Shown: positions 1-64,000 of the stretch, one piece after another
Layout: the number at the start of each line of letters is the position of its first letter
Numbering within the stretch: position 1 is the stretch's first letter
The notes under the pieces: model-generated
Seen by the model: the letters and a program-made list of their open reading frames with translations, nothing else
Databases searched by the model: none
Told to the model about the DNA's origin: nothing
Assembly (NCBI RefSeq): GCF_003367705.1
Contig: NZ_CP031425.1
Coordinates: 1,426,001-1,490,000 of the forward strand
Direction: 5' to 3'
Source of the DNA: Microbacterium foliorum
Lineage (GTDB): Bacteria > Actinomycetota > Actinomycetes > Actinomycetales > Microbacteriaceae
Length of the DNA: 64,000 nt
Translations under genes and position numbers: made by a program

Positions 1-297
1 GACGAACTCCGACCAGGCGCCGAACGTGCCGCCGGTCGCGACGCGCTGTCCGACCGTCAGGGTGTCGACGCCCTCGCCGAGGGCATCCACGACGCCGAGG
101 GCCTCGGTGCCGGATGCGGCGGGGAGCTCGGGCTTGAATCCATAGGTGCCGCGGATCGTCCACAGGTCGTGGTTGTGGATCGGCGACAGGACGACGCGAA
201 GGCGGACCTGGCCGGGGCCGGGCTCCGGCGTCGAGCGCTCGGTGACCTCGAGGACGTCTTCGGGCTCGCCGAATGTGCGGTGCGTGAGTGTGCGCAT
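1..297 (-). CDS. Zinc-type alcohol dehydrogenase / quinone oxidoreductase, N-terminal 99 residues (cut by window edge)
   Basis: This is the amino-terminal part of a medium-chain dehydrogenase/reductase; the rest lies beyond position 1. The visible protein begins MRTLTHRTFGEPEDVLE and continues into the GroES-like fold typical of NADPH:quinone reductases, with SPIHNHDLWTIRG and GTEALGVVDALGEGVD in the family's usual places. The usual first zinc-ligand cysteine is absent (SPIHNHDL), which fits the quinone-reductase branch better than true alcohol dehydrogenases, but the remainder is needed to decide. It starts 44 bp downstream of ohr on the same strand, so it is probably the third gene of the ohrR-ohr unit. 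A role in handling reactive carbonyls or quinones under peroxide stress is inferred from that position only. Confidence 0.8.
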   Translation of the reverse strand, partial: MRTLTHRTFGEPEDVLEVTERSTPEPGPGQVRLRVVLSPIHNHDLWTIRGTYGFKPELPAASGTEALGVVDALGEGVDTLTVGQRVATGGTFGAWSEFV

Positions 298-341
298 GAT
301 GTGCTCCTTGTGGGATCTGTCGTGGGGTGGTCGGCGGCTGA

Positions 342-764
342 TCAGTCGTCGGAGACGGTGATCGCGACGTCGATGTTGCCGCGGGTCGCGTTGGAGTACG
401 GGCACACCTGATGCGCGGCGTCGGCGAGGGCCTGGGCCTGGTCGTGCGGGAGGTCGGGGATGACGACCTCGAGCTGCACGGCAAGGCCGAATCCGCCCTC
501 GCCGTTCGAGCCGATCTGCACACGCGCTCCGACGGACGAGTCGGTGATCTTGACCTTCTGCGTGCGGGCCACGCTCTGGAGCGCGGAGTGGAAGCATGCG
601 GCGTAGCCGGCGGCGAACAGCTGCTCGGGGTTCGCGCCGTCGCCGCTGCCGCCCATCTCCTTGGGAATGGCGAGGTCGAGCTCGAGGCGGCCGTCGCCCG
701 TGGCGACACGGCCGTCGCGGCCTGCTCCGGTGGCGAGTGCCTCGGCGGTGTAGAGAGCGTCCAT
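342..764 (-). CDS. ohr: Organic hydroperoxide resistance protein Ohr
   Basis: Ohr is a cytoplasmic thiol peroxidase that reduces organic hydroperoxides to alcohols, usually recycled by lipoyl proteins. The 140-residue product has the normal family length. Both catalytic cysteines are visible: the peroxidatic Cys in AACFHSAL near residue 57 and the resolving Cys in VCPYSNATRGN near residue 120. The N-terminal YTAEALATGAGRDGRV matches the conserved Ohr opening. It lies 59 bp downstream of the MarR-type regulator on the same strand, the classical ohrR-ohr arrangement. Ohr and OsmC share a fold, but the CPYSxATRGN motif is Ohr-specific. Confidence 0.95.
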   Translation of the reverse strand: MDALYTAEALATGAGRDGRVATGDGRLELDLAIPKEMGGSGDGANPEQLFAAGYAACFHSALQSVARTQKVKITDSSVGARVQIGSNGEGGFGLAVQLEVVIPDLPHDQAQALADAAHQVCPYSNATRGNIDVAITVSDD

Positions 765-823
765 CGTGTGGATTTCCTTCCGGTTGTGGTCTGTCAGCGC
801 GTGGTGCGCGGGGGAGTGAGGGT

Positions 824-1252
824 CTATGGGGTCTTCTGCAGCCGGGCCGTGAGCTCCTGCAGCTCGGCGATCAGGCGGTGGCGCTGGTCGTCGTCTTCCA
901 TGCCGGCGAGCGCGGCGACGGCCGAGTGCACGGGCGCGACCTCGGATCGCAGCGCAGTGCCCGCCTCGGTGAGGCCGACCGTGACGACGCGCTCATCGGC
1001 GACGCTGCGTGACTTGGTGACGTAGCCCGCCTGCTCCAGGCGACGCACGAGCGGGGAGAGCGTGCCCGAGTCGAGCTGCATGGCGTCGCCGAGCGAACCG
1101 ATCGTCTGCTCGCCCTCCATCCAGAGGATCGCGAGCACGAGGTACTGCGGGTACGTCAGGCCCCAGGGGGCGAGCAGGGTGCGGTACGCCTGCGTCGTCG
1201 CGCGGGCGGCGGAGTAGAGCGAGAAGCACACCATCTCATCGGTCACGGCCAT
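824..1252 (-). CDS. ohrR: MarR-family organic peroxide sensor OhrR
   Basis: This is a 142-residue MarR-family repressor. OhrR proteins bind a palindrome near the ohr promoter and release it when an N-terminal cysteine is oxidised by organic peroxide. A single cysteine is visible at residue 9 (MAVTDEMVCFSLYSAAR), where the sensing cysteine is expected. The winged helix follows, with LTYPQYLVLAILW, the recognition region GDAMQLDSGTLSPLVRRLE and the wing SRSVADERVV. ohr lies directly downstream. The ATG has an AATAAT box exactly 6 nt upstream and no Shine-Dalgarno sequence, so the transcript is probably leaderless. The overlap of operator and promoter predicts autoregulation. Confidence 0.93.
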   Translation of the reverse strand: MAVTDEMVCFSLYSAARATTQAYRTLLAPWGLTYPQYLVLAILWMEGEQTIGSLGDAMQLDSGTLSPLVRRLEQAGYVTKSRSVADERVVTVGLTEAGTALRSEVAPVHSAVAALAGMEDDDQRHRLIAELQELTARLQKTP

Positions 1253-1258
1253 GACATT

Positions 1259-1293
1259 ATTATTGCACGCGATTAGGTTGTGTACAACTTAAT
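1259..1293 (-). promoter_or_regulatory. ohrR-ohr promoter with overlapping palindromic OhrR operator
   Basis: On the minus strand a -35-like TTGTAC (1282-1287) and a -10 AATAAT (1259-1264) are separated by 17 bp, and the -10 lies 6 nt from the ohrR ATG. A near-perfect inverted repeat spans 1272-1293: arms ATTAGGTTGT and ACAACTTAAT around a GT centre, one mismatch over ten pairs. It covers the -35 box, so a bound dimer would block RNA polymerase. Calling it the OhrR site is inference from position and symmetry. Confidence 0.75.
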
Positions 1294-1339
1294 TGGCGAG
1301 GCGTAGCCGCCGATCACTCGAAAAGGTCGGCGGGTCGCG

Positions 1340-2131
1340 TCACGGGCGCACGGGAGGGAGCATCCGGTGCGAGAGCGCGCGCACCGAGCCCAGCCGTTGC
1401 CCGCCGCGGAGGAACAGTCCGATCGCCGTGAGGCGACGACGCAGACCCCACCAGCTCACCAGGGCGAGCGACTCGGAGACGATCGAGCCGCTCATCTTGG
1501 ACTCTCCGTGCACGCGCTCGACGAAGGTGATGGGCACTTCGACGACCCGCAGGCCGCGCTCGAGAGCGCGCCAGAGCAGGTCCACCTGGAAGCAGTACCC
1601 CTGGGAGGCCACGTGCGCGAGGTCGATGCGGCGCAGGGCGGCGGCGCTGAACACGCGGTAGCCGCCGGTGGAATCGCGCACGTCGATGCCGAGTGCGAGG
1701 CGAGCATAGAGGTTTCCGCCGCGACTCAGCACCTCGCGGTGGCGGGACCAGTTCAGCACGCGTCCGCCGGGCACCCAGCGCGAGCCGAGAACGAGATCGT
1801 GGTCGATCAGCTGCTCCACGAGCTTCGGGAGCTCCTCCGGACGGTGCGAGCCATCAGCGTCCATCTCGACGAGCGCCCAGTAGTCGCGTTCCAGTCCCCA
1901 CGCGAATCCGGCGAGGTACGCACCTCCGAGGCCGTTCTTCTCGGTGCGATGCAGGACGTCGACCTGAGGATGCCGCGCGGCCAGCGCATCTGCCAGCTCG
2001 CCCGTCCCATCGGGGGAGGCGTCGTCGACGATGAGGATGTCTGCGTCCGCCGCAGCGAGCACGCGAGTGACGATGCCCTCGAGGTTCTCGATCTCGTTGA
2101 ACGTCGGGATGATGACGAGCGTCTCGTTCAT
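1340..2131 (-). CDS. Family 2 glycosyltransferase, polyprenol-phosphate mannosyl/glycosyl synthase (Dpm1-like)
   Basis: Dpm1-type enzymes transfer a hexose from GDP-mannose or UDP-glucose to polyprenyl phosphate on the cytoplasmic membrane face, making the donor for extracytoplasmic transferases. The 263-residue protein shows the GT-A fold from the start: VIIPTFNEIENLEG, the nucleotide-binding DILIVDDASPDGTGELA and the metal-binding EMDADGSHRPEELPKL. STGGYRVFSAAAL and VPITFVERVHGESKM are typical of the dolichol-P-mannose synthase subgroup. No C-terminal membrane pair is evident, so it is the short soluble form. It is the last gene of the seven-gene surface operon, 19 bp after the sortase, and could supply the lipid-linked sugar used by the GT39-like enzyme at 4810-6819. 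The sugar cannot be read from sequence. Confidence 0.88.
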   Translation of the reverse strand: MNETLVIIPTFNEIENLEGIVTRVLAAADADILIVDDASPDGTGELADALAARHPQVDVLHRTEKNGLGGAYLAGFAWGLERDYWALVEMDADGSHRPEELPKLVEQLIDHDLVLGSRWVPGGRVLNWSRHREVLSRGGNLYARLALGIDVRDSTGGYRVFSAAALRRIDLAHVASQGYCFQVDLLWRALERGLRVVEVPITFVERVHGESKMSGSIVSESLALVSWWGLRRRLTAIGLFLRGGQRLGSVRALSHRMLPPVRP

Positions 2132-2150
2132 GGGTGGTCCTTTCGAGAGG

Positions 2151-2774
2151 TCAGACGCGGAGTTCCGCGAAGACGATGAGGTTGTCGAGGTAGTGGCCGG
2201 TCGAGGAATCGAAGATGCCCCCGCAGGTGATCAGGCGGAGCTCGGGGGCCGGCACGTTGCTGTAGACGGCATCGGTGGGGAACTCGGCCTTCGCCGACTG
2301 GGTCGAGCCGCTGACCGTGAACGTGAGGGTCGTGCCGTCGGCACGGGTGACGACGATGTCGTCGCCGGGGGACAGAGCACCGATGTCGGCGAAGACGGCC
2401 GGCGCGGTGGGGGAGTCCACATGGCCGGCGATGATCGCCGGACCGACCTGACCGGGCACGACTCCGCCGGAATACCACCCGGCGAGGTCGAAGTCGACAG
2501 GGGCGGCGAGGCGTCCGCTCCCATCGATCGCCAGATCCTCGAGCGCCGTGTCGACGCCGATCGCGGGGATCTGCACGCGAGTGGGAGGTGCGGTCTGGGC
2601 CTGTGGCTCCGGGGTCGACGGGTCTTGCAGACCACCCGCGGAGAAAGGGCCGGCCGGAGTCGGTGGCGCGGCGGGCACGGACTGCGCACCGATCGCACCG
2701 CACGCGCTCAGAAGCAGCGCGAGCACGAGAGCCCCCGCGGTGACGACAATTCGGGTCGCGCTGCTCCTGGACAT
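2151..2774 (-). CDS. Class F-type sortase with lipoprotein-like signal
   Basis: Sortases cut a C-terminal sorting signal and join surface proteins to the cell wall or to each other. The 207-residue product has an N-terminal membrane segment ending in a lipobox-like LLLSACG (Cys near residue 25), a proline-rich linker, then a sortase domain of class E/F type. The catalytic His is in AIIAGHVDS and the catalytic Cys in LRLITCGGIFD. The conserved Arg is less clear: the stretch after the Cys reads SSTGHYLDNLIVFA. Its start overlaps the stop of the GH8-like gene (TGATG). No clear LPXTG-type substrate is encoded in the window, so its client is unknown; the neighbouring DUF4397 protein is a candidate by position only. 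Confidence 0.85.
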   Translation of the reverse strand: MSRSSATRIVVTAGALVLALLLSACGAIGAQSVPAAPPTPAGPFSAGGLQDPSTPEPQAQTAPPTRVQIPAIGVDTALEDLAIDGSGRLAAPVDFDLAGWYSGGVVPGQVGPAIIAGHVDSPTAPAVFADIGALSPGDDIVVTRADGTTLTFTVSGSTQSAKAEFPTDAVYSNVPAPELRLITCGGIFDSSTGHYLDNLIVFAELRV

Positions 2775-3931
2775 CAGAGCTCTCCCGTCGCGCAGCCACC
2801 GAGGGCGTCATCCGTGAGCATCGCGGTGGACAGCATCACCCAGGCGGCGCCGTAGTAGGTCGGGTACTCGGCGGCGAGCTCTGCCGCGCGTTCGAGGTCG
2901 GAGGTGGCCGCGGACTCGTCGCCCGAGGCCTTCGCCGAGGCGGCGCGTGCGGCGAAGCCGAGCGGGGACTGCTCCTCCACCAGCGCGCCGCCCCCGAGGT
3001 CGAGGCGCGACTTGACGTCGTCCTCGCGGTCGAGTGTCGCGAGCGGCCGGCCGGCGAGCGCGACGTCGGCCGGTGCGCATGACTCCGCGTAGCGCAGCAT
3101 CAGGCGCGGCGCATCGAAGCCGTACTGCACCGGATCACCGCCGCCTCGTGGACCCGGCATCGGTTCGACGAGTCCATCCGTGTGCACCTGTGCCCAATCG
3201 GGCGGCAGGTCGGTCGCTTCGAAGATGTCGGTGGTCACCGCGGCGCTGCCCGCCTGCAGCTCGTCCCAACGGGGATCGCCGGTGGCGGCGCTCAGCACCT
3301 CGAACGTCACGGGCGAGGCGTAGCTCGGGTTGTAGGCGTAGGGCTCGCGATCCGCTGCCCACAGCCCGGGGAGGAGGATCCGGCCCTGCGCCGTCTCGAC
3401 GGTCATCCGATCGGCGATCGTGGTGGCGAGTGCCACACCATCGTCATGGAGGTCGGACCGCCCGAAGCGGTCGCCGGCGAGCACGAGCGCCCGTGCGGCG
3501 TCGAGGTCGGCATCGGAAGCCGGCTCGTCGTCGACGACCTCGCCCTCGTCCCAGCGCCACGCGAGAAGTCCGTCCGGGCGTACGAGCTCGTGCTGCGTCC
3601 ACGACCAGATCTCGTCGAACCGCTGCTCGTCCTCCGCGACGACGGCGGCGAACAGGCCATAGGCCTGGCCCTCGCTCACCGTGTCTCCGCCCTCGTCGTG
3701 GCGCACCACGCGTCCATCCTCGACCCAGTCGTCGAGGAACGAGGTGGCGAGCGATGACGCGTCGAGCTCAGGGGCTCCGTCTCCTGACGGGGGAAGCGCC
3801 GTCGAAGTGGCTTCAGGCCCCGCATCCGGAGGCCCGTGGTCGGAAGAGCTCACGCCGACGGCCACCACGGCGGTGCCGGCGGTCACCAGCACCGCCCCGG
3901 CCGCGACGGCGATCAAGGTGGACCGACGCAT
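2774..3931 (-). CDS. Glycoside hydrolase family 8-like protein, membrane-anchored
   Basis: GH8 enzymes include endo-glucanases such as BcsZ of cellulose synthase operons, which trim nascent glucan. The 385-residue protein has an N-terminal membrane anchor or signal (residues about 5-28) and a Ser/Pro-rich linker, then an alpha/alpha-barrel domain. GH8 landmarks are DTVSEGQAYGLFAAV with the expected acid Glu, RPDGLLAWRW, and PASDADLDAARALVLAG with the conserved Asp. Start and stop codons overlap both neighbours, so it is translationally coupled inside the surface operon. Placement near a processive GT2 parallels the bcsA-bcsZ pairing, which suggests trimming or release of a beta-glucan-like polymer outside the membrane; that role is inference. 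Confidence 0.8.
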   Translation of the reverse strand: MRRSTLIAVAAGAVLVTAGTAVVAVGVSSSDHGPPDAGPEATSTALPPSGDGAPELDASSLATSFLDDWVEDGRVVRHDEGGDTVSEGQAYGLFAAVVAEDEQRFDEIWSWTQHELVRPDGLLAWRWDEGEVVDDEPASDADLDAARALVLAGDRFGRSDLHDDGVALATTIADRMTVETAQGRILLPGLWAADREPYAYNPSYASPVTFEVLSAATGDPRWDELQAGSAAVTTDIFEATDLPPDWAQVHTDGLVEPMPGPRGGGDPVQYGFDAPRLMLRYAESCAPADVALAGRPLATLDREDDVKSRLDLGGGALVEEQSPLGFAARAASAKASGDESAATSDLERAAELAAEYPTYYGAAWVMLSTAMLTDDALGGCATGEL

Positions 3932-4770
3932 CAGAGAGCCTCGCCGAGGCGCTTCGCCGGCGCGACAGAGTTCGCGGCGTCGGAACCGAGGTATCCGCCG
4001 CCGGTGTCGACGCCGCCATCCGGCACGTCACCGACAGAAGAGCTGTCCAGGACCGGGAGAATGGTGAGTCCGCCGTCGGAGGTGTCGAGGACGAACAGCG
4101 TCGTCACGCTCCCCGGCGAGACGGAGACCTCGGCGGTGTCGGCGACACCCTTCCCTTTCAGGTCCAGCGTCCAGTCGCCGGCGGGGATCTCGGCGTAACC
4201 GGTGGCCGAGCCGGCCTTGGCGTCGCGGGCGATGGCATCTCCCTGCGTGGTCGTGACATCGACCTCGGGCGTGAGGGTCGATGCCTGGATGAGCCGGATG
4301 CGTGCGGCTCCCGTGGCGGGCTCGGTCAGATCGTCATCGAAGGCGCGTACCTGCAGATCGTCGGTCTGCCCGTAGGCCGCCACAGTCGTCGCCGTGCCGC
4401 TCTCGATCGTCACGGTCTCGGAGATGACGGGGACGCTCGATCCCGAGGCCCCGGCCGGCACCATGCTCACGGTGTAGCTGCCCGCGGGGAGTTCCCGATA
4501 GTCGGACACATCTCCGTAGCCCACGCCATCGAGCTCGAACAGGGTCGAGCCGCCGCTGACCGCCGAGACGCGCACGTCCACGGACTTCGTGTCGGGCGAG
4601 AGATGGCCGAGTCGCAGCCAGCCGGCCTGACCCGATGTGGCGGCGGGCACCGCGGCGCTCTCGGCCGTCGTGGCTGCGGTCGACGACAGCGGGGCGGCGA
4701 CCAGCATCAGCAGTGCCGTCGCGCCGGTTGCCATGGCGATGTTCAGGCGCGAGGATCGTGAGTTCTTCAT
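3931..4770 (-). CDS. DUF4397 domain secreted protein
   Basis: The 279-residue protein has a Sec signal peptide (basic MKNSRSSRLNIAM, then a hydrophobic stretch ending near APLSSTAATTA). Two beta-rich segments of the DUF4397 type follow: WLRLGHLSPDTKSVDVRV, ELPAGSYTVSMVPAG, then AARIRLIQASTLTPEVDV and EIPAGDWTLDLKG. DUF4397 proteins are extracellular with no assigned reaction. There is no LPXTG-like motif, C-terminal membrane helix or positive tail; the C-terminus is a Gly/Asp-rich tail ending in KRLGEAL. It is coupled to the GH8-like gene by an overlapping stop/start. Its place in an operon with a sortase suggests a structural or sugar-binding surface role, but that is not shown. Confidence 0.85.
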   Translation of the reverse strand: MKNSRSSRLNIAMATGATALLMLVAAPLSSTAATTAESAAVPAATSGQAGWLRLGHLSPDTKSVDVRVSAVSGGSTLFELDGVGYGDVSDYRELPAGSYTVSMVPAGASGSSVPVISETVTIESGTATTVAAYGQTDDLQVRAFDDDLTEPATGAARIRLIQASTLTPEVDVTTTQGDAIARDAKAGSATGYAEIPAGDWTLDLKGKGVADTAEVSVSPGSVTTLFVLDTSDGGLTILPVLDSSSVGDVPDGGVDTGGGYLGSDAANSVAPAKRLGEAL

Positions 4771-4809
4771 GATGTGCTCCTTCGATGGGGTTCGTGCGGG
4801 TATCGGTTG

Positions 4810-6819
4810 TCAGGGCAGCGTGGGCTGCACTGAGACGGAGTAGCGGAGGACGACGCTGTCGCCGTCGATCTCGACGGATGACGGCGCGTACGTGCCCTGG
4901 AGGGTGTCGACGAGCTCTCGCGCCTCGGGGCTGAGCCCGCCGTCGACGACGGTGGGCGCCGCCGCGATCGTCGAGAGGGACACCTGACGGAAAGCGAGAC
5001 CTTCCTCTCCGTCCACGATCGGGAAGCCGGACACGCTCACCGAACCGGAGCCGGCGAGAGTGGCCAGAACGGCGACGATCCGCTCGTCGACCTGCCCTGC
5101 GGTGAGGCGGTCGCGATCGTCTGCACTCAGCTGCACCTCCGGGTTCGTCGCGAGGGCCGAGCCCAGAGTCGTGCGATCCTGCACGGCGGCTTCCTGGGAT
5201 GCGGCGGCCTGCTCCGCGCCGTCGATCGTCACCCGACGTACGTCGACCGCCTGCGTGCCTTCGCCGAACGTGGCGACGACCACGGAGTTGTCGATCGCCT
5301 CCTGCACCTGCGGGAAAGCACCGGGGAAGGTGCGCATCGAGTCGGTGGTGACCACGTAGTCGGCGTCGCGCCAGCCGTTCGGCGAGTCGGCCTGCACGGC
5401 GGGGTCGGTGTCGAGCTTGTAGTACCAGATCACGTTGTCGCGGTCCCAGCCGGCCTTCACCAGGTCGACCCACATCGCATCGTCGACGATCACGCGCTGG
5501 TCGGTCGACGCGTTCTCGATGAGCCACTCCTGCGCTCCCCGCAGCGGCTCGTCGAGGTCGGCGAGCACGAATCCGCGCAGCTGCGCGGTCCACAGCGGAG
5601 CGGCGACGACGGCGCCGATCGCCGCCACGGCGACGGCCCCGATGGCGAGGGGTCTCCTGCTCGCACCTCGGCGGCGGATGCGGGCGACAGCCGCATCGAG
5701 GACACCGGCGATCAGCAGAGCGCCGAACGGGATGAGCATGATCACGTACGGCACCGGGAGATACCCGCCGGGACGGAACATGAAGACCGTCATCGCGAGC
5801 ACGAGCACCGCGTACGGACGAAGTCGGGGGAGGAGGAGTGCCGCCGCGGCAGCGAGGAGGCTGAGCACGATGAACACCGGATCCAGCTGCCACCACATGC
5901 CCAGCGTCCGGTTGATCAGAGAATCGGGATCGGTGATCGAGCCGCTGCCCTCTCGCGAGCCCAGCTGGAAGGTGATGCCCTCGATCAGGCTGACGCGGTC
6001 AGCGCCGGCGAGAAGCTCACCCTTGACCGCCGCGAGGAGCAGATAGCTCCCGCCGATCAGCACCAGCACGCTGGCTGCGACCGAGAGCGTGTAGCGACGG
6101 GTCTCCTTGCGAGACGAGCGCACCATGACCCAGATCAGGATCGGCAGCGCGAGCAGGAAGGTCTCCTTGGTCAGCACCGAGATGCCGAAGGCCGCGGCAG
6201 ATCCCGCGAAGGCCGCGAGCTGACCCCGACGGTTGGTCGCGAGGAAGAAGGCGAGCAGGAACCACGGCACCGCGACGTTGTCGAGGTACACGGTGCGATG
6301 GAACTGCACGGCGAGGGGAGACAGAGCGAAGATGATGCCGGTGGCTGCCGCCGCGCCCCGGGACATGCCCAATCGGCGGGCCAGTGCCCACAGCACGGCG
6401 ACCGAGATCAGAGCGGCGACCAGGACGGCTTCACGGCCGGCCAGCACGGCGATGTCCCACCGCTCGAAGGCGCCGGTGAGCTGCGTGTACCCGGCGATCT
6501 GCAGCCACCCCAGAGGGGGATGGTCGTACCAATAGGTGTAGTGGGCGAGCTCGCCGAGGTGTGTCACCGCCCAGGCCTGCGCGGTGTATGTACCCTCGTC
6601 GTCGATGCGCTGCGGGGCGCCGCCGACGTTCAGGAAGTTGACGATCGCGCTGACGACCAGCACTGGCACCAGCCAGAGCAGATCGCGTGCGTGGGTGCGC
6701 ACCCAGTCGGCCGCGCGACGACGCGCGCCGCCGAGACCGCGGGGGGACGGCGCGTCGCCGGGTGTCGTGACGGCGTCCGTGCGGTCGGGCTGTACGGGCT
6801 TCTCGAGCGTGGTGCTCAT
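4810..6819 (-). CDS. ArnT/GT39-like integral membrane glycosyltransferase
   Basis: This is a 669-residue polytopic membrane protein of the polyprenyl-phosphate-sugar-dependent transferase class (GT39/GT83, PMT/ArnT-like), which moves a sugar to an acceptor on the outer membrane face. A first helix is followed by an extracytoplasmic loop carrying the acidic motif PQRIDDEGTYTAQAW, the expected catalytic position. HPPLGWLQIAGY matches the family's second loop. Roughly ten hydrophobic helices occupy residues 45-420, followed by a large soluble C-terminal domain. The ATG at 6819 is chosen because it overlaps the stop of the GT2 gene by 4 bp (ATGA); the open frame extends further upstream inside GT2. 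The donor probably comes from the Dpm1-like enzyme at 1340-2131, and the acceptor is unknown. Confidence 0.85.
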   Translation of the reverse strand: MSTTLEKPVQPDRTDAVTTPGDAPSPRGLGGARRRAADWVRTHARDLLWLVPVLVVSAIVNFLNVGGAPQRIDDEGTYTAQAWAVTHLGELAHYTYWYDHPPLGWLQIAGYTQLTGAFERWDIAVLAGREAVLVAALISVAVLWALARRLGMSRGAAAATGIIFALSPLAVQFHRTVYLDNVAVPWFLLAFFLATNRRGQLAAFAGSAAAFGISVLTKETFLLALPILIWVMVRSSRKETRRYTLSVAASVLVLIGGSYLLLAAVKGELLAGADRVSLIEGITFQLGSREGSGSITDPDSLINRTLGMWWQLDPVFIVLSLLAAAAALLLPRLRPYAVLVLAMTVFMFRPGGYLPVPYVIMLIPFGALLIAGVLDAAVARIRRRGASRRPLAIGAVAVAAIGAVVAAPLWTAQLRGFVLADLDEPLRGAQEWLIENASTDQRVIVDDAMWVDLVKAGWDRDNVIWYYKLDTDPAVQADSPNGWRDADYVVTTDSMRTFPGAFPQVQEAIDNSVVVATFGEGTQAVDVRRVTIDGAEQAAASQEAAVQDRTTLGSALATNPEVQLSADDRDRLTAGQVDERIVAVLATLAGSGSVSVSGFPIVDGEEGLAFRQVSLSTIAAAPTVVDGGLSPEARELVDTLQGTYAPSSVEIDGDSVVLRYSVSVQPTLP

Positions 6820-8288
6820 GCCGTCACCTCCTGTGCGACAGGGGTCGCTGTGACGCGGGCGGGGCTCGCCCCGTCGTCGCGGTGTGCGCCGGTGTGCTCG
6901 GTCTTCTCCCAGCCGCGCTCGCCGCGCAGTTCGCGGAAGACCGCACGCATGGCCGCACCGGCCAGCAGCACCTGGAAGGGGATCGTCCCGAGTACCAGTC
7001 GCACGTAGTCGACGGCGCGGACCTTCTGTCCGTACAGCCTGCCGAACTCGCCGAGTCCGGCGATCTCGACGGCGACCGTGACGATGGTGGGAGCCAGCGG
7101 GATGAAAGTGAGCAGCGCCACGAGTGTGGGCACCTTCACGACGAGGATGAGGAACAGCGAGAGCGGGATCAGCAGACCCGTCGTCGCCTGCAGGAAAGGC
7201 ATCGCCAGCATGTAGCGCGCGAACAGCCGCTGCCCACGAGTGGGCAGGGCGCGCCATTCGCCCTTGCGCAGGACCTGCAGGAATCCCTGATTCCAGCGCG
7301 TGCGCTGCTTGTAGAAGGACTTCAGCGTGCCGGGAGTCTCCTCGCGGGTGACGTACTCGGGGCTGTATGCGACGACCACCTTCTCGCCCTGACTCGACAG
7401 CCGCACGCCGAGTTCGCAGTCCTCGGCGAGGCACTCTGCATCCCAGCCGTGGTTGTACTCGAGCGCGTCGCGCGTGACGAACACCGTGTTTCCGCCGAGA
7501 GGGATGAAGTTCGCTCCCGCATGGAAGTGCAGACGCGAGCGGAACCAGAAGTAGTACTCGAGCACGTTCCGCAGAGACCACCAGGAGCTGCGGAAGTTCA
7601 TCAGCTGCACGCCGCCCTGCACGACGGTGGCACCGCTTTCGGTGAAGCGCGAATCGATATGGCGCAGGAGTTCGGGGTGCACTTCGTCCTCGGCGTCGAA
7701 CACTCCCACTATCGACCCGGTGGCATACGCGAGAGCGCGGTTCAGTGCTTTCGGCTTGTTCTTGGGGACGCTGTCGTCGACGACCACCTCGATGCGGTCG
7801 GGATGCCGGTCGGCAGCGGCTCGCACGACCGCCGCTGTGCCGGGGTCGTCATCGCCGACGATCGCGATGATCTGCACGTCGGGGTGGGTCTGCGCGGCCA
7901 GTGCGTCGAGGGTCTGGCCCATGACCTCCTCCTCGTGCCTTCCCGGCACGAGGAGAGTGAAGGTGTGCTGCGGAGCCTGGGGCTCCTTCGAGAACGCCGT
8001 GCTGTCGTAGGTGCTCTTGGAACGCCAGGCGTACAGCATCCACCACAGAGTGGTCACGGCGATCGCGGTGAGCGACAGAGCCACGAGGACGAGCCCGGAG
8101 TACCCCACGATCGCAGCCCAGTCGACGCCGGCGGTGCTCTGCGACGTGTCGATGAGCCCGGGGTCGAGGACGTCGCGGTTGGGTACGCCCTGCGGAACCG
8201 GTGCCTGATCGGGTGCGGGCGTCAGCAGGGGATCCGGAGCGGGATCGCTCTCGAAGCGGCGAGGGATGAGGGAGGAGTGGGCGGTCAT
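6816..8288 (-). CDS. Processive family 2 glycosyltransferase (BcsA/hyaluronan synthase-like)
   Basis: This 490-residue membrane transferase has the D, D, D, QxxRW signature of processive beta-glycan synthases: the VGDDD site, the metal-binding FDAEDE, the base in LAEDCELGVRL and QRTRWNQGF. A single helix precedes the GT-A domain (about residues 60-85), and three or four follow it (about residues 365-460), the arrangement of cellulose and poly-GlcNAc synthases. There is no PilZ domain. The ATG at 8288 is chosen over upstream in-frame codons because it gives a 4-bp overlap with gtrA. With the GH8-like enzyme encoded downstream, a secreted beta-linked polymer is the simplest reading; the sugar cannot be told from sequence. 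Confidence 0.85.
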   Translation of the reverse strand: MTAHSSLIPRRFESDPAPDPLLTPAPDQAPVPQGVPNRDVLDPGLIDTSQSTAGVDWAAIVGYSGLVLVALSLTAIAVTTLWWMLYAWRSKSTYDSTAFSKEPQAPQHTFTLLVPGRHEEEVMGQTLDALAAQTHPDVQIIAIVGDDDPGTAAVVRAAADRHPDRIEVVVDDSVPKNKPKALNRALAYATGSIVGVFDAEDEVHPELLRHIDSRFTESGATVVQGGVQLMNFRSSWWSLRNVLEYYFWFRSRLHFHAGANFIPLGGNTVFVTRDALEYNHGWDAECLAEDCELGVRLSSQGEKVVVAYSPEYVTREETPGTLKSFYKQRTRWNQGFLQVLRKGEWRALPTRGQRLFARYMLAMPFLQATTGLLIPLSLFLILVVKVPTLVALLTFIPLAPTIVTVAVEIAGLGEFGRLYGQKVRAVDYVRLVLGTIPFQVLLAGAAMRAVFRELRGERGWEKTEHTGAHRDDGASPARVTATPVAQEVTA

Positions 8289-8761
8289 GAGGTGGCCTCC
8301 TGAGGAGTGCGGAACACGAGGAACCGGTAGGTGAAGTACCGGAAGAGGGTGCCGAGCACGAGTCCGATGACGTTGCCGGAGATGTTGTCCGCGAGAGCGG
8401 AGGTGAACCCGAGCAGGTAGTGCGAGACGAACAGGCAGCCGGACGCGATCAGCAGCCCGCCTCCGTTCGCGAGCAGGAAGAGCAGGAGCTCTTTGGCGAC
8501 CGCGGGCCGTCTCGTCGTGCGGAACGTGACGTAGCGATGCCCGAGCCAGGCGACCCCCGTCGCGACGGAGACCGAGATCACCTTCGCCCAGATGACCTGA
8601 TCGGGCATCACGGTCGCACGCAGCAGGTTGTAGCCGCCCACGTCGACGACGAAGGCGATGAGCCCCACGCCGCCGAAGGTGGCGAGCTGGGGGACCGCTC
8701 CTCGCAGTGCGGAGGCGAGGCGAGACATCAGAAGAGATGGCGCGGAGGGGGTGAGCGTCAT
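8285..8761 (-). CDS. GtrA family membrane protein
   Basis: GtrA proteins are small four-helix membrane proteins thought to flip or present polyprenyl-phosphate-linked sugars to extracytoplasmic transferases. The 158-residue product has four hydrophobic segments, with the family motifs FGGVGLIAFVVDVGGYNLL near the start, ATGVAWLGHRYVTF in the middle and FRYFTYRFLVF near the end. It is the first gene of the seven-gene minus-strand operon. No Shine-Dalgarno sequence or clear -10 box was found before the ATG, so promoter and start are less certain than the frame. Co-occurrence with Dpm1-like and GT39-like genes gives a complete make-flip-transfer set. Confidence 0.88.
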   Translation of the reverse strand: MTLTPSAPSLLMSRLASALRGAVPQLATFGGVGLIAFVVDVGGYNLLRATVMPDQVIWAKVISVSVATGVAWLGHRYVTFRTTRRPAVAKELLLFLLANGGGLLIASGCLFVSHYLLGFTSALADNISGNVIGLVLGTLFRYFTYRFLVFRTPQEATS

Positions 8762-8936
8762 GCTGGGGGTTCGGATGCACTCGTCCAGACGGATTGGATG
8801 CGATTCGCGGAAAAAGACGGAAATCGCGCGATCTGCGCCCCGATCGACGACGGTGCGGCGTCGGCGTCTCCTCAGAGATGAGCAGACGCATCGCGAAGCC
8901 CGGAGAGTTCTATGATTCTGCCCACAATACGATTTA

Positions 8937-8951
8937 GCTAGCTAAGCTAGC
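8937..8951. promoter_or_regulatory. Perfect palindrome just upstream of MFS exporter start (candidate operator)
   Basis: A 15-bp perfect inverted repeat, GCTAGCT-A-AGCTAGC, ends 4 nt before the ATG at 8956. -10-like boxes TATGAT (8911-8916) and TACGAT (8928-8933) lie just upstream. There is no Shine-Dalgarno sequence, so a protein bound here would cover the transcript start or start codon. This is typical of TetR- or MarR-type control of exporters, but no regulator gene is adjacent. Confidence 0.6.
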
Positions 8952-8955
8952 AGTC

Positions 8956-10599
8956 ATGGAACGATACTTTCGGCTTCGGTGGGCGGGCCTGGTCTTCATC
9001 AGCATCGCGGTCTCGCTGATCATCGTCGACTCGACGATCGTCAACGTCGCGATCCCTGCGATCGTCGACGATCTCGGCATCACGTCCACCGAGGTGCAGT
9101 GGGTGCAGGAGGCCTACACGCTGGTGTTCGCCGCGCTGCTGCTCGTGTTCGGGAGTCTCGCCGATCGGTTCGGCCGGCGACGCATGATGCTGATCGGAGT
9201 CGTCGTCTTCGCCGCCTCATCCGTGCTCGCCTCCTTCGCACCGGACGGCGGGATGCTCATCCTCGCCCGACTCGCACAGGGCGTCGGAGGGTCGATGATC
9301 CTCCCCACGACGCTGTCGATCATCAACGCCACCTTCCGTGGCAAGGAGCGCGGCATCGCCTTCGCCGTCTGGGGATCGACGATCGGCGGCATGGCAGCTG
9401 TCGGTCCGCTGCTGGGCGGATGGCTGACCACAGCGTTCTCGTGGCGCTGGGCGTTCGGCATCAACATCCCGCTCGGCATCATCATCGTCATCGGCGTGCT
9501 GCTGACCGTCGCCGAATCCCGCAGTGATCGGACGTCGCGGATCGATGTCGTCGGCGCGCTCCTCTCGGTGCTCACGATGGGAAGCCTCGTCTTCGGACTC
9601 ATCGAGGGGCGGACCTACGGCTGGTGGCTCGTCGACCAGCGTCCGCAGATCGGCGACTGGACCTGGCCGCTCGACCTGTCGCCGATCCCTTTCGCCTTCG
9701 CGCTCGCCCTGGTCTCCCTCGTCGCGTTCATCGTGTGGGGAGTGCACCGCGAGCGTCACGGCAGGTCGACCCTCCTGGCCCTGCGTCTGTTCGCGATCCC
9801 GTCGTTCCGCAACGGAAACATCGCGGCCACGGTGGTCTCGCTGGGGGAGTTCGGCATCATCCTCGCGCTGCCGCTGTGGCTGCAGTTCGTGCTGGGCTTC
9901 GATGCCCTGCAGACCGGACTGCTGCTGCTGGCGCTCGCCGGCGGATCGTTCGTCGCCAGCGGTGCAGCCGGTGCGGCGAGCGGCAAGGTCGCGCCCGTGT
10001 GGGTCGTCCGCGCGGGGCTGATCGCAGAGATCGTCGGTGTCGCCGGCGTCGGCTTCGTCATCGCGCCAGACGCGTCATGGGTCCCGCTCATTCCGTTCCT
10101 CTTCGTCTACGGGCTCGGCGTGGGGCTCGCGACGGCCCAGTTGACCGGTGTCGTCCTCGCCGATGTCCCGGTCGCGGACAGTGGCGCGGCATCCGGCACG
10201 CAGTCGACGTCGCGTCAGCTCGGGGCCGCTCTCGGCGTCGCGGTGCTGGGCACCGTGCTCTTCACCAGCACGGCTGGGATCCTCGATTCCTCGCTCGAGG
10301 CGAGGGGAGTGCCCGCCGATCAGCGTGATCAGGTCGTGGCGTCGGTCGTCGACAGCGCAGGGGCCGCCATCAGCGGACTGGAGGCGCAGCCCGAGACCGC
10401 GGACATCGCGGATGACGCCAAAGCAGCCTTCTCCGACGGAACGCGTTTCTCCGCGTGGACGGCGGCAGGGTTCCTCACGCTCGGCCTGCTGTCGACGATC
10501 TCCCTCGGCGCCGGTGCACGGAGTCGCAGCGAAGACGAGGAGACGGACGCAGGCCCTCAGACGACGGATGCTGCCGCGGAGAGCGATTCTTCGCGCTGA
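8956..10599 (+). CDS. MFS transporter, DHA2 (EmrB/QacA-like) drug exporter, 14 helices
   Basis: This is a proton-driven multidrug efflux protein of the DHA2 family. At 547 residues with about 14 hydrophobic segments it has the normal length for the family. Visible motifs are DSTIVNVAIPAI in helix 1 (motif D1), GSLADRFGRRRMM in the first cytoplasmic loop (motif A), ARLAQGVGGSMILPTTLSII in helix 4, and WGSTIGGMAAVGPLLGGWLT (motif C of antiporters). The C-terminus is an acidic hydrophilic tail. A perfect palindrome lies immediately before the start, suggesting repression relieved by a ligand. It is divergent from gtrA and ends before a strong terminator. The substrate cannot be deduced. Confidence 0.92.
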   Translation: MERYFRLRWAGLVFISIAVSLIIVDSTIVNVAIPAIVDDLGITSTEVQWVQEAYTLVFAALLLVFGSLADRFGRRRMMLIGVVVFAASSVLASFAPDGGMLILARLAQGVGGSMILPTTLSIINATFRGKERGIAFAVWGSTIGGMAAVGPLLGGWLTTAFSWRWAFGINIPLGIIIVIGVLLTVAESRSDRTSRIDVVGALLSVLTMGSLVFGLIEGRTYGWWLVDQRPQIGDWTWPLDLSPIPFAFALALVSLVAFIVWGVHRERHGRSTLLALRLFAIPSFRNGNIAATVVSLGEFGIILALPLWLQFVLGFDALQTGLLLLALAGGSFVASGAAGAASGKVAPVWVVRAGLIAEIVGVAGVGFVIAPDASWVPLIPFLFVYGLGVGLATAQLTGVVLADVPVADSGAASGTQSTSRQLGAALGVAVLGTVLFTSTAGILDSSLEARGVPADQRDQVVASVVDSAGAAISGLEAQPETADIADDAKAAFSDGTRFSAWTAAGFLTLGLLSTISLGAGARSRSEDEETDAGPQTTDAAAESDSSR

Positions 10600-10611
10600 T
10601 CGCCGGGTGAA

Positions 10612-10651
10612 TACGAGAAGAGCCGCCTGAAACCAGGCGGCTCTTCTCGTA
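10612..10651. terminator. Bidirectional hairpin terminator, 18-bp perfect stem
   Basis: Arms TACGAGAAGAGCCGCCTG (10612-10629) and its exact complement (10634-10651) flank the loop AAAC. It sits between the end of the MFS gene and the 3' end of the oppositely oriented tRNA, so it can stop transcription from both sides. There is no U-run, as is common in this group. Confidence 0.9.
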
Positions 10652-10701
10652 CGTGCGGGTTCGGCGGTCGAATTCTCACTCGTTCCGCGTGTATCCCTTG
10701 G

Positions 10702-10774
10702 TGCCCCCGACAGGAGTCGAACCTGCGACCTACGGTACCGGAAACCGGCGCTCTATCCACTGAGCTACGGAGGC
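10702..10774 (-). tRNA. tRNA-Arg (anticodon CCG)
   Basis: On the minus strand this folds as a full cloverleaf: acceptor GCCTCCG paired with CGGGGGC (one G-T pair), D-stem GCTC/GAGC, anticodon loop TTCCGGT with CCG reading codon CGG, and T-arm GCAGG-TTCGACT-CCTGT. The discriminator base is A and CCA is not encoded. The outermost anticodon-stem pair (27-43) is a C-T mismatch. A TATCGT box at 10785-10790 could be its own promoter. argS, which would charge it, begins about 0.9 kb away. Confidence 0.95.
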
Positions 10775-10790
10775 GTACCGAACGACGATA

Positions 10791-11597
10791 TCACTGCTCG
10801 GGAGTGGTCTCCGACCCACCGGCCTCCGTCACCGGCGCGTCGCCCAGTTCGGCGAGAGCCGCGGCGAGCTTCTCGGCCAGGTAGCGGTGGCCGTCGGTCG
10901 AGGGATGCTTGCGCCCGACCTCCACGTCGATGACCGACAGGTAGTTCTGCGCGGTGATCCAGTTCTGCGCGATGGGGGAGATGTACCACCAGCCGCGGGC
11001 CGCGGCGAGATCGCCGAGGTCGGTGTCGATCCGCGCCGTCTCGGTGCCGACGGGCAGCTCGTGCGGCGCGGGGCCGAGTACGACGATCGTCGCCTCCGGG
11101 TACTTCGCCGCCATCGCGTCCCACGCGGCGGTCACGGCCTCGCGATACCCCGCCGCGCCCTGAGCGCGGTCGTTGATGGATCCCTGCAGGATGACGAGGT
11201 CGGGCGTGAGGGTCGGATCGAGAGCGGCGATCCGCTCGCCGAAGGCGGGGCCGTCGATCCCCGGCTTGAGATACCCGCTGCCGCGGACGCCGTCGACGAT
11301 CGTCTCGCCGTCGAGCAGCTCGGCGAGCACGTAGGCGTAGCCGAGGGTGGGCTCGGTCGCGGCCGAGCCGTAGGTCCACGAGTCGCCGAAGACGAGAACG
11401 GTCGGATGCTCGGGCAGCAGCAGGGGGACGGGGGCGATGGTCACCGCCTCACCGCCGGCCGCGGCTCCCGCGGGAGGTGTCGAGGGCACCGAGACCCAGG
11501 GGCGCCAGACCCCGAGGGCCACGGCGGCCACCGCCAGGATCACCGCGATGACGAGGCCCGCGAGGGGCAGACGGTGACGGGTGGAGGCGGCCTTCAT
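10791..11597 (-). CDS. SGNH/GDSL-type hydrolase, secreted or membrane-anchored
   Basis: SGNH hydrolases are serine esterases or lipases acting on acyl groups of lipids or glycans. The 268-residue protein has an N-terminal signal or anchor (residues about 10-32), then VLVFGDSWTYGSAA with the catalytic Ser (block I), VILQGSINDRAQGA with the block III Asn, and STDGHRYLAEKL with the catalytic Asp-His pair (block V). The ATG at 11597 follows a TACAGT box 6 nt away, suggesting a leaderless transcript. It is divergent from argS. The natural substrate is unknown; similar actinobacterial proteins may de-acetylate cell-surface carbohydrates. Confidence 0.85.
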   Translation of the reverse strand: MKAASTRHRLPLAGLVIAVILAVAAVALGVWRPWVSVPSTPPAGAAAGGEAVTIAPVPLLLPEHPTVLVFGDSWTYGSAATEPTLGYAYVLAELLDGETIVDGVRGSGYLKPGIDGPAFGERIAALDPTLTPDLVILQGSINDRAQGAAGYREAVTAAWDAMAAKYPEATIVVLGPAPHELPVGTETARIDTDLGDLAAARGWWYISPIAQNWITAQNYLSVIDVEVGRKHPSTDGHRYLAEKLAAALAELGDAPVTEAGGSETTPEQ

Positions 11598-11603
11598 GGC
11601 ATG

Positions 11604-11609
11604 ACTGTA
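11604..11609 (-). promoter_or_regulatory. Leaderless-type -10 box of SGNH hydrolase gene
   Basis: TACAGT on the minus strand, 6 nt before the ATG at 11597. The spacing puts the transcript start at or next to the start codon, and no Shine-Dalgarno sequence is present. Confidence 0.55.
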
Positions 11610-11652
11610 GATCACGTTCCCGCTCCCGCAAATTCGGGGGCCCACCGCGCCG

Positions 11653-11658
11653 TAAACT
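11653..11658 (+). promoter_or_regulatory. -10 box of argS
   Basis: TAAACT lies 9 nt before the argS ATG, leaving room for only a few untranslated bases. There is no Shine-Dalgarno sequence in the gap. Confidence 0.55.
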
Positions 11659-11667
11659 GGGACGGCT

Positions 11668-13332
11668 ATGAACCCTGACACACTCGCCGAAGCCCTCCTC
11701 GCCGTCCTCGCACCGATCGCCGAGGAACGACGTCCCGGCGAGCCGTTCGAGCTCGCCGCATCCGACATCGTGCTCGACCGTCCCCGCAACCGCGAGCACG
11801 GCGACTGGGCCTCGAACATCGCGATGCGCCTGGCGAAGCCGTTCGGCACCAACCCGCGGGAACTCGCTCAGCAGATCGCCGACGGTCTGGCGAAGGTCGA
11901 CGGCATCGAGAGCGCCGAGGTCGCGGGCCCCGGGTTCATCAACATCCGTCTGGATGCCGCCGCTGCCGGCGCTCTGGCGAAGGTCATCGTCGACGCCGGA
12001 GTCGCATACGGACGCAACGACACCCAGGCCGGCAAGTCGATCAACATCGAGTTCGTGAGCGCGAACCCGACCGGCCCGCTGCACATCGGCCACACGCGCT
12101 GGGCCGCTCTCGGCGACGCGATCGCGCGTGTGCTGGCGGCATCCGGTGCCACCGTCGCGCGGGAGTACTACATCAACGACGCCGGCGTGCAGATGGAGCG
12201 GTTCGCGAAGTCGGTGCTCGCCGCCGTGAAGGGCGAGCCGACGCCGGAGGGCGGTTACGCCGGAAGCTACATCGCCGACCTCGCTGCCCGAGTGATCGAG
12301 GCCCGCCCCGATCTGCTCGATCTCGAGGCGGAGGAGCAGGTGGTCGTCGCGCGCGAACTCGCCTATGGGTTCCAGCTCGATGAGCAGAAGCAGTCGCTGT
12401 CGAAGTTCAACGTCGACTTCGACGTGTGGTTCTCCGAGCGCACGCTGCACGCCAAGGGCGCCGACGGCACGAGCTTCGTCGACCAGGCCGTCGACCGCCT
12501 GCGCGAGCAGGGGCATGTCTTCGACGACGAGGGTGCGGTCTGGGTGCGCACGACCGACTTCGGCGACGACAAGGATCGGGTGATCCGCCGCTCGAACGGC
12601 GAGTACACCTACTTCGCGGCCGACGCCGCCTACTACCTGAACAAGGGCGATCGCGGGTTCGAGTACAAGCTGTACCTCCTCGGCGCCGACCACCACGGCT
12701 ACGTGCATCGCCTCAAGGCCATCGCGGGAGCCGCGGGGGAGGACCCGGAGAAGAACGTCGAGGTGCTGATCGGCCAGCTCGTCTCGGTCGGCGGAGCGCG
12801 CCTCAGCAAGCGCGCCGGCAACATCATCGAGATGGACGACCTGCGCGAATGGCTCGGCACCGATGCGCTGCGGTACTCGCTGGAGCGCTCTCCTGCGGAC
12901 TCGCCGCTCGCCCTCGACCCCGAACTGCTGCAGAAGCGAACGAACGACAACCCCGTCTTCTATGTGCAGTACGCCCACGCGCGGACGCACAACGTGGCTC
13001 GCAACGCTGCGGACTCGGGCGTCGACCGTTCGGAGTTCGCCCCCGAGACGCTCACCCATGAGACCGAGAGCGCGCTGCTCGGAGCTCTCCAGGAGTTCCC
13101 TCGCATGGTGGCCTTCGCCGCCGAGGTGCGCGAGCCGCATCGGGTCGCCCGCTACCTCGAGGAGCTCGCCGGCCTGTACCACCGCTGGTACGACAACTGC
13201 CGCGTGATCCCGCAGGGCGACGACCCCATCGAGACCGTGCATCGCACGCGCCTGTGGCTCAACGACGCCGCGGGTCAGGTCTTGCGCAACGGGCTCGACC
13301 TGCTCGGCGTCTCGGCGCCCGAGCGCATGTGA
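11668..13332 (+). CDS. argS: Arginyl-tRNA synthetase
   Basis: ArgS charges tRNA-Arg with arginine using ATP. The 554-residue protein is a class I synthetase: an N-terminal Add-1 domain, the HIGH motif in ANPTGPLHIGHTRWAALGDA near residue 137, the KMSKS-equivalent ARLSKRAGN near residue 378, and a C-terminal DALR anticodon-binding domain with QYAHARTHNVARNA. The substitution of LSKRAG for KMSKS is common in ArgS. In actinobacteria argS commonly lies upstream of lysA, as it does here with LmeA- and YihY-like genes between. The adjacent tRNA-Arg(CCG) is a notable coincidence of enzyme and substrate. Confidence 0.97.
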   Translation: MNPDTLAEALLAVLAPIAEERRPGEPFELAASDIVLDRPRNREHGDWASNIAMRLAKPFGTNPRELAQQIADGLAKVDGIESAEVAGPGFINIRLDAAAAGALAKVIVDAGVAYGRNDTQAGKSINIEFVSANPTGPLHIGHTRWAALGDAIARVLAASGATVAREYYINDAGVQMERFAKSVLAAVKGEPTPEGGYAGSYIADLAARVIEARPDLLDLEAEEQVVVARELAYGFQLDEQKQSLSKFNVDFDVWFSERTLHAKGADGTSFVDQAVDRLREQGHVFDDEGAVWVRTTDFGDDKDRVIRRSNGEYTYFAADAAYYLNKGDRGFEYKLYLLGADHHGYVHRLKAIAGAAGEDPEKNVEVLIGQLVSVGGARLSKRAGNIIEMDDLREWLGTDALRYSLERSPADSPLALDPELLQKRTNDNPVFYVQYAHARTHNVARNAADSGVDRSEFAPETLTHETESALLGALQEFPRMVAFAAEVREPHRVARYLEELAGLYHRWYDNCRVIPQGDDPIETVHRTRLWLNDAAGQVLRNGLDLLGVSAPERM

Positions 13333-13366
13333 CCGGCGTCCGCGACGCCGACAGGGGGATGACAGC

Positions 13367-14227
13367 ATGAGCGACGACAACGAGACGCTTCCCTACCCGT
13401 CGGGGGACACCGAGCATCCGACGCTCGTGATCCCCGGGGGCGCAGACGGTGAGGATGCCGCTGAGGCCGCACCGGCGCCGCGTCGACGCCCCCGCTGGCC
13501 GTGGGTGCTGGCCATCGTCCTCGTCGTGCTGGCCCTGCTCGTCGTTGCGGCGGAGCTCATCGTGCGCGCCGTTCTTCCCGGGATCGTGCGCGGGATGGTG
13601 ATCGAGCAGCTCGACCTGCCCGCCGACCAGCAGCTCGAGGTGGAGGCCGACGGCATCCTGCTGCCGCAGCTGATCGGCGGCTCGCTCGACACGTTGCATC
13701 TGTCGACGGAGTCCGTCACGCTGCAGGGCATCACCGGAGCCGTCGACGCGACCGTCGCCGGCGTGCCGCTGCGCGGTGGCGACCTCGGCGGCGCGACCGG
13801 CACGATCCGCATCGACGAGTCGCAGTTCGGCAGCCTCCTCGCCGACACCGATCTTCCCGTCGAGTCCGTGACGCTCGAAGAGCCCAACGCGACGGTGTCC
13901 GGGTCCGTGACGGTGCTCGGACTCTCGATCCCGCTGTCGCTCACCGTGCTCCCCGGGGTCGCCGACGGCGACCTCGAACTGACTCCGGTGGGGGCCGCCA
14001 TCGGCGGACTCGAGGTCGACGCCGATCAGGTCGGCTCGTCGTTGGGCGCGCTGGGAACCCGGCTGACCGAGACGCAGCGGGTGTGCATCGCCGACCAGCT
14101 CCCCGCCGGCATCACCCTCGTCGGGCTGAAGATCGTGGGCAGCGAGGCCGTGATCGACGTGGACGTCGACGGCGCCATCGCGACGGATGAGAGTCTGCTC
14201 GAGAAGGGCACCTGCCCGAGACGCTGA
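13367..14227 (+). CDS. LmeA-like DUF2993 protein, single membrane anchor
   Basis: DUF2993 includes mycobacterial LmeA, a phospholipid-binding envelope protein linked to lipoglycan maintenance. The 286-residue product has an acidic cytoplasmic N-terminus, a basic RRRPRWPWV then one transmembrane helix (residues about 45-65), followed by an extracytoplasmic lipid-binding-type domain with alternating beta segments such as LPQLIGGSLDTLHLSTESV and GDLELTPVGAAIGGLEVD. The start follows a GGGGGATG-type ribosome site 34 bp after argS. It converges on the YihY-like gene with only 3 bp between stop codons. A role in envelope lipid handling is inferred from the family. Confidence 0.85.
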   Translation: MSDDNETLPYPSGDTEHPTLVIPGGADGEDAAEAAPAPRRRPRWPWVLAIVLVVLALLVVAAELIVRAVLPGIVRGMVIEQLDLPADQQLEVEADGILLPQLIGGSLDTLHLSTESVTLQGITGAVDATVAGVPLRGGDLGGATGTIRIDESQFGSLLADTDLPVESVTLEEPNATVSGSVTVLGLSIPLSLTVLPGVADGDLELTPVGAAIGGLEVDADQVGSSLGALGTRLTETQRVCIADQLPAGITLVGLKIVGSEAVIDVDVDGAIATDESLLEKGTCPRR

Positions 14228-14230
14228 GCG

Positions 14231-15298
14231 TCAGCCCGCGGGCTTCTCGGTCTTCGACTCCGACCGCGCGTCGAGCTCGGCCTTCTGCGCGTCGCGCAGC
14301 TCGGCGGTCGCGAGAGCGACTTCCGCTTCGGCGCGGCGCACGCGTCGCTGGGGGAACGTCGATGCGCCGTAACGGGCGTGCACGCGATCGCGACGCTCCT
14401 CTTCGGTGGTGACGATGAAGGCGGACGAGATCAGGATCACCTGCGTCGACAGGTTGAGCCAGATGAGCAGCGCGAGCAGTGAGGCGAACGACGCGAGCAG
14501 CGGGTTGCTCGTCGCGCCGCCGATGAACAGCCCGGACAGCTCCTGCAGCACCAGCAGGCCGACGCCGCCCAGCAGCGCCCCGCTCCACAGGGAGCGCGCC
14601 GACGGCTTCGTCCCCGAGAGCACCCGGAAGACCCCCGCGATCAGCGCGGTGTCGAGCGCCAGCACGACGAGAAGCGACACGATCCGGATGCTCCAGATCG
14701 CGAGCGCGGAGTCGTCGGCGATGCCCAGCAGGCCCGCGATCCAGGTGATGCCGATCCGACCGATGAACGTGATCGCGGCGGCCGCCACGAACGAGAGTCC
14801 GATGCCGATGGCGAGGAGCAGGTTGCGCAGCATCACCCAGATGAAGAGGACATCGCTCTGCGCGGTGCCCGCGAGGATCCGCACCGCCGTGCGCAGCGAG
14901 CCGACGGCGGCGAGGGCGGAGCCGGTGAGAGTGACCACCGAGACGGCCCCCGCGACCGACAGAGAGATCGGAGCCTGCAGGTCGGACGGATCGATGATCG
15001 CGCCCTCGCCGATCAGACCAGGGACCACGGACTGCACCGCGTCGATGATCGCGTCCCAGGCGGCCGGATTGCCGGCCAGCCAGAGTGCCGCGATCGAGAA
15101 GCCCAGGAGCACGGCGGAGAACACGCTGAACAGAGCACGGTAGGTGACGCTGTCGGCCAGCATGGGGCCGCGTCGCTCCGAGTAGAGCAGGAACGCCCTG
15201 ACCGGACGCTGCCTGAGCGCCCATCGGATCGCCGCGGCGCTGACACGGGGGATCAGGCCGGGGCGATCGGCTTCTGGGGTTGCGGATTCGGTGCTCAT
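14231..15298 (-). CDS. YihY/virulence factor BrkB family membrane protein
   Basis: The 355-residue protein has about six hydrophobic helices of the YihY (formerly tRNA-processing RNase BN) family, whose function is not settled. Helices are seen at LFSVFSAVLLGFSIAALWLAG, VAGAVSVVTLTGSALAAVGS, LLLAIGIGLSFVAAAAITFI, WSIRIVSLLVVLALDTALI and LSTQVILISSAFIVTTEEE. The family-typical AIIDAVQSVVPGL lies after the first helix. A highly charged C-terminal tail (about 45 residues) ends in KTEKPAG. A TAGACT box lies 7 nt upstream of the ATG. Confidence 0.88.
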   Translation of the reverse strand: MSTESATPEADRPGLIPRVSAAAIRWALRQRPVRAFLLYSERRGPMLADSVTYRALFSVFSAVLLGFSIAALWLAGNPAAWDAIIDAVQSVVPGLIGEGAIIDPSDLQAPISLSVAGAVSVVTLTGSALAAVGSLRTAVRILAGTAQSDVLFIWVMLRNLLLAIGIGLSFVAAAAITFIGRIGITWIAGLLGIADDSALAIWSIRIVSLLVVLALDTALIAGVFRVLSGTKPSARSLWSGALLGGVGLLVLQELSGLFIGGATSNPLLASFASLLALLIWLNLSTQVILISSAFIVTTEEERRDRVHARYGASTFPQRRVRRAEAEVALATAELRDAQKAELDARSESKTEKPAG

Positions 15299-15305
15299 CG
15301 CGAAC

Positions 15306-15311
15306 AGTCTA
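15306..15311 (-). promoter_or_regulatory. -10 box of YihY-like gene
   Basis: TAGACT on the minus strand, 7 nt before the ATG at 15298, consistent with a leaderless transcript. Confidence 0.5.
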
Positions 15312-15385
15312 GGAGTCGCGACGGACCGCCCTCAGGGGGTTGACGCAGAGGGTCACCATGGCGGATGCGGCATGACGGGTGCCCT

Positions 15386-15391
15386 AGAATC
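15386..15391 (+). promoter_or_regulatory. -10 box of lysA
   Basis: TAGAAT lies between the first in-frame ATG (15365) and the later GTG (15413) and TTG (15449). If it is the promoter, the ATG is outside the message, which favours one of the later starts. Confidence 0.5.
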
Positions 15392-15448
15392 GGGGGCGAC
15401 CTCGCAGCGCGCGTGTTCGCCCGAGACCCGTCCCACGATTGGTGTTCC

Positions 15449-16858
15449 TTGCTTTCCCCTGCCGACTCGCTCGCCCCGGAATGGCTCGTCGTCCCCGACG
15501 ACGTGAACGATCTCGCCGCCGCCGTCTGGCCCGCGTCGGCCCGCCGCGACGTCGACGGCGTCGTGCAGCTGGCCGGTGTCTCCGCCACCGCCCTCGCGCA
15601 GACCCACGGGACGCCCCTGCTGGTGATCGACGAGGACGAGGTGCGTGCCCGCGCCCGCAGCTTCCGTGTCGCGTTCGACCGCGCGGCCGCCGAGCACGGC
15701 ACCACAGCCCAGGTGTACTACGCGGGCAAAGCGCTGCTGACCACCGTGATCGCCCGCTGGGTGGTCGATGAGGGGCTCAGGGTAGATGTCTGCACCGGCG
15801 GAGAGCTCGCGGTCGCACTCGCGGCAGGTGTCGCGCCGGCATCCCTCGGCTTCCACGGCAACAACAAGTCCGTCGCGGAGCTCGAGCGCGCCGTCGAGGT
15901 GGGCGTCGGCACGATCATCGTCGACAGCGCGATCGAGGTCGAGCGGCTCGCGGCGATCACCGCGAGGACCGGTGCCACGCAGCGGGTGCTGGTGCGGGTC
16001 ATCAGCGGTGTGCACGCCGAGACCCACGACTTCCTCGCCACCGCGCACGAGGACCAGAAATTCGGGTTCCCGCTGCTCGAGGCGGAGCAGGCGGTGGCCC
16101 GCATCCGCGAGATCCCCGGCCTCGAGTTCGCCGGGCTGCACTGCCACATCGGATCGCAGATCTTCGGGGTCGCCGGCTTCCGCGAGTCGGCGTCGCGGGT
16201 GCTCGAGCTGCACGCCTCGTTGCTCGAGGGGGGTCCGGTGCCGCAGCTCAATCTCGGCGGCGGCTTCGGAATCGCATACACCCGCCTCGACGACCCGACT
16301 CCGATCGAGACCCTGGCCGGCGAGATCGTCGCCGCCGTGGCCGAGGGCTGCGCAGCGCGCGGGATCACGGTTCCGGCCCTGTCTTTCGAGCCGGGGCGCG
16401 CGATCGTCGGCACCGCGGGGGTGACCCTGTACGAGGTGGGCACCACGAAGGACGTCGCCCTCGACTCCGGTGCGACCCGTCGCTACGTGAGCGTCGACGG
16501 CGGCATGAGCGACAATGCCCGTCCCGCCCTCTACGGCGCGCAGTTCTCGGCTCGCCTGGCATCCCGCGCGGGCACCGGCGAGCCGCAGCTCAGCCGCGTG
16601 GTCGGCAAGCACTGCGAATCCGGCGACATCGTCGTCGACCACGAGTTCCTTCCGGCCGATGTCGCGCCGGGCGACCTGCTCGCGGTGCCGGCGACCGGCG
16701 CGTACTGCGCCCCGCTCGCGAGCAACTACAACCACGTGCCCCGTCCGCCGATCGTCGCGGTGCGCGACGGGCGGTCGACGGTCATCGTCCGCGGCGAGAC
16801 CATCGACGACGTCCTGTCACGGGACGCCGGCATCGAGGCATCCGAGAACCTGCGGTGA
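15449..16858 (+). CDS. lysA: Diaminopimelate decarboxylase
   Basis: LysA removes CO2 from meso-diaminopimelate to give L-lysine, with PLP as cofactor. From the chosen TTG start the protein has 469 residues. The PLP lysine is in VYYAGKALL, the Gly-rich phosphate site in LNLGGGFGIAYT, and the C-terminal active-site cysteine in VVGKHCESGDIVV. Other family motifs are LGFHGNNKSVAEL and GLHCHIGSQIF. The open frame extends back to an ATG at 15365, but a TAGAAT promoter box lies after it. TTG at 15449 gives the N-terminus LLSPADSLAPEW; GTG at 15413 is the alternative. It is followed by hom and thrB. Confidence 0.93.
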   Translation: MLSPADSLAPEWLVVPDDVNDLAAAVWPASARRDVDGVVQLAGVSATALAQTHGTPLLVIDEDEVRARARSFRVAFDRAAAEHGTTAQVYYAGKALLTTVIARWVVDEGLRVDVCTGGELAVALAAGVAPASLGFHGNNKSVAELERAVEVGVGTIIVDSAIEVERLAAITARTGATQRVLVRVISGVHAETHDFLATAHEDQKFGFPLLEAEQAVARIREIPGLEFAGLHCHIGSQIFGVAGFRESASRVLELHASLLEGGPVPQLNLGGGFGIAYTRLDDPTPIETLAGEIVAAVAEGCAARGITVPALSFEPGRAIVGTAGVTLYEVGTTKDVALDSGATRRYVSVDGGMSDNARPALYGAQFSARLASRAGTGEPQLSRVVGKHCESGDIVVDHEFLPADVAPGDLLAVPATGAYCAPLASNYNHVPRPPIVAVRDGRSTVIVRGETIDDVLSRDAGIEASENLR

Positions 16859-16922
16859 CCCGCGCTCCCCGCGACGCGGCATCCGACGACGCACGACAGA
16901 TCCACCCTCCGAAGGAGAAGCA

Positions 16923-18230
16923 ATGACGACTGAGTACCGACGACTTCGGGTGGCGCTGCTGGGCGCCGGCGCGGTCGGCTCCCAGGTGGCCGACCTGCTG
17001 CTGCGCCACGGTGACGAGCTCGCCGATCGCGCGGGCGCCGCTCTCGAGCTGTCCGGCATCGCCGTGCGCGATCTCGACGCCCCGCGCGACACCGATCTGC
17101 CTGCGGAGCTGTTCACCACCGAGGCGGAGTCCCTGATCCTCGGGGCCGACATCGTCATCGAGCTGATCGGCGGCATCGAGCCGGCGCGCACGAACATCCT
17201 CCAGGCCATCGGCTCCGGAGCCGATGTCGTGACGGCCAACAAGGCGCTGCTCGCCACCCATGGTCCCGAGCTCTTCGAGGCCGCCGACCGCGTGGGCGCC
17301 TCGGTGTACTACGAGGCCGCCGCGGCAGGGGCGATCCCCATCATCCGTCCGCTGCGTGATTCGCTGGCGGGTGACCGGGTCGTGCGCATCATGGGCATCG
17401 TCAACGGCACCACCAACTACATCCTCGACCGGATGGAGACCGAGGGCGCCGACTTCGCCGACGTGCTCGCCGACGCTCAGCGCCTCGGATACGCCGAGGC
17501 CGATCCGACGGCCGACGTCGAGGGCTACGACGCCGCGCAGAAGGCCGCGATCCTCGCGAGCCTCGCCTTCCACACCGCGGTCCCACTGGATGCGGTGCAT
17601 CGCGAGGGCATCTCCTCGATCACCGCCTCGATGATCGAGGAGGCGCGCGCCGCCGGCTTCGTCATCAAGCTGCTCGCCGTCTGCGAGCGCCTCGAGGCGA
17701 ACGGCGCCGAGTCGATCTCGGTCCGCGTGTATCCCGCACTGGTGCCCCGGTCGCACCCGCTCGCGTCGGTGCACGGCGCCAACAACGCCGTCTTCGTCGA
17801 GGCCGAGGCCGCCGGCTCGCTGATGTTCTACGGTGCGGGTGCGGGCGGCGTGCAGACCGCATCCGCTGTGCTCGGCGACGTCGTCTCGGCGGCACGTCGG
17901 CACATCGCGGGAGGGGTCGGCGTCGGCGAATCGACGAGGGCGAATCTTCCGGTCGTCGCGATCGGACATGTCACGACGCGGTACCAGATCACGCTCGAGG
18001 TCTCGGATGCGCCGGGCGTGCTCGCCACGGTCGCCGGAATCCTCAGCGAGGGCGATGTCTCCGTCGCCACGGTGGTCCAGACCGTCGACGGCGAGGCGGA
18101 GCCCACCGCCCGCCTCGTGATCGGCACCCACCGCGCGACGGACTCGGCGCTCAGCGCCACCGTGACCGCGCTGTCGGAGAGCTCGGTCGTCGAGCGCGTG
18201 GTCTCGGTGCTGCGCGTGGAAGGAGAGTGA
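16923..18230 (+). CDS. hom: Homoserine dehydrogenase
   Basis: Hom reduces aspartate semialdehyde to L-homoserine with NAD(P)H, the branch point to threonine and methionine. The 435-residue protein has the Rossmann motif VALLGAGAVGSQVADLL at the N-terminus, VTANKALLATHG, the catalytic region YYEAAAAGAIPIIRPLRDSL with the conserved Lys/Asp area, IMGIVNGTTNYILDRM, and a C-terminal ACT domain (QITLEVSDAPGVLATVAGIL) through which threonine usually inhibits the enzyme. The ATG follows a strong GAAGGAG ribosome site; longer in-frame extensions run back into lysA and are not used. Its stop overlaps the thrB start by 4 bp. Confidence 0.97.
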   Translation: MTTEYRRLRVALLGAGAVGSQVADLLLRHGDELADRAGAALELSGIAVRDLDAPRDTDLPAELFTTEAESLILGADIVIELIGGIEPARTNILQAIGSGADVVTANKALLATHGPELFEAADRVGASVYYEAAAAGAIPIIRPLRDSLAGDRVVRIMGIVNGTTNYILDRMETEGADFADVLADAQRLGYAEADPTADVEGYDAAQKAAILASLAFHTAVPLDAVHREGISSITASMIEEARAAGFVIKLLAVCERLEANGAESISVRVYPALVPRSHPLASVHGANNAVFVEAEAAGSLMFYGAGAGGVQTASAVLGDVVSAARRHIAGGVGVGESTRANLPVVAIGHVTTRYQITLEVSDAPGVLATVAGILSEGDVSVATVVQTVDGEAEPTARLVIGTHRATDSALSATVTALSESSVVERVVSVLRVEGE

Positions 18231-19171
18231 CCGTGGTCGCAGGACGCACCGTCGAGGTGACGGTCCCGGCGACCAGCGCCAACCTCGGCCCCGGCTTCGA
18301 CACCCTCGGACTCGCGCTCAGCGTCTACGACACGCTCCTCATCACCGAGCTCGCCCCCGGCGAGCTGCAGATCGAGGTCACCGGTTCCGGCGCCCAGGAG
18401 ATCCCGCGCGACGCATCGAACCTGATCGTCCGCACCGTCGCACACGTGTACGCCGATGTGGATCGTCCTCTTCCCGGTCTGCGCATCCAGGCCGAGAACG
18501 GCGTGCCGCACGGGCGCGGTCTCGGTTCATCGGGTGCCGCGGTGGCCGCGGGCATCCTCGCCGCCAAGGGACTGCTCGAGGGCGACGTCGACATCGACGA
18601 CGCCGACATGCTCCGCCTCGCCACGGAGATCGAGGGGCATCCCGACAACGTCGCTCCCGCACTCTTCGGCGGACTGACCATCGCCTGGATGGGAGAGCAC
18701 GGCGCCCGCCACAAGAAGCTGCTCGTGCATCGCGGCGTCTCTCCTCTCGTGCTGGTGCCCTCGTACACGATGTCGACGTCGGCCGCGCGCTCGCTGCAGC
18801 CGCCTCATGTCTCCACTGCGGATGCGGTGTTCAACCTGTCGCGCTCGGCCCTTCTGATCGCGGCGCTCACCCAGAGCCCTGAACTGCTGCTCGACGCCAC
18901 GGCCGACCGTCTGCACCAGGACTACCGCGCCGAGGCGATGCCCGAGACCCAGCGACTCGTGCAGGCGCTGCGCAGCGCCGGTTTCGCGGCCGTCGTCTCG
19001 GGCGCAGGACCCAGCGTGCTGGTGCTCGCCGACGGACCAGGGCGCCGTCAGGATGCCGTGGAACTCGCCGAATCCACCACCGACACCCCGTGGGACGCGC
19101 TGCTGCTCGCCGTCGACGTGCGTGGTGGTACAGTGGGGGAATCGAGCGGAGGGCTCCACGTAACTGCGTGA
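18227..19171 (+). CDS. thrB: Homoserine kinase
   Basis: ThrB phosphorylates L-homoserine with ATP on the way to threonine. The 314-residue product is a GHMP kinase: VTVPATSANLGPGFDTLGL at the N-terminus, the phosphate loop PHGRGLGSSGAAVAAGIL and the C-terminal AAVVSGAGPSVLVLA. The GTG start at 18227 overlaps the hom stop (GTGA); a second GTG two codons later is also possible. threonine synthase (thrC) is not in the window. The 3' end may carry the rho promoter, with a TACAGT-like box near 19128. Confidence 0.96.
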   Translation: MTVVAGRTVEVTVPATSANLGPGFDTLGLALSVYDTLLITELAPGELQIEVTGSGAQEIPRDASNLIVRTVAHVYADVDRPLPGLRIQAENGVPHGRGLGSSGAAVAAGILAAKGLLEGDVDIDDADMLRLATEIEGHPDNVAPALFGGLTIAWMGEHGARHKKLLVHRGVSPLVLVPSYTMSTSAARSLQPPHVSTADAVFNLSRSALLIAALTQSPELLLDATADRLHQDYRAEAMPETQRLVQALRSAGFAAVVSGAGPSVLVLADGPGRRQDAVELAESTTDTPWDALLLAVDVRGGTVGESSGGLHVTA

Positions 19172-19232
19172 ATCTGGCCCCATTGCAACTCTGCAAGTCC
19201 CGCACGCGAATCCCTGTTTCACTGCTCTCAGC

Positions 19233-19291
19233 GAGAACCCGGTTCTCCCCGAGAACCCAGTGACGAGGTCGGCTGACGCCGAGCGTCAGCC
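19233..19291 (+). promoter_or_regulatory. Two hairpins in the rho leader
   Basis: In the 189-bp gap before rho two stable stem-loops occur: GAGAACC-C-GGTTCTC at 19233-19247 and GGCTGACGC-CGA-GCGTCAGCC at 19271-19291. They lie 70-130 nt before the rho start. Either could take part in autoregulation of rho by premature termination, or simply end thrB transcripts. No known riboswitch was recognised. Confidence 0.45.
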
Positions 19292-19360
19292 CGTGCGACC
19301 GCGCTCAGCACCCGTTGTGCGCGTACCGCTCGTGTTCCCCAGACTGAAGAGGGAGTACTC

Positions 19361-21313
19361 GTGGAGAATTTCTCCGAGACCCAGAACGACAAGGCGGCAG
19401 CCGCCGCCGAGGCTCCGGCGACGGCGTCCGACGCCGCCACCGCATCCGCGACCGAAGTGGCCCCTGCGCGCAAGCGCGCACCGCGACGTGCGAGCACCGC
19501 CACGGCGGCAGCGAAGGCCGAGAAGGCCGCCGCCGCCGCTGAGGCGCCCGCTGCCGACGCGGCACCCGCCTCCGCCGCAGCACCCGCTGCCGAGGCTCCG
19601 GCCGAGGCCGCACCCAAGGCGAAGACGCCGCGCCGCAGCAGGGCGAAGAAGGCCGATGCCGAGACCGAGGCGTCAGCGCCCGCCGCGCAGGCTCCTGCTG
19701 CCGAGGCTCCCGCAGCCGACGCGGCACCGGCAGAATCCGCACCGTCCTCCGACGGCGGATCCTCCGACGCGAGCGACGAGCCGAAGAAGACCACCGGTCG
19801 TGGCCGTCGCACCGCCAAGAAGCCGGCCGCCGAGGCCGAGGCTCCCGCCGCAGAGAAGCCCGCCGAGGCCGCTGCGACCGAGACCGGCTCCTCCAACGAT
19901 TCCGGTTCCGAGTCCGCCGACGGCGGCGAGGAGCAGGGCGGTCGTGGCCGCAACCGCAACCGCAGCCGCAACCGTGGCCGCGGCCAGAACGGCAACGGGC
20001 AGGGCGAGTCGCCGCAGTCGCAGCAGTCGCAGCAGCAGAGCGCCCCGACCGATGACGACGGCGGGAACGCCCGCAATCGTCAGCGCAACAAGCGTCGCGG
20101 AGGCGCCCCGACCGACGAATTCGACACCGAGATCGGCGAGGACGACGTCCTGATCCCGATCGCCGGCATCCTCGACGTTCTCGACAACTACGCATTCGTG
20201 CGCACCACCGGCTACCTCGCCGGCCCCAGCGACGTCTACGTCTCGCTCGGCCAGGTCAAGAAGTACAACCTGCGCAAGGGCGACGCGATCGTCGGATCGA
20301 TCAAGCAGCCCCGTGAGGGCGAGCAGCAGGGACGTCAGAAGTACAACGCCCTGGTCAAGGTCGACTCGATCAACGGCCTGTCCGTCGACGACGCGGCGAC
20401 GCGCGTCGAGTTCGGCAACCTCACTCCGCTGTACCCGCAGGAGCGTCTCCGTCTCGAGACGGCTCCCGAGAAGCTCACGCAGCGGATCATCGACCTCGTC
20501 GCCCCGATCGGCAAGGGGCAGCGTGGTCTCATCGTCGCGCCGCCCAAGGCCGGCAAGACGATCGTCCTGCAGCAGATCGCCAACGCGATCGCGCAGAACA
20601 ACCCCGAGGTCCACCTCATGGTCGTGCTCGTCGACGAGCGCCCCGAAGAGGTCACCGACATGCAGCGCACGGTGAAGGGCGAGGTCATCGCCTCGACCTT
20701 CGACCGTCCCGCCGAGGACCACACCACGGTCGCCGAGCTCGCCATCGAGCGCGCCAAGCGTCTCGTCGAGCTGGGCCGCGACGTCGTCGTGCTGCTCGAT
20801 TCGATCACGCGTCTCGGACGCGCCTACAACCTCGCGGCTCCGGCTTCGGGGCGTGTGCTCTCGGGTGGTGTCGACGCCTCGGCGCTGTACCCGCCCAAGC
20901 GCTTCTTCGGCGCCGCGCGCAACATCGAGAACGGCGGATCCCTGACGATCCTCGCCACGGCTCTCGTCGAGACCGGTTCCAAGATGGACGAGGTCATCTT
21001 CGAGGAGTTCAAGGGCACCGGCAACAGCGAGCTGCGCCTGTCGCGTCAGCTCGCCGACAAGCGGATCTTCCCCGCCGTCGATGTCAACGCGTCGAGCACC
21101 CGTCGCGAGGAGATGCTGCTCTCGGCCGACGAGGTCAAGATCACCTGGAAGCTGCGCCGTGCCCTCGCGGGTCTCGACCAGCAGCAGGCGCTCGAGGTCG
21201 TCCTCGGCAAGCTCAAGGAGACCCACTCGAACGTCGAGTTCCTCGTGCAGATGCAGAAGTCGATCCCGACGCTGCCTTCGGGCGCGCACGGGCACGACAA
21301 CAACATCCGCTGA
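19361..21313 (+). CDS. rho: Transcription termination factor Rho with long disordered N-terminal domain
   Basis: Rho is a hexameric RNA-dependent ATPase that ends transcription. The 650-residue protein has three parts. Residues 1 to about 250 are low-complexity: Ala/Glu/Pro/Lys-rich, then Arg/Asn/Gly-rich ([19 protein letters not shown]). Then comes the RNA-binding domain ([19 protein letters not shown]), then the ATPase core with Walker [13 protein letters not shown] near residue 393, Walker B region [16 protein letters not shown] and the Q/R-loop area. The C-terminal core is intact. GTG at 19361 has a GAGGGAG ribosome site. Long N-terminal insertions occur in many actinobacterial Rho proteins and are thought to add RNA-binding surface. 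prfA starts 11 bp downstream. Confidence 0.97.
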
Positions 21314-21324
21314 GCGGAGCGGGA

Positions 21325-22404
21325 GTGTTCGAGTCCGTCCAGACTCTGATCGACGAGCATCGCCGGGTGCAGGAGGAGCTCTCCGACCCGGCGGTGCACG
21401 CCGACGCCGCGCGGGCGAAGCGGGTCAATCGCCGCTACGCCGAGCTGTCGCGGATCGTCGCCGCCCATGAGGCATGGGTGGCGGCATCCGATGATCTCGA
21501 CGCCGCCCGTGAGCTGGCACGCGAAGACGACGCGTTCGCCGCCGAGATCCCGGCTCTCGAAGAGGGACTGCAGGCGGCGCAGGAGAGGCTGCGACGTCTG
21601 CTGATCCCTCGCGATCCCGACGATGCTCGTGACGTGATCATGGAGATCAAGGCGGGGGAGGGCGGGGCCGAGTCGGCGCTGTTCGCGGCCGACCTGCTGC
21701 GGATGTACGTGCAGTACGCCGCATCCAAGGGGTGGAAGACAGAGCTCCTGGAGCGCAACGAGTCCGATCTCGGCGGCTACAAGGACGTGCAGGTCGCCAT
21801 CAAGGGATCCTCCACCGACCCCGCGCAGGGCGTCTGGGCGCACCTCAAGTACGAGGGCGGTGTGCACCGTGTCCAGCGCGTGCCGGCGACCGAGTCGCAG
21901 GGTCGCATCCACACCTCGACCACCGGCGTGCTGGTGTTCCCCGAGGTGGATGAGCCCGACGAGATCGCGATCAACCAGAACGACCTCAAGATCGATGTCT
22001 TCCGCTCGTCCGGTCCGGGCGGTCAGTCCGTCAACACGACCGACTCCGCGGTGCGCATCACCCACCTGCCCAGCGGCATCGTCGTCTCGATGCAGAACGA
22101 GAAGTCCCAGCTGCAGAACCGTGAGGCCGCGATGCGCGTGCTCCGCGCTCGCCTGCTCGCCAAGCAGCAGGAGGAGCTGGATGCCGCGGCCTCGGACGCG
22201 CGCAAGTCGCAGATCCGCGGTATGGACCGCTCGGAGCGCATCAGGACGTACAACTTCCCGGAGAACCGCATCGCGGACCATCGCACGGGCTTCAAGGCGT
22301 ACAACCTGGACCAGGTGATGGACGGGGCTCTCGAGCCCATCATCGAGAGTGCGATCCAGGCCGACGAAGAGGCGCGGCTCGCGGCTGTCGGCTCCGACTC
22401 CTGA
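21325..22404 (+). CDS. prfA: Peptide chain release factor 1
   Basis: RF1 recognises UAA and UAG stop codons and releases the finished peptide. The 359-residue protein carries the GGQ motif in [18 protein letters not shown], whose Gln is the target of PrmC methylation, and the codon-reading PAT-type motif region [14 protein letters not shown]. The GTG start is 11 bp after the rho stop with GGAGCGGGAG upstream, so the two are probably co-transcribed. In relatives prmC usually follows directly; here it lies about 5.9 kb away, beyond an unrelated block. Confidence 0.97.
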
Positions 22405-22458
22405 CGGCTCTGCGTCCGTGCGGTTCCGTGCGCTGAGCGCCGCGATCGCGACGGCACC

Positions 22459-23112
22459 TCAGGTGCGCGCCGCGTACCGGTGCTCCGGTCGGCCGGTGGC
22501 TCCATAGCGCAGGCGCACCTCCACGACGGTGCGTGCCGCGAGCGCCGCGAGATGGCGCTGCGCGGTGGCGCGAGAGATGCCGACCCGCTCGCCCACCTCG
22601 GCGGCCGATGCCTCTCCATCGCCGAGCGCCGCGAGCACCAGCTGTTCGGTCGCGGAACGCGAGACGGTCACGGGTTCACCGGAGCCGTGCAGGATCGCCA
22701 GTGCTCGATCCACATCCTCCTGTGGCACCGGACGGTCGCCGGCGAGCAGATTGCGGTAGCGTGCGTACCGCTCGAGCAGTCCCGTGAGACCCCGTCGATC
22801 GAAGGGCTTGCGCAGGTACCCCACGGCGCCCGAGCGCAGCGCCCGCCGCACGGTGGGACCATCGTCGGCGGCGGAGATCAGAATGGCGTCGACCGCCGTC
22901 TCGCGCACCAGGGCGATGCCGTCGCCGTCGGGGAGATAGACGTCGGCGAGGAGCAGATCGGGACGGGACGCGTGCAGGCCGTCGCGCGCCTCTGCGATCG
23001 TGCGCACCGGCTCGAGGGCGCGGAAGCCGGGCTGCTCGTCGACGATGCCCCTGTGCAGCTCGCCGACGCGGAAGTCGTCGTCGAGGATCAGGACGCGGAG
23101 GGGATCGGTCAT
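22459..23112 (-). CDS. Response regulator, CitB/DcuR family
   Basis: This 217-residue response regulator has a receiver domain (residues 1-120) with acidic pocket ILDDDFRV, phosphoacceptor Asp in LLLADVYLPDGDG and conserved Lys in GYLRKPFDRRGL. A C-terminal helix-turn-helix follows (EVGERVGISRATAQRHLAAL). The receiver plus ERYARYRNLL linker is typical of CitB/DcuR regulators of di- and tricarboxylate uptake. Its ATG overlaps the sensor kinase stop by 4 bp. The divergent CitMHS transporter gene is the likely target. Confidence 0.92.
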   Translation of the reverse strand: MTDPLRVLILDDDFRVGELHRGIVDEQPGFRALEPVRTIAEARDGLHASRPDLLLADVYLPDGDGIALVRETAVDAILISAADDGPTVRRALRSGAVGYLRKPFDRRGLTGLLERYARYRNLLAGDRPVPQEDVDRALAILHGSGEPVTVSRSATEQLVLAALGDGEASAAEVGERVGISRATAQRHLAALAARTVVEVRLRYGATGRPEHRYAART

Positions 23113-24761
23113 GGGCTCTTCCTGTCATCTGTCGGAGCGATGGATACGGCGGCGCCGAGTCGGGCGGCGAACACGGCTCCGTGCTCGGGGCCGCCCGGGT
23201 CTATGAGCCAGAGGTCGCCGCCACTGCGGCGGGCGATCTCCCGCGCGAGCGGGAGGCCCAGCCCGTGTCCGTGCACACGGTCGGCGCCGTCGTCGCCGGG
23301 GGAGCGCGGCGACATCGGGTCGGCGCCGCCGAGCCCCCGCCCTGAGTCGGCCACCGTGACCACGAGCGCGTCGCCGTCGCCGAGCACCGCGACCTCGACC
23401 CATCGAGGTGCGCGGTCGCCGGCCACCGCGGCGGTCACGGCATTGTCGACGAGGTTGCCGAGGACAGCGGCGACGTCTTCGGGCTCGATGATGCTGCCGA
23501 TCACCTGCGTGTCGTCCGCTATGCGCAGCGCCACACCGCGCTCACCCGCCTCGATGCCCTTGGCGCCGAGGAACGAATGGAGAAAGGCGTCGCCGAGCAG
23601 ATCGAGGCCGACGACCGGGAACGCCACGGAGCCGCGTTCCACGAGTTCGCCGAGGAAGGCCCGCGCGTCGGGGATGCGATCGGCGTCGAGGAGGCCGGCC
23701 GCCACATGCATCCGGTTGGCGAACTCGTGCCGTTGCACCCGCAGGGCGGCGGTCACCGCGCGCACGCTCTCGAGTCGCTCCGTCAGTGCGATCAGATCGG
23801 TGCGATCGCGGATGATCAGCACGTCGCCGAGTCGGCGCCCGGCTCGTTCGACCGGACGCGAATCCAGATAGAGCACCCGCTCCTCGATCACGGCGCTGGA
23901 TCTCGCCACCCTGCCCGACGCCGTCTCGAGGAGCGCGGGAGGCAGGCCCAGATCGACGAGCGGTCGACCCACCGGAGCGTCGAGGCCCAGCATCCGGTCG
24001 GCGGCGGCGTTGCTCACCCGCACGATGCCCGCGGTGTCGACCGCGAGCACGCCGTCGTCGACGCCGTCCAGCACCGCGGTCTGGTTCTGCACGAGGGCGA
24101 CGAGCTCCTCCGGCTGCACCCCGAACGTCAACCGCTCCCAGCGTCGACGCAGGAGCTGGAACGCGAGCAGGGAGAGAGTCAGGGCACCCACGGCGGTGAG
24201 CCCGATGACACTGAGCAGCGGGGGCAGATCGTCGAACACGCCGGTGCGCTCGAAGCCGACGCTGATCTCTCCGACGGGCGTGCCGTCGGCATTCCGCACC
24301 GGCACCTTGGCGCGGGCGGACTCCCCGAGCGTGCCGGTCTGCCACTCGACGACCTCGTTGCCGGCGAGCACGTCGGCGAACGGCGTGCTCACGACCTCGC
24401 CGAGGCGCGCGCTGGTCGGATGCGCGAGGCGGATGCCGTCCTCGTCCGTGATCACCACGAAGAGTGCTCCGGTGCGGGCCGCCACATCGAGAGCGGTGCG
24501 TTGCAGGTCGCCGTTCTTCAGGCTCGCGGCATCAGGTGGCCCGCTCGCCGCCGAGATACGAGCGACCTCGGCGCGCACCTGAGGGTCTTCGGCCAGGGTC
24601 CTGGCGATGCCGAGGGCGGTGGACTGCGCCTCCGCACGCAGCTGCTGCACGGCGAGGGCCAGGTACACGCCCGTGCACAGGGCGACGACGAGCGCGACGG
24701 CCGCGAGCTGCAGCAGCAGCGCGCGGGTCGCGAACCGCCACCTGTTGGTCGTCTTCGGCAC
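23109..24761 (-). CDS. Sensor histidine kinase, CitA/DcuS family
   Basis: The 550-residue membrane kinase has a first helix (RALLLQLAAVALVVALCTGVY), an extracellular PAS-like sensor domain to about residue 165 containing FVVITDEDGIRLAHPTSARL and GEISVGFER, a second helix, a cytoplasmic PAS domain (VLDGVDDGVLAVDTAGIV), the H-box RVQRHEFANRMHV, and an HATPase domain with NLVDNAVTAA, VADSGRGLGG and GHGLGLPLARE. This order defines citrate/C4-dicarboxylate sensors. The GTG at 24761 is chosen because GAAGGGAG precedes it by the right distance; an in-frame TTG lies 18 bp upstream. The adjacent CitMHS gene suggests citrate or metal-citrate sensing. Confidence 0.92.
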   Translation of the reverse strand: MPKTTNRWRFATRALLLQLAAVALVVALCTGVYLALAVQQLRAEAQSTALGIARTLAEDPQVRAEVARISAASGPPDAASLKNGDLQRTALDVAARTGALFVVITDEDGIRLAHPTSARLGEVVSTPFADVLAGNEVVEWQTGTLGESARAKVPVRNADGTPVGEISVGFERTGVFDDLPPLLSVIGLTAVGALTLSLLAFQLLRRRWERLTFGVQPEELVALVQNQTAVLDGVDDGVLAVDTAGIVRVSNAAADRMLGLDAPVGRPLVDLGLPPALLETASGRVARSSAVIEERVLYLDSRPVERAGRRLGDVLIIRDRTDLIALTERLESVRAVTAALRVQRHEFANRMHVAAGLLDADRIPDARAFLGELVERGSVAFPVVGLDLLGDAFLHSFLGAKGIEAGERGVALRIADDTQVIGSIIEPEDVAAVLGNLVDNAVTAAVAGDRAPRWVEVAVLGDGDALVVTVADSGRGLGGADPMSPRSPGDDGADRVHGHGLGLPLAREIARRSGGDLWLIDPGGPEHGAVFAARLGAAVSIAPTDDRKSP

Positions 24762-24773
24762 GGGGCTCCCTTC

Positions 24774-24786
24774 GCGCAATATGCGC
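24774..24786. promoter_or_regulatory. Inverted repeat between citrate kinase and transporter genes
   Basis: GCGCA-ATA-TGCGC lies just before the sensor kinase start, with a related CGCGCAT element near 24802-24808. It is in the divergent promoter region of the two-component genes and the transporter, so it may bind the CitB-like regulator. Short and GC-rich; weak evidence alone. Confidence 0.35.
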
Positions 24787-24904
24787 AGAAGTCACGCTAC
24801 GCGCATAACGCCCGGGAATGCGGGATACCGCACACGGACGCGCCGGATTGCCTACTGTCGTCAGGATCCGTCGAAGTGGACGGAACCGACGAAGGAGTCA
24901 CCGT

Positions 24905-26449
24905 ATGCCCGATGCACTCACCGGCCTGTTCGCGGCCGCCGACGAGGCTCCCACGTATGACGTGGCTTTCGTGCCGCCGGAGTGGGTCCTGGTCCTGCTC
25001 GGATTCACCATGGTGCTGGCGTTCATGACGCTCATCATGACCAAGAGGCTGACCCCGATGGTCGCCCTGATCCTCGTGCCCACCGTGTTCGGTCTGTTCG
25101 CGGGTGCCGGCCTCGGGCTCGGCGACATGATCCTCGACTCGATCTCCACGATGGCACCGACAGCGGCGCTGCTGATGTTCGCGATCATGTTCTTCGGGAT
25201 CATGATCGACGTGGGACTCTTCGACCCGCTGATCCGCCTGATCACGCGACTGCTCGGCGACGACCCGGCGAAGGTCGTGCTGGGCACGGCGATCCTCGCG
25301 GGTGCGGTGTCGCTCGACGGCGACGGGTCGACGACCTTCATCATCACGACCTCGGCCATGCTGCCCATCTACCTGCGACTGGGCATGAGCCCCGTGGTGC
25401 TCACCTGCGTCGCGGGCCTGATGAACGGCACCCTGAACATCGTGCCGTGGGGCGGACCCACCGTGCGGGCCGCGACCGCGCTCGGTCTGCAGCCGACCGA
25501 CATCTTCGTGCCGATGCTCCCCGCCCTGGGGGTCGGAATCCTGGTGACGTTGAGCTTCGCCTGGCTGCTCGGGCTGGGGGAGCGGCGTCGCCTCGGCCGT
25601 CTCGACTCCGCCGGGCTCCTCACGGGCGGCGACGGCGGTGCGCTGTCGACCGTGCCGAAGATCTTCCGCGGATCCGACGCGAAGCCCGGGGCCCGTGCGG
25701 CGCTGCGCACCGGCAACATCGTCGTGGTCGCCGGCGGTCGTGCCCCGGTCCCCGCCGCGAGCGTCGACCCTGCGGACACCGCCATGGCGGACACCATGCT
25801 CGACCCGGAGCGGCCGACCCTGCGTCCGAAGCTGATCTGGGTCAACCTCGTGCTGACGCTCGCGGTGATGGTGCTGCTGGTCCTCGACATCATGCCCCTC
25901 CCGTACGTGTTCATGGTGGGTGCGGGCATCGCGCTGCTCGTCAACTTCCGCGGCATCAAGGATCAGGCGTCCGAGATCGTCGCCCATGCTCCGAGCATCG
26001 TCGGCGTCGTGTCGATGGTCATCGCGGCCGGGGTGCTGGTCGGAGTGCTGTCGGGCACCGGCATGGTCGACGCGATGGCGACCTGGATCACCGATGTCCT
26101 GCCTCCCTCGCTCGGGCCCTTCCTCGCTCCGATCACCGGAGTGCTGTCGATCCCGTTCACGTTCTTCATGTCGAACGACGCGTTCTACTACGGCATCCTG
26201 CCCGTGCTCTCGCAGAGTGCGGCGGCTTACGGGATCGACCCGGTCGAGATGGCGCGTGCGTCGATCATCGGCCAGCCGGTGCACCTGCAGAGCCCACTCG
26301 TGCCGGCGATCCTGCTGCTCGTCTCGCTGGCCGGCGTGAACCTCGGCGACCACCACCGCAAGGTGCTCTGGCGCGCGACGATCGTGTCTCTGGTGATGCT
26401 GGCGATCGGCATCGTCTCCGGAGCGATCCCGTTCTTCGTGGCTCAGTGA
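24905..26449 (+). CDS. CitMHS family citrate:metal/proton symporter
   Basis: CitMHS transporters import citrate complexed with Mg2+, Ca2+ or other divalent metals together with protons. The 514-residue protein has about 12 hydrophobic segments with family features such as TKRLTPMVALILVPTVFGL in the first helices, GVLSGTGMVDAMATWI and PFTFFMSNDAFYYGILPVLS near the C-terminal half. The ATG at 24905 is preceded by GAAGGAG at 7 nt; earlier in-frame ATGs have none. It is divergent from the CitA/CitB-like pair, which probably induces it when citrate is present. The metal preference cannot be read. Confidence 0.93.
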   Translation: MPDALTGLFAAADEAPTYDVAFVPPEWVLVLLGFTMVLAFMTLIMTKRLTPMVALILVPTVFGLFAGAGLGLGDMILDSISTMAPTAALLMFAIMFFGIMIDVGLFDPLIRLITRLLGDDPAKVVLGTAILAGAVSLDGDGSTTFIITTSAMLPIYLRLGMSPVVLTCVAGLMNGTLNIVPWGGPTVRAATALGLQPTDIFVPMLPALGVGILVTLSFAWLLGLGERRRLGRLDSAGLLTGGDGGALSTVPKIFRGSDAKPGARAALRTGNIVVVAGGRAPVPAASVDPADTAMADTMLDPERPTLRPKLIWVNLVLTLAVMVLLVLDIMPLPYVFMVGAGIALLVNFRGIKDQASEIVAHAPSIVGVVSMVIAAGVLVGVLSGTGMVDAMATWITDVLPPSLGPFLAPITGVLSIPFTFFMSNDAFYYGILPVLSQSAAAYGIDPVEMARASIIGQPVHLQSPLVPAILLLVSLAGVNLGDHHRKVLWRATIVSLVMLAIGIVSGAIPFFVAQ

Positions 26450-26516
26450 CGCGGGGCCTGCGGAAGCACTGACCCGCGCACCCGAGGGGGCTGCGACGCC
26501 GCGTGACGACCGTGAC

Positions 26517-26594
26517 CCACGGCCGCCGCGCGGCGTCTGCGATCCACGGCCGCCGCGCGGCGTCGGCGATCCACCGTCGCCGCGCCGCGTCGAT
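26517..26594. repeat. GC-rich 27-bp tandem repeat, two close copies and one diverged
   Basis: Units at 26517-26543 and 26544-26570 differ at one base, and a diverged third copy spans 26571-26594. Each of the first two contains the perfect 12-bp palindrome CGCCGCGCGGCG. The repeat lies in the 262-bp gap between the convergent CitMHS and cysE genes, so the hairpins could act as a terminator. No coding is evident. Confidence 0.75.
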
Positions 26595-26623
26595 CGGCGC
26601 CGCCGGGGCACGGCCCCGGCGTC

Positions 26624-26725
26624 GACTCAGATCGAGTACTGACTCAGATCGAGTACTGACTCAGATCGAGTACTGACTCAGATCGAGTACTGACTCAGAT
26701 CGAGTACTGACTCAGATCGAGTACT
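26624..26725. repeat. Six perfect tandem copies of a 17-bp unit reaching into the end of cysE
   Basis: The unit GACTCAGATCGAGTACT is repeated exactly six times (26624, 26641, 26658, 26675, 26692, 26709). The last copy contains the final codons and stop of cysE on the minus strand (EYSI-stop), so the array seems to have grown from the gene's 3' end. Being after the stop codon, copy-number changes would leave the CysE protein unchanged. Each unit holds the palindromes AGTACT and GATC. Confidence 0.95.
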
Positions 26726-27281
26726 CCGGTGCGGTGAGCATGGCGCGCGTGTCCTCGCCGCGCATGCGAGCGCGAGGTTTGGCCGGCACCCCGACGAGGA
26801 CGCTGTCGGCCGGCGCATCACGGGTGACGACGGCGTTGGCTCCCACCACCGATCCCTCGCCGATCCTGACGGGGCCGAGGATCTTCGCCCCTGCGCCGAC
26901 GGCCACCCCGTCGCCGAGAGTGGGGTGGCGCTTGCCCGCGTCGCGTGTGCGACCGCCCAGCGTCACCCCGTGATAGAGCATGACGTCGTCCCCCACCTCG
27001 GCGGTCTCGCCGATGACGACGCCCATGCCGTGGTCGATGAAGAACCGGCGGCCGATGCGCGCCCCCGGGTGGATCTCGATGCCGGTGAGCCACCGTGAGA
27101 TCTGCGAGATCGCACGGGCGGGCAGACGCAGTCCGCGTCGCCACAGGCGGTGCGAGACCCGGTGCGCCCAGATCGCATGCAGACCCGGGTACAGCAGCGC
27201 CACCTCGGCCGCGCTGCGTGCCGCGGGGTCGCGCAGACGTGCCGCCGCGACGTCCTCGCGCATTCGACCGATCATGCTCAT
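26712..27281 (-). CDS. cysE: Serine O-acetyltransferase
   Basis: CysE makes O-acetyl-L-serine from serine and acetyl-CoA for cysteine synthesis. The 189-residue product is the short form, with a small helical N-terminal part ([15 protein letters not shown]) followed by the left-handed beta-helix of hexapeptide repeats: [20 protein letters not shown] with the catalytic His, [20 protein letters not shown], and [20 protein letters not shown]. It lies 8 bp after cysK on the same strand, as expected for a cysKE operon. Its C-terminal codons (EYSI) are part of the 17-bp repeat unit. The short C-terminus may affect complex formation with CysK, which in other species uses a terminal Ile; here Ile is indeed the last residue. 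Confidence 0.95.
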
Positions 27282-27289
27282 CGAGCGGA

Positions 27290-28228
27290 TCAGGACTCGA
27301 GGAGGTTCTCGTACAGGGCGGTCGAGAGGTAGCGCTCGCCGAACGAGGGGATGATGACGACGATCGTCTTGCCCGCGGCCTCGGGGCGCTGCGCGACCTG
27401 CAGAGCGGCCCAGATCGCGGCACCGCTCGACATGCCGACCAGGATGCCCTCTCTGCTCGCGGTCTCGCGTGCGACGCGGATGGCGTCGTCGAAGGTGACG
27501 TCGATGACCTCGTCGAGGATGTCGCGGTCGAGGATGGGCGGCACGAAGTTCGGTCCGATCCCCTGGATCTTGTGCGGTCCGGGGTGTCCCTCGGTGAGGA
27601 TGGGGGAGTCCTTGGGCTCGACGGCGACGATCTGCACGCCCGGGACGCGCTCCTTGAGCACCTGGCCGACACCGGTGATGGTTCCACCGGTGCCGATGCC
27701 GGCGACGAGGTAGTCGACGGAGCCCTCGGTGTCGCGCAGGATCTCCTCGGCCGTGGTCCGCCGGTGGATCGCGGGGTTCGCCTCGTTGGCGAACTGCTTC
27801 GCCAGCACCGCACCCGGCGTGCGGGCGGCGATGGCCTCCGCTTCGGCGATCGCGTGCGTCATGCCCTTGGTCGGGTCGGTGAGGACGAGTTCGGCGCCGA
27901 ACGCCTTCAGCAGCATGCGCCGCTCCTTCGACATCGACGCGGGCATCGTGAGGATCACGTCGTACCCGCGTGCGGCGCCGACCATCGCGAGCGCGATACC
28001 GGTGTTGCCGCTGGTCGCCTCCACGATCGTGCCCCCGGGCTTCAGCTCGCCGGAAGCCTCAGCGGCATCGACGATCGCGATGCCGAGACGATCCTTGACG
28101 CTCGAGGCGGGGTTGTAGAACTCGAGCTTGGCGAGCACCGTCGCACCGAGACCCTCGGTGACGCGGTTGAGGCGCACCAGGGGGGTGTTGCCGAACGCGG
28201 ACGTGATGTCGGAGTGGATACCGGGCAT
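27290..28228 (-). CDS. cysK: Cysteine synthase A (O-acetylserine sulfhydrylase)
   Basis: CysK joins O-acetylserine and sulfide to give L-cysteine using PLP. The 312-residue protein has the PLP lysine in [15 protein letters not shown], the substrate loop [14 protein letters not shown], the PLP phosphate loop [15 protein letters not shown] and [12 protein letters not shown]. The ATG at 28228 has GGAAGGCTCCTCC upstream; the open frame extends further but without support. A possible TAGGCT promoter box lies about 45 nt upstream. cysE follows 8 bp downstream. The pair makes cysteine from serine, and its location between prfA and prmC is unusual. Confidence 0.96.
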
Positions 28229-28315
28229 GGAGGAGCCTTCCTGTGCGGGGGGACTGCGCCTACAGCCTAAGCGAGCAGCACCGGGGGGCGGGCAGTATGA
28301 CGCCGGTACGCGCTC

Positions 28316-28321
28316 TACGCT
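28316..28321 (+). promoter_or_regulatory. Leaderless-type -10 box of prmC
   Basis: TACGCT ends 6 nt before the prmC ATG at 28328, with no ribosome site between. Confidence 0.55.
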
Positions 28322-28327
28322 TGATCC

Positions 28328-29188
28328 ATGCCCGACATCTCCCTCGCCTCGGCGGTGCGCACGGCCGCCGCGCGTCTCGCAGCGGCCGGCGTGCCCGATC
28401 CCCTCGTCGACGCCGAGCTCCTGGCCGGGCATCTGCTGGGGCTGCGACGCGGAGAGGTGCAGGCCGCCATCATCCGAGGCGATGCCCTGAGCGGCGAGAT
28501 CGAGAGCGCACTGGATGCCGTGGTCGCCCGGCGTGCGGCACGGGAACCGCTGCAGCACATCACGGGGGTCGCTCCGTTCCGGCATCTCGAACTCGCCGTG
28601 GGTCCAGGGGTCTTCGTGCCACGGCCTGAGACCGAGACGGTCGTGCAGTACGCGATCGATGCGCTGCTCGGCTCAGCGCTCCCCGCCCCGATCGCCGTCG
28701 ACCTCGGCACGGGGAGCGGGGCGATCGCGCTCGCGATGGCCACGGAGGTCCCGCACGCGCGCGTGTTCGCCGCGGAGCTCTCCCCGGACGCGTATCCGTG
28801 GGCTGTGCGCAACACGGCAGGCGTCGAGAACCTCACCCTCGTCAACGACGATCTCGCGCACGCGTTCGGCGAGCTCGACGGCACCGCATCGGTCGTGATC
28901 TCCAACCCTCCGTACGTGCCAGACGAGGCGATCCCGCGTGATCCGGAGGTGCGTCTGTTCGACCCGTCGATGGCCCTGTACGGGGGCGCGGACGGCCTCG
29001 ACCTGGTGCGTGTGCTGAGCGTGCGGGCCGGGGAGCTGCTGCACCCCGGCGGGCTTCTCGTGATCGAGCACGGCGAGCTGCAGGGCGAGGAGATCCGCAG
29101 CATCCTGACCCGCGACGGATGGCGCGCCGCAGCGACGCATCGCGACCTCACCCTTCGCGACAGGGCGACGACCGCTCTGCGCCCCTGA
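28328..29188 (+). CDS. prmC: Release factor glutamine methyltransferase PrmC (HemK)
   Basis: PrmC methylates the GGQ glutamine of release factors 1 and 2 with S-adenosylmethionine. The 286-residue enzyme has the helical N-terminal domain (residues 1-75), the SAM-binding [17 protein letters not shown] and the catalytic NPPY motif in [14 protein letters not shown]. The motif [11 protein letters not shown] is also diagnostic. It has its own promoter box 6 nt upstream of the ATG, which makes sense because it is separated from prfA. tsaC follows after 46 bp. Confidence 0.96.
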
Positions 29189-29219
29189 GCGCAGACACGA
29201 ATCCTTCAGCCACCCCGGC

Positions 29220-29225
29220 TAGAAT
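29220..29225 (+). promoter_or_regulatory. -10 box of tsaC
   Basis: TAGAAT lies 9 nt before the ATG at 29235. No Shine-Dalgarno sequence is visible, so the leader is absent or only a few bases. Confidence 0.55.
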
Positions 29226-29234
29226 CGGAACGTC

Positions 29235-29936
29235 ATGTCCTCCATCTTCGATTGCGGCGACGAGGCCCAGCTTCTCGCCGGGATGCGCCACGCACGTCAG
29301 GCGATCAGCCGCGGCGAGCTCATCGTGATGCCCACCGACACCGTCTACGGGGTCGCGGCCGACGCCTTCTCGCCGACGGCGGTGCAGCGGCTGCTCGACG
29401 CCAAGGGGCGCGGTCGCAACCAGCCCCCGCCGGTGCTCGTCGGCTCCAAGGAGGTCGTGCACGCGCTCGCGGAGTCCGTGCCCGAACCCGTGCAGCGCCT
29501 CATCGACGCCTTCTGGCCGGGTGGGCTGACCATCGTCCTTCCCGCGCAGCCCTCCCTCGTCTGGGACCTCGGCGACACCGAGGGCACGGTCGCGATCCGG
29601 ATGCCCGAGGGCCGGGTCGCCCTCGAGCTGCTCGCCGAGACGGGGCCCCTCGCGGTCTCCAGCGCCAATCTGACCGGTCGCGACGCGGCGATCTCGGCGC
29701 TCGACGCCGAGCGGATGCTGGGCGACAGCGTGTCGGTCTACCTCGCCGACGGCCTCAGTCGCGACGGGATCGCCTCGACGATCGTCGACGCCACCTCGCT
29801 CGTGCCGCGCGGCGCCGAGCCGACGACGGGCGGAGTGCGCATCCTCCGTGACGGCGCAGTCAGCCGTGAACGTCTCGCAGAGGTCCTCGGAGATCTGCTC
29901 GAACCCGCGGAGTCGGCAGCGGACGCGGAGTCGTGA
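29235..29936 (+). CDS. tsaC: L-threonylcarbamoyladenylate synthase (Sua5/YrdC/YwlC family)
   Basis: This enzyme makes threonylcarbamoyl-AMP from threonine, bicarbonate and ATP, the first step of the t6A37 modification of ANN-reading tRNAs. The 233-residue protein has the YrdC core: ISRGELIVMPTDTVYGVAAD near the start, FWPGGLTIVLPA and GPLAVSSANLTGRDAAISA. It has no full C-terminal Sua5 domain, so it is the short type with a small tail. It is preceded by prmC and its stop overlaps the WecA-like start by 4 bp. Confidence 0.94.
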   Translation: MSSIFDCGDEAQLLAGMRHARQAISRGELIVMPTDTVYGVAADAFSPTAVQRLLDAKGRGRNQPPPVLVGSKEVVHALAESVPEPVQRLIDAFWPGGLTIVLPAQPSLVWDLGDTEGTVAIRMPEGRVALELLAETGPLAVSSANLTGRDAAISALDAERMLGDSVSVYLADGLSRDGIASTIVDATSLVPRGAEPTTGGVRILRDGAVSRERLAEVLGDLLEPAESAADAES

Positions 29937-31105
29937 GCCAGTACCTCCTCACGATCCTCGTGACCGCCGCGATCACCTTCGGGCTCACCTGGGCGGTCTG
30001 GAAGCTGAGTCTGCGGTACAAGCTCTACCCCGGCATCCGTGAGCGGGATGTGCACACCACGCCCACACCGCGCCTCGGTGGGGTGGCGATCTTCCTCGGC
30101 ATCGCCGCGGCGATCGGCTTCTCGGCGCTGAACCCGTTCTTCGCGAACATGTGGATGCCGCCGCAGACGATGTGGTCGATCCTCGCCGCCGCGTTGCTCA
30201 TCGCCATCATCGGCGTCGTCGACGACCTCTGGGACCTCGACTGGATGATCAAGCTCGGCGCGCAGTTCCTCGCCGCAGGCATCATCACGGTGGGCGGGGG
30301 GCTGCAGATCCTGTCGCTGCCCTTCGGCGACCTGATCGTGTTCTCCAGCTGGCTGAGCATCACGATCACGATGTTCGCGATCGTGATCGTCATGAACGCG
30401 GTCAATTTCATCGACGGACTCGACGGTCTCGTCGCCGGCGTGTGCCTGATCGCGAACGGCGTCTTCTTCGCCTACTCCTACATCCTCACCCGCGACACCG
30501 GCGCCTCCAGCTACTTCAACCTCGCCTCGTTCCTCGCCGCCGTCCTCATCGGTGCGTGCGTCGGCTTCCTGCCGTTCAACTGGAGTCCGGCGAAGCTCTT
30601 CATGGGCGATTCGGGGGCCCTGGTGCTCGGGCTGCTGATGGCGACGTCGGCGATCGCCGTGACCGGCCAGCTCGAGCCCTCCGCCCTCGACCCCGAGCGG
30701 CTCGGGCGCTCCCAGCTGCTGGGAGCGTTCATTCCGATCCTGCTTCCGCTGCTGGTCGTGCTGCTCCCGCTGCTCGACTTCGGTCTTGCGGTGCTCCGTC
30801 GTGTGCATGCCGGAAAGTCGCCGTTCTCGCCCGACCGCAAGCATCTGCACCATCGCATGCTCGATCTCGGACACCGCGATCGCGACGCCGTGCTGATCTT
30901 CTACGCCTGGACGGCCGTGATCTCGCTGGCCGTGCTGCTGATGTACGTCGGTGCGCGCGAGGACTGGCCGGGCCAGTATCTTCCCGGTGTGCTGTTCGGC
31001 GTCGTCGGCATCGCCGCCTGCCTCGTCATCACCCTTCTTCCCACTCGCCGGCGCACGACCGCGGCGACCGCCGACACCGACCCGACACCCGTGGAGCCCT
31101 CGTGA
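29933..31105 (+). CDS. WecA/TagO-like polyprenyl-phosphate N-acetylhexosamine-1-phosphate transferase
   Basis: Enzymes of this MraY/WecA family transfer a sugar-1-phosphate from UDP-GlcNAc (or similar) to polyprenyl phosphate, starting wall polymers. The 390-residue protein has about 11 helices and the family motifs: HTTPTPRLGGVAIFLG, the Mg-binding VVDDLWDLDW, NAVNFIDGLDGLVAG, FMGDSGALVLGLLMA, and the cytoplasmic PDRKHLHHRML with the HxHH type found in WecA rather than MraY. GTG at 29933 overlaps the tsaC stop (GTGA). The position between tsaC and the ATP synthase genes is typical of actinobacteria. The exact sugar is inferred from family. Confidence 0.92.
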   Translation: MSQYLLTILVTAAITFGLTWAVWKLSLRYKLYPGIRERDVHTTPTPRLGGVAIFLGIAAAIGFSALNPFFANMWMPPQTMWSILAAALLIAIIGVVDDLWDLDWMIKLGAQFLAAGIITVGGGLQILSLPFGDLIVFSSWLSITITMFAIVIVMNAVNFIDGLDGLVAGVCLIANGVFFAYSYILTRDTGASSYFNLASFLAAVLIGACVGFLPFNWSPAKLFMGDSGALVLGLLMATSAIAVTGQLEPSALDPERLGRSQLLGAFIPILLPLLVVLLPLLDFGLAVLRRVHAGKSPFSPDRKHLHHRMLDLGHRDRDAVLIFYAWTAVISLAVLLMYVGAREDWPGQYLPGVLFGVVGIAACLVITLLPTRRRTTAATADTDPTPVEPS

Positions 31106-31677
31106 GCGCGAACCCTGTATCCAGCAACCCGATCCTGCGCAGGACCCTGCTCTGGTCCGCCCTGTCGATGGTCGTCCTCGCGATCGTCGCCGGCGGCATC
31201 GGCCTGCTCGTCGACGGGGGAGAGGGACTGGTGAGCGGTCTGCTGGGCGTCGTGCTGGCGATGCTGTTCCTCGGCATCACCGCGCTGAGCATCCTGATCG
31301 CCAACCGCTGGTTCGGGGATCCGCTCTACGTCCAGCTCTTCTTCGCGATCGTGCTCGGCGGCTGGCTGCTCAAGCTCGGCCTGTTCGTCGTCATCATGAT
31401 CGTGCTGAGCGGCCAGCCGTGGGTCAGCCCCATGGTGTTCTTCCTGTCGATCGTCACCGGTGTCGTCGCGACGCTCGTCATCGACGTGATCGTGATCACG
31501 CGCATGCGTCTGCCGCATGTGTCCGATGCGTCGCTGCCGTCGGAGGCCCCGGCCGACCGGGCGCCCGGCGTGCAGCTGCCGACCGTCGTGCCGGAGGATC
31601 GCGCTCCCGGTCGGCACGACCTCATCCAGGACGCGCCCGCTCAGGATGCCCCTGCCGAGGACGGCCCTCGGTCTTAG
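31102..31677 (+). CDS. AtpI-like small membrane protein upstream of ATP synthase genes
   Basis: This 191-residue protein has four hydrophobic helices (MVVLAIVAGGIGLLV, LGVVLAMLFLGITALSILIA, LFFAIVLGGWLLKLGLFVVI, FFLSIVTGVVATLVIDVIVI) followed by a Pro/Ala/Asp-rich tail. Its position just before atpB and the four-helix layout match actinobacterial AtpI-like proteins, proposed to help assemble the c-ring. GTG at 31102 overlaps the upstream stop (GTGA), so it is coupled to the WecA-like gene. Sequence similarity to classical AtpI is weak, so the assignment rests mainly on context. Confidence 0.72.
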   Translation: MSANPVSSNPILRRTLLWSALSMVVLAIVAGGIGLLVDGGEGLVSGLLGVVLAMLFLGITALSILIANRWFGDPLYVQLFFAIVLGGWLLKLGLFVVIMIVLSGQPWVSPMVFFLSIVTGVVATLVIDVIVITRMRLPHVSDASLPSEAPADRAPGVQLPTVVPEDRAPGRHDLIQDAPAQDAPAEDGPRS

Positions 31678-31799
31678 GGAACCCTCATACTCTGATAGTG
31701 TTGACGAGTGCCCGCCGCTCGCCCGCGAGCGCTTGCGCTTGAAGCACACCGACCATCGTCGCCCCGGTCCTTTCCGGTGCCCCGAAGCTGGAGCCCGCG

Positions 31800-32901
<1,102 letters not shown>

Positions 32902-32928
32902 TCTCTACCGACTTCTGAAGGAGACAGG

Positions 32929-33483
32929 ATGCTGAACGCTCTTGTCACGAACCTCGCAGCAGAGGGTGAAGCGCACAACCCGCTGATCCCTGCGTGGTAC
33001 GACATCATCTGGTCGGGTCTGTGGTTCCTCGTCATCCTCGTCGTCGTGTGGAAGGTCGCCCTTCCGAAGTTCACGACGATGCTCGACAAGCGGTCCGCCG
33101 CCATCGAGGGCAACATCGCCAAGGCCGACGAGGCCCAGAAGCAGGCTGAGGCCGCGCTCGAGGAGTACACCCGGCAGCTCGCCGAGGCGCGCACCGAGGC
33201 CGGCGAGATCCGCGAGGCCGCCCGTGAGGACGGTAAGAAGATCGTCGCCGAGGCCAAGGACACCGCGTCGAGCGAGGCCGCTCGCATCACGGCTACCGCG
33301 CACACGCAGATCGAGGCGGAGCGTCAGACCGCTCTCGTGTCGCTGCGCAGCGAGGTGGGCTCGCTCGCCATCGACCTCGCCGGTGGCGTGGTCGGCGAGA
33401 CGCTCTCGGACGATGCTCGCGCGACGGCGGTCGTCGACCGCTTCCTCGCCGACCTCGAAGCATCCGAGAAGGCGGCTCAGTAA
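32929..33483 (+). CDS. atpF: ATP synthase subunit b
   Basis: Subunit b is the peripheral stalk joining Fo and F1. The 184-residue product has one N-terminal helix (WYDIIWSGLWFLVILVVVWKV) and a long charged helix rich in Ala/Glu/Arg predicted to form a coiled coil (residues 55-150), the standard form. The start follows GAAGGAGACAGG. Its stop (TAA) overlaps the A of the atpH ATG. Confidence 0.96.
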   Translation: MLNALVTNLAAEGEAHNPLIPAWYDIIWSGLWFLVILVVVWKVALPKFTTMLDKRSAAIEGNIAKADEAQKQAEAALEEYTRQLAEARTEAGEIREAAREDGKKIVAEAKDTASSEAARITATAHTQIEAERQTALVSLRSEVGSLAIDLAGGVVGETLSDDARATAVVDRFLADLEASEKAAQ

Positions 33484-34271
33484 TGGGCAGCGCGACCACT
33501 CAGGCACTCGCGGCATCCACTCAGGCGCTTGCCGCAGCGAAGGACGTCACTCTCGACTCGGCCAGGGAGCTGTTCGCAGCTGCCAGGACCGTGGCGGAGT
33601 CGTCTCAGCTGAGCGGCGCGCTCACCGATCCCTCGGCTCCGGCCGAGGCGCGACAGAACGTCGTGTCGGCGGTCTTCGGCAGGTTCTCGCCGGACGTGCA
33701 GAACGTCCTGAGGACCGTCGTGGCCCAGCGCTGGTCCTCCTCGTCGCAGCTCGTCGACGGCGTCGAGGAGCTGGCCATCCGTGCCGCGGCGATCTCCACT
33801 CCTCAGGCCGACATCGGAGGAGAGCTGTTCGGCTTCTCCCGCGTCATCGCCGCGAACGCGGATCTCGAGCTCGCGCTCGGAACCCGCCTCGGGGGAGAGG
33901 ACGCCAAGGGCGCTCTCGTCGACAGGCTTCTGGCCGGGGGCGTCAGCGACGCCGCCGCGCTGATCGTGTCGTCTCTGGTGCGCCAGCCGCGGGAACGTCG
34001 CATCCGGCAGATGCTGGCGCGGGCGACGCGCATCGTCGCGGACCAGGGCGATCGGGTGGTGGCGACGGTGCACACCGCGAAGCCGCTGACCGACGCGCAG
34101 CGCACCCGCCTGAGCGCGGCACTCTCGCGCCGCTACGACGGCAACGTATCCCTCAACGAGGTCTTCGACCCCGCCGTCGTCGGAGGTCTGCGTGTGCAGA
34201 TCGCCGATGACGTCATCGACGGCAGCATCTCCGCTCGACTCGCCGACCTTCGCCAGAAGCTCGTCAGCTAA
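33483..34271 (+). CDS. atpH: ATP synthase subunit delta
   Basis: Delta connects the peripheral stalk to the top of the alpha/beta hexamer. The protein has 262 residues, longer than the roughly 180 of enterobacteria but typical of actinobacteria. The family C-terminal motif appears as VATVHTAKPLTDAQRTRL and VGGLRVQIADDVIDGSISARL. ATG overlaps the atpF stop by one base, implying translational coupling. Confidence 0.95.
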   Translation: MGSATTQALAASTQALAAAKDVTLDSARELFAAARTVAESSQLSGALTDPSAPAEARQNVVSAVFGRFSPDVQNVLRTVVAQRWSSSSQLVDGVEELAIRAAAISTPQADIGGELFGFSRVIAANADLELALGTRLGGEDAKGALVDRLLAGGVSDAAALIVSSLVRQPRERRIRQMLARATRIVADQGDRVVATVHTAKPLTDAQRTRLSAALSRRYDGNVSLNEVFDPAVVGGLRVQIADDVIDGSISARLADLRQKLVS

Positions 34272-34334
34272 TACCCACGTCGGCTAATACGACTTCGCGC
34301 GGGGAACCGCGCACCCAGATACAAAGGGAAGACA

Positions 34335-35975
34335 ATGGCAGAACTATCGATCAGCCCCGACGTCATCCGTGACGCGCTGAAGGACTTCGCCGCCGCCTAC
34401 GAGCCCACCGGGGCAGCGGCGACCGAGGTCGGCACCGTCATCGACGCAGCGGATGGAATCGCGCACGTCGAGGGCCTGCCCGGCGTCATGGCCAACGAGC
34501 TCGTGGCCTTCGCGAACGGCACCAAGGGCCTCGCGCTGAGCCTCGACCAGGACCAGATCGGTGTGGTCGTCCTCGGCGACTTCACCGGTGTCGAAGCAGG
34601 ACAGGAAGTCACCCGCACGGGTGAGGTCCTCTCCGTGCCCGTCGGCGACGGCTACCTGGGTCGCGTCGTCGACCCGCTGGGAAACCCGATCGACGGCCTC
34701 GGCTCGATCGCCACCGAGGGCTCGCGTGAGCTCGAGCTGCAGGCGCCCGGCGTCATGCAGCGCAAGTCGGTGCACGAGCCGATGCAGACCGGCATCAAGG
34801 CGATCGACGCCATGATCCCCGTCGGCCGCGGCCAGCGTCAGCTGATCATCGGCGACCGCCAGACCGGTAAGACCGCGATCGCGATCGACACGATCATCAA
34901 CCAGAAGGACAACTGGGAGTCGGGCGACGTCAACAAGCAGGTGCGCTGCATCTACGTCGCTATCGGACAGAAGGGCTCGACCATCGCCTCGGTGAAGGGC
35001 GCGCTCGAAGAGGCCGGCGCCCTGGAGTACACCACGATCGTGGCAGCTCCGGCGTCCGACCCCGCCGGCTTCAAGTACCTCGCTCCCTACACCGGTTCGG
35101 CCATCGGCCAGCACTGGATGTACGGCGGCAAGCACGTCCTGATCATCTTCGACGACCTGTCGAAGCAGGCCGAGGCGTACCGCGCCGTGTCGCTGCTGCT
35201 GCGTCGCCCGCCGGGCCGCGAGGCGTACCCGGGTGACGTCTTCTACCTGCACTCCCGTCTGCTCGAGCGTTGCGCGAAGCTCTCCGACGAGCTCGGCGCC
35301 GGTTCGATGACGGGTCTGCCGATCATCGAGACCAAGGCCAACGACGTCTCGGCATACATCCCGACCAACGTGATCTCGATCACCGACGGCCAGATCTTCC
35401 TGCAGTCCGACCTCTTCAACGCCAACCAGCGTCCTGCGGTCGACGTGGGTATCTCGGTGTCGCGAGTCGGCGGTGACGCTCAGGTCAAGTCGATCAAGAA
35501 GGTCTCGGGAACGCTCAAGCTCGAACTCGCTCAGTACCGCTCGCTCGAGGCCTTCGCGATGTTCGCATCCGACCTCGACCAGGCGTCGCGTCGTCAGCTC
35601 TCCCGTGGTGCGCGTCTGACCGAGCTGCTCAAGCAGCCCCAGTACTCGCCGTACCCCGTCGAGGAGCAGGTCGTCTCGATCTGGGCCGGAACCAAGGGCA
35701 AGCTCGACACCATCGAGGTCGCGGACGTCCTCCGTTTCGAGCGCGAGCTCCTGGACTACCTTCGTCGCAACACCAAGGTGCTCGACACCCTGCGCGAGAC
35801 CAACGTCCTCGATGACGACACGGTCGCAGAGCTCGAGAAGCACACGGACGCTTTCCTCCTGGAGTTCCAGGGTGGCAAGGGGCAGGCCATCGGCGCCCCC
35901 GGTCACGAGGAGCACGGTGCGGCCGAGGCCGACGACGTCAACCAGGAGAAGATCGTCAAGGGTCGTCGCGCGTAA
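34335..35975 (+). CDS. atpA: ATP synthase subunit alpha
   Basis: Alpha is the non-catalytic nucleotide-binding subunit of F1. The 546-residue protein contains Walker [15 protein letters not shown] near residue 172, [15 protein letters not shown] (Walker B region) and the signature [18 protein letters not shown] with the arginine-finger region. The C-terminus carries an actinobacterial extension ([20 protein letters not shown]). Such C-terminal extensions of alpha restrict ATP hydrolysis in mycobacteria; whether this one does is unknown. AAAGGGAAGACA precedes the ATG. Confidence 0.98.
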
Positions 35976-35995
35976 TCGCGTGAGGAACTGATTTC

Positions 35996-36895
35996 ATGGG
36001 CGCTCAACTCAGGGTCTACAAGCAGAAGATCTCTTCTGCTCAGACGACCAAGAAGATCACGAAGGCGATGGAACTCATCGCGGCTTCGCGCATCCAGAAG
36101 GCGATGGGACGTGTCAAAGCGTCCAGTCCCTTCGCGCGTGCCGTGACGAGGGCCGTGTCCGCCGTCGCGACGCACTCGAACGTCGACCACCCGCTCACCC
36201 GCGAGCCCGAGACGATCCGCCGCTCCGCGGTCGTGATCTTCTCGTCGGACCGGGGACTTGCCGGAGCCTTCAACTCGCAGATCCTCCGAGAGGGTCTCGA
36301 GGTGGCGGAGCTCCTGCGCAGTCAGGGCAAGGAGCCGGTGTTCTACCTCGTCGGTCGCAAGGCCGTCGGCTACTTCCAGTTCCGTCGCATCGCGGCGGCC
36401 GCGGAGTGGACCGGCGACACCGACACCCCGTCGTTCCACACGGCGGAGGAGATCTCGGCCACGCTGCTCGAGGACTTCTCCCGCGGTGCGGACGAGGGCG
36501 GAGTCGACGAGATCCACCTCGTGTACAACCGCTTCGTCAGCATGATGACGCAGTCGCCGGAATCCGTGCGCCTGCTTCCGCTGGAGATCGCGGAAGCCGA
36601 TGACTCGGAAGCGGGAAGCGCCGTCTACCCGCTCTACGAGTTCGAGCCGGATGCCGAGACAGTCCTCGACGCGATCCTGCCGGTGTACATCCAGAGCCGC
36701 GTCTTCAACGCTCTCCTGCAGTCGTCTGCTGCCAAGCAGGCTGCGACGCAGAAGGCGATGAAGTCGGCCAGCGACAACGCCGACAAGCTCATCACCGACT
36801 ACACCCGTCTGCGCAACAACGCGCGTCAGGCGGAGATCACGCAGCAGATCGCGGAGATCGTCGGCGGCGCCGACGCACTCTCGTCGAGCAAATAG
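35996..36895 (+). CDS. atpG: ATP synthase subunit gamma
   Basis: Gamma is the central rotor shaft. The 299-residue protein begins [20 protein letters not shown] with the N-terminal helix [16 protein letters not shown], and ends in the partner helix with [20 protein letters not shown] and the conserved [20 protein letters not shown]. The middle has the Rossmann-like domain with [17 protein letters not shown]. It starts 20 bp after atpA. Confidence 0.97.
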
Positions 36896-38371
<1,476 letters not shown>

Positions 38372-38373
38372 CC

Positions 38374-38634
38374 ATGGCGCTGCACGTCAGCCTCGTCTCC
38401 GCGGACGCGGAGGTCTGGACGGGAGAGGCGAGCCTCGTCGTCGCCAAGACCGTCGAGGGCGAGATCGGCTTCATGAGCGGCCACGAGCCGGTTCTGGCGA
38501 TCCTCGCTCAGGGCGAGGTCCGTATCACGCAGACCGACGGCACGAAGGTGCTCGCCAACGCGCAGGACGGCTTCCTCTCCATGGAGAGCGACGTCCTGAC
38601 GATCGTGGCGGGCAACGCGGCCCTCATCGCGTAG
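38374..38634 (+). CDS. atpC: ATP synthase subunit epsilon (short form)
   Basis: Epsilon is the rotor subunit linking gamma to the c-ring. The 86-residue protein holds only the N-terminal beta-sandwich (LHVSLVSADAEVWTGEASLV, EIGFMSGHEPVLAILAQGEV); the C-terminal two-helix inhibitory domain of the E. coli protein is absent. So inhibition of ATP hydrolysis by epsilon helices is not expected. ATG at 38374 follows CAGAAGGAGAACGG. It closes the operon and is followed by a strong terminator. Confidence 0.96.
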   Translation: MALHVSLVSADAEVWTGEASLVVAKTVEGEIGFMSGHEPVLAILAQGEVRITQTDGTKVLANAQDGFLSMESDVLTIVAGNAALIA

Positions 38635-38646
38635 CAGTCCGTTCAT

Positions 38647-38689
38647 CGCGTCCGCCCCGGCACCCTTCGTGGGTCCCGGGGCGGACGCG
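38647..38689 (+). terminator. Terminator of the ATP synthase operon
   Basis: A 14-bp perfect stem, CGCGTCCGCCCCGG (38647-38660) with CCGGGGCGGACGCG (38676-38689). A smaller ACCC/GGGT stem with loop TTCGT lies inside. It starts 12 bp after the atpC stop. Confidence 0.9.
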
Positions 38690-38708
38690 TCTGCATCCCC
38701 GAGGTCCC

Positions 38709-39455
38709 ATGAAGATCCTGCTCCCGCCGTCCGAGACCAAGCGTCCTGGCGGTGACGGCGCACCGCTCGATGTCGGCTCGCTGGCGCTTCCGTCGCTGCG
38801 CGACGAGCGGCTGGCGGTCGTCGACGCTCTGGTCGCGCTCTCCGCCGACGAGGACGCCGCTCGTGCGGTGCTCAAGCTCAGCACGAAGCAGGGCGGAGAT
38901 GTGCTGCACAATCGGATGCTGCGCTCCGCAGTCACGATGCCGGCGGTCGACAGGTACACGGGAGTGCTGTACGACGCGCTCGACGCGTCGTCGCTCTCGC
39001 CGGCATCCCGACGTTGGCTCGGCGCGCATGTGTGGATCCATTCGGCGCCGCTCGGGCCGATCGGCGCCCTCGATCCGATCCCGCAGTACCGGCTGGCAGC
39101 GGGTGTGTCCGTGCCCGGTCTGCCTGCGCTGCGCCGGCACTGGGCGGCTCCGACGTCCGCGGCGATCGCGGAGGAGGATCCCCCCTTCGTCCTCGACCTG
39201 CGCAGCGAGGCGTATGTCGCGCTCGGGCCGGTCCCGCAGTCCGTCGCGTCGGTGTACGTGCGCGTGGTGACAGAGCACGGTAGAGCGCTCAATCACTTCA
39301 ACAAGAAGTCGAAGGGACTGCTCACCCGGGCATTGGCGGAGGATCGACCCCGCGTCGGATCGCTGCGGGGCCTGCGTCGCTGGGCGGAACCGCGGGGATT
39401 CGTGCTCCGCGACACCGACGAGCACGGCGTGGTGGAGCTCGTCGTCGCCGAGTGA
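38709..39455 (+). CDS. yaaA: YaaA/DUF328 family protein (peroxide stress-related)
   Basis: YaaA proteins bind DNA and lower free iron under peroxide stress in E. coli; the exact chemistry is not known. The 248-residue product opens with the signature MKILLPPSETKRPGG and contains LSTKQGGDVLHNRML, YTGVLYDALDASSLS and the C-terminal NHFNKKSKGLLTRALAED, all family marks. ATG at 38709 has GAGGT 4-5 nt upstream. It lies 20 bp after the ATP operon terminator and is probably transcribed separately or by read-through. Confidence 0.88.
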   Translation: MKILLPPSETKRPGGDGAPLDVGSLALPSLRDERLAVVDALVALSADEDAARAVLKLSTKQGGDVLHNRMLRSAVTMPAVDRYTGVLYDALDASSLSPASRRWLGAHVWIHSAPLGPIGALDPIPQYRLAAGVSVPGLPALRRHWAAPTSAAIAEEDPPFVLDLRSEAYVALGPVPQSVASVYVRVVTEHGRALNHFNKKSKGLLTRALAEDRPRVGSLRGLRRWAEPRGFVLRDTDEHGVVELVVAE

Positions 39456-39486
39456 GCGTCGCGCGGCGCGCGCCGTCCGTGTGTCG

Positions 39487-39516
39487 TTGCCCCGTATATC
39501 AGCGCACCGATATGGT
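39487..39516 (+). promoter_or_regulatory. Candidate promoter of the DUF5684 gene
   Basis: TTGCCC (39487-39492) and TATGGT (39511-39516) are separated by 18 bp, giving a leader of about 45 nt to the ATG at 39566. This is a moderate match to a sigma-A-type promoter. Confidence 0.4.
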
Positions 39517-39565
39517 TGGTGTCGCGGCGCGCACGGCGTCCGCTCCATCGGATCCGGAGGGGATC

Positions 39566-40438
39566 ATGTACGACGACTACGACTATTACGGATACGGTCT
39601 ATCGGGCGGCGCGCTCGTCGCCGTCATCCTGCTATACACGGTCCTGCCGCTCGCGATCTACGCACTCTACGCGTGGTTCTACATGAAAGTCTTCGAAAAG
39701 GCTGGCGTGCAGGGCAAGTGGCGTGCGTGGGTTCCCGTCTACAACTCGATGATCTTCTACAAGCTCGGCGATCTCAGCCCGTGGTTGTTGCTCTACGTCC
39801 TCGGTGGGGCTGTGCTCGGAGCGATCATTCCCTTCCTCGGTTGGTTCCTCATCCTCCCGCTGGTCGGCATCGCCGCGCGCATCCTCGATCTCATGGTCGC
39901 GTGGCGGGTGGGGCTGAAGCTTCAGAAGGACGCCGTCTGGGTGATCCTGTACTTCTTCCTGCCTTTCATCTGGCTGGGTATCCAGGCCTTCGACAAGTCG
40001 CGTTGGAACCCGAACATCGCGCCGGCGCCGTGGGCGACGAAGGGTCTCCTCGCCGACAACACCGTGTGGCAGGGCATTCCCGTGCAGCCGCGTCCGGCGG
40101 CGGGCCCCGGCTACGGCGCACCGCAGGGGTACGGCGCCCCGCAGGGTTACGCCCCGCCGGCGCCGCAGGGCTACACGCCTCCGGCCCAGCCCGGGTACGC
40201 ACCGCCCGCGCAGCCCGGATACGCGCCTCCGCCCGCACCGTCGAACCCGGCCGCTCCCGGCGTCCCGCCGGCAGCTCCCTCGGCTCCGCCCGCAGGCCCG
40301 CCGGCAGCTCCCTCGGCACCGCCCGCAGGCCCGCCGGCTCCTCCGGCGGCTCCGCCCGCAGGCCCGCCGGCACCTCCGACGGCTCCGCCCGCGGCTCCGC
40401 CGGCTCCGCCGACGGACCCCACGCAGCCTCCGGCGTGA
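39566..40438 (+). CDS. DUF5684-type membrane protein with Pro/Ala-rich repetitive tail
   Basis: The 290-residue protein has an acidic/Tyr-rich start (MYDDYDYYGYG), three to four membrane helices (residues about 12-140), then a tail of about 120 residues made of GYGAPQ/GYAPPAQ repeats and an 11-residue PPAAPSAPPAG-like repeat. The motif GKWRAWVPVYNSMIFYKLGD after helix 1 is typical of DUF5684, found near signal peptidase-like proteins. The tail looks disordered. ATG at 39566 has CGGAGGGG upstream; in-frame GTGs further back lie before the putative promoter. Function unknown. Terminator follows at once. Confidence 0.8.
   Translation: MYDDYDYYGYGLSGGALVAVILLYTVLPLAIYALYAWFYMKVFEKAGVQGKWRAWVPVYNSMIFYKLGDLSPWLLLYVLGGAVLGAIIPFLGWFLILPLVGIAARILDLMVAWRVGLKLQKDAVWVILYFFLPFIWLGIQAFDKSRWNPNIAPAPWATKGLLADNTVWQGIPVQPRPAAGPGYGAPQGYGAPQGYAPPAPQGYTPPAQPGYAPPAQPGYAPPPAPSNPAAPGVPPAAPSAPPAGPPAAPSAPPAGPPAPPAAPPAGPPAPPTAPPAAPPAPPTDPTQPPA
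40265..40396 (+). repeat. 33-bp repeat encoding PPAAPSAPPAG-like units in the DUF5684 gene
   Basis: Four units (40265, 40298, 40331, 40364) code for eleven-residue Pro/Ala/Gly blocks. The first two differ at one base, and the others diverge more. Because 33 is a multiple of three, gain or loss of a unit keeps the frame. Confidence 0.75.
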
Positions 40439-40446
40439 CCTCGTGA

Positions 40447-40480
40447 CACAGAGCCCCCGACTCCGGTCGGGGGCTCTGTG
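40447..40480 (+). terminator. Terminator after the DUF5684 gene
   Basis: A 15-bp perfect stem, CACAGAGCCCCCGAC (40447-40461) with GTCGGGGGCTCTGTG (40466-40480) and loop TCCG, starting 8 bp after the stop codon. Confidence 0.9.
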
Positions 40481-40606
40481 CGGTCCCGGCCATGCTCCGC
40501 GATTGCGGGAGGGTCGTCGCGAGGCGATAACGTGGAGTAATGGTGTCCACTACGATGTGTGAGTATCCCGGCGCGGACCGACCCGCAGGAATTTCGGAGG
40601 CGACGA

Positions 40607-41458
40607 GTGTCTGACACGACGACGAGCACGCGAAGCGTGACGGTCGCTCAGCGCCCGCTCCTGCTGTCCTGGGCGGGGGTCACCGACGTCGGACGCCGGC
40701 GCGAGACCAACCAGGACGCGTTCTTCGCGGAATACCCGCTGTTCATCGTCGCGGACGGCATGGGCGGTCACGCGGGCGGCGAGATCGCCAGCCGCAGCAC
40801 GGTCACCCGCCTGCAGGCGGTGGCGACGTCCGGTTCCGTGGGGCGTGCGTCGATCGAAGGTGCGCTCGAGCTCGCGGTCGCGGACATCGCGGATCACCCA
40901 GAGGCCACGGACGAGGGCACCGGCACCACTCTCACCGGAGTGTTCCTGGAGTTCGACGAGGAGGAGCCGCACTGGGCTGCGCTGAACATCGGAGATTCCC
41001 GGGTGTATCTGCTCCGGGATGACCGACTCATCCAGGTGACCACCGATCACTCCGTCGTCCAGGAGCTCATCGCTGCCGGCAAGATCAGCCCCGAGGAGGC
41101 CGAGGGCCATCCGTACAGCAACGTGATCACGCGCGCGGTCGGGGCGAGCGAGCTCACAGCGCCCGACTACGTGACGATCGATGTGCGGGCCGGAGACCGG
41201 TTCGTGATCTGCTCCGACGGACTCACCAAAGAGCTGACCGACTACGGCATCCAGCACTTCCTGCGCGCGAACGCCGATCCCGCCGCCGCCGTCGATGCGA
41301 TGCTCGCCGCCGCGCTCGAGAACGGCGGACGAGACAACGTCACGCTCGTCGTCGTCCAGGTGTCCGACGAGTCATCGAGCACCGACTCCTCGTCGTCCGA
41401 TGCAGCGACAGCCGCGGTCGACGACGTCTCCTCCACCGAAGACCGTCAGTCCGACTAG
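40607..41458 (+). CDS. PP2C-type protein serine/threonine phosphatase
   Basis: This PPM-family phosphatase removes phosphate from Ser/Thr of proteins using two Mn/Mg ions. The 283-residue protein has the PPM motifs in order: DVGRRRETNQDAFF, IVADGMGGHAGGE (metal-binding Asp), GTGTTLTGVFLEF, NIGDSRVYLLRDDRL, ICSDGLTKELTD and RDNVTLVVVQV. There is no membrane helix; the C-terminus is a Ser/Asp-rich tail that may itself be modified. The GTG at 40607 is chosen for its GGAGG ribosome site. No partner kinase or FHA protein is in the window. It lies 57 bp before the EccC-like gene, so the two may act together. Confidence 0.93.
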   Translation: MSDTTTSTRSVTVAQRPLLLSWAGVTDVGRRRETNQDAFFAEYPLFIVADGMGGHAGGEIASRSTVTRLQAVATSGSVGRASIEGALELAVADIADHPEATDEGTGTTLTGVFLEFDEEEPHWAALNIGDSRVYLLRDDRLIQVTTDHSVVQELIAAGKISPEEAEGHPYSNVITRAVGASELTAPDYVTIDVRAGDRFVICSDGLTKELTDYGIQHFLRANADPAAAVDAMLAAALENGGRDNVTLVVVQVSDESSSTDSSSSDAATAAVDDVSSTEDRQSD

Positions 41459-41515
41459 CGCTCCGCGGCCTGGGGAGGGCTCCCGTGCCCTCCTGATCCG
41501 GGGTGCACTGAAGGG

Positions 41516-44332
41516 ATGGAATCTCTTCCGATAGTCATCCCGTCTGCGCCGGCTCCGGTGCGTCGCCCGCCGACACCCTTCGTGGCAGCTCTTGTGCCGG
41601 TCGCTGCGGGCGTCGGGCTGTGGGCGGTCACCGGCTCGCTGTTCTCGCTCTGCTTCGCGGCCCTGGGGCCTCTGATGATCTTCGCCTCGCTCATCGACGG
41701 CGCCCGATCCCGCCGCCGTTCTCGTCGCGAGGGTGCGGTGGAGAATGCGAAGGCGTGGACGCGCGTCGAGGAGCAGCTGGCCGGCCAGCATGACGAGGAG
41801 CGCCAGGGGCGCTGGCATCGTCACCCGGATGCCGCGGCCTGTCTGGACCAGCCCCCTCTGCGGGGTTCGGACCCTCTCGGGCCTCGCACCGAGATCGTGG
41901 TGGGCAGCGGAACGGGGGTGAGCGTCGTGCGTGCATCCGGCGGAGACGGGGAGCGTGAGCGTGCTTTCCGCGAGCGCTGCGGTCGTCTCGAGGACGTGCC
42001 CGTCACTGTGCCGCTCGGAGGCGGTGTGGCTCTGCGCGGCGGGCGTCCGCTGGTGGAATCGGTGGCAAGGGCACTCGCGCTGCAGCTTGCTCTGAGATTC
42101 GGTGCCGCGCAGATGACGATCTGCGGCGACGGGCTCGACGACTGGGGACTCGCCCAGCTGCCGCAGGCGAAGGCGGCTCGTCGTGGCGCCTTCCGTCTCG
42201 GGGTCGCTCGCGCGGGTTCGCGGCGTCCGGACTGCGACAGCGTGATCTGGATGCTGCACCGGGGCGACGATGTCGCCGAGGGGATCACCACGGTGATCGA
42301 CATCGACGAGCCGACCCGTGCTTTCGTGCGCACACCGCAGGGCGTCGTCCGGGTGGCCGTCGAGGGGCTGTCCCACGACCAGGCCGTCGCGATCGCCCAG
42401 ACCCGAGTGGGGGAGGCAGAGGAGGTCGAGACCCTTCCCGCGGAGATCGCGCTCGGCGGGCTGCGTCAGCAGAAGTCCTCGAGCGGGCTGCCCGCCACGA
42501 TCGGCCGCGGAGAGCGCGACGACGTGGCGCTGGACATCGTCGAGGACGGTCCGCACGCGATCGTCACCGGCACCACGGGCTCCGGGAAGAGCGAGCTGCT
42601 GGTCTCGTGGGTGACCGCGATCGCGACCGCGCACGGCCCCGATCGGGTGGTGTTCGTGCTCGCCGACTTCAAGGGAGGTACGGCGTTCGACCCTCTCAGG
42701 GCGCTGCCCCAGGTCGCCGCCGTCATCACGGATCTCGATGACGAGGGCGCCCGGCGCGGAGTGACCAGCCTGAGTGCCGAGCTGCGGCGCCGAGAGTCGG
42801 TGCTCGCCGGCGCCGGAGTCCGCGATGTGCGGGAGAGTGACATGCCTCGGCTCGTCATCGTGGTCGACGAGTTCGCGGCCCTTCTGCAGGAGCACCCCGA
42901 TCTGGGGGCGGTCTTCACCGACATCGCCGCGCGCGGGCGCGCGCTGGGAATGCATCTGATCCTCGGCACGCAGCGTGCGTCGGGGGTCATCCGGGATGCG
43001 CTGGCGTCGAACTGCCCGCTGCGGGTCAGCCTCCGAGTGTCGGACTCCGCCGACAGCCGAGCCGTCATCGGCACGGACGCTGCTGCCGAGCTGCCGGGGG
43101 GAGTCGCGTCACGGGGTGTGGCACTGGCACGGAGACCGCAGGACGACCAGGCGCGGGTGATGCGAGTCGCCCTGACCGACGCTGCGGACATCCGAGCCGT
43201 GGCGGCGCTGTGGTCGCAGGCTGAGACGCCGCAGAGCCCCTGGCTTCCCGCCCTGGAACGACGGATCCCCTTGAGCGATGTGGGTGATCAGCACGCTGAC
43301 CGCGTGATCCTCGGCCGCGTCGACGACCCGGAGCACCAGCGACAGCCGCTCGACACGCTGGCGGTCGGGGCGGACCGCGGGCTGAGCGTGGTCGGCGCTG
43401 CGGGCTCGGGCCGCACCTCCGTCCTACGCGCACTCGCGGCGCAGGACGAGGCGGCGCTGTGGATCCCGCGCGACCCGGAGGAGGCCTGGGACATGGCCGT
43501 GGCGCTCTCGTCGGGAGGTGTCAGGCCGCCCCGTCTCGTGCTGTGCGACGACATCGACGTCCAGGTCGACGGCCTGCCCGCGGACTACGCGCAGCACTTG
43601 ATGCACCTGTGGGAGCAGATCCTGCGGAACAACACGGACACGACCTTCGTGCTGACTTCCGCACGTGCGGGCGGAGCCGTGGGCCGCGTGCTCGACATCC
43701 TGCCGCGGAGAGGGCTGCTGCGGATGCGGAGCAGAGTCGATCACCTGGCGGCGGGAGGCGATGCGCGCGGTTTCGAGTCGGAGCGACCGCCAGGACGGAT
43801 GCGGATCGGCGATCGCGAGATCCAGGTCGTCTGGGTGCCGGACTCGGCAGCGCAGGTGCCCGGGACGGGCGGGGAGGATGCGGTGGCGGAGCGCGTGGGC
43901 AGGCGCGGTGGCGTGAGCGTCCGGCACACAACGTCGCGGCGTCGGGCGAGCGACGGGTGGGCGCCGCGGCTTCCTCTCACAGGCCTGGTCACCGCCGGAG
44001 CCCCTGCGGTCGCCGAGGCGCTGTCCGCTGTGTTCGCTGAGTGCGACGTCCTGTGCCTGTCGGCCGCGCCCGGCGGTGTCCTACTCTCCGACCGTCCGGC
44101 GATCCTGATCGGCGAACCCGAGGCGTGGCAGCGCGACTGGTCTCTCTGGCAGCGGGTGCGCCGAGAGGGGGAAGTGCTCGTCAGAGCAGAGAACGCCGTC
44201 GAGCTGCGCCAGCTGGCGGGTGTACGAGACCTTCCGCCGTTCGCCCGACAGCACGCGGGCCGTGCGTGGTCGATGGTGGCGGATTCCGCACCCAGACGGG
44301 TCTCGATCCCGGCTCTCGCGGCGCGGCGGTGA
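41516..44332 (+). CDS. Orphan EccC/FtsK-SpoIIIE-type ATPase
   Basis: The 938-residue membrane ATPase resembles EccC of type VII secretion. Two N-terminal helices (residues about 22-62) are followed by a linker and an FtsK/SpoIIIE domain with an intact Walker A (TGTTGSGKSELL, near residue 350), VLADFKGGTAFDPL, Walker B (RLVIVVDEFAALLQ) and the sensor LILGTQRAS. A second P-loop-like GAAGSGRTSVLRAL near residue 627 with LVLCDDIDV is partly conserved. A third region (from about 810) has lost its P-loop. EccC proteins normally have three ATPase domains and about 1,300 residues, so this one is shortened. No WXG100 proteins, EccB, EccD or mycosin are nearby, so its substrate is unknown. Confidence 0.85.
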   Translation: MESLPIVIPSAPAPVRRPPTPFVAALVPVAAGVGLWAVTGSLFSLCFAALGPLMIFASLIDGARSRRRSRREGAVENAKAWTRVEEQLAGQHDEERQGRWHRHPDAAACLDQPPLRGSDPLGPRTEIVVGSGTGVSVVRASGGDGERERAFRERCGRLEDVPVTVPLGGGVALRGGRPLVESVARALALQLALRFGAAQMTICGDGLDDWGLAQLPQAKAARRGAFRLGVARAGSRRPDCDSVIWMLHRGDDVAEGITTVIDIDEPTRAFVRTPQGVVRVAVEGLSHDQAVAIAQTRVGEAEEVETLPAEIALGGLRQQKSSSGLPATIGRGERDDVALDIVEDGPHAIVTGTTGSGKSELLVSWVTAIATAHGPDRVVFVLADFKGGTAFDPLRALPQVAAVITDLDDEGARRGVTSLSAELRRRESVLAGAGVRDVRESDMPRLVIVVDEFAALLQEHPDLGAVFTDIAARGRALGMHLILGTQRASGVIRDALASNCPLRVSLRVSDSADSRAVIGTDAAAELPGGVASRGVALARRPQDDQARVMRVALTDAADIRAVAALWSQAETPQSPWLPALERRIPLSDVGDQHADRVILGRVDDPEHQRQPLDTLAVGADRGLSVVGAAGSGRTSVLRALAAQDEAALWIPRDPEEAWDMAVALSSGGVRPPRLVLCDDIDVQVDGLPADYAQHLMHLWEQILRNNTDTTFVLTSARAGGAVGRVLDILPRRGLLRMRSRVDHLAAGGDARGFESERPPGRMRIGDREIQVVWVPDSAAQVPGTGGEDAVAERVGRRGGVSVRHTTSRRRASDGWAPRLPLTGLVTAGAPAVAEALSAVFAECDVLCLSAAPGGVLLSDRPAILIGEPEAWQRDWSLWQRVRREGEVLVRAENAVELRQLAGVRDLPPFARQHAGRAWSMVADSAPRRVSIPALAARR

Positions 44333-44336
44333 ACTT

Positions 44337-44405
44337 CGCGGAGCCGGCGGGGCTCAGGGGGCGGAGCCGGCGCGGCTCAGAGCGCGGAGCCGGCGGGGCT
44401 CAGAG
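44337..44405. repeat. Three tandem 23-bp hairpin-forming units between convergent genes
   Basis: Units start at 44337, 44360 and 44383, with a degenerate fourth after 44405. Each contains GAGCC and GGCTC around a 5-bp loop, so each can fold into a hairpin. The repeat fills the gap between the EccC-like gene (ends 44332) and the asparaginase gene, whose stop codon lies inside the array. It may work as a bidirectional terminator. Confidence 0.8.
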
Positions 44406-45395
44406 GGCTGAGCCGGGGCGGATGCTCCCGACGTTCTGCCCGCCGCCGAGCACGTCGAGCGGGAGCACCGCCTGCAGGGTCGCGACGTCCGCGTCGGTCA
44501 GCCCTCCGGCGCGCGCGAGCAGGGTGGCGGCCACGATGGTGCTCGCCCGCGCGCCGCCGTCGAGCATCTTCACCGCGGCAGTCGTGCCGTTCGGGGCGAC
44601 CATCACGATCACACCCTCTGCGCCGCTCTTGGCGAACACGCCGAGCTTCTCGATCGCGACGGTGTCGGGGCGACCAGGGCCGTCGATGGTCCAGGGGTGC
44701 TCGCGAACCGCGCGCACCAGTGATCCGGCGACGCGGTGCAGAGCGAACGGCGAGCGGTCGGATGCGGTGCCGATGCGGTGGATCGAGCGGGCCAGTCCCG
44801 TCAGGGTGAGCGCATACACGGGCGCTCCGCATCCGTCGATCGCCGTGTGCGCGACCTTCTCGCCGGTGAGCCGCTCGATGACGTCACGGATGTGCACCTG
44901 CAGCGGATGCGCCGGGTCGAGGTAGCCGTCGGTCGGCCAGCCTGTCGCGACGCAGGCCCGCAGCATCGCGGCGTGCTTGCCCGAGCAGTTCATCCGGATC
45001 CGGGTCTGCGCACCGTGCTCGCGCACCAGCTCGTCTCGTGCGGCGGTGTCGGACGGCCAGGCGGGAGGGCAGGCCAGGTCGTCCTCGTTGAGTCCACCCT
45101 CCGTGAGGATGTCCCGGACCAGGGCGGCGTGGCGGTCGGTGCCGCTGTGGCTCGCGGTCGACATCGCGAGCTGTTCGCCCTCGAGCGCGGCGCCCGCGGT
45201 GACGCATGCCACGGCCTGCAGAGGCTTGAGGCTCGAGCGGGGGAGGACCAAGGCATCGGGGTTGCCGTGGCGGACGACGACGTCGCCCTCGGGCGAGAGC
45301 ACCACCGCCGCCCCTGCATGTCGGGATTCGACGAAGCCGCTCCGTTCGACGACGGCAAGTTCCACGGCATCCTGAACGGTCAGAGTCTCCAGCAC
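44400..45395 (-). CDS. L-asparaginase, class 3 (Rhizobium etli type, Asparaginase_II family)
   Basis: This family hydrolyses asparagine to aspartate and ammonia and is unrelated to the E. coli AnsA/AnsB enzymes. The 331-residue protein shows the features known for the R. etli enzyme: SxxK in PRSSLKPLQA, the zinc-site motif RMNCSGKHAAML with Cys and Lys, and IDGCGAPVYAL with the second Cys. SHSGTDRHAALV and PAWPSDTAARDEL also fit. Start is taken as the GTG at 45395; the open frame extends upstream to 45479 into the OsmC gene, which argues against that start. The stop codon is within the 23-bp repeat array. Confidence 0.88.
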   Translation of the reverse strand: MLETLTVQDAVELAVVERSGFVESRHAGAAVVLSPEGDVVVRHGNPDALVLPRSSLKPLQAVACVTAGAALEGEQLAMSTASHSGTDRHAALVRDILTEGGLNEDDLACPPAWPSDTAARDELVREHGAQTRIRMNCSGKHAAMLRACVATGWPTDGYLDPAHPLQVHIRDVIERLTGEKVAHTAIDGCGAPVYALTLTGLARSIHRIGTASDRSPFALHRVAGSLVRAVREHPWTIDGPGRPDTVAIEKLGVFAKSGAEGVIVMVAPNGTTAAVKMLDGGARASTIVAATLLARAGGLTDADVATLQAVLPLDVLGGGQNVGSIRPGSAL

Positions 45396-45465
45396 CCCCT
45401 CAGGATATCGTCGGTCGGCGTCCTCCCGCGCCAACGATGCTGCGTCGCATGCCCGGGGCTGGTGG

Positions 45466-45471
45466 CAGACT
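45466..45471 (+). promoter_or_regulatory. Leaderless-type -10 box of the OsmC gene
   Basis: CAGACT ends 6 nt before the ATG at 45478. It differs from TANNNT only in the first base. Confidence 0.4.
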
Positions 45472-45477
45472 GACGTC

Positions 45478-45972
45478 ATGGCAGATCGTCTGACGCCTCT
45501 CGGCGAGCACCGTTACGCTCTCACCGCCACCTGGACCGGCAACTCCGGCACCGGAACGAGCGGTTACCGCGACTACCGACGCGACGTGACGATCGAGGTC
45601 GCGGGCAAGCCCGATCTGCTCGCGTCGGCAGACAAGCCCTTCCGCGGCGATCCCGCCCGCTGGAACCCCGAAGACCTGCTGCTCGCCTCGCTGTCCGAAT
45701 GCCACCTGCTCTCGTACCTGCACGCGTGTGTCACCGAGGGTGTCGTCGTGACGTCATACCGCGACAGCGCATCCGGAACCATGCGCGAAGACGGAGCGGG
45801 CGGCGGCGCGTTCGTCGAGGTGACGCTGCGACCTGAGGTCGTGGTGGCGGAGACGTCGATGATCGAGGCCGCTGAGCGCGCGCACGCGCAGGCGCACGAG
45901 TGGTGCTTCATCGCGAATTCGATGAACTTCCCGGTGCGACACGAGGCGACGGTCCGCGCGGCGCAGGACTGA
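45478..45972 (+). CDS. OsmC family peroxidase-like protein
   Basis: OsmC proteins are small homodimeric thiol peroxidases related to Ohr. The 164-residue product has the two expected cysteines, in SLSECHLLSYLHAC near residue 75 and in HEWCFIANSMNFPV near residue 141. The N-terminal HRYALTATWTGNSGTGTSGY and FRGDPARWNPEDLLLASL motifs define the YhfA/OsmC-like subgroup. It is divergent from the asparaginase gene. Its exact substrate (organic peroxide or other) is unknown. Confidence 0.9.
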   Translation: MADRLTPLGEHRYALTATWTGNSGTGTSGYRDYRRDVTIEVAGKPDLLASADKPFRGDPARWNPEDLLLASLSECHLLSYLHACVTEGVVVTSYRDSASGTMREDGAGGGAFVEVTLRPEVVVAETSMIEAAERAHAQAHEWCFIANSMNFPVRHEATVRAAQD

Positions 45973-46013
45973 GCCGTCGAGCCGTCTCACCATCGCGCCC
46001 GTGCCTGACCCGG

Positions 46014-46793
46014 TCAGCGACGTTCGTGCGGCAGCGCCTGCTTGATCTTCTCGATCGTCCCCTGCGCGGGGGCCTCGTTGAACGCGTCGGCCAGTTCCTG
46101 GCCCGAGAGCGCGTGGATCGCCGCCATGATCTCGTCCGTCGCGAGTCGGCGGGCTCGCCCACTGGTCGCGGCGCCGTGCGGCGACAGGTCGAGCGGCTCT
46201 CCGAATCGCACGGTGATGCGCTCCGAGAGGGTGGGGACCTTCGCTCCGACAGGCATCACCTTGTCGGTCCCGATCAGGCCGACCGGCACGACCGGTGCCC
46301 CCGTCTGCAGCGCGAGGAAGGCCACGCCCGTGCGGCCCTTGTACAGGCGACCGTCGGTCGAACGCGTCCCCTCCGGGTAGAGCGCGACCGCGAGTCCCTC
46401 GTCGAGCAGCTGACGCTGCACGTCGAGCGCGTCGAGCGCGGCCTTGCCGGCGCCCCGGCGCACCGAGATGGCGCCGATCGATTCGAAGAAGGTCTTGCTG
46501 AGCCACCCCTTCATGCCGGTGCCCTCGAAGTAGGTGGACTTGGCGAGGAAGTGCACCGGTCGAGGGGCGGCGACCGGGATCGCGATGGAGTCGATGAACG
46601 AGAGGTGGTTGCTGGCGAAGATGACCGGGCCGTCCTGAGGGACGTTCTCGCGGCCTTCGATGCGGGGCCGGTAGATGGTGCGCGCGAGCGGGGTGATGAG
46701 ACCGCGACCCAGCCGGTAGGCGAATCCCGCGTGACGGGGTCCCTGCGTCTCTGCGGGCGATGTTGCGGGCTCCACCGACTGCTCTGACGTCAT
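46014..46793 (-). CDS. PlsC-like 1-acyl-glycerol-3-phosphate acyltransferase
   Basis: This family transfers acyl chains to lysophosphatidic acid or similar lysolipids at the membrane. The 259-residue protein has the catalytic NHxxxxD motif in FASNHLSFIDSIAIP and the substrate-binding ALYPEGTRSTDGRLYKG, plus APVVPVGLIGT. The C-terminus is amphipathic and hydrophilic. A TAATCT box lies 6 nt before the ATG at 46793, indicating a leaderless transcript. It lies convergent with the OsmC gene and divergent from the FKBP gene. It could also acylate a cell-envelope lipid other than phosphatidic acid. Confidence 0.9.
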   Translation of the reverse strand: MTSEQSVEPATSPAETQGPRHAGFAYRLGRGLITPLARTIYRPRIEGRENVPQDGPVIFASNHLSFIDSIAIPVAAPRPVHFLAKSTYFEGTGMKGWLSKTFFESIGAISVRRGAGKAALDALDVQRQLLDEGLAVALYPEGTRSTDGRLYKGRTGVAFLALQTGAPVVPVGLIGTDKVMPVGAKVPTLSERITVRFGEPLDLSPHGAATSGRARRLATDEIMAAIHALSGQELADAFNEAPAQGTIEKIKQALPHERR

Positions 46794-46799
46794 CAGAGC

Positions 46800-46805
46800 A
46801 GATTA
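46800..46805 (-). promoter_or_regulatory. Leaderless-type -10 box of the PlsC-like gene
   Basis: TAATCT on the minus strand ends 6 nt before the ATG at 46793. It is the closest match to TATAAT among the leaderless boxes in the window apart from AATAAT of ohrR. Confidence 0.6.
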
Positions 46806-46916
46806 CCCCCGGATCCATGCCGCCGTGGGAATGAAGCCCCGGCGCGCGCCTCCCAGCCTCGGCCAAGGGGCGTGCGCCATGATGGGGTGTCCCTCCCGCG
46901 AACCCGAGGTCTCATC

Positions 46917-47909
46917 GTGCGCAAGCGTCCACTCATCATCCTGTCCACCGTCGCTGCGGCGACCCTCCTCCTCGCCGGGTGCTCCGGTGGCGCGGATCCC
47001 GAGTCGACCGCGACGCCGGATGCCTCCGCTCAGAGCTCGTGCCTGGCGGATCTGAAGTCCGGCGCCGGATCCGACGCGGTGTCGGTCGAGGGATCCGGCG
47101 CGGACGCCAAGGTCACGGTGCCGGCCGATGCCGACCTGACCGAAGCTCAGCGTTCCGTGGTCGTCGAGGGCGATGGCGAGGACGTCAAGCCCGGCGACCT
47201 CATCTCGCTGCGCTATCAGCTCGTCGATGCCAAGACGAACGAGGTGCTCAGCACCTCTGAGCGCGGCCCCGACGGTGTGCTCTCCGCCCTGCTCGCACTG
47301 CAGAACCCGCAGCAGCAGATGGTCGATCCCACGCAGTCCACCGTCTTCACGGTCGCTGCGGAGTGCGTTCCGATCGGCTCCAGCGTGGTGCTGACACTTC
47401 CTCCCGGGCAGGAGGGGGCCAACCCCAGCGTGCTGTACATCGAGACCATCGAGGAGCTGCCGACCATCGCATCCGGGTCCGACGTCGACGCGACCGAGGG
47501 GATGCCGAAGGTCGAGCTCGACGACGCGGGCTCGCCGACCATCACGATCCCCGACACCGAGGCTCCGACCGAGACCGAGGTCGCCGATCTCAAGCAGGGC
47601 GATGGCGCCGTCGTCGCCTCCGGCGACCTCGTCACGGTGCAGTATCGCGGGGTGAAGTGGTCGGACGGCACAGAGTTCGACTCGAGCTGGAGCCGCGATG
47701 CGGCACCGGCGCAGTTCCAGACCACCAGTGTCGTTCCCGGGTTCAAGATGGCGCTCGAGGGCCAGAAGGTCGGCTCTCAGGTCGTCGTGACCATGCCGCC
47801 GAAGGATGGCTACGGCGAAGGCGAGATCAACGCGAACGACCTCAAGGGGGAGACCCTGGTGTTCGTCGTCGACATCCTCGCGACGACCCCCATCGAGCAG
47901 GCTCCGTAA
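46917..47909 (+). CDS. FKBP-type peptidyl-prolyl isomerase lipoprotein
   Basis: This is an extracytoplasmic folding helper attached to the membrane. The 330-residue precursor has a lipoprotein signal (RKRPLIILSTVAAATLLLAGC, lipid-modified Cys near residue 22). A first, degenerate FKBP-like domain (about residues 65-180) and a second, better conserved one (about 225-330) follow: GDLVTVQYRGVKWSDGTEFD, VVPGFKMALEGQKVGSQVVV and PPKDGYGEG. The first domain lacks most of the active-site aromatic residues. GTG at 46917 is chosen because it begins the basic signal peptide and has GAGGT upstream. dxr follows 38 bp later. Confidence 0.92.
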   Translation: MRKRPLIILSTVAAATLLLAGCSGGADPESTATPDASAQSSCLADLKSGAGSDAVSVEGSGADAKVTVPADADLTEAQRSVVVEGDGEDVKPGDLISLRYQLVDAKTNEVLSTSERGPDGVLSALLALQNPQQQMVDPTQSTVFTVAAECVPIGSSVVLTLPPGQEGANPSVLYIETIEELPTIASGSDVDATEGMPKVELDDAGSPTITIPDTEAPTETEVADLKQGDGAVVASGDLVTVQYRGVKWSDGTEFDSSWSRDAAPAQFQTTSVVPGFKMALEGQKVGSQVVVTMPPKDGYGEGEINANDLKGETLVFVVDILATTPIEQAP

Positions 47910-47935
47910 GCACGGCGGGAGCCGAGGGCGTGCCA

Positions 47936-47941
47936 TAGGCT
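47936..47941 (+). promoter_or_regulatory. Leaderless-type -10 box of dxr
   Basis: TAGGCT ends 6 nt before the dxr ATG at 47948; no ribosome site intervenes. Confidence 0.55.
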
Positions 47942-47947
47942 GGCGGC

Positions 47948-49030
47948 ATGCGTCGCATCATCGTCCTCGGCTCCACCGGTTCCATCGGCACCCAGGCGCT
48001 CGACGTCATCCGTGCCAACCCCCGCCGTTTCGAGCTCGTCGGCCTCGCAGCCGGCTCCAACGCCGAGATGCTGGCCGAGCAGGCGGCAGCCTTCCAGGTC
48101 GAGAGCACCGCGCTGGGCGCCGCCGAGGCCGAGCAGCTCGTGCGCGATGTCGAGGCCGACGTCGTGCTCAACGCGATCACGGGCTCCATCGGCCTCGGAT
48201 CCACTCTCGCCGCGCTGAAGGCCGGGCGTACGCTGGCCCTGGCCAACAAGGAGTCGCTCATCGTCGGCGGGGAGCTCGTGCTCGCTGCAGCCGCGCCCGA
48301 TCAGATCGTCCCTGTCGACTCGGAGCACTCCGCGATCGCCCAGGCCCTGCGCGGCGGGACGCACGCAGAGGTCCGGCGGCTGGTCGTCACGGCATCCGGC
48401 GGGCCCTTCCGCGGACGCTCGCGTGACGAGCTGCGCGAGGTCACCCCGCAACAGGCGCTCGCGCATCCGACGTGGGACATGGGCCGGATGGTGACCACGA
48501 ACTCCGCGACGCTCGTGAACAAGGGGCTCGAGGTCATCGAGGCACATCTGCTCTTCGACGTCGCCTATGACGACATCGAGGTGGTCGTGCACCCGCAGTC
48601 GATCGTGCACTCGATGGTGGAGTTCATCGACGGCTCCACGATCGCCCAGGCATCGCCGCCGGACATGCGTCTGCCGATCTCGCTCGGTCTCGACTGGCCG
48701 AACCGCATCGGCGGCGTCGGACGTCCGCTCGACTGGACCAGTGCGACGTCCTGGACCTTCGAGCCGCTCGACGACGGAGCTTTCCCCGCGGTCGCTCTCG
48801 CCAAGGCGGTCGGTCGCGCCGGGGCCACCTTCCCCGCGGTCTACAACGCGGCCAACGAGCAGGCCGTCGACGCGTTCCACGAGGGGCGGCTGCCGTTCCT
48901 CGGCATCGTCGACACGATCTCGCGGGTCGTCGACGCGCACGAGCCCCCCGACACCCTGACGGTCGAGTCGCTCGCCGAGGCCGAGGCCTGGGCGCGCCGC
49001 ACCGCCGACCAGCTGATCGCGAAGGGCTGA
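47948..49030 (+). CDS. dxr: 1-deoxy-D-xylulose 5-phosphate reductoisomerase
   Basis: Dxr converts 1-deoxyxylulose 5-phosphate to 2-C-methyl-D-erythritol 4-phosphate with NADPH, the second step of the non-mevalonate isoprenoid pathway. The 360-residue enzyme has the NADPH site [16 protein letters not shown] at the N-terminus, [15 protein letters not shown], the substrate/metal region [44 protein letters not shown] and [12 protein letters not shown]. It is separated from ispG, another gene of this pathway, by a MurE-like, an RseP-like and a TrpEG gene. Confidence 0.97.
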
Positions 49031-49088
49031 TCCCGCCGACGGGTCCACCCGATCGGCGGCTCGACCCCACCTGGGCTCGCGCCGGCTC

Positions 49089-50708
49089 TCAGTCCTGGTC
49101 GGCGTAGGGAACGGGCCAGTGCGAGTCGGGGACGGGCCACCCGGCGGCGAGCAGCGCGCGACGCGCCAGCTCCCGTGCCGAGTACGGCGTCCGCACGCCA
49201 CGGATGTCGCGGTAGTCCTGATGTCCGGGTCCTGCCCACAGGATGGAGTCGCCGTCACCGACCATGCCGACGGCGGCGATGATCGCCGCCTCCGGTGGCG
49301 AGTACTCGTGGATCTCCGCGTCCGGGCGGGCGGCGCGCGCACCGGCGACGAGGGTGGCGCGGATCGTGTCCGGGTCCTCGAAACGCGGATGGTGGTCGGT
49401 GATCACCAGGATGTCGCTGCCCTCGACCGCGGTACGCGCCATGTCGTAGCGCTTGCTGGCGTCTCGGTCGCCATCGGCGCCGAAAAGCATCAGCACCCGA
49501 CCCGGAGTGACCCGGCGGACGGCCGCGAGCGTCTTCTCGAAGGCGTCGGGGGAGTGCCCGAAGTCCACGAACACGACGGGGCCCTCATCGCCCGAGACGA
49601 GTTGGGTGCGTCCGGGCAGGTGCGCGTCGATGAGTCCCCCGTCGAGCGCCTCGACGATGCGATCCCAGGAGTAGCCGCCCTCGAGGAGCATGACGATGGC
49701 GAGGGCGGCGTTCGCGGCCATGTGCGGTCCGATCACCGGGACGGTCGTCGTCAGCGCACCCGCGGGGCCGGTCAGCGTGAACGTCGTGCCGGAGGCGCGC
49801 TCGTCGTCGATCACGACCACCCAGTCCGCGGCGGCGGCGGCCTGCGGGTCTGCGGCGATCGTGGGGGTGCCGACCGTGACCACCGGGATCTCGGCGCGTT
49901 CCACCACGAGTGCGCCGTTGGGGGAGTCGAGGCACACCACACCCCGGATCGCCCTGTCGGGTCGGAACAGAGGCAGCTTCGCCTCGAAGTACTCGTCCAT
50001 GTCGGCGTAGTCGTCGAGATGGTCGTGGCTGAGGTTGGTGAAGCCGGCGACGTCGAAGCGGATGCCGTCGACACGATGCCGCGAGAGTGCCTGGGCGCTG
50101 ACCTCGACGGCCACCGCCTCGACCTCCCGCTCGCGCATGAGGGCGAGCAGGGCGTGCATCTCGGAGGCCTCGGGCGTCGTGAGCCGCGACACGATGACCT
50201 CGCCGGCGATGTGACGTTCGGCGGTGGAGGAGAGACCGGTTACGACGCCGAGCTGGTCGAGGATGCCTTCGAGCAGGTGCGACACGCTGGTCTTGCCATT
50301 CGTGCCGGTGGTCGCGAACAGCAGCGGCAGGGGGTCGCCCGCTCCGGTGCCGTAGACCCAGGCGCTCAGGGCGCCGAGCACGGCGCGGGGGTCGTCGACC
50401 ACGAGGATCGGTAGTCCGGCGGGCGCGGCGATCTCGGCACCGGCATCGTCGGTGATGATGGCGACGGCCCCTTTGTCGGCGGCGGCCGCAGCGAACTCGG
50501 CCCCGTGGCGATTCACCCCCCGGATGGCGACGAACGCCTCGCCCGCACGCAGGTCGGCGGTCGCGAGGGTGATCCCTGACAGGGTGACACCGTTCACCTC
50601 GCCGCGCACCTCTCGGGCGAATCGGGAGGCGAGTTCGGACAGCTCACGCCGGGGCGGGTTCGCGGGGCGGAGCACGGGAGGCAGGCTCGGTTGTTGTTCA
50701 ATCGACAT
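49089..50708 (-). CDS. MurE-like Mur ligase (divergent paralogue)
   Basis: Mur ligases add amino acids to UDP-MurNAc peptides with ATP; MurE adds the third residue. The 539-residue protein has the MurE three-domain plan: GVNRHGAEFAAAAADKGAVA (N-terminal), the ATP site LFATTGTNGKTSVSHLLEG near residue 139, NLSHDHLDDYADMDEYFEAK, and a C-terminal domain with VFVDFGHSPDAFEKTL, LMLFGADGDRDASKRYDM and VITDHHPRFEDPDTI. In meso-DAP enzymes the last motif contains DNPR; here it is DHHPR, and GxGGDRDxxKR is FGADGDRDASKR. It therefore looks like a second MurE-type ligase, not a typical dcw-cluster MurE. Which amino acid it adds cannot be read. ATG at 50708 has GGAGAGGAC upstream. Confidence 0.8.
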   Translation of the reverse strand: MSIEQQPSLPPVLRPANPPRRELSELASRFAREVRGEVNGVTLSGITLATADLRAGEAFVAIRGVNRHGAEFAAAAADKGAVAIITDDAGAEIAAPAGLPILVVDDPRAVLGALSAWVYGTGAGDPLPLLFATTGTNGKTSVSHLLEGILDQLGVVTGLSSTAERHIAGEVIVSRLTTPEASEMHALLALMREREVEAVAVEVSAQALSRHRVDGIRFDVAGFTNLSHDHLDDYADMDEYFEAKLPLFRPDRAIRGVVCLDSPNGALVVERAEIPVVTVGTPTIAADPQAAAAADWVVVIDDERASGTTFTLTGPAGALTTTVPVIGPHMAANAALAIVMLLEGGYSWDRIVEALDGGLIDAHLPGRTQLVSGDEGPVVFVDFGHSPDAFEKTLAAVRRVTPGRVLMLFGADGDRDASKRYDMARTAVEGSDILVITDHHPRFEDPDTIRATLVAGARAARPDAEIHEYSPPEAAIIAAVGMVGDGDSILWAGPGHQDYRDIRGVRTPYSARELARRALLAAGWPVPDSHWPVPYADQD

Positions 50709-50830
50709 GTCCTCTCCATGCTCTCACGGCGGCGGCGCGAACTCCGGGTGCGGCACGTCCACCCGCACACCGCGGTGCGGCGCATCGTGGCCTCGGAGAC
50801 TCGTGGGGCTCATTCCTAGGCTCCGCGCAC

Positions 50831-50836
50831 TAACGT
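50831..50836 (+). promoter_or_regulatory. Leaderless-type -10 box of the site-2 protease gene
   Basis: TAACGT ends 6 nt before the GTG at 50843. Start codon and spacing agree with the other leaderless genes here. Confidence 0.5.
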
Positions 50837-50842
50837 GATCAC

Positions 50843-52159
50843 GTGGATGTCCTGCTCTATCTGGGTGGCATCGTGTTCATGCTGATCGGCCTCGGCCTCT
50901 CGATCGGTCTGCACGAGGTCGGTCACCTCCTGCCTGCGAAGCTCTTCGGCGTGCGCGTCGGCCAGTACATGATCGGCTTCGGGCCCCGGCTGTGGTCGAA
51001 ACGCATCGGGGAGACCGAGTACGGGTTCAAGCTGTTGCCGTTGGGCGGCTTCATCTCGATGTCGGGCATGTACCCGGCATCCACCGCCGCAGGCCCGGCC
51101 AAGGGGCTCTTCCGTGCGCTGGTGCAGGACGCACGGTCGGCGAACGACGAGACGATCGCCGCAGGCGCAGAGGACCGGGTGTTCTACCGACTGCCGGTGT
51201 GGAAGCGGGTGATCGTCATGCTCGGCGGTCCGCTGATGAACCTGATCCTCGCCGTCGTGATCTTCACGGTGCTGGTCTCAGGCATCGGCGTACAGCAGGG
51301 GACCACGACGATCGCCTCGGTGAACGAGTGCGTCCTCCCCGCCGGATCGACCGCGACCGAGTGCGCGGCCGATGACCCCGCGACGCCGGCCGCTGAGGCG
51401 GGCATCCGGCCGGGCGACGTCCTCGTGTCCGTGGGAGGGCAGAGCGTGTCGACCTTCGCCGAGGCGACGGCCATCGTGCAGGCGGCGCCCGGCAAGACCC
51501 TCGATCTCGTGGTCCGTCGCGACGGCGCGGAGAAGACGCTGAGCATCACCCCCGTCGAGGCCGAGCGCACGATCACGGACGCCAGTGGCCAGCCGGTTCT
51601 CGGAGACGACGGCGAGCCCGTCGTCAAGGATGTGGGGTACGTCGGCATGGGCGCCCAGATGGGCTTCGTGCAGCAGCCGTTCTCGGCAGGCCCGCAGATG
51701 GCGGGCGACACCGTCGCACGCGTGGGGTCGATGATCCTCACGCTGCCTGTGCGCATCTGGGATGTGGGAGTCTCTCTGGTCACAGGAGGCGAGCGGGATC
51801 CGAACGGACCGCTGAGCGTGGTCGGAGTCGGCCGCCTGGCCGGCGAGGTCGCCGCCACGGACGCCCCTGTGCTCAACCGCTTCTCGGTGCTGCTCAGTCT
51901 GCTGGGTTCCTTGAACGTGGCGCTGTTCGTGTTCAACCTGATCCCGCTGCTGCCGCTCGACGGAGGTCACGTCGTCGTGGCGCTGTGGGACGGCATTCGC
52001 CGTGCCTGGGCGAAGCTGTTCCGTCGCCCGCCGCCCGCGCCGGTCGACGCCACGCGCCTCGTGCCGCTCACGGTGGTCGTCGCGACGCTGCTCATCGCGA
52101 TGGGGGCGGTTCTGCTGCTCGCCGACGTGTTCAACCCCGTGAAGCTCTTCGGCGGCTGA
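50843..52159 (+). CDS. Site-2 protease, M50 family (RseP/Rip1-like)
   Basis: These intramembrane zinc proteases cut anti-sigma factors and other membrane proteins. The 438-residue protein has the zinc motif HExxH in SIGLHEVGHLLPAKLFGV in helix 1, FGPRLWSKRIGETEYGFK, a PDZ domain near residues 180-250 (AGIRPGDVLVSVGGQSVSTF) and the third zinc ligand in PLLPLDGGHVVVALWD. About four membrane helices. It sits between dxr and ispG, a conserved actinobacterial neighbourhood. Its substrate is not in the window. The 80-bp stretch after the stop has short GGCTGATCGCGGC-type direct repeats. Confidence 0.93.
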   Translation: MDVLLYLGGIVFMLIGLGLSIGLHEVGHLLPAKLFGVRVGQYMIGFGPRLWSKRIGETEYGFKLLPLGGFISMSGMYPASTAAGPAKGLFRALVQDARSANDETIAAGAEDRVFYRLPVWKRVIVMLGGPLMNLILAVVIFTVLVSGIGVQQGTTTIASVNECVLPAGSTATECAADDPATPAAEAGIRPGDVLVSVGGQSVSTFAEATAIVQAAPGKTLDLVVRRDGAEKTLSITPVEAERTITDASGQPVLGDDGEPVVKDVGYVGMGAQMGFVQQPFSAGPQMAGDTVARVGSMILTLPVRIWDVGVSLVTGGERDPNGPLSVVGVGRLAGEVAATDAPVLNRFSVLLSLLGSLNVALFVFNLIPLLPLDGGHVVVALWDGIRRAWAKLFRRPPPAPVDATRLVPLTVVVATLLIAMGAVLLLADVFNPVKLFGG

Positions 52160-52238
52160 TCGCGGCGGCTGATCGCGGCGGCTGAGCCCGGCGGCTGATC
52201 GCAGTCGGCTCAGCCCGGAGGCTGAGCCGACCGGGGAA

Positions 52239-54122
52239 TCAGGACAGGGCGTGCGAGACGAGTCGCTCGAGCGTGCGGATCCCGTCGCGCGACAGGATCG
52301 ATTCGAGGTGTCCCTGCACGGACGCGAAGTGCGGGCCTCGCAGCGCGTAGACATCGCCCGTCGCGGGGTCCGCTGACACGTCGGCGGACCCCGCCGACGT
52401 CGTTCCGGGTGTCACCCTGGCGGTGAACGTGTTGTAGAAGCCGATCGATGCATCCTCGCCGAACACCGGCACCGCCTTCTGGAGTCCCTGGTGCGGGGCG
52501 TCGAGGGGTACCAGGGCGAGGCCGAGGCCGTCGCTGAGGATCTGATGGCTCAGACAGACCGCGAGCAGCGGGGAGCCGGTGTCGACCCGACGCGAGACGA
52601 CCTCGCGCATGCGGGCGATCCGCGGGCTGTCCAGGTCGCGCGGGTCGCCGGGACCGGGGCCGGCGACGACGAGGTCGGCGGCGGCGAGCTCGTCGTCCGT
52701 CACCTCGCTCCAGGGGCGATTCGTGACGTCGAGGCCGAGATGGCGCAGCTGGTGCGCCAGCATCGTGGTGAATCGGTCCTCGGCGTCCACGACGACGGCC
52801 GAGGTGCCGCGGAACGGACCGGAGAGGTCGTCGCCCTGCGGGTTGAGCCAGAAATCCGCGAGTCGGGCGTTGCGCGAGGCGAGCAGGGACTCGATCGTCG
52901 GGTCGGCGGCGAGGGAGCGCCGCGCGCCGGGGGCGTCGGCGTCCTCCCGAGCTTCTGCGGCACCGTCCCTGTCGATCGCGCCGATGGCACCGAGCACGCC
53001 GGCCGCCTTGCCGTGGGTCTCGGACACCTCGCCGTGCGGATCGGAGTGACGCACGAGGGTGGCGCCCACCGGCACGCTGAGCGCGCCGTCGTGCACGTAG
53101 ACGGTGCGGATGAGGATCGGGGCGTCGAGATCGTGTCCGCCCTCGGGGTTGGGGGTGAACAGAGCGGCCACGCCGGAGTAGTACCCGCGCGGCTTGCGCT
53201 CATGACGACGGATGACCGCACAGGCGTTCTGCATGGGGGAGCCGGTCACGGTCGGCGCGAACATCGTCTCGCGGAGGATGTCGCGGGGATCCAGCGCGCT
53301 GCGGCCGCGGAGCATGTACTCGGTGTGCGTGAGCCGCGACATCTCCTTGAGGTGCGGGCCGGTGATCCTCCCACCGTCGGAGCACACCGCGCTCATCATC
53401 TTGAGCTCCTCGTCGACCACCATGAACAGCTCCTCGGTCTCCTTGGTGGAGGAGAGGAAGTCGACCAGAGTGTCCTTCGTGGCGCCGCCCGCCGGGTGAC
53501 GGAACGTGCCCGAGATCGGGTTCATCGTCACGACGCCGCCCCGTGCCACGACGTGGGCCTCGGGGCTGGCGCCCACGGCGATATGGCCGGGGGTGACGAC
53601 GGCGAACGTCCAGTACGCCCCACGCTCGTGGGTGAGCAGGGCACGGAACCAGGTCAGCGCGGCCGTGCGGTCGTCGACATCGATGTGGGCCGTGAAGTCC
53701 CTCCGGATCACGAAGTTCGCGCCCTCGCCCCGTCCGATCTCGTCGGCGATCACGGTCGTGACGATCTGCGCGTACTCCGCGTCGGGGATGTCGAAGCCGC
53801 CGTCTCGCAGCGGAACAGGGTCGCCGGGCAGAGCGGCCAGCAGCTCGGCGGTCGGGAGCTGCAGGTGCTCGTCGACGACGAGGCATCGCAGCGGTGCTCC
53901 GTCGTCCTGGGCCACGAATCCGCGCTCTCGCACCTGGCGGTACGGCACCATCGCGAAGATCTCGCGGGCAGCGCCGTCGATCGTGAGCGGGATGTCGGCG
54001 AGGAGATCGACATCCAGGACGTCGCCGGTCAGCAGCTCGACGGAGTCGGTGCCGTCGCGCGCGATGAGCACGAAAGATGCCGCGGGATCCGCGGTGAGCT
54101 CGGAAAGACGTGAGAGGGTCAT
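52239..54122 (-). CDS. Anthranilate synthase, fused TrpE-TrpG type
   Basis: The enzyme makes anthranilate from chorismate and glutamine, the first step to tryptophan. The 627-residue protein joins a chorismate-binding domain (residues 1 to about 400; TMNPISGTFRHPAGG, ELKMMSAVCSDGG, GSPMQNACAVI, RGYYSGVAALF) to a type 1 glutamine amidotransferase domain (about 430-627; VVAGPGPGDPRD, the nucleophile Cys in LLAVCLSHQIL, and the His-Glu part in QGHLESIL). PhzE of phenazine synthesis has the same layout. The upstream leader with tandem Trp codons and an attenuator argues for tryptophan synthesis. ATG at 54122 is preceded by CAGGAGACAT. Confidence 0.9.
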   Translation of the reverse strand: MTLSRLSELTADPAASFVLIARDGTDSVELLTGDVLDVDLLADIPLTIDGAAREIFAMVPYRQVRERGFVAQDDGAPLRCLVVDEHLQLPTAELLAALPGDPVPLRDGGFDIPDAEYAQIVTTVIADEIGRGEGANFVIRRDFTAHIDVDDRTAALTWFRALLTHERGAYWTFAVVTPGHIAVGASPEAHVVARGGVVTMNPISGTFRHPAGGATKDTLVDFLSSTKETEELFMVVDEELKMMSAVCSDGGRITGPHLKEMSRLTHTEYMLRGRSALDPRDILRETMFAPTVTGSPMQNACAVIRRHERKPRGYYSGVAALFTPNPEGGHDLDAPILIRTVYVHDGALSVPVGATLVRHSDPHGEVSETHGKAAGVLGAIGAIDRDGAAEAREDADAPGARRSLAADPTIESLLASRNARLADFWLNPQGDDLSGPFRGTSAVVVDAEDRFTTMLAHQLRHLGLDVTNRPWSEVTDDELAAADLVVAGPGPGDPRDLDSPRIARMREVVSRRVDTGSPLLAVCLSHQILSDGLGLALVPLDAPHQGLQKAVPVFGEDASIGFYNTFTARVTPGTTSAGSADVSADPATGDVYALRGPHFASVQGHLESILSRDGIRTLERLVSHALS

Positions 54123-54159
54123 CGATGTCTCCTGTGCGTGGCTCCGGCTCGGCTCAACG

Positions 54160-54246
54160 AAAAGACCGCCCCGGAGGCGGTCTGGATTCGTGGGAACGCG
54201 AACACACCGCCTAGGAGGCGGGCCACCAGGTGAGGTTCGCGAGCAT
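54160..54246 (-). promoter_or_regulatory. Tryptophan attenuator (leader peptide, alternative hairpins, terminator)
   Basis: On the minus strand an 11-codon leader ORF (54246 to 54211) contains two Trp codons side by side. Strand 1/2 hairpin: CCGCC/GGCGG, 54207-54221, starting one base after the Trp codons. Terminator: AGACCGCC (54176-54183) pairs with GGCGGTCT (54163-54170), followed by a U-run (54160-54162). Strand 2 GGCGGT can instead pair with ACCGCC of the terminator's first arm, making an antiterminator. A ribosome stalled at the Trp codons would cover strand 1 and favour that form. Confidence 0.88.
54211..54246 (-). CDS. trpL: trp operon leader peptide MLANLTWWPAS
   Basis: This tiny ORF codes for eleven residues with a tandem Trp pair (codons TGGTGG at 54223-54228) and ends in TAG. 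It lies 88 bp upstream of the TrpEG start and is followed by the attenuator hairpins. A GATAGT box 9 nt before the ATG (54256-54261) suggests transcription starts almost at the start codon. Such leader peptides have no function as proteins; ribosome stalling during translation senses Trp-tRNA. The Trp density (2 of 11) and the position make a chance ORF unlikely. Confidence 0.88.
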   Translation of the reverse strand: MLANLTWWPAS

Positions 54247-54339
54247 GGCCTGAAAACTATCACACCGCCGACCGCGGCCCCGTTCGCGTGACCGAGGTCC
54301 CGAGTGGCCTTCTTCCAGCCTGCGCGCATCAGGGCGGCG

Positions 54340-54345
54340 TAGGCT
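54340..54345 (+). promoter_or_regulatory. Leaderless-type -10 box of ispG
   Basis: TAGGCT ends 6 nt before the GTG start at 54352, the same hexamer and spacing as dxr. Confidence 0.55.
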
Positions 54346-54351
54346 GGGGGT

Positions 54352-55503
54352 GTGCCAGCAGTCAATCTCGGGATGCCGAAGATCCCCGAAGTCCTCGCCC
54401 CGCGTCGCAAGTCCCGCCAGATCAAGGTGGGCAAGGTCCTGGTCGGCGGCGACGCTCCCGTGAGCGTGCAGTCGATGACCACCACGAAGACCACCGACAT
54501 CAACGGGACGCTTCAGCAGATCGCGGAGCTCACCGCATCCGGCTGCGAGATCGTCCGCGTGGCCGTGCCTCACCAGGACGACGCCGACGCGCTGAAGATC
54601 ATCGCGATGAAGAGCCAGATCCCGGTGATCGCTGACATCCACTTCCAGCCCCGCTACATCTACACGGCGATCGACGCCGGATGCGGCGCGGTGCGCGTGA
54701 ACCCCGGCAACATCCGCGAGTTCGACGGCAACGTCGGCAAGATCGCCGAGGCGGCCAAGGCCGCGGGCGTCTCCCTGCGCATCGGCGTGAACGCCGGATC
54801 GCTCGACCGTCGCATCCTCACCAAGTACGGCAAGGCGACGGCCGAGGCCCTCGTCGAGAGCGCCGTCTGGGAGGCCTCGCTGTTCGAGGAGCACGACTTC
54901 CACGACTTCAAGATCTCGGTCAAGCACAACGACCCGATCGTCATGGTCAAGGCGTACCGTCTGCTCGCCGAGCGGGGAGACTGGCCGCTGCACCTCGGCG
55001 TCACCGAGGCGGGGCCCGCGTTCCAGGGCACGATCAAGAGCGCCACGGCGTTCGGCATCCTGCTCGGGGAGGGCATCGGCGACACCATCCGCGTGTCCCT
55101 CTCGGCGCCTCCGGCCGAAGAGGTCAAGGTCGGCCACCAGATCCTGCAGTCGCTGAACCTGCGAGAGCGCAAGCTCGAGATCGTCTCGTGCCCCTCCTGC
55201 GGGCGCGCGCAGGTCGACGTCTACACGCTCGCCGAGAACGTGACCGAGGGGCTCAAGGACATGACCGTCCCGCTGCGCGTCGCGGTCATGGGCTGTGTCG
55301 TGAACGGGCCGGGCGAGGCGCGCGAGGCCGATCTCGGTGTCGCCTCGGGCAACGGCAAGGGGCAGATCTTCGTCAAGGGCGAGGTCATCAAGACCGTGCC
55401 TGAGGCCGACATCGTCGCCACCCTGATCGAAGAGGCCAACCGGATCGCCGCCGAGATGGGACCTGAGGCTCCTCTCGGCACCGCGCAGGTCGTCACGGTC
55501 TGA
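54352..55503 (+). CDS. ispG: 4-hydroxy-3-methylbut-2-enyl diphosphate synthase
   Basis: IspG (GcpE) reduces methylerythritol cyclodiphosphate to HMBPP with a [4Fe-4S] cluster, a late step of the non-mevalonate pathway. The 383-residue protein has the N-terminal TIM-barrel part ([36 protein letters not shown]) and cluster ligands SCPSCGRAQ near residue 283 and [16 protein letters not shown] near residue 316. It is the two-domain bacterial form without the plant-type insertion. GTG start with a leaderless promoter. Confidence 0.97.
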
Positions 55504-55641
55504 CGGCCGGGCACGCCCCGACGCACCCACGATCGCGCAAGTCGTCTCGACCCCGCCGCCGGGACTCGTTCTCAACCCGATTCGAGCGCACGACCCTTCT
55601 TGCGAGGGGCGGCGCTCGTCATGAACCTCTCAAGGAGTCTC

Positions 55642-56508
55642 ATGTCCTCGTCAACCATCGTGTCCTTCGCGGGCGGAGATGTCTCGGGGTCGAGCATCGT
55701 CACCAGTGTCGAGTCGACATCCGCGGGTGTCGTCGTCGTGGTGGAGGCGACACCGTTCCACCCGGTCGATCACACGTGGCCGGATCAGCCCGGCGACAGC
55801 GGCGAGATCACGCTCGACGGTTCTGTCGTCCGCGTGTCCGAGGCTGTGATGGCCGCCGTCTCCGACGAGGGGCAGTTCGCCGTCGGCTCCGACATCCCCG
55901 TCAAGCGCGGCGGTGAAGGGTGGACGTGGCTCGTCGGCCATCCCATCGAGGGCGACGCCCCTTCCTGGCTGGTCGAGGGCGCACGCGTGGAGCTGTCGGT
56001 CGATTCGTCCCGACGGGCCGGGCTGAGTCGGGGACACACCGCCTGCCACCTGGCGTCCTTGGCGCTCGATCGTGCGCTCGCGGACCTGTGGCGCAAGGAT
56101 CCGGGGGAGGATGCTCTCGGCGCCCCGAACTTCGAGGCCAAGGCCAATCAGTCCAGCCGCATCCATGCGGACGGCGCCGTCGACGAGTACCGCCTGGGCA
56201 AGAGCCTGCGCAGGGCGGGGTTCGACACCGAGACGTTCGCCGCGACTCTCGCGGACCGTGAGGCGTCGATCAACGCCCAGCTGGCCGCGTGGGTCGAGTC
56301 CGGCGCGTCGAGCCGGGTGACGACGGAAGGTCCGACGATCGTGGACCGACGCAGCTGGCAGTGCGAGCTTCCCGAGGGCACGGCAGAGATCCTGTGCGGT
56401 GGCACGCACGTGGGGTCTCTCGCCGAGTTCGTCTCGATCTCCGTGACTCTCGACCTCACCGATCCGCAGCTGCTGGTCATGACGACGCGGGCTGTGCCTG
56501 CGTCGTGA
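55642..56508 (+). CDS. AlaX-like alanyl-tRNA editing domain protein
   Basis: Free-standing AlaX proteins hydrolyse tRNA-Ala wrongly charged with Ser or Gly. The 288-residue protein has an N-terminal domain (VVVEATPFHPVDHTWPDQPG, as in the AlaRS-type SAD partner region) and the zinc-binding motifs HxxxH in LSRGHTACHLASL (near residue 131) and CxxxH in EILCGGTHVGSL (near residue 252). The two motifs together define the AlaRS second additional domain. Two other ATGs exist upstream (55600, 55621); 55642 is chosen because AAGGAG precedes it closely. Its tRNA target is not proven; some relatives are annotated as metal-dependent hydrolases. Confidence 0.82.
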   Translation: MSSSTIVSFAGGDVSGSSIVTSVESTSAGVVVVVEATPFHPVDHTWPDQPGDSGEITLDGSVVRVSEAVMAAVSDEGQFAVGSDIPVKRGGEGWTWLVGHPIEGDAPSWLVEGARVELSVDSSRRAGLSRGHTACHLASLALDRALADLWRKDPGEDALGAPNFEAKANQSSRIHADGAVDEYRLGKSLRRAGFDTETFAATLADREASINAQLAAWVESGASSRVTTEGPTIVDRRSWQCELPEGTAEILCGGTHVGSLAEFVSISVTLDLTDPQLLVMTTRAVPAS

Positions 56509-56515
56509 GCCGTGC

Positions 56516-57208
56516 TCAGCGCACGAAGCCGCTCTGCACGCGGCCGCCGGCACGATCGAGCTCGTCGCCGACACGGTCGGCGAACGTCGTGTAGTCGCGG
56601 TCGAGCAGCGGGATGCTCAGCCGGTCGGCACGCTCGCGACTGAGTGTACGGAGGCGCCGGGGGAGCCATTTGCCCGTCGCGATCCAGCGTCCCTCGCTGA
56701 GCAGCATCAGCTCCGCGATCCTCTCGAACAGGATGGCGGCCTCGACCTGCTGCTCGAGCGGGTCGGCGGCGTCTCTGAGGTCGTCGAGCACGTCGGTGAT
56801 GACGTAGCGACGGAAGGCGGACTCCTGCGGACTGAGCGACGGGCCCGCGTCGAGGGCGGTTTGCCAGCGATCTCGGAGCGGGGCCAGGCGGCCGTCGTCT
56901 CGGAACGGGGTGCCTTCGACGAGCATGTGCACGATCACCGGTCTGTGCTGTGCCACACCTCGGTCTGCCCACTCCTCGAAACCCGCGGGTGTATACGCGA
57001 AGACCTCGATGATCTCGCCCTCGAACTCATGAGTCGAGGCCTCGCTCGTCTGGTCCTCGGTCTCGAAGAGCGCATCGCCGAGGAGCAGCAGATCGATGTC
57101 GCTCGTCGGGGTGCGCTCGCCGCGTGCCGTGCTTCCCGCCACGATGGCGATGTCCGTTCCGGGGTAGCGGGCAGCGACGAATCGTTCAGCGACAGCGAGG
57201 TGGTCCAC
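56516..57208 (-). CDS. Nucleotidyltransferase-domain protein
   Basis: The 230-residue protein has the pol-beta-type nucleotidyltransferase motif GSx9DxD as AGSTARGERTPTSDIDLLLLG at residues about 24-44, the metal-binding Asp pair. The remaining sequence is mostly helical with WIATGKWLPRRLRTL, resembling aminoglycoside nucleotidyltransferase or minimal nucleotidyltransferase folds. No toxin-antitoxin HEPN partner is adjacent. The start is GTG at 57208 with TACGCT 6 nt upstream, a leaderless promoter. Substrate unknown. It is convergent with the AlaX-like gene, 7 bp between stops. Confidence 0.75.
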   Translation of the reverse strand: MDHLAVAERFVAARYPGTDIAIVAGSTARGERTPTSDIDLLLLGDALFETEDQTSEASTHEFEGEIIEVFAYTPAGFEEWADRGVAQHRPVIVHMLVEGTPFRDDGRLAPLRDRWQTALDAGPSLSPQESAFRRYVITDVLDDLRDAADPLEQQVEAAILFERIAELMLLSEGRWIATGKWLPRRLRTLSRERADRLSIPLLDRDYTTFADRVGDELDRAGGRVQSGFVR

Positions 57209-57214
57209 GCCGCA

Positions 57215-57220
57215 AGCGTA
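57215..57220 (-). promoter_or_regulatory. Leaderless-type -10 box of the nucleotidyltransferase gene
   Basis: TACGCT on the minus strand ends 6 nt before the GTG at 57208, identical in sequence and spacing to the prmC box. Confidence 0.55.
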
Positions 57221-57265
57221 ACGCCGTGCCCTGCGCGTTCCGGCGCCGAGGCAGCGGCGAGCGAG

Positions 57266-58681
57266 TCAGACGGCGAACTCGACCTCACCCCGGGTGATGT
57301 CGGCGCGCACCACTCGAAGCTGCACGGTGCTTCCTGGCACGGCGCCCTCCGGGAGCGGCGCCGAGGCGGTGACGGCGGGGGCGGCGATCTGGACCGTCGC
57401 CCGCTCGCCTCGGACCTCGATCACTGTCGCACCGACCGTGGAGCCGACCAGGGGAGTCATCAGTGCGGCCTCGACGCAGTTGATCGTCGCGGAATCGAGC
57501 CTGGACGCCCGTTGACCGGACTCCTGCATCAGTGCGGGGAGATCGGCGAGGGACTCGCGAACCCAGCCCGGCACCTCACGTCCCTCGGACACGGCGAGGC
57601 AGATCGCGAGCGACCAGCGGTCGACGAGACGACGCAGAGGTGCCGTGGCGTGCGCGTACGGAGCGGCGATGGCAGCCTGCTCCGTCTCTGGCGGCACCGG
57701 GCCGTCGAAAGTCACGTACCCCGCTCCGCGGAACAGCGACGCCGCCGCCTCGAGGATCGGGAGGGTCATGGGGTCTGCGCGATCCAGCTCGCGCAGGTAG
57801 TCGCCGTACCTCCCGGTCGTCCAGGGTCGGCCGAGGGCCTCGGTCTGATGACGGAATGCGGCGAAGGACCTCTCATCGGGCTGCGGCATGGTGCGCAGGA
57901 TGCCGATGCCGGCGTCGATCATCAGTGACGCGGCGGCCATGCCGGTCATGAGGGAGAGCTGCGCATTCCATTCCTCGACGGGAAGGGGATGCCGACGTTC
58001 GATCGAGTAGGTTCCGTCGACGCCGCGAACGACCTCTTCGTCCGGAAGATTCAGGCTCGCTCCGCCGCGGAGCTTCTCCTGGGCGATCCGCAGGGCGCCG
58101 ATCTCCGGCAGCAGCGCGGCCGGCCCGTCTTCGCCCCGGTCGAGCGCCGCCTGCGTGCTGGCGTAGTCGAGCTGCGCGCGCGAGCGGATCAGGGCTCGCT
58201 CGAGGCGGAAGTCCTCCACGACTCCCGCAGAATCGAGAGCGAAGGTCCAGACGAGCGCGGGGCGGTCCACATCCGCCAGCAGTGACGCGCGATCCTCGCT
58301 CAGCACCTTCGGATGCAGCGGGATCGTGCCGTCGGCCGCGTACAACGTCTGCCCGCGACGGCGTGCTTCCTCGTCAACCGTGCCGCCAGGGGTCACGAAT
58401 CCGGGCACGTCGGCGATCGCGTAGCGGACGGTGTATCCGGAACCCCGCCGCTCGAGGTGGAAGGCCTGATCGAGGTCACGGGACCCGCGGGGATCGAGTG
58501 TGGCGAACGCGATGTCGCGCAGGTCGAGTCCGGGAGCGGCGGCCTCCGACGCCGCTGCCTCGGCGAGCACCGCAGCCGGGAAGTCGGCGGGCGCTTCCAG
58601 GGATTCCTTGAGCGCGGCGAGTGCCGCGGCGAGTTCCGTCTGTGCGGCGGACGGAGCAACGTGGGATCGGCGCTGAGGCAT
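57266..58681 (-). CDS. RNB-domain ribonuclease (RNase II/R family)
   Basis: RNB enzymes degrade single-stranded RNA from the 3' end. The 471-residue protein has the RNB catalytic motif FATLDPRGSRDLDQAFHLE near residue 65 with the metal-binding Asp residues, VRYAIADVPGFVTPGG, and YAHATAPLRRLVDRWSLAIC in the C-terminal part of the domain. It lacks the N-terminal cold-shock domains of RNase II/R and is shorter (about 470 vs 640-800), as is common for the actinobacterial type. ATG at 58681 has TAGTGT 5 nt upstream; longer in-frame extensions run into the repeat cluster and an HNH remnant. Confidence 0.92.
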   Translation of the reverse strand: MPQRRSHVAPSAAQTELAAALAALKESLEAPADFPAAVLAEAAASEAAAPGLDLRDIAFATLDPRGSRDLDQAFHLERRGSGYTVRYAIADVPGFVTPGGTVDEEARRRGQTLYAADGTIPLHPKVLSEDRASLLADVDRPALVWTFALDSAGVVEDFRLERALIRSRAQLDYASTQAALDRGEDGPAALLPEIGALRIAQEKLRGGASLNLPDEEVVRGVDGTYSIERRHPLPVEEWNAQLSLMTGMAAASLMIDAGIGILRTMPQPDERSFAAFRHQTEALGRPWTTGRYGDYLRELDRADPMTLPILEAAASLFRGAGYVTFDGPVPPETEQAAIAAPYAHATAPLRRLVDRWSLAICLAVSEGREVPGWVRESLADLPALMQESGQRASRLDSATINCVEAALMTPLVGSTVGATVIEVRGERATVQIAAPAVTASAPLPEGAVPGSTVQLRVVRADITRGEVEFAV

Positions 58682-58686
58682 GCCCC

Positions 58687-58692
58687 ACACTA
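58687..58692 (-). promoter_or_regulatory. Leaderless-type -10 box of the RNB ribonuclease gene
   Basis: TAGTGT on the minus strand ends 5 nt before the ATG at 58681. Confidence 0.5.
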
Positions 58693-58767
58693 TGTCGCGC
58701 GCTGCGGCGTCGCGGCGCGACGCGGAGTGCGGAAGAAAGAGATGTCGTAGAAGGAGGTTTCGAGGTG

Positions 58768-58895
58768 AGGCGACGCTGTGGACAGGCGACGCTGTGGACA
58801 GGCGACGCTGTGGACAGGCGACGCTGTGAACAGACGGCGCTGCGGCCAGGCGACGCTGTGGCCAGGCGGCGCTGTGGCCAGGCGGCGCTGTGGAC
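58768..58895. repeat. Eight tandem 16-bp units with DnaA-box-like cores
   Basis: Units of the type AGGCGACGCTGTGGAC start every 16 bp from 58768. The first three are identical, the rest have one to four changes. The unit junctions hold TGTGGACAG, whose complement CTGTCCACA differs by one base from the TTGTCCACA DnaA box used in GC-rich actinobacteria; it occurs exactly at the first three junctions. The array lies upstream of the RNB gene in a 660-bp stretch without an intact gene. Confidence 0.85.
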
Positions 58896-58931
58896 CCGCA
58901 CATCCTCGGGGGGCGTGCCTCGGCGGACTCG

Positions 58932-59240
58932 TCAGAAGGGCGGTGACATGTCGTCTTCCGTGGTCGTGGTGTTCTGCGTCGGGGGTTTATCGACATAGGT
59001 CTGTCCCGTCGGACTGGTCCAGGCGAAGACGCCGTCGCCGAGATGGTCGACATGCCAGGGGTGCGATGTGTGAGGGAATTAAGGCGTCGGCAGAGATCGC
59101 CGAGGTTGTCGGTCTCGGTGGTCCCCCCTGTCGCGTGGTCACGCGTGTGGTCGACGTCACACGCTCGAGCGGAGTGCCCGCAGGTCGGAGAACGGCATCG
59201 CTGGTCTCGCGCCGTGAGGTGTCGGAACACGGTACTGGAT
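58932..59240 (-). pseudogene. Remnant of a DUF222/13E12-type HNH endonuclease, frameshifted
   Basis: On the minus strand the C-terminal part of a 13E12-repeat HNH protein is recognisable: FRHLTARDQRCRSPTCG, CDVDHTRDHATGG and NLGDLCRRLNSL, then in another frame HPWHVDHLGDGVFAWTSP and GQTYVDKPP to a stop. The frame changes near position 59060-59075, and a stop lies just upstream (about 59257), so the N-terminal DUF222 half is missing. The final HNH histidine (normally CRRHH) has become Leu. These genes are scattered in actinobacterial genomes. Together with the repeat array this fills the gap between the RNB and the PEP-mutase-like genes; nothing else is seen there. Confidence 0.82.
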
Positions 59241-59329
59241 CGCTGCGGAGCGACCTATGAGCGCACCTGCTCGGCATCCGGAACCTGTGATTCGCGTGTC
59301 CGTCCGGCCCCGACCGGAATGCTGGGCGT

Positions 59330-59335
59330 TAGCGT
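59330..59335 (+). promoter_or_regulatory. Leaderless-type -10 box of the PEP-mutase-like gene
   Basis: TAGCGT ends 6 nt before the ATG at 59342. Confidence 0.5.
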
Positions 59336-59341
59336 GGGGGC

Positions 59342-60112
59342 ATGACCACTGCTGCGAAAGCCCAGACCCTGATCGGACTCTACGAAGCACCGGAGATCCT
59401 CCGCGTCGTGAATGTGTGGGACGTCGTCTCCGCCCGCGCCGTCGCTGCACTCCCCGAGACGAAGGCCATCGCCACCGCAGGGCACGGCATCGCCGCATCA
59501 TTCGGTTTCGAAGACGGCACCATCACCCGCGACATCATGATCGACATGGTCGGTCGCATCGCGGCGGCCGTCCCGGTGCCCGTGACCGCCGATCTCGACG
59601 ACGGATACGGCGACGCCGGCGAGACGACCCGCCTCGCGATCGCCGCAGGTGTGGTGGGTGCCAACATCGAGGACCGCCTCAAGCCCTTCGACGAGTCCGT
59701 CGCCGCCGTCGAAGCCATCGTCAAGGCCGCCGAGGCCGAGGGGGTGCCGTTCGCTCTCAACGCCCGCACGGACGCATTCGTGCGCGCGGGCCACCGCCCG
59801 GTCGCCGAGAGCGTCGCCGATGCGATCCAGCGCGGCCGCGCGTTCCTCGACGCGGGTGCCACCGCGGTGTTCGTCCCGGGGATGCTCGACGCGGCCGTCA
59901 CCCGCCAGCTCGTGGAGGGTCTCGGGGAGGGGAAGCTCAGCGTCATCGGTCTCCCCGGCACCCTCGCGGCCTCCGAGTACGAGAAGCTCGGCGTCGCCCG
60001 CATCTCGTACGGGCCGCTTCCGCAGCGTGTCGCGCTCACCGCGACGCAGGAGCTGGCGGCGAGCCTGTACGCCGGCGGCGTGATCCCCAACGGTCTGCCC
60101 GCGCTCAACTGA
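59342..60112 (+). CDS. Isocitrate lyase/PEP mutase family protein
   Basis: This superfamily makes or breaks C-C or C-P bonds of 2-oxo acids. The 256-residue protein is a TIM barrel with VVNVWDVVSARAVAALP, IATAGHGIAASFGFEDG, PVTADLDDGYGDAGET with the metal-binding Asp residues, ANIEDRLKPFD and FALNARTDAFVRAG. The isocitrate lyase KKCGH motif is missing, so it is not isocitrate or methylisocitrate lyase proper. Similar proteins are annotated as PEP phosphonomutase-like or oxaloacetate decarboxylase-like enzymes; the reaction is not certain. It stands alone between the HNH remnant and proS, with a leaderless promoter. Confidence 0.85.
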   Translation: MTTAAKAQTLIGLYEAPEILRVVNVWDVVSARAVAALPETKAIATAGHGIAASFGFEDGTITRDIMIDMVGRIAAAVPVPVTADLDDGYGDAGETTRLAIAAGVVGANIEDRLKPFDESVAAVEAIVKAAEAEGVPFALNARTDAFVRAGHRPVAESVADAIQRGRAFLDAGATAVFVPGMLDAAVTRQLVEGLGEGKLSVIGLPGTLAASEYEKLGVARISYGPLPQRVALTATQELAASLYAGGVIPNGLPALN

Positions 60113-60142
60113 TCCACCGCGAAGGCGAGTGGCCACGGTCAG

Positions 60143-60148
60143 TAGACT
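60143..60148 (+). promoter_or_regulatory. Leaderless-type -10 box of proS
   Basis: TAGACT ends 6 nt before the GTG start at 60155. Confidence 0.55.
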
Positions 60149-60154
60149 TGCCCC

Positions 60155-61912
60155 GTGGTCACTCGTCTTTCGAACTTCTTCCTCCGTACGCTCCGTGAAG
60201 ACCCTGCAGGTGCAGAGGTCGCGAGCCACAAGCTGCTGATCCGCGCCGGATACATCCGACCGCAGGCAGCCGGCATCTTCGCCTGGCTGCCGCTCGGCCT
60301 GCGCGTCAAGGCGAAGATCGAGACCGTCGTCCGCGAGGAGATGGCCGCGGCCGGTGCCCAGGAGGTGCACTTCCCCGCACTGATGCCGCGTGAGTCCTAC
60401 GAGGCGACCGGGCGCTGGGAGGAGTACGGCGACCTCCTGTTCCGACTGCAGGACCGCAAGGGCGGCGACTACCTGCTGGCGCCGACGCACGAGGAGGCCT
60501 TCACGCTGCTGGTGAAGGATCTCTACTCGTCATACAAGGATCTGCCCCTGACGATCTACCAGATCCAGGACAAGTACCGCGACGAGGCCCGTCCCCGTGC
60601 CGGCCTGCTGCGCGGCCGTGAGTTCACGATGAAGGACGCCTACTCCTTCGATGCCTCCGACGAGGGCCTCGACGTGAGCTATCAGGCCCAGCGCGACGCG
60701 TACGAGCGCATCTTCCAGCGCCTCGGACTCGAATACGTCATCGTCCAGGCGGATGCGGGAGCGATGGGCGGCTCGCGCAGCGAGGAGTTCCTGCACCCGA
60801 CGCCCGTCGGCGAAGACACCTTCGTGCGCAGCGCGGGCGGCTATGCCGCGAATGTCGAGGCGTTCACCACGGCGGTGCCCGATGCGGTGGCCTTCGACGC
60901 GGATGCATCGCCCGTGATCTTCGACTCGCCCGGCACTCCGACGATCGAGACGCTGGTGGCACACGTCAATGCGAACCTCGACGGCGAATACACCGCCGCC
61001 CACACGCTCAAGAACGTCGTTCTCGCGCTCACGCACCTCGACGGCTCCCGTGAGCTGGTCGTGGTCGGCCTGCCCGGTGACCGCGAGGTCGACCAGAAGC
61101 GCGCTGAGGTCGCGTTCGCGCCGGCCGAGGTCGACACCGCGACGGCCGACGATTTCGAGAACAACCCGCTGCTGGTCAAGGGATACATCGGGCCCTGGTC
61201 GGCCACCGGTGCGGTGCTGGGCGAGGAATCGGCCACCGGCATCCGCTACCTGGTCGATCCGCGCGTGAGCGAGGGCACCTCGTGGATCACCGGTGCGAAC
61301 ATCGACCAGAAGCACGCCCATTCCGTCGTCGCGGGTCGGGACTTCTTCGCCGACGGGATCGTCGAGATCGCGAACGTCCGCGCGGGCGACCCCGCGCCCG
61401 ACGGCTCGGGTCCGGTGGAGCTCGCGCGCGGCATGGAGATCGGCCACGTCTTCCAGCTGGGGCGCAAGTACGCCGAGGCGCTCGGTCTCAAGGTCCTGAA
61501 CGAGAACGGCAAGCTGGTCACCGTCACCATGGGCTCGTACGGGATCGGTGTGACCCGCATCCTCGCCATCATCGCCGAGCTGAACAACGACGAGAAAGGC
61601 CTCATCTGGCCCGCATCCGTCTCTCCGTTCGACGTGCAGGTCGTGGCCGCGGGCCGCGATCAGGTCGCGTTCGACGTGGCGGCGGACCTCTCCGCACAGC
61701 TCGAGTCCGCGGGTCTCGATGTGCTCTACGACGATCGCCCCAAGGTGTCTCCGGGAGTGAAGTTCGGCGACGCCGAGCTCGTCGGCGTGCCGAAGATCGT
61801 GATCGTCGGCCGCGGGGCCGCCGACGGTCAGGTCGAACTGTGGGATCGCAGCACGGGCGACCGGGATGCCGTGTCGATCGTCGAGGCCGTGGAGCGGCTC
61901 ACGCAGCGCTGA
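60155..61912 (+). CDS. proS: Prolyl-tRNA synthetase (bacterial type with editing insert)
   Basis: ProS charges tRNA-Pro. The 585-residue protein is a class II synthetase of the bacterial type with the editing (INS) domain between motifs 2 and 3: motif 2 [23 protein letters not shown] about residues 225-380, motif 3 [16 protein letters not shown], and the C-terminal anticodon-binding domain from about residue 490. The INS removes mischarged alanine. GTG start with a leaderless promoter; terminator follows the stop. Confidence 0.97.
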
Positions 61913-61920
61913 TCTTCCAT

Positions 61921-61960
61921 GCAGAACGCCGCGCGTCCCTCGGGCCGCGCGGCGTTCTGC
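61921..61960. terminator. Bidirectional terminator between proS and the PNPOx-like gene
   Basis: A 15-bp perfect stem, GCAGAACGCCGCGCG (61921-61935) with CGCGCGGCGTTCTGC (61946-61960) and a 10-nt loop. The genes on both sides end here, so it serves both. Confidence 0.9.
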
Positions 61961-61973
61961 GTCGAGGGAGCGC

Positions 61974-62477
61974 TCAGCAGACGATGCGCCCGTGGTTCAT
62001 GGTGTCGTCGTCCGGGGTGTCTCGCGTGACCAGAGACTTGAGCATCCCTGCGGCCAACGCGATTTTGCCCTTCGACGGCTCCCAGAACTCCGTCACCGTG
62101 GGGGTCACCTTCAGCAGCGCGATCCCCGGGGTGTCCAGCCCGTCCTCGAACCAGATGTCGAGCGAGGGGGAGTAGAGCTCCTCCATCTTCGCCCGGTCGT
62201 GGACGACCGATGCGTTGCCCGCGACCGACACGTAGCGCATGCCGCCGGCGTCGCAGTATGAGAGCCCGACCTGGCGGTGCTCCTTCACCTCTTCGACCTT
62301 CTCGGTGTCCTCCGCCGTGAAGAACCAGATGTCGCCGGCCTCGTCCATCTGCCGGGTCGACATCGGGCGACTGACCAGATTGCCGTCGTCGTCGATCGTC
62401 GTCAGCATCGTGAAGTCGATGTCCTCCACGAGCTCGGTGACTCGTGCCAGTGCCTCAGGTCCGGTGATCTCTGTCAT
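61974..62477 (-). CDS. Pyridoxamine 5'-phosphate oxidase-like protein (general stress protein 26 type)
   Basis: The 167-residue protein has the FMN-binding split-barrel of PNPOx-like proteins: DFTMLTTIDDDGNLVSRPMS, DIWFFTAEDTEKVEEVKEHR, QVGLSYCDAGGMRYVSVAG and WEPSKGKIALAAGM. Those motifs fit the stress-protein-26 branch rather than true PdxH. Relatives bind FMN or F420 and reduce small substrates; the substrate here is unknown. The ATG at 62477 is the start of the conserved region; the frame extends upstream without support. No clear promoter box at the usual distance. Confidence 0.88.
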   Translation of the reverse strand: MTEITGPEALARVTELVEDIDFTMLTTIDDDGNLVSRPMSTRQMDEAGDIWFFTAEDTEKVEEVKEHRQVGLSYCDAGGMRYVSVAGNASVVHDRAKMEELYSPSLDIWFEDGLDTPGIALLKVTPTVTEFWEPSKGKIALAAGMLKSLVTRDTPDDDTMNHGRIVC

Positions 62478-62601
62478 GTGGACAATGCTGGTGCACCGCC
62501 GGCGGACGCGCGCGGGGTTGACACGGCCCGTGGCGCGTGCTGCGCCGTACCCACTCGCCCCCCCCGGCTCGTGCCCTGTGCATCGCGGGGGCCGCGTGTG
62601 A

Positions 62602-62607
62602 CAGGCT
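62602..62607 (+). promoter_or_regulatory. Leaderless-type -10 box of the LOG-family gene
   Basis: CAGGCT ends 6 nt before the ATG at 62614. The GGAGG in the gap is too close to the start codon to be a normal ribosome site. Confidence 0.4.
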
Positions 62608-62613
62608 GGAGGC

Positions 62614-63654
62614 ATGACCGACGACGTGCTGCCGGAATCACTGAGTGCCGAGATCAACACCGTGCTCGACGAGGCGGGGGTCAGGACCGACCGACGACTC
62701 GTGCTGCGGATGATGCGAACCGCGCTGCTTCTGGGGGAGGACGGCACCGACCGACTCGACCTCAAGATCGCCTCGGCGGCACTGGCGGAGATGCGCGACG
62801 CCTTCCGGCTCTTCGCGCCGTTCGAAGGAGTCCCCAAGGTCACCGTCTTCGGCTCCGCCCGCACGCGTCAGGACGATCCGCTGTACGTCCAGGCGCGCGA
62901 TGTCGCCGCTGCGCTCGCCGCAGACGGGTGGATGGTCGTGACGGGAGCGGGACCGGGCATCATGCAGGCCGCCGCCGAGGGCGCGGGTCCTGCGCTGTCT
63001 CTGGGCGTGTCGATCCGGCTGCCGTTCGAGGAGAAGGCGAACAGCCTCGTCGCGGGAAGCGACCATGTCGTCGCGATGAAGTACTTCTTCACCCGCAAGC
63101 TGATGCTGATCAAGGAATCCATCGGGTTCATCTGCCTCCCGGGCGGATTCGGCACTCTCGACGAGATGTTCGAGCTCCTCACTCTGCAGCAGACGGGCAA
63201 GGCCGAGCCGACCCCCATCGTGCTGCTCGACGAGCCGGGCGGCACCTTCTGGAGGGGACTCAAGCGCTTCATCGACGAAGATCTCGCGCCCACCGGCGTG
63301 ATCTCCGAGGGCGACTTCGACCGCGTCGTCATCACGGACTCGGTGGAATCGGCTGCCGCCGTGATCGCCGGGTTCTGGCGCAACTACGATTCGCTGCGCT
63401 GGGTGGGCGACACGCTCGTGCTCCGTCTCCGCGCCGAGCCGACCGACGTCGAGCTCGACGCGCTCAACGAGCAGTTCGCCGGGATGCTGGTCAGCGGCCG
63501 CATCGAGCGGTCCGCACCGCGGTCACCGGAGGTCACCGACGACGACGTCCTGCATCTGCCGAGGCTCGCGCTCCACCTCGACCAGCGGCAGGTCGGCAAC
63601 CTGTTCCGTCTGATCGGCGCGATCAATTCGCTGGAGTCTGCTCCCGCGCTCTGA
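62614..63654 (+). CDS. LOG family protein (TIGR00730-type nucleotide monophosphate phosphoribohydrolase)
   Basis: LOG proteins cleave the N-glycosidic bond of nucleoside monophosphates; some release cytokinins. The 346-residue protein has KVTVFGSARTRQDDPLY, VVTGAGPGIMQAAAEGA and the signature PGGFGTLDEMFELLTL near residue 175 with the catalytic Glu. It is longer than plant LOGs (about 220) because of N- and C-terminal extensions, a feature of the long bacterial form. Its 3' end overlaps the convergent amine oxidase gene by 32 bp. Confidence 0.9.
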   Translation: MTDDVLPESLSAEINTVLDEAGVRTDRRLVLRMMRTALLLGEDGTDRLDLKIASAALAEMRDAFRLFAPFEGVPKVTVFGSARTRQDDPLYVQARDVAAALAADGWMVVTGAGPGIMQAAAEGAGPALSLGVSIRLPFEEKANSLVAGSDHVVAMKYFFTRKLMLIKESIGFICLPGGFGTLDEMFELLTLQQTGKAEPTPIVLLDEPGGTFWRGLKRFIDEDLAPTGVISEGDFDRVVITDSVESAAAVIAGFWRNYDSLRWVGDTLVLRLRAEPTDVELDALNEQFAGMLVSGRIERSAPRSPEVTDDDVLHLPRLALHLDQRQVGNLFRLIGAINSLESAPAL

Positions 63655-64000
63655 TGGCGGCGGCGAAGGCAGCCAGGTCGATCGATCGGCCGAGGATGCG
63701 CTCTGCGGCGCGGTGCCCCGAGTAGTAGGCGGCCCCCACGGTGGCGGGTTCGTCTCCCCAGGTGGCCTCGCCCGCGAAGTGCAGCACCCCGTCGACGGGG
63801 CCCGCGAGGTCATCATGATCATGATGCGAGGACCCGACGGCGAGGTGCGAGTACGACCCGTTCGAGAACGGGTCGTGTCCCCACCGGGTGATCCACCGCG
63901 CCGTGGGGGCTCCGACGGCGTCGCCGTACAGCCTGTGCAGGGCGGCGAGCACGTCCGCGACGATCTCGTCGTCGGTGAGTTCTTGCATCCTCGTGCCGAA
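63623..64000 (-). CDS. Flavin amine oxidase, C-terminal 125 residues (cut by window edge)
   Basis: This is the end of an FAD-dependent amine oxidase (monoamine/polyamine oxidase type); the start is beyond 64000. The family C-terminal signature is visible: TRWGHDPFSNGSYSHLAVG, then LHFAGEATWGDEPATVGAAY with the FAD-binding GEAT motif, followed by YSGHRAAERILG. A His/Asp-rich insert (SSHHDHDD) lies between. The last ten codons overlap the LOG gene on the other strand. Confidence 0.88.
   Translation of the reverse strand, partial: FGTRMQELTDDEIVADVLAALHRLYGDAVGAPTARWITRWGHDPFSNGSYSHLAVGSSHHDHDDLAGPVDGVLHFAGEATWGDEPATVGAAYYSGHRAAERILGRSIDLAAFAAAIRAREQTPAN

Follow-up and report, generated by a model that had tools for sequence, protein, structure and literature searches.

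Introduction

Bacterial cellulose synthase operons encode BcsA and BcsZ, with a membrane GT2 glycosyltransferase (D, D, ED, QxxRW) adjoining a GH8 hydrolase, and GtrA-GtrB-GtrC forms a three-component system for glycan modification. For PEP-CTERM/EpsH (exosortase), the consulted portion of the original report describes exopolysaccharide-associated protein sorting (PMC1569441). Papers from 2020 and 2026 describe class F sortases as enzymes of unknown function or physiological role (PMC6998099, PMC13251363). According to the part consulted of PMC13251363, Actinoplanes missouriensis showed no change in phenotype once its four class F genes had all been deleted, and the substrate search covered only LPXTG-, NPXTG-, SPXTG-, PPXTG-, LPXTA- and LAXTG-type motifs. 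Such a motif set would miss signals of the PxGG[VI]xTGGG type.

In the present study, we analyzed a seven-gene operon in a 64,000-nucleotide stretch of Microbacterium foliorum DNA (the whole stretch is called the window). On balance, the operon probably acts as a glycan-coupled protein-sorting machine. Going beyond the initial annotation, we propose from sequence comparison that its DUF4397 protein is the likely substrate of its class F sortase. In our literature search, no paper was found that treats class F sortases and DUF4397 together, which does not prove their absence from print.

Results

Layout of the operon

The operon spans positions 1340-8761 and consists of seven tightly packed genes, all on the minus strand, transcribed in the order GtrA, GT2, GT39, DUF4397, GH8, sortase and Dpm1. 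The features are as follows:

8285..8761, minus strand: GtrA-like membrane protein, candidate flippase, or partner of the enzyme that makes the lipid-linked sugar; optional gene (PF04138, E 5.9e-20)
6816..8288, minus strand: membrane GT2 glycosyltransferase (PF13641, E 5.4e-42)
4810..6819, minus strand: GT39/ArnT-like GT-C transferase with a D73-D74-E75 motif (PF13231, E 3.1e-11)
3931..4770, minus strand: secreted protein carrying a pair of DUF4397 domains, candidate substrate of the sortase (PF14344, matched in two stretches, E 9.9e-37)
3994..4023, minus strand: putative sortase signal P-D-G-G-V-D-T-G-G-G, close to the C-terminus and not followed by a membrane tail (read from the translation)
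2774..3931, minus strand: endoglucanase-like hydrolase of family GH8 that has a single hydrophobic segment at its N-terminus (PF01270, E 2.4e-32)
2151..2774, minus strand: class F sortase with a lipobox-like LSAC at Cys25 (NF033748; lipobox by pattern only)
1340..2131, minus strand: Dpm1-like polyprenyl-phosphate sugar synthase, optional gene (PF00535, E 2.4e-29)

The initial annotation had named these seven families in this order, and each was recovered above its Pfam cut-off: GtrA (PF04138, 72 bits against 26), GT2 (PF13641, 145 against 27), the GT39-like PMT_2 (PF13231, 44 against 26), DUF4397 (PF14344, 126.6 against 30.6), GH8 (PF01270, 112.8 against 24), sortase (PF04203, 72 against 27) and the Dpm1-type enzyme (PF00535, 103 against 23). 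The intergenic distances along the operon were -4, -4, +39, -1, -1 and +19 bp. The described packing by 4-bp overlaps or small gaps thus holds for two overlaps and both gaps, but the other two overlaps measure 1 bp. The neighbouring MarR and OsmC genes were rejected as operon members, with no relative at E 1e-10 among the matches listed for the 80 loci. The same applied to the MFS neighbour, whose relatives lay within 1.5 kb in 4/80 loci, the one in L003 alone being closely related.

Conservation of the gene set

Absence of the gene set outside this strain had been fixed in advance as a point for refutation. The search in relatives found GT2, GT39, DUF4397, GH8 and the class F sortase together in 68/68 related loci with enough contig, far beyond the strain, and the order of the genes present was kept in 78 of the 80 GT2-bearing loci. 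These two results ruled out a strain-specific or chance cluster. The complete seven-gene set occurred in 42/65 loci. In 49/73 testable loci GtrA preceded GT2 at a distance of up to 1.5 kb, and it was absent from 24/73; Dpm1 adjoined the sortase in 49/68 and was absent from 19/68. Three kinds of gene fusion were observed, namely GH8::SrtF (20/72 loci), DUF4397::SrtF (three genomes: L100, L214 and L239) and GT39::GH8 (two genomes of one genus), indicating that the parts of the operon are tied together. A different arrangement, the second one, came from another family, where four genomes combined DUF4397-SrtF with a Dpm1-type glycosyltransferase, GH8 and GT2 (4/4). One of these genomes (G041) also carried GtrA and a GT4-type gene, and its GT2 was BcsA-like, with 283 bits against TIGR03030, below the cut-off of 699.

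Against a single machine, a GT2 relative with GT39 and Dpm1, without DUF4397 or sortase, occurred in five genomes (G052, G184, G251, G265 and G295), so that the two halves can exist apart. One reading of this is a loose accessory island, in which surface-function genes were gathered without forming a joint machine. The free-standing GT2-GT39-Dpm1 clusters fit this reading, as do likely transfer between families and a patchy distribution: a GH8 relative was present in 5/35 same-genus genomes (the window's own counted), and GT2, GH8, DUF4397 and sortase occurred together in 3/149 order genomes (G000, G245 and G281). The conserved order, the overlaps, the three fusion kinds and the second arrangement with the same families argue against it, and we regard it as highly improbable.

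The class F sortase and its DUF4397 partner

The sortase matched the class F model NF033748 with 180.5 bits, over the curated cut-off of 166, and its His118, Arg180 and Cys184 were invariant (72/72 loci). We take the usual catalytic arginine of sortases (SrtA Arg197) to lie at position Cys+13. At this position, D or N was found in 66/72 sortases, Q or E in 2 and R in only 4, and the invariant arginine sits instead at Cys-4 (Arg180). Replacement of the arginine by asparagine in actinobacterial class F sortases was already reported, in the consulted part of PMC6998099. An enzyme inactive for want of the usual arginine is disfavoured, given the invariance of Arg180 and the known absence of the usual arginine from class F.

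Among the matches listed from 149 order genomes, 79/90 DUF4397 genes were followed by a class F sortase no more than 1.7 kb downstream, and 72 of the 75 paired DUF4397 proteins that were read ended in a membrane span followed by a basic residue. In a phylum sample judged by eye, 29 DUF4397 genes (the window's excluded) gave 14 adjacent pairs and one fusion; the other 14/29 were unpaired, which counts against general pairing. The idea that all class F sortases serve DUF4397 proteins was also rejected, because 57/136 class F matches in the order genomes lacked such a partner, and G079 and G161 had strong class F matches with no DUF4397 match. The sortases of these two genomes (L090 and L091) carry the arginine at Cys-4 too, so that this residue does not by itself mark a DUF4397 partner.

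The DUF4397-sortase pairs fell into two matched types, A (that of the window) and B. A type A signal was accompanied by the arginine at Cys-4 in 15/15 pairs (one by eye), as against 1/60 in other types. A glycan-type gene lay within 1 kb in 10/14 type A loci and 0/26 type B loci, as raw counts that ignore kinship. Pfam confirmed such a neighbour in 6/14 type A loci; the remaining four of the ten were weak GT39-like matches (27-50 bits) with no Pfam glycosyltransferase match. The initial annotation had linked the sortase to a separate scaffold. The class F sortase stood, but the scaffold is needless, as the DUF4397 protein two genes upstream is the likely substrate. A more specific reading is speculative and, in our estimate, unlikely: class F sortases with DUF4397 partners and arginine at Cys-4 would be glycan-coupled enzymes with dedicated PxGG[VI]xTGGG substrates, and the tail-less substrate here would be kept in position by its GH8 partner or by the glycan and might be joined to the glycan apparatus rather than to peptidoglycan.

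The candidate C-terminal signal

The candidate signal PDGGVDTGGG is not of the LPXTG type. Its key positions (P, the first G, T and the three G that follow T) were identical in 46/46 tail-less relatives including the window. The DNA pattern for GG[VI]xTGGG occurred once in the 3.57-Mb genome, as did the backward control (also 1). A phmmer search of the PDB (E up to 1) found no solved relative of the DUF4397 protein.

The window's protein keeps the signal yet lacks the membrane tail usual in sortase substrates, which is odd and counts against a substrate role. The span and basic tail were absent from the window and 45/76 loci and present in 31/76. The GH8::SrtF fusion was considered as a reason for the tail, as all 20/20 fused loci were tailed; as these loci all fall into a single clade of the GT2 tree, they give this link no independent support.

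The protein might be secreted in this strain and no longer be a sortase substrate, with GG[VI]xTGGG serving in binding or docking and the sortase acting elsewhere. Such a loss would match the missing tail, and 112/119 best homologues were likewise signal-positive and tail-less, although a query without a tail had selected them as its closest kin. The strict conservation of the signal while most residues beyond it drift speaks against it, as do the intact His118, Arg180 and Cys184 of the sortase (72/72) and the lack of a second exact signal copy in the genome. We judge this loss of substrate status to be quite unlikely and retain the DUF4397 protein as the candidate substrate.

The glycan-related enzymes

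In GT2, D147/D148, D198-A-E-D, E289-D290 and Q328xxR331W332 were conserved in 80/80 loci, and the signature of processive inverting GT2 enzymes of the HAS/BcsA/PgaC type (D, D, D, QxxRW) was present in all of them. The motif given in the initial annotation was accurate in its residues, except that the third acidic motif reads A-E-D (E289/D290). The GT2 profile matched BcsA chains across the ED/QxxRW portion. No NCBIfam model reached its cut-off; the best were an XrtP-associated glycosyltransferase (97/520 bits) and PgaC (76/422), and TIGR03030 (BcsA) gave 31.4 bits against 699.1. No PilZ domain was found among the Pfam matches of GT2.

GH8 was called a GH8-like hydrolase earlier, and its nearest kin proved to be of the BcsZ/endoglucanase type. 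The best PDB match was 1wzz (85 bits), and the BcsZ equivalog NF008305 gave 124 bits, under its cut-off of 299. E87, D140 and D142 were conserved in 73/73 loci, and the D273 site, which together with E87 represents the catalytic acid/base residues, held 68 D, 4 E and one gap (n=73). D73, D74 and E75 of the GT39-like enzyme were present in 80/80 loci, and D36, D91 and D93 of the Dpm1-like enzyme in 52/52.

A glycan polymer may not be made at all. The operon could serve protein glycosylation or glycolipid synthesis, with GT2 acting like GT21/HpnI, placing one sugar or a few on a lipid, and Dpm1-GtrA-GT39 glycosylating the DUF4397 protein, which the sortase would then anchor. Consistent with this, Glyco_transf_21 (PF13506) and HpnI models also matched GT2, its hydrophobic segments number about four, which counts against a polymer synthase, and other type A pairs have a single Dpm1-like or GT39-like gene beside them but no GH8. 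In opposition stand a GH8 with intact catalytic residues in 68/68 testable loci and its fusion to the sortase, the GT39::GH8 fusion, the invariant QxxRW of GT2, and the BcsA-like synthase of the second arrangement. We consider an operon without a polymer possible but doubtful; the product of GT2 is probably a beta-linked, cellulose-like glycan.

Discussion

Overall, the interpretation in the initial annotation was partly supported. Under the preferred reading, a glycan-coupled sorting machine, the membrane GT2 would build and probably export the glycan, and GH8 would trim it on the external side of the membrane. Dpm1 would make a polyprenyl-phosphate sugar that GtrA may help to turn across the membrane, and on the outside the GT39-like enzyme would presumably pass this sugar on, with either the glycan or the DUF4397 protein as the recipient. 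The sortase would cut the secreted DUF4397 protein at the predicted point in the signal, PxGG[VI]xT|G, and the putative acceptor would be the wall, or an amine of the wall or glycan. Once joined, the DUF4397 protein would hold the glycan at the cell surface. With a named partner gene and signal, the role of class F sortases becomes directly testable.

The operon resembles GtrA-GtrB-GtrC in combining GtrA, a Dpm1-like synthase and a GT-C transferase, but GtrA and Dpm1 are dispensable in the operon family and are coupled to GT2, GH8 and the sortase. Like the cellulose synthase operon, it has a membrane GT2 (D, D, ED, QxxRW) next to GH8, and the second arrangement of another family contains a BcsA-like GT2. 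It differs in that its GT2 is short, lacks a PilZ match and falls far below TIGR03030 (31 vs 699), in the additional sortase, DUF4397 and GT39 genes, and in having no BcsB among the seven genes. PDB 5uus, which we take to be Propionibacterium acnes Sortase F, scored only 21 bits against the operon sortase profile; around the aligned cysteine it has TTCHPQFSNAER, as compared with TCGGxFDxxxGHYxDN in the operon family. That enzyme is a sortase also named class F, and it acts on LPQTGE peptides, as stated in the consulted part of PMC7451113.

In exosortase systems, as far as the consulted portion of PMC1569441 describes them, a sorting enzyme lies beside exopolysaccharide genes and the cargo bears a short C-terminal signal, as proposed for this operon. 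The best NCBIfam neighbour of the operon GT2, though below cut-off, was an XrtP-associated glycosyltransferase. Unlike exosortase systems, the operon employs an actinobacterial sortase (PF04203, His/Cys), and its cargo would be a DUF4397 protein with the signal PxGG[VI]xTGGG. The operon may thus represent an actinobacterial parallel to exosortase-exopolysaccharide systems.

Organization and Conservation of the Operon

The initial annotation had described seven genes packed with 4-bp overlaps or small gaps, and this arrangement proved real, with intergenic distances along the operon of -4, -4, +39, -1, -1 and +19 bp. The features are as follows:

1340-8761, minus strand: operon, in the order GtrA, GT2, GT39/PMT_2, DUF4397, GH8, class F sortase, Dpm1-type GT2
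8934-8945: perfect palindrome TTAGCTAGCTAA, a possible regulator site
8956-10599: divergent MFS exporter gene, with the palindrome between it and the operon

All seven products exceeded the Pfam gathering cut-off, and the sortase was also above the NCBIfam class F cut-off. The genome is a single contig of 3.57 Mb, and the closest named relatives of the window GT2 and GH8 were from Microbacterium.

A GT2 scan of one-genome-per-species contigs gave 440 coding stretches, of which the best 80 were kept as loci. The record titles named Microbacterium, Curtobacterium, Plantibacter, Subtercola and others, and further loci came from Promicromonospora, Antribacter, Cellulomonas, Arthrobacter, Tersicoccus and Microlunatus; we take these genera to belong to several families. 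The genes found kept the window order in 78 of these best 80 of 440; in one exception (L013) Dpm1 preceded the sortase, and in the other (L022) the sole Dpm1-like match lay far upstream. The five core genes (GT2, GT39, DUF4397, GH8 and sortase) were all present in 68 of the 68 loci whose contig extends more than 6 kb past GT39, and the largest stop-to-stop step among the 72 loci holding all five was 2,078 bp. The gene set and its order were thus conserved well outside this strain. GtrA stood beside GT2 in 49 of the 73 testable loci and Dpm1 beside the sortase in 49 of 68, and the full seven-gene set was found in 42 of 65; the locus counts take L011 and L012 as two, and many Curtobacterium rows are near-copies. 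L011 and L012 are two operon copies on two scaffolds of Lacisediminihabitans changchengi, identical over the entire 21,305 bp fetched, reflecting either a recent duplication or an assembly artefact.

The distribution of the operon is patchy. Of 35 same-genus genomes, 5 had a GH8 relative, counting the genome of the window, and GT2, GH8, DUF4397 and sortase occurred together in window-like form in 3 of 149 genomes of the order (G000, G245 and G281). G281 also holds a second, frame-broken copy (L153) on a 10-kb contig, besides the intact one (L152). No relatives of the flanking MarR and OsmC genes were found in the loci, placing one end of the operon there. On the GT2 tree, the Promicromonospora (L009) and Antribacter (L010) operons clustered with the window's Microbacterium clade (78-80% identity), suggesting that the operon moved between families. 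Six further order genomes contain a GT2 relative (E 1e-60 or better). In five of them (G052, G184, G251, G265 and G295) it stood together with GT39 and Dpm1, and DUF4397 and sortase were absent from the fetched stretch around it; in the sixth (G044) it lay close to a contig end. The two halves of the operon can therefore exist separately.

Active-Site Residues and Proposed Mechanism

The scored residues, whose functional roles we assume from family knowledge, were strongly conserved: GT2 D147, D148, D198, E289, D290, Q328, R331 and W332 and GT39 D73, D74 and E75 in 80/80 loci, GH8 E87, D140 and D142 in 73/73, Dpm1 D36, D91 and D93 in 52/52, and sortase H118, R180, C184 and N198 in 72/72. GH8 position D273 was D in 68 of the 73 loci, E in 4 and a gap in 1, and the listed GH8 residues lined up with those of 1wzz. 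The usual sortase arginine position, Cys+13, was occupied by D or N in 66 of the 72 loci, R in 4 and Q or E in 2. The replacement of Arg by Asn in class F sortases has been published (PMC6998099). R180, four residues ahead of the cysteine, was the sole invariant arginine in the 72-locus set; that it might substitute for the usual one is a guess.

On the best reading of these sequences, GT2, a candidate processive enzyme, would make a cellulose-like glycan that GH8 would trim; the Dpm1-GtrA-GT39 path would decorate this glycan or, alternatively, DUF4397, and the sortase would anchor the DUF4397 protein. About four hydrophobic segments were counted in the window GT2, in three blocks of which one is 53 long. 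This GT2 also matched GT21 and HpnI; it passed no NCBIfam cut-off.

Pairing of DUF4397 with Class F Sortases

Among 90 DUF4397 genes listed in the 149 order genomes, 79 had a same-strand downstream class F sortase match (E <= 1e-20), with a domain gap of 585-1661 bp (median 692). GH8 sits in this gap in three pairs (window, G245:C55 and G281:C2). At least three of the 11 unpaired genes stop near a contig end (G041:C8, G057:C65 and G199:C20), and 57 of 136 sortase matches had no DUF4397 partner. We fetched 75 of the 79 pairs; the window, two operon copies and G291 were examined separately. By simple hydropathy (threshold 1.5), 72 of the 75 DUF4397 proteins terminate in a hydrophobic stretch with one or more Arg or Lys residues after it; the others were two fusions (L214 and L239) and one borderline case (L206). 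In a 119-genome phylum sample, inspected by eye, the 29 DUF4397 genes besides the window's included 14 adjacent pairs and one fusion. The remaining 14 had no such partner, and 11 of these come from genomes lacking a strong class F match. Among the unpaired genes, L122 and L123 had a PDTGG-type signal plus tail (a membrane span and basic residue C-terminal to the candidate signal), and L129, L130, L142 and L143 had no tail. Strong class F sortases (>200 bits; L090, L091 and others) occurred in two genomes without any DUF4397 match (G079 and G161), and must therefore have other substrates.

The pairs fall into two matched types, of which the one with a window-like signal is here called type A. 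The strict pattern PxG[GA][VIA]xTGxG was found in 15 of the 75 proteins, and the Arg accompanied it in 15/15 pairs (14 by script, L205 by eye) vs 1 of the 60 pairs without the pattern. The Arg alone was rejected as a specific mark, since L090 and L091 share it. Neighbors were detected with HMMs built from the window operon family. A Dpm1-, GT39-, GH8- or GT2-like gene lay within 1 kb in 10 of 14 type A cases (12 of the 15, G291 and the unpaired G207:C1) vs 0 of 26 drawn from the 60 other pairs (Fisher p 1.2e-6, kinship uncorrected). With Pfam-confirmed (PF00535) neighbors only, the values were 6/14 vs 0/26 (p 7.8e-4, kinship uncorrected); the other four were GT39-like at 27-50 bits, and Pfam found no glycosyltransferase in them. 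The three type A pairs outside the 14 (G041, G235 and G263) also had glycan-type genes.

A second arrangement was seen in another family, f8: in each of four genomes (G041, G235, G263 and G291), the DUF4397-sortase pair was followed by a Dpm1-type gene and then by GH8 and GT2. Pfam assigned Cellulose_synt (PF03552) to the GT2 of G041 and of G291, and found GtrA and a GT4-type gene in the G041 cluster; the G041 GT2 scored 283 bits with TIGR03030, below the cut-off of 699. This arrangement, distinct from the window operon, connects type A pairs with a cellulose-synthase-like enzyme.

Signal, Tail and Gene Fusions

The signal or a close variant was kept in 76 of 76 operon-family DUF4397 proteins (L041, L071 and L082 by eye), and a membrane tail was present in only 31 of 76. 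Across the 46 tail-less rows, window included, the signal P, first G, T and next three G were invariant, as was an Asp at the domain end; most residues past the signal varied, with Ala five places on in 43/46. The tail trait required three changes on the GT2 tree, a quickly built tree that gave long-branch warnings, and the starred branches force only one of them. Because the tail is usual order-wide, it was more likely lost than gained. Among the best 119 of 471 further homologues, a set biased toward near relatives of the tail-less query, 112 lacked a tail and showed P-x-[GDK]-[GP]-[VIT]-x-TG-[GSA]-[GA]; of the remaining seven, six had a close variant and one was cut off. The DNA pattern for GG[VI]xTGGG occurred once in the window genome, in the DUF4397 gene; the backward control also occurred once. 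By pattern, a lipobox was present in at least 22 stand-alone sortases including the window's, 8 with tailed and 14 with tail-less partners.

As read from the frames, gene fusions connect the operon parts pairwise. GH8 and sortase formed a single open frame in 20 of the 72 loci holding both; Pfam confirmed this in L017 and in L152, which lies outside the 72, and two protein-search matches (P0064 and P0065) carry both domains. These 20 count as one event, because a single change suffices on the GT2 tree (L031 left out). In L031 (Microbacterium hydrothermale), the two halves lie in different frames and the rest of the clade is fused; this is either a sequencing error or decay. DUF4397::sortase frames were seen in L100, L214 and L239 (Pfam run on L100 only), and GT39::GH8 frames beside a GT2 in L150 and L151, from two genomes of one genus.

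Comparison with Known Class F Sortases

Among the 15 papers covered that mention 'class F sortase' or 'DUF4397', none contained both terms. PMC13251363 states that the physiological roles of class F sortases are unknown, that deletion of four class F genes left the phenotype unchanged, and that the substrate search used LPXTG-like motifs only; PMC6998099 likewise gives class F function as unknown. According to PMC7451113, P. acnes SrtF works on LPQTGE peptides. The solved P. acnes sortase-like protein 5uus matched our class F profile (alignment A3) weakly, at 21 bits, and its cysteine region differed from that of the alignment; the class F name may therefore cover two groups.
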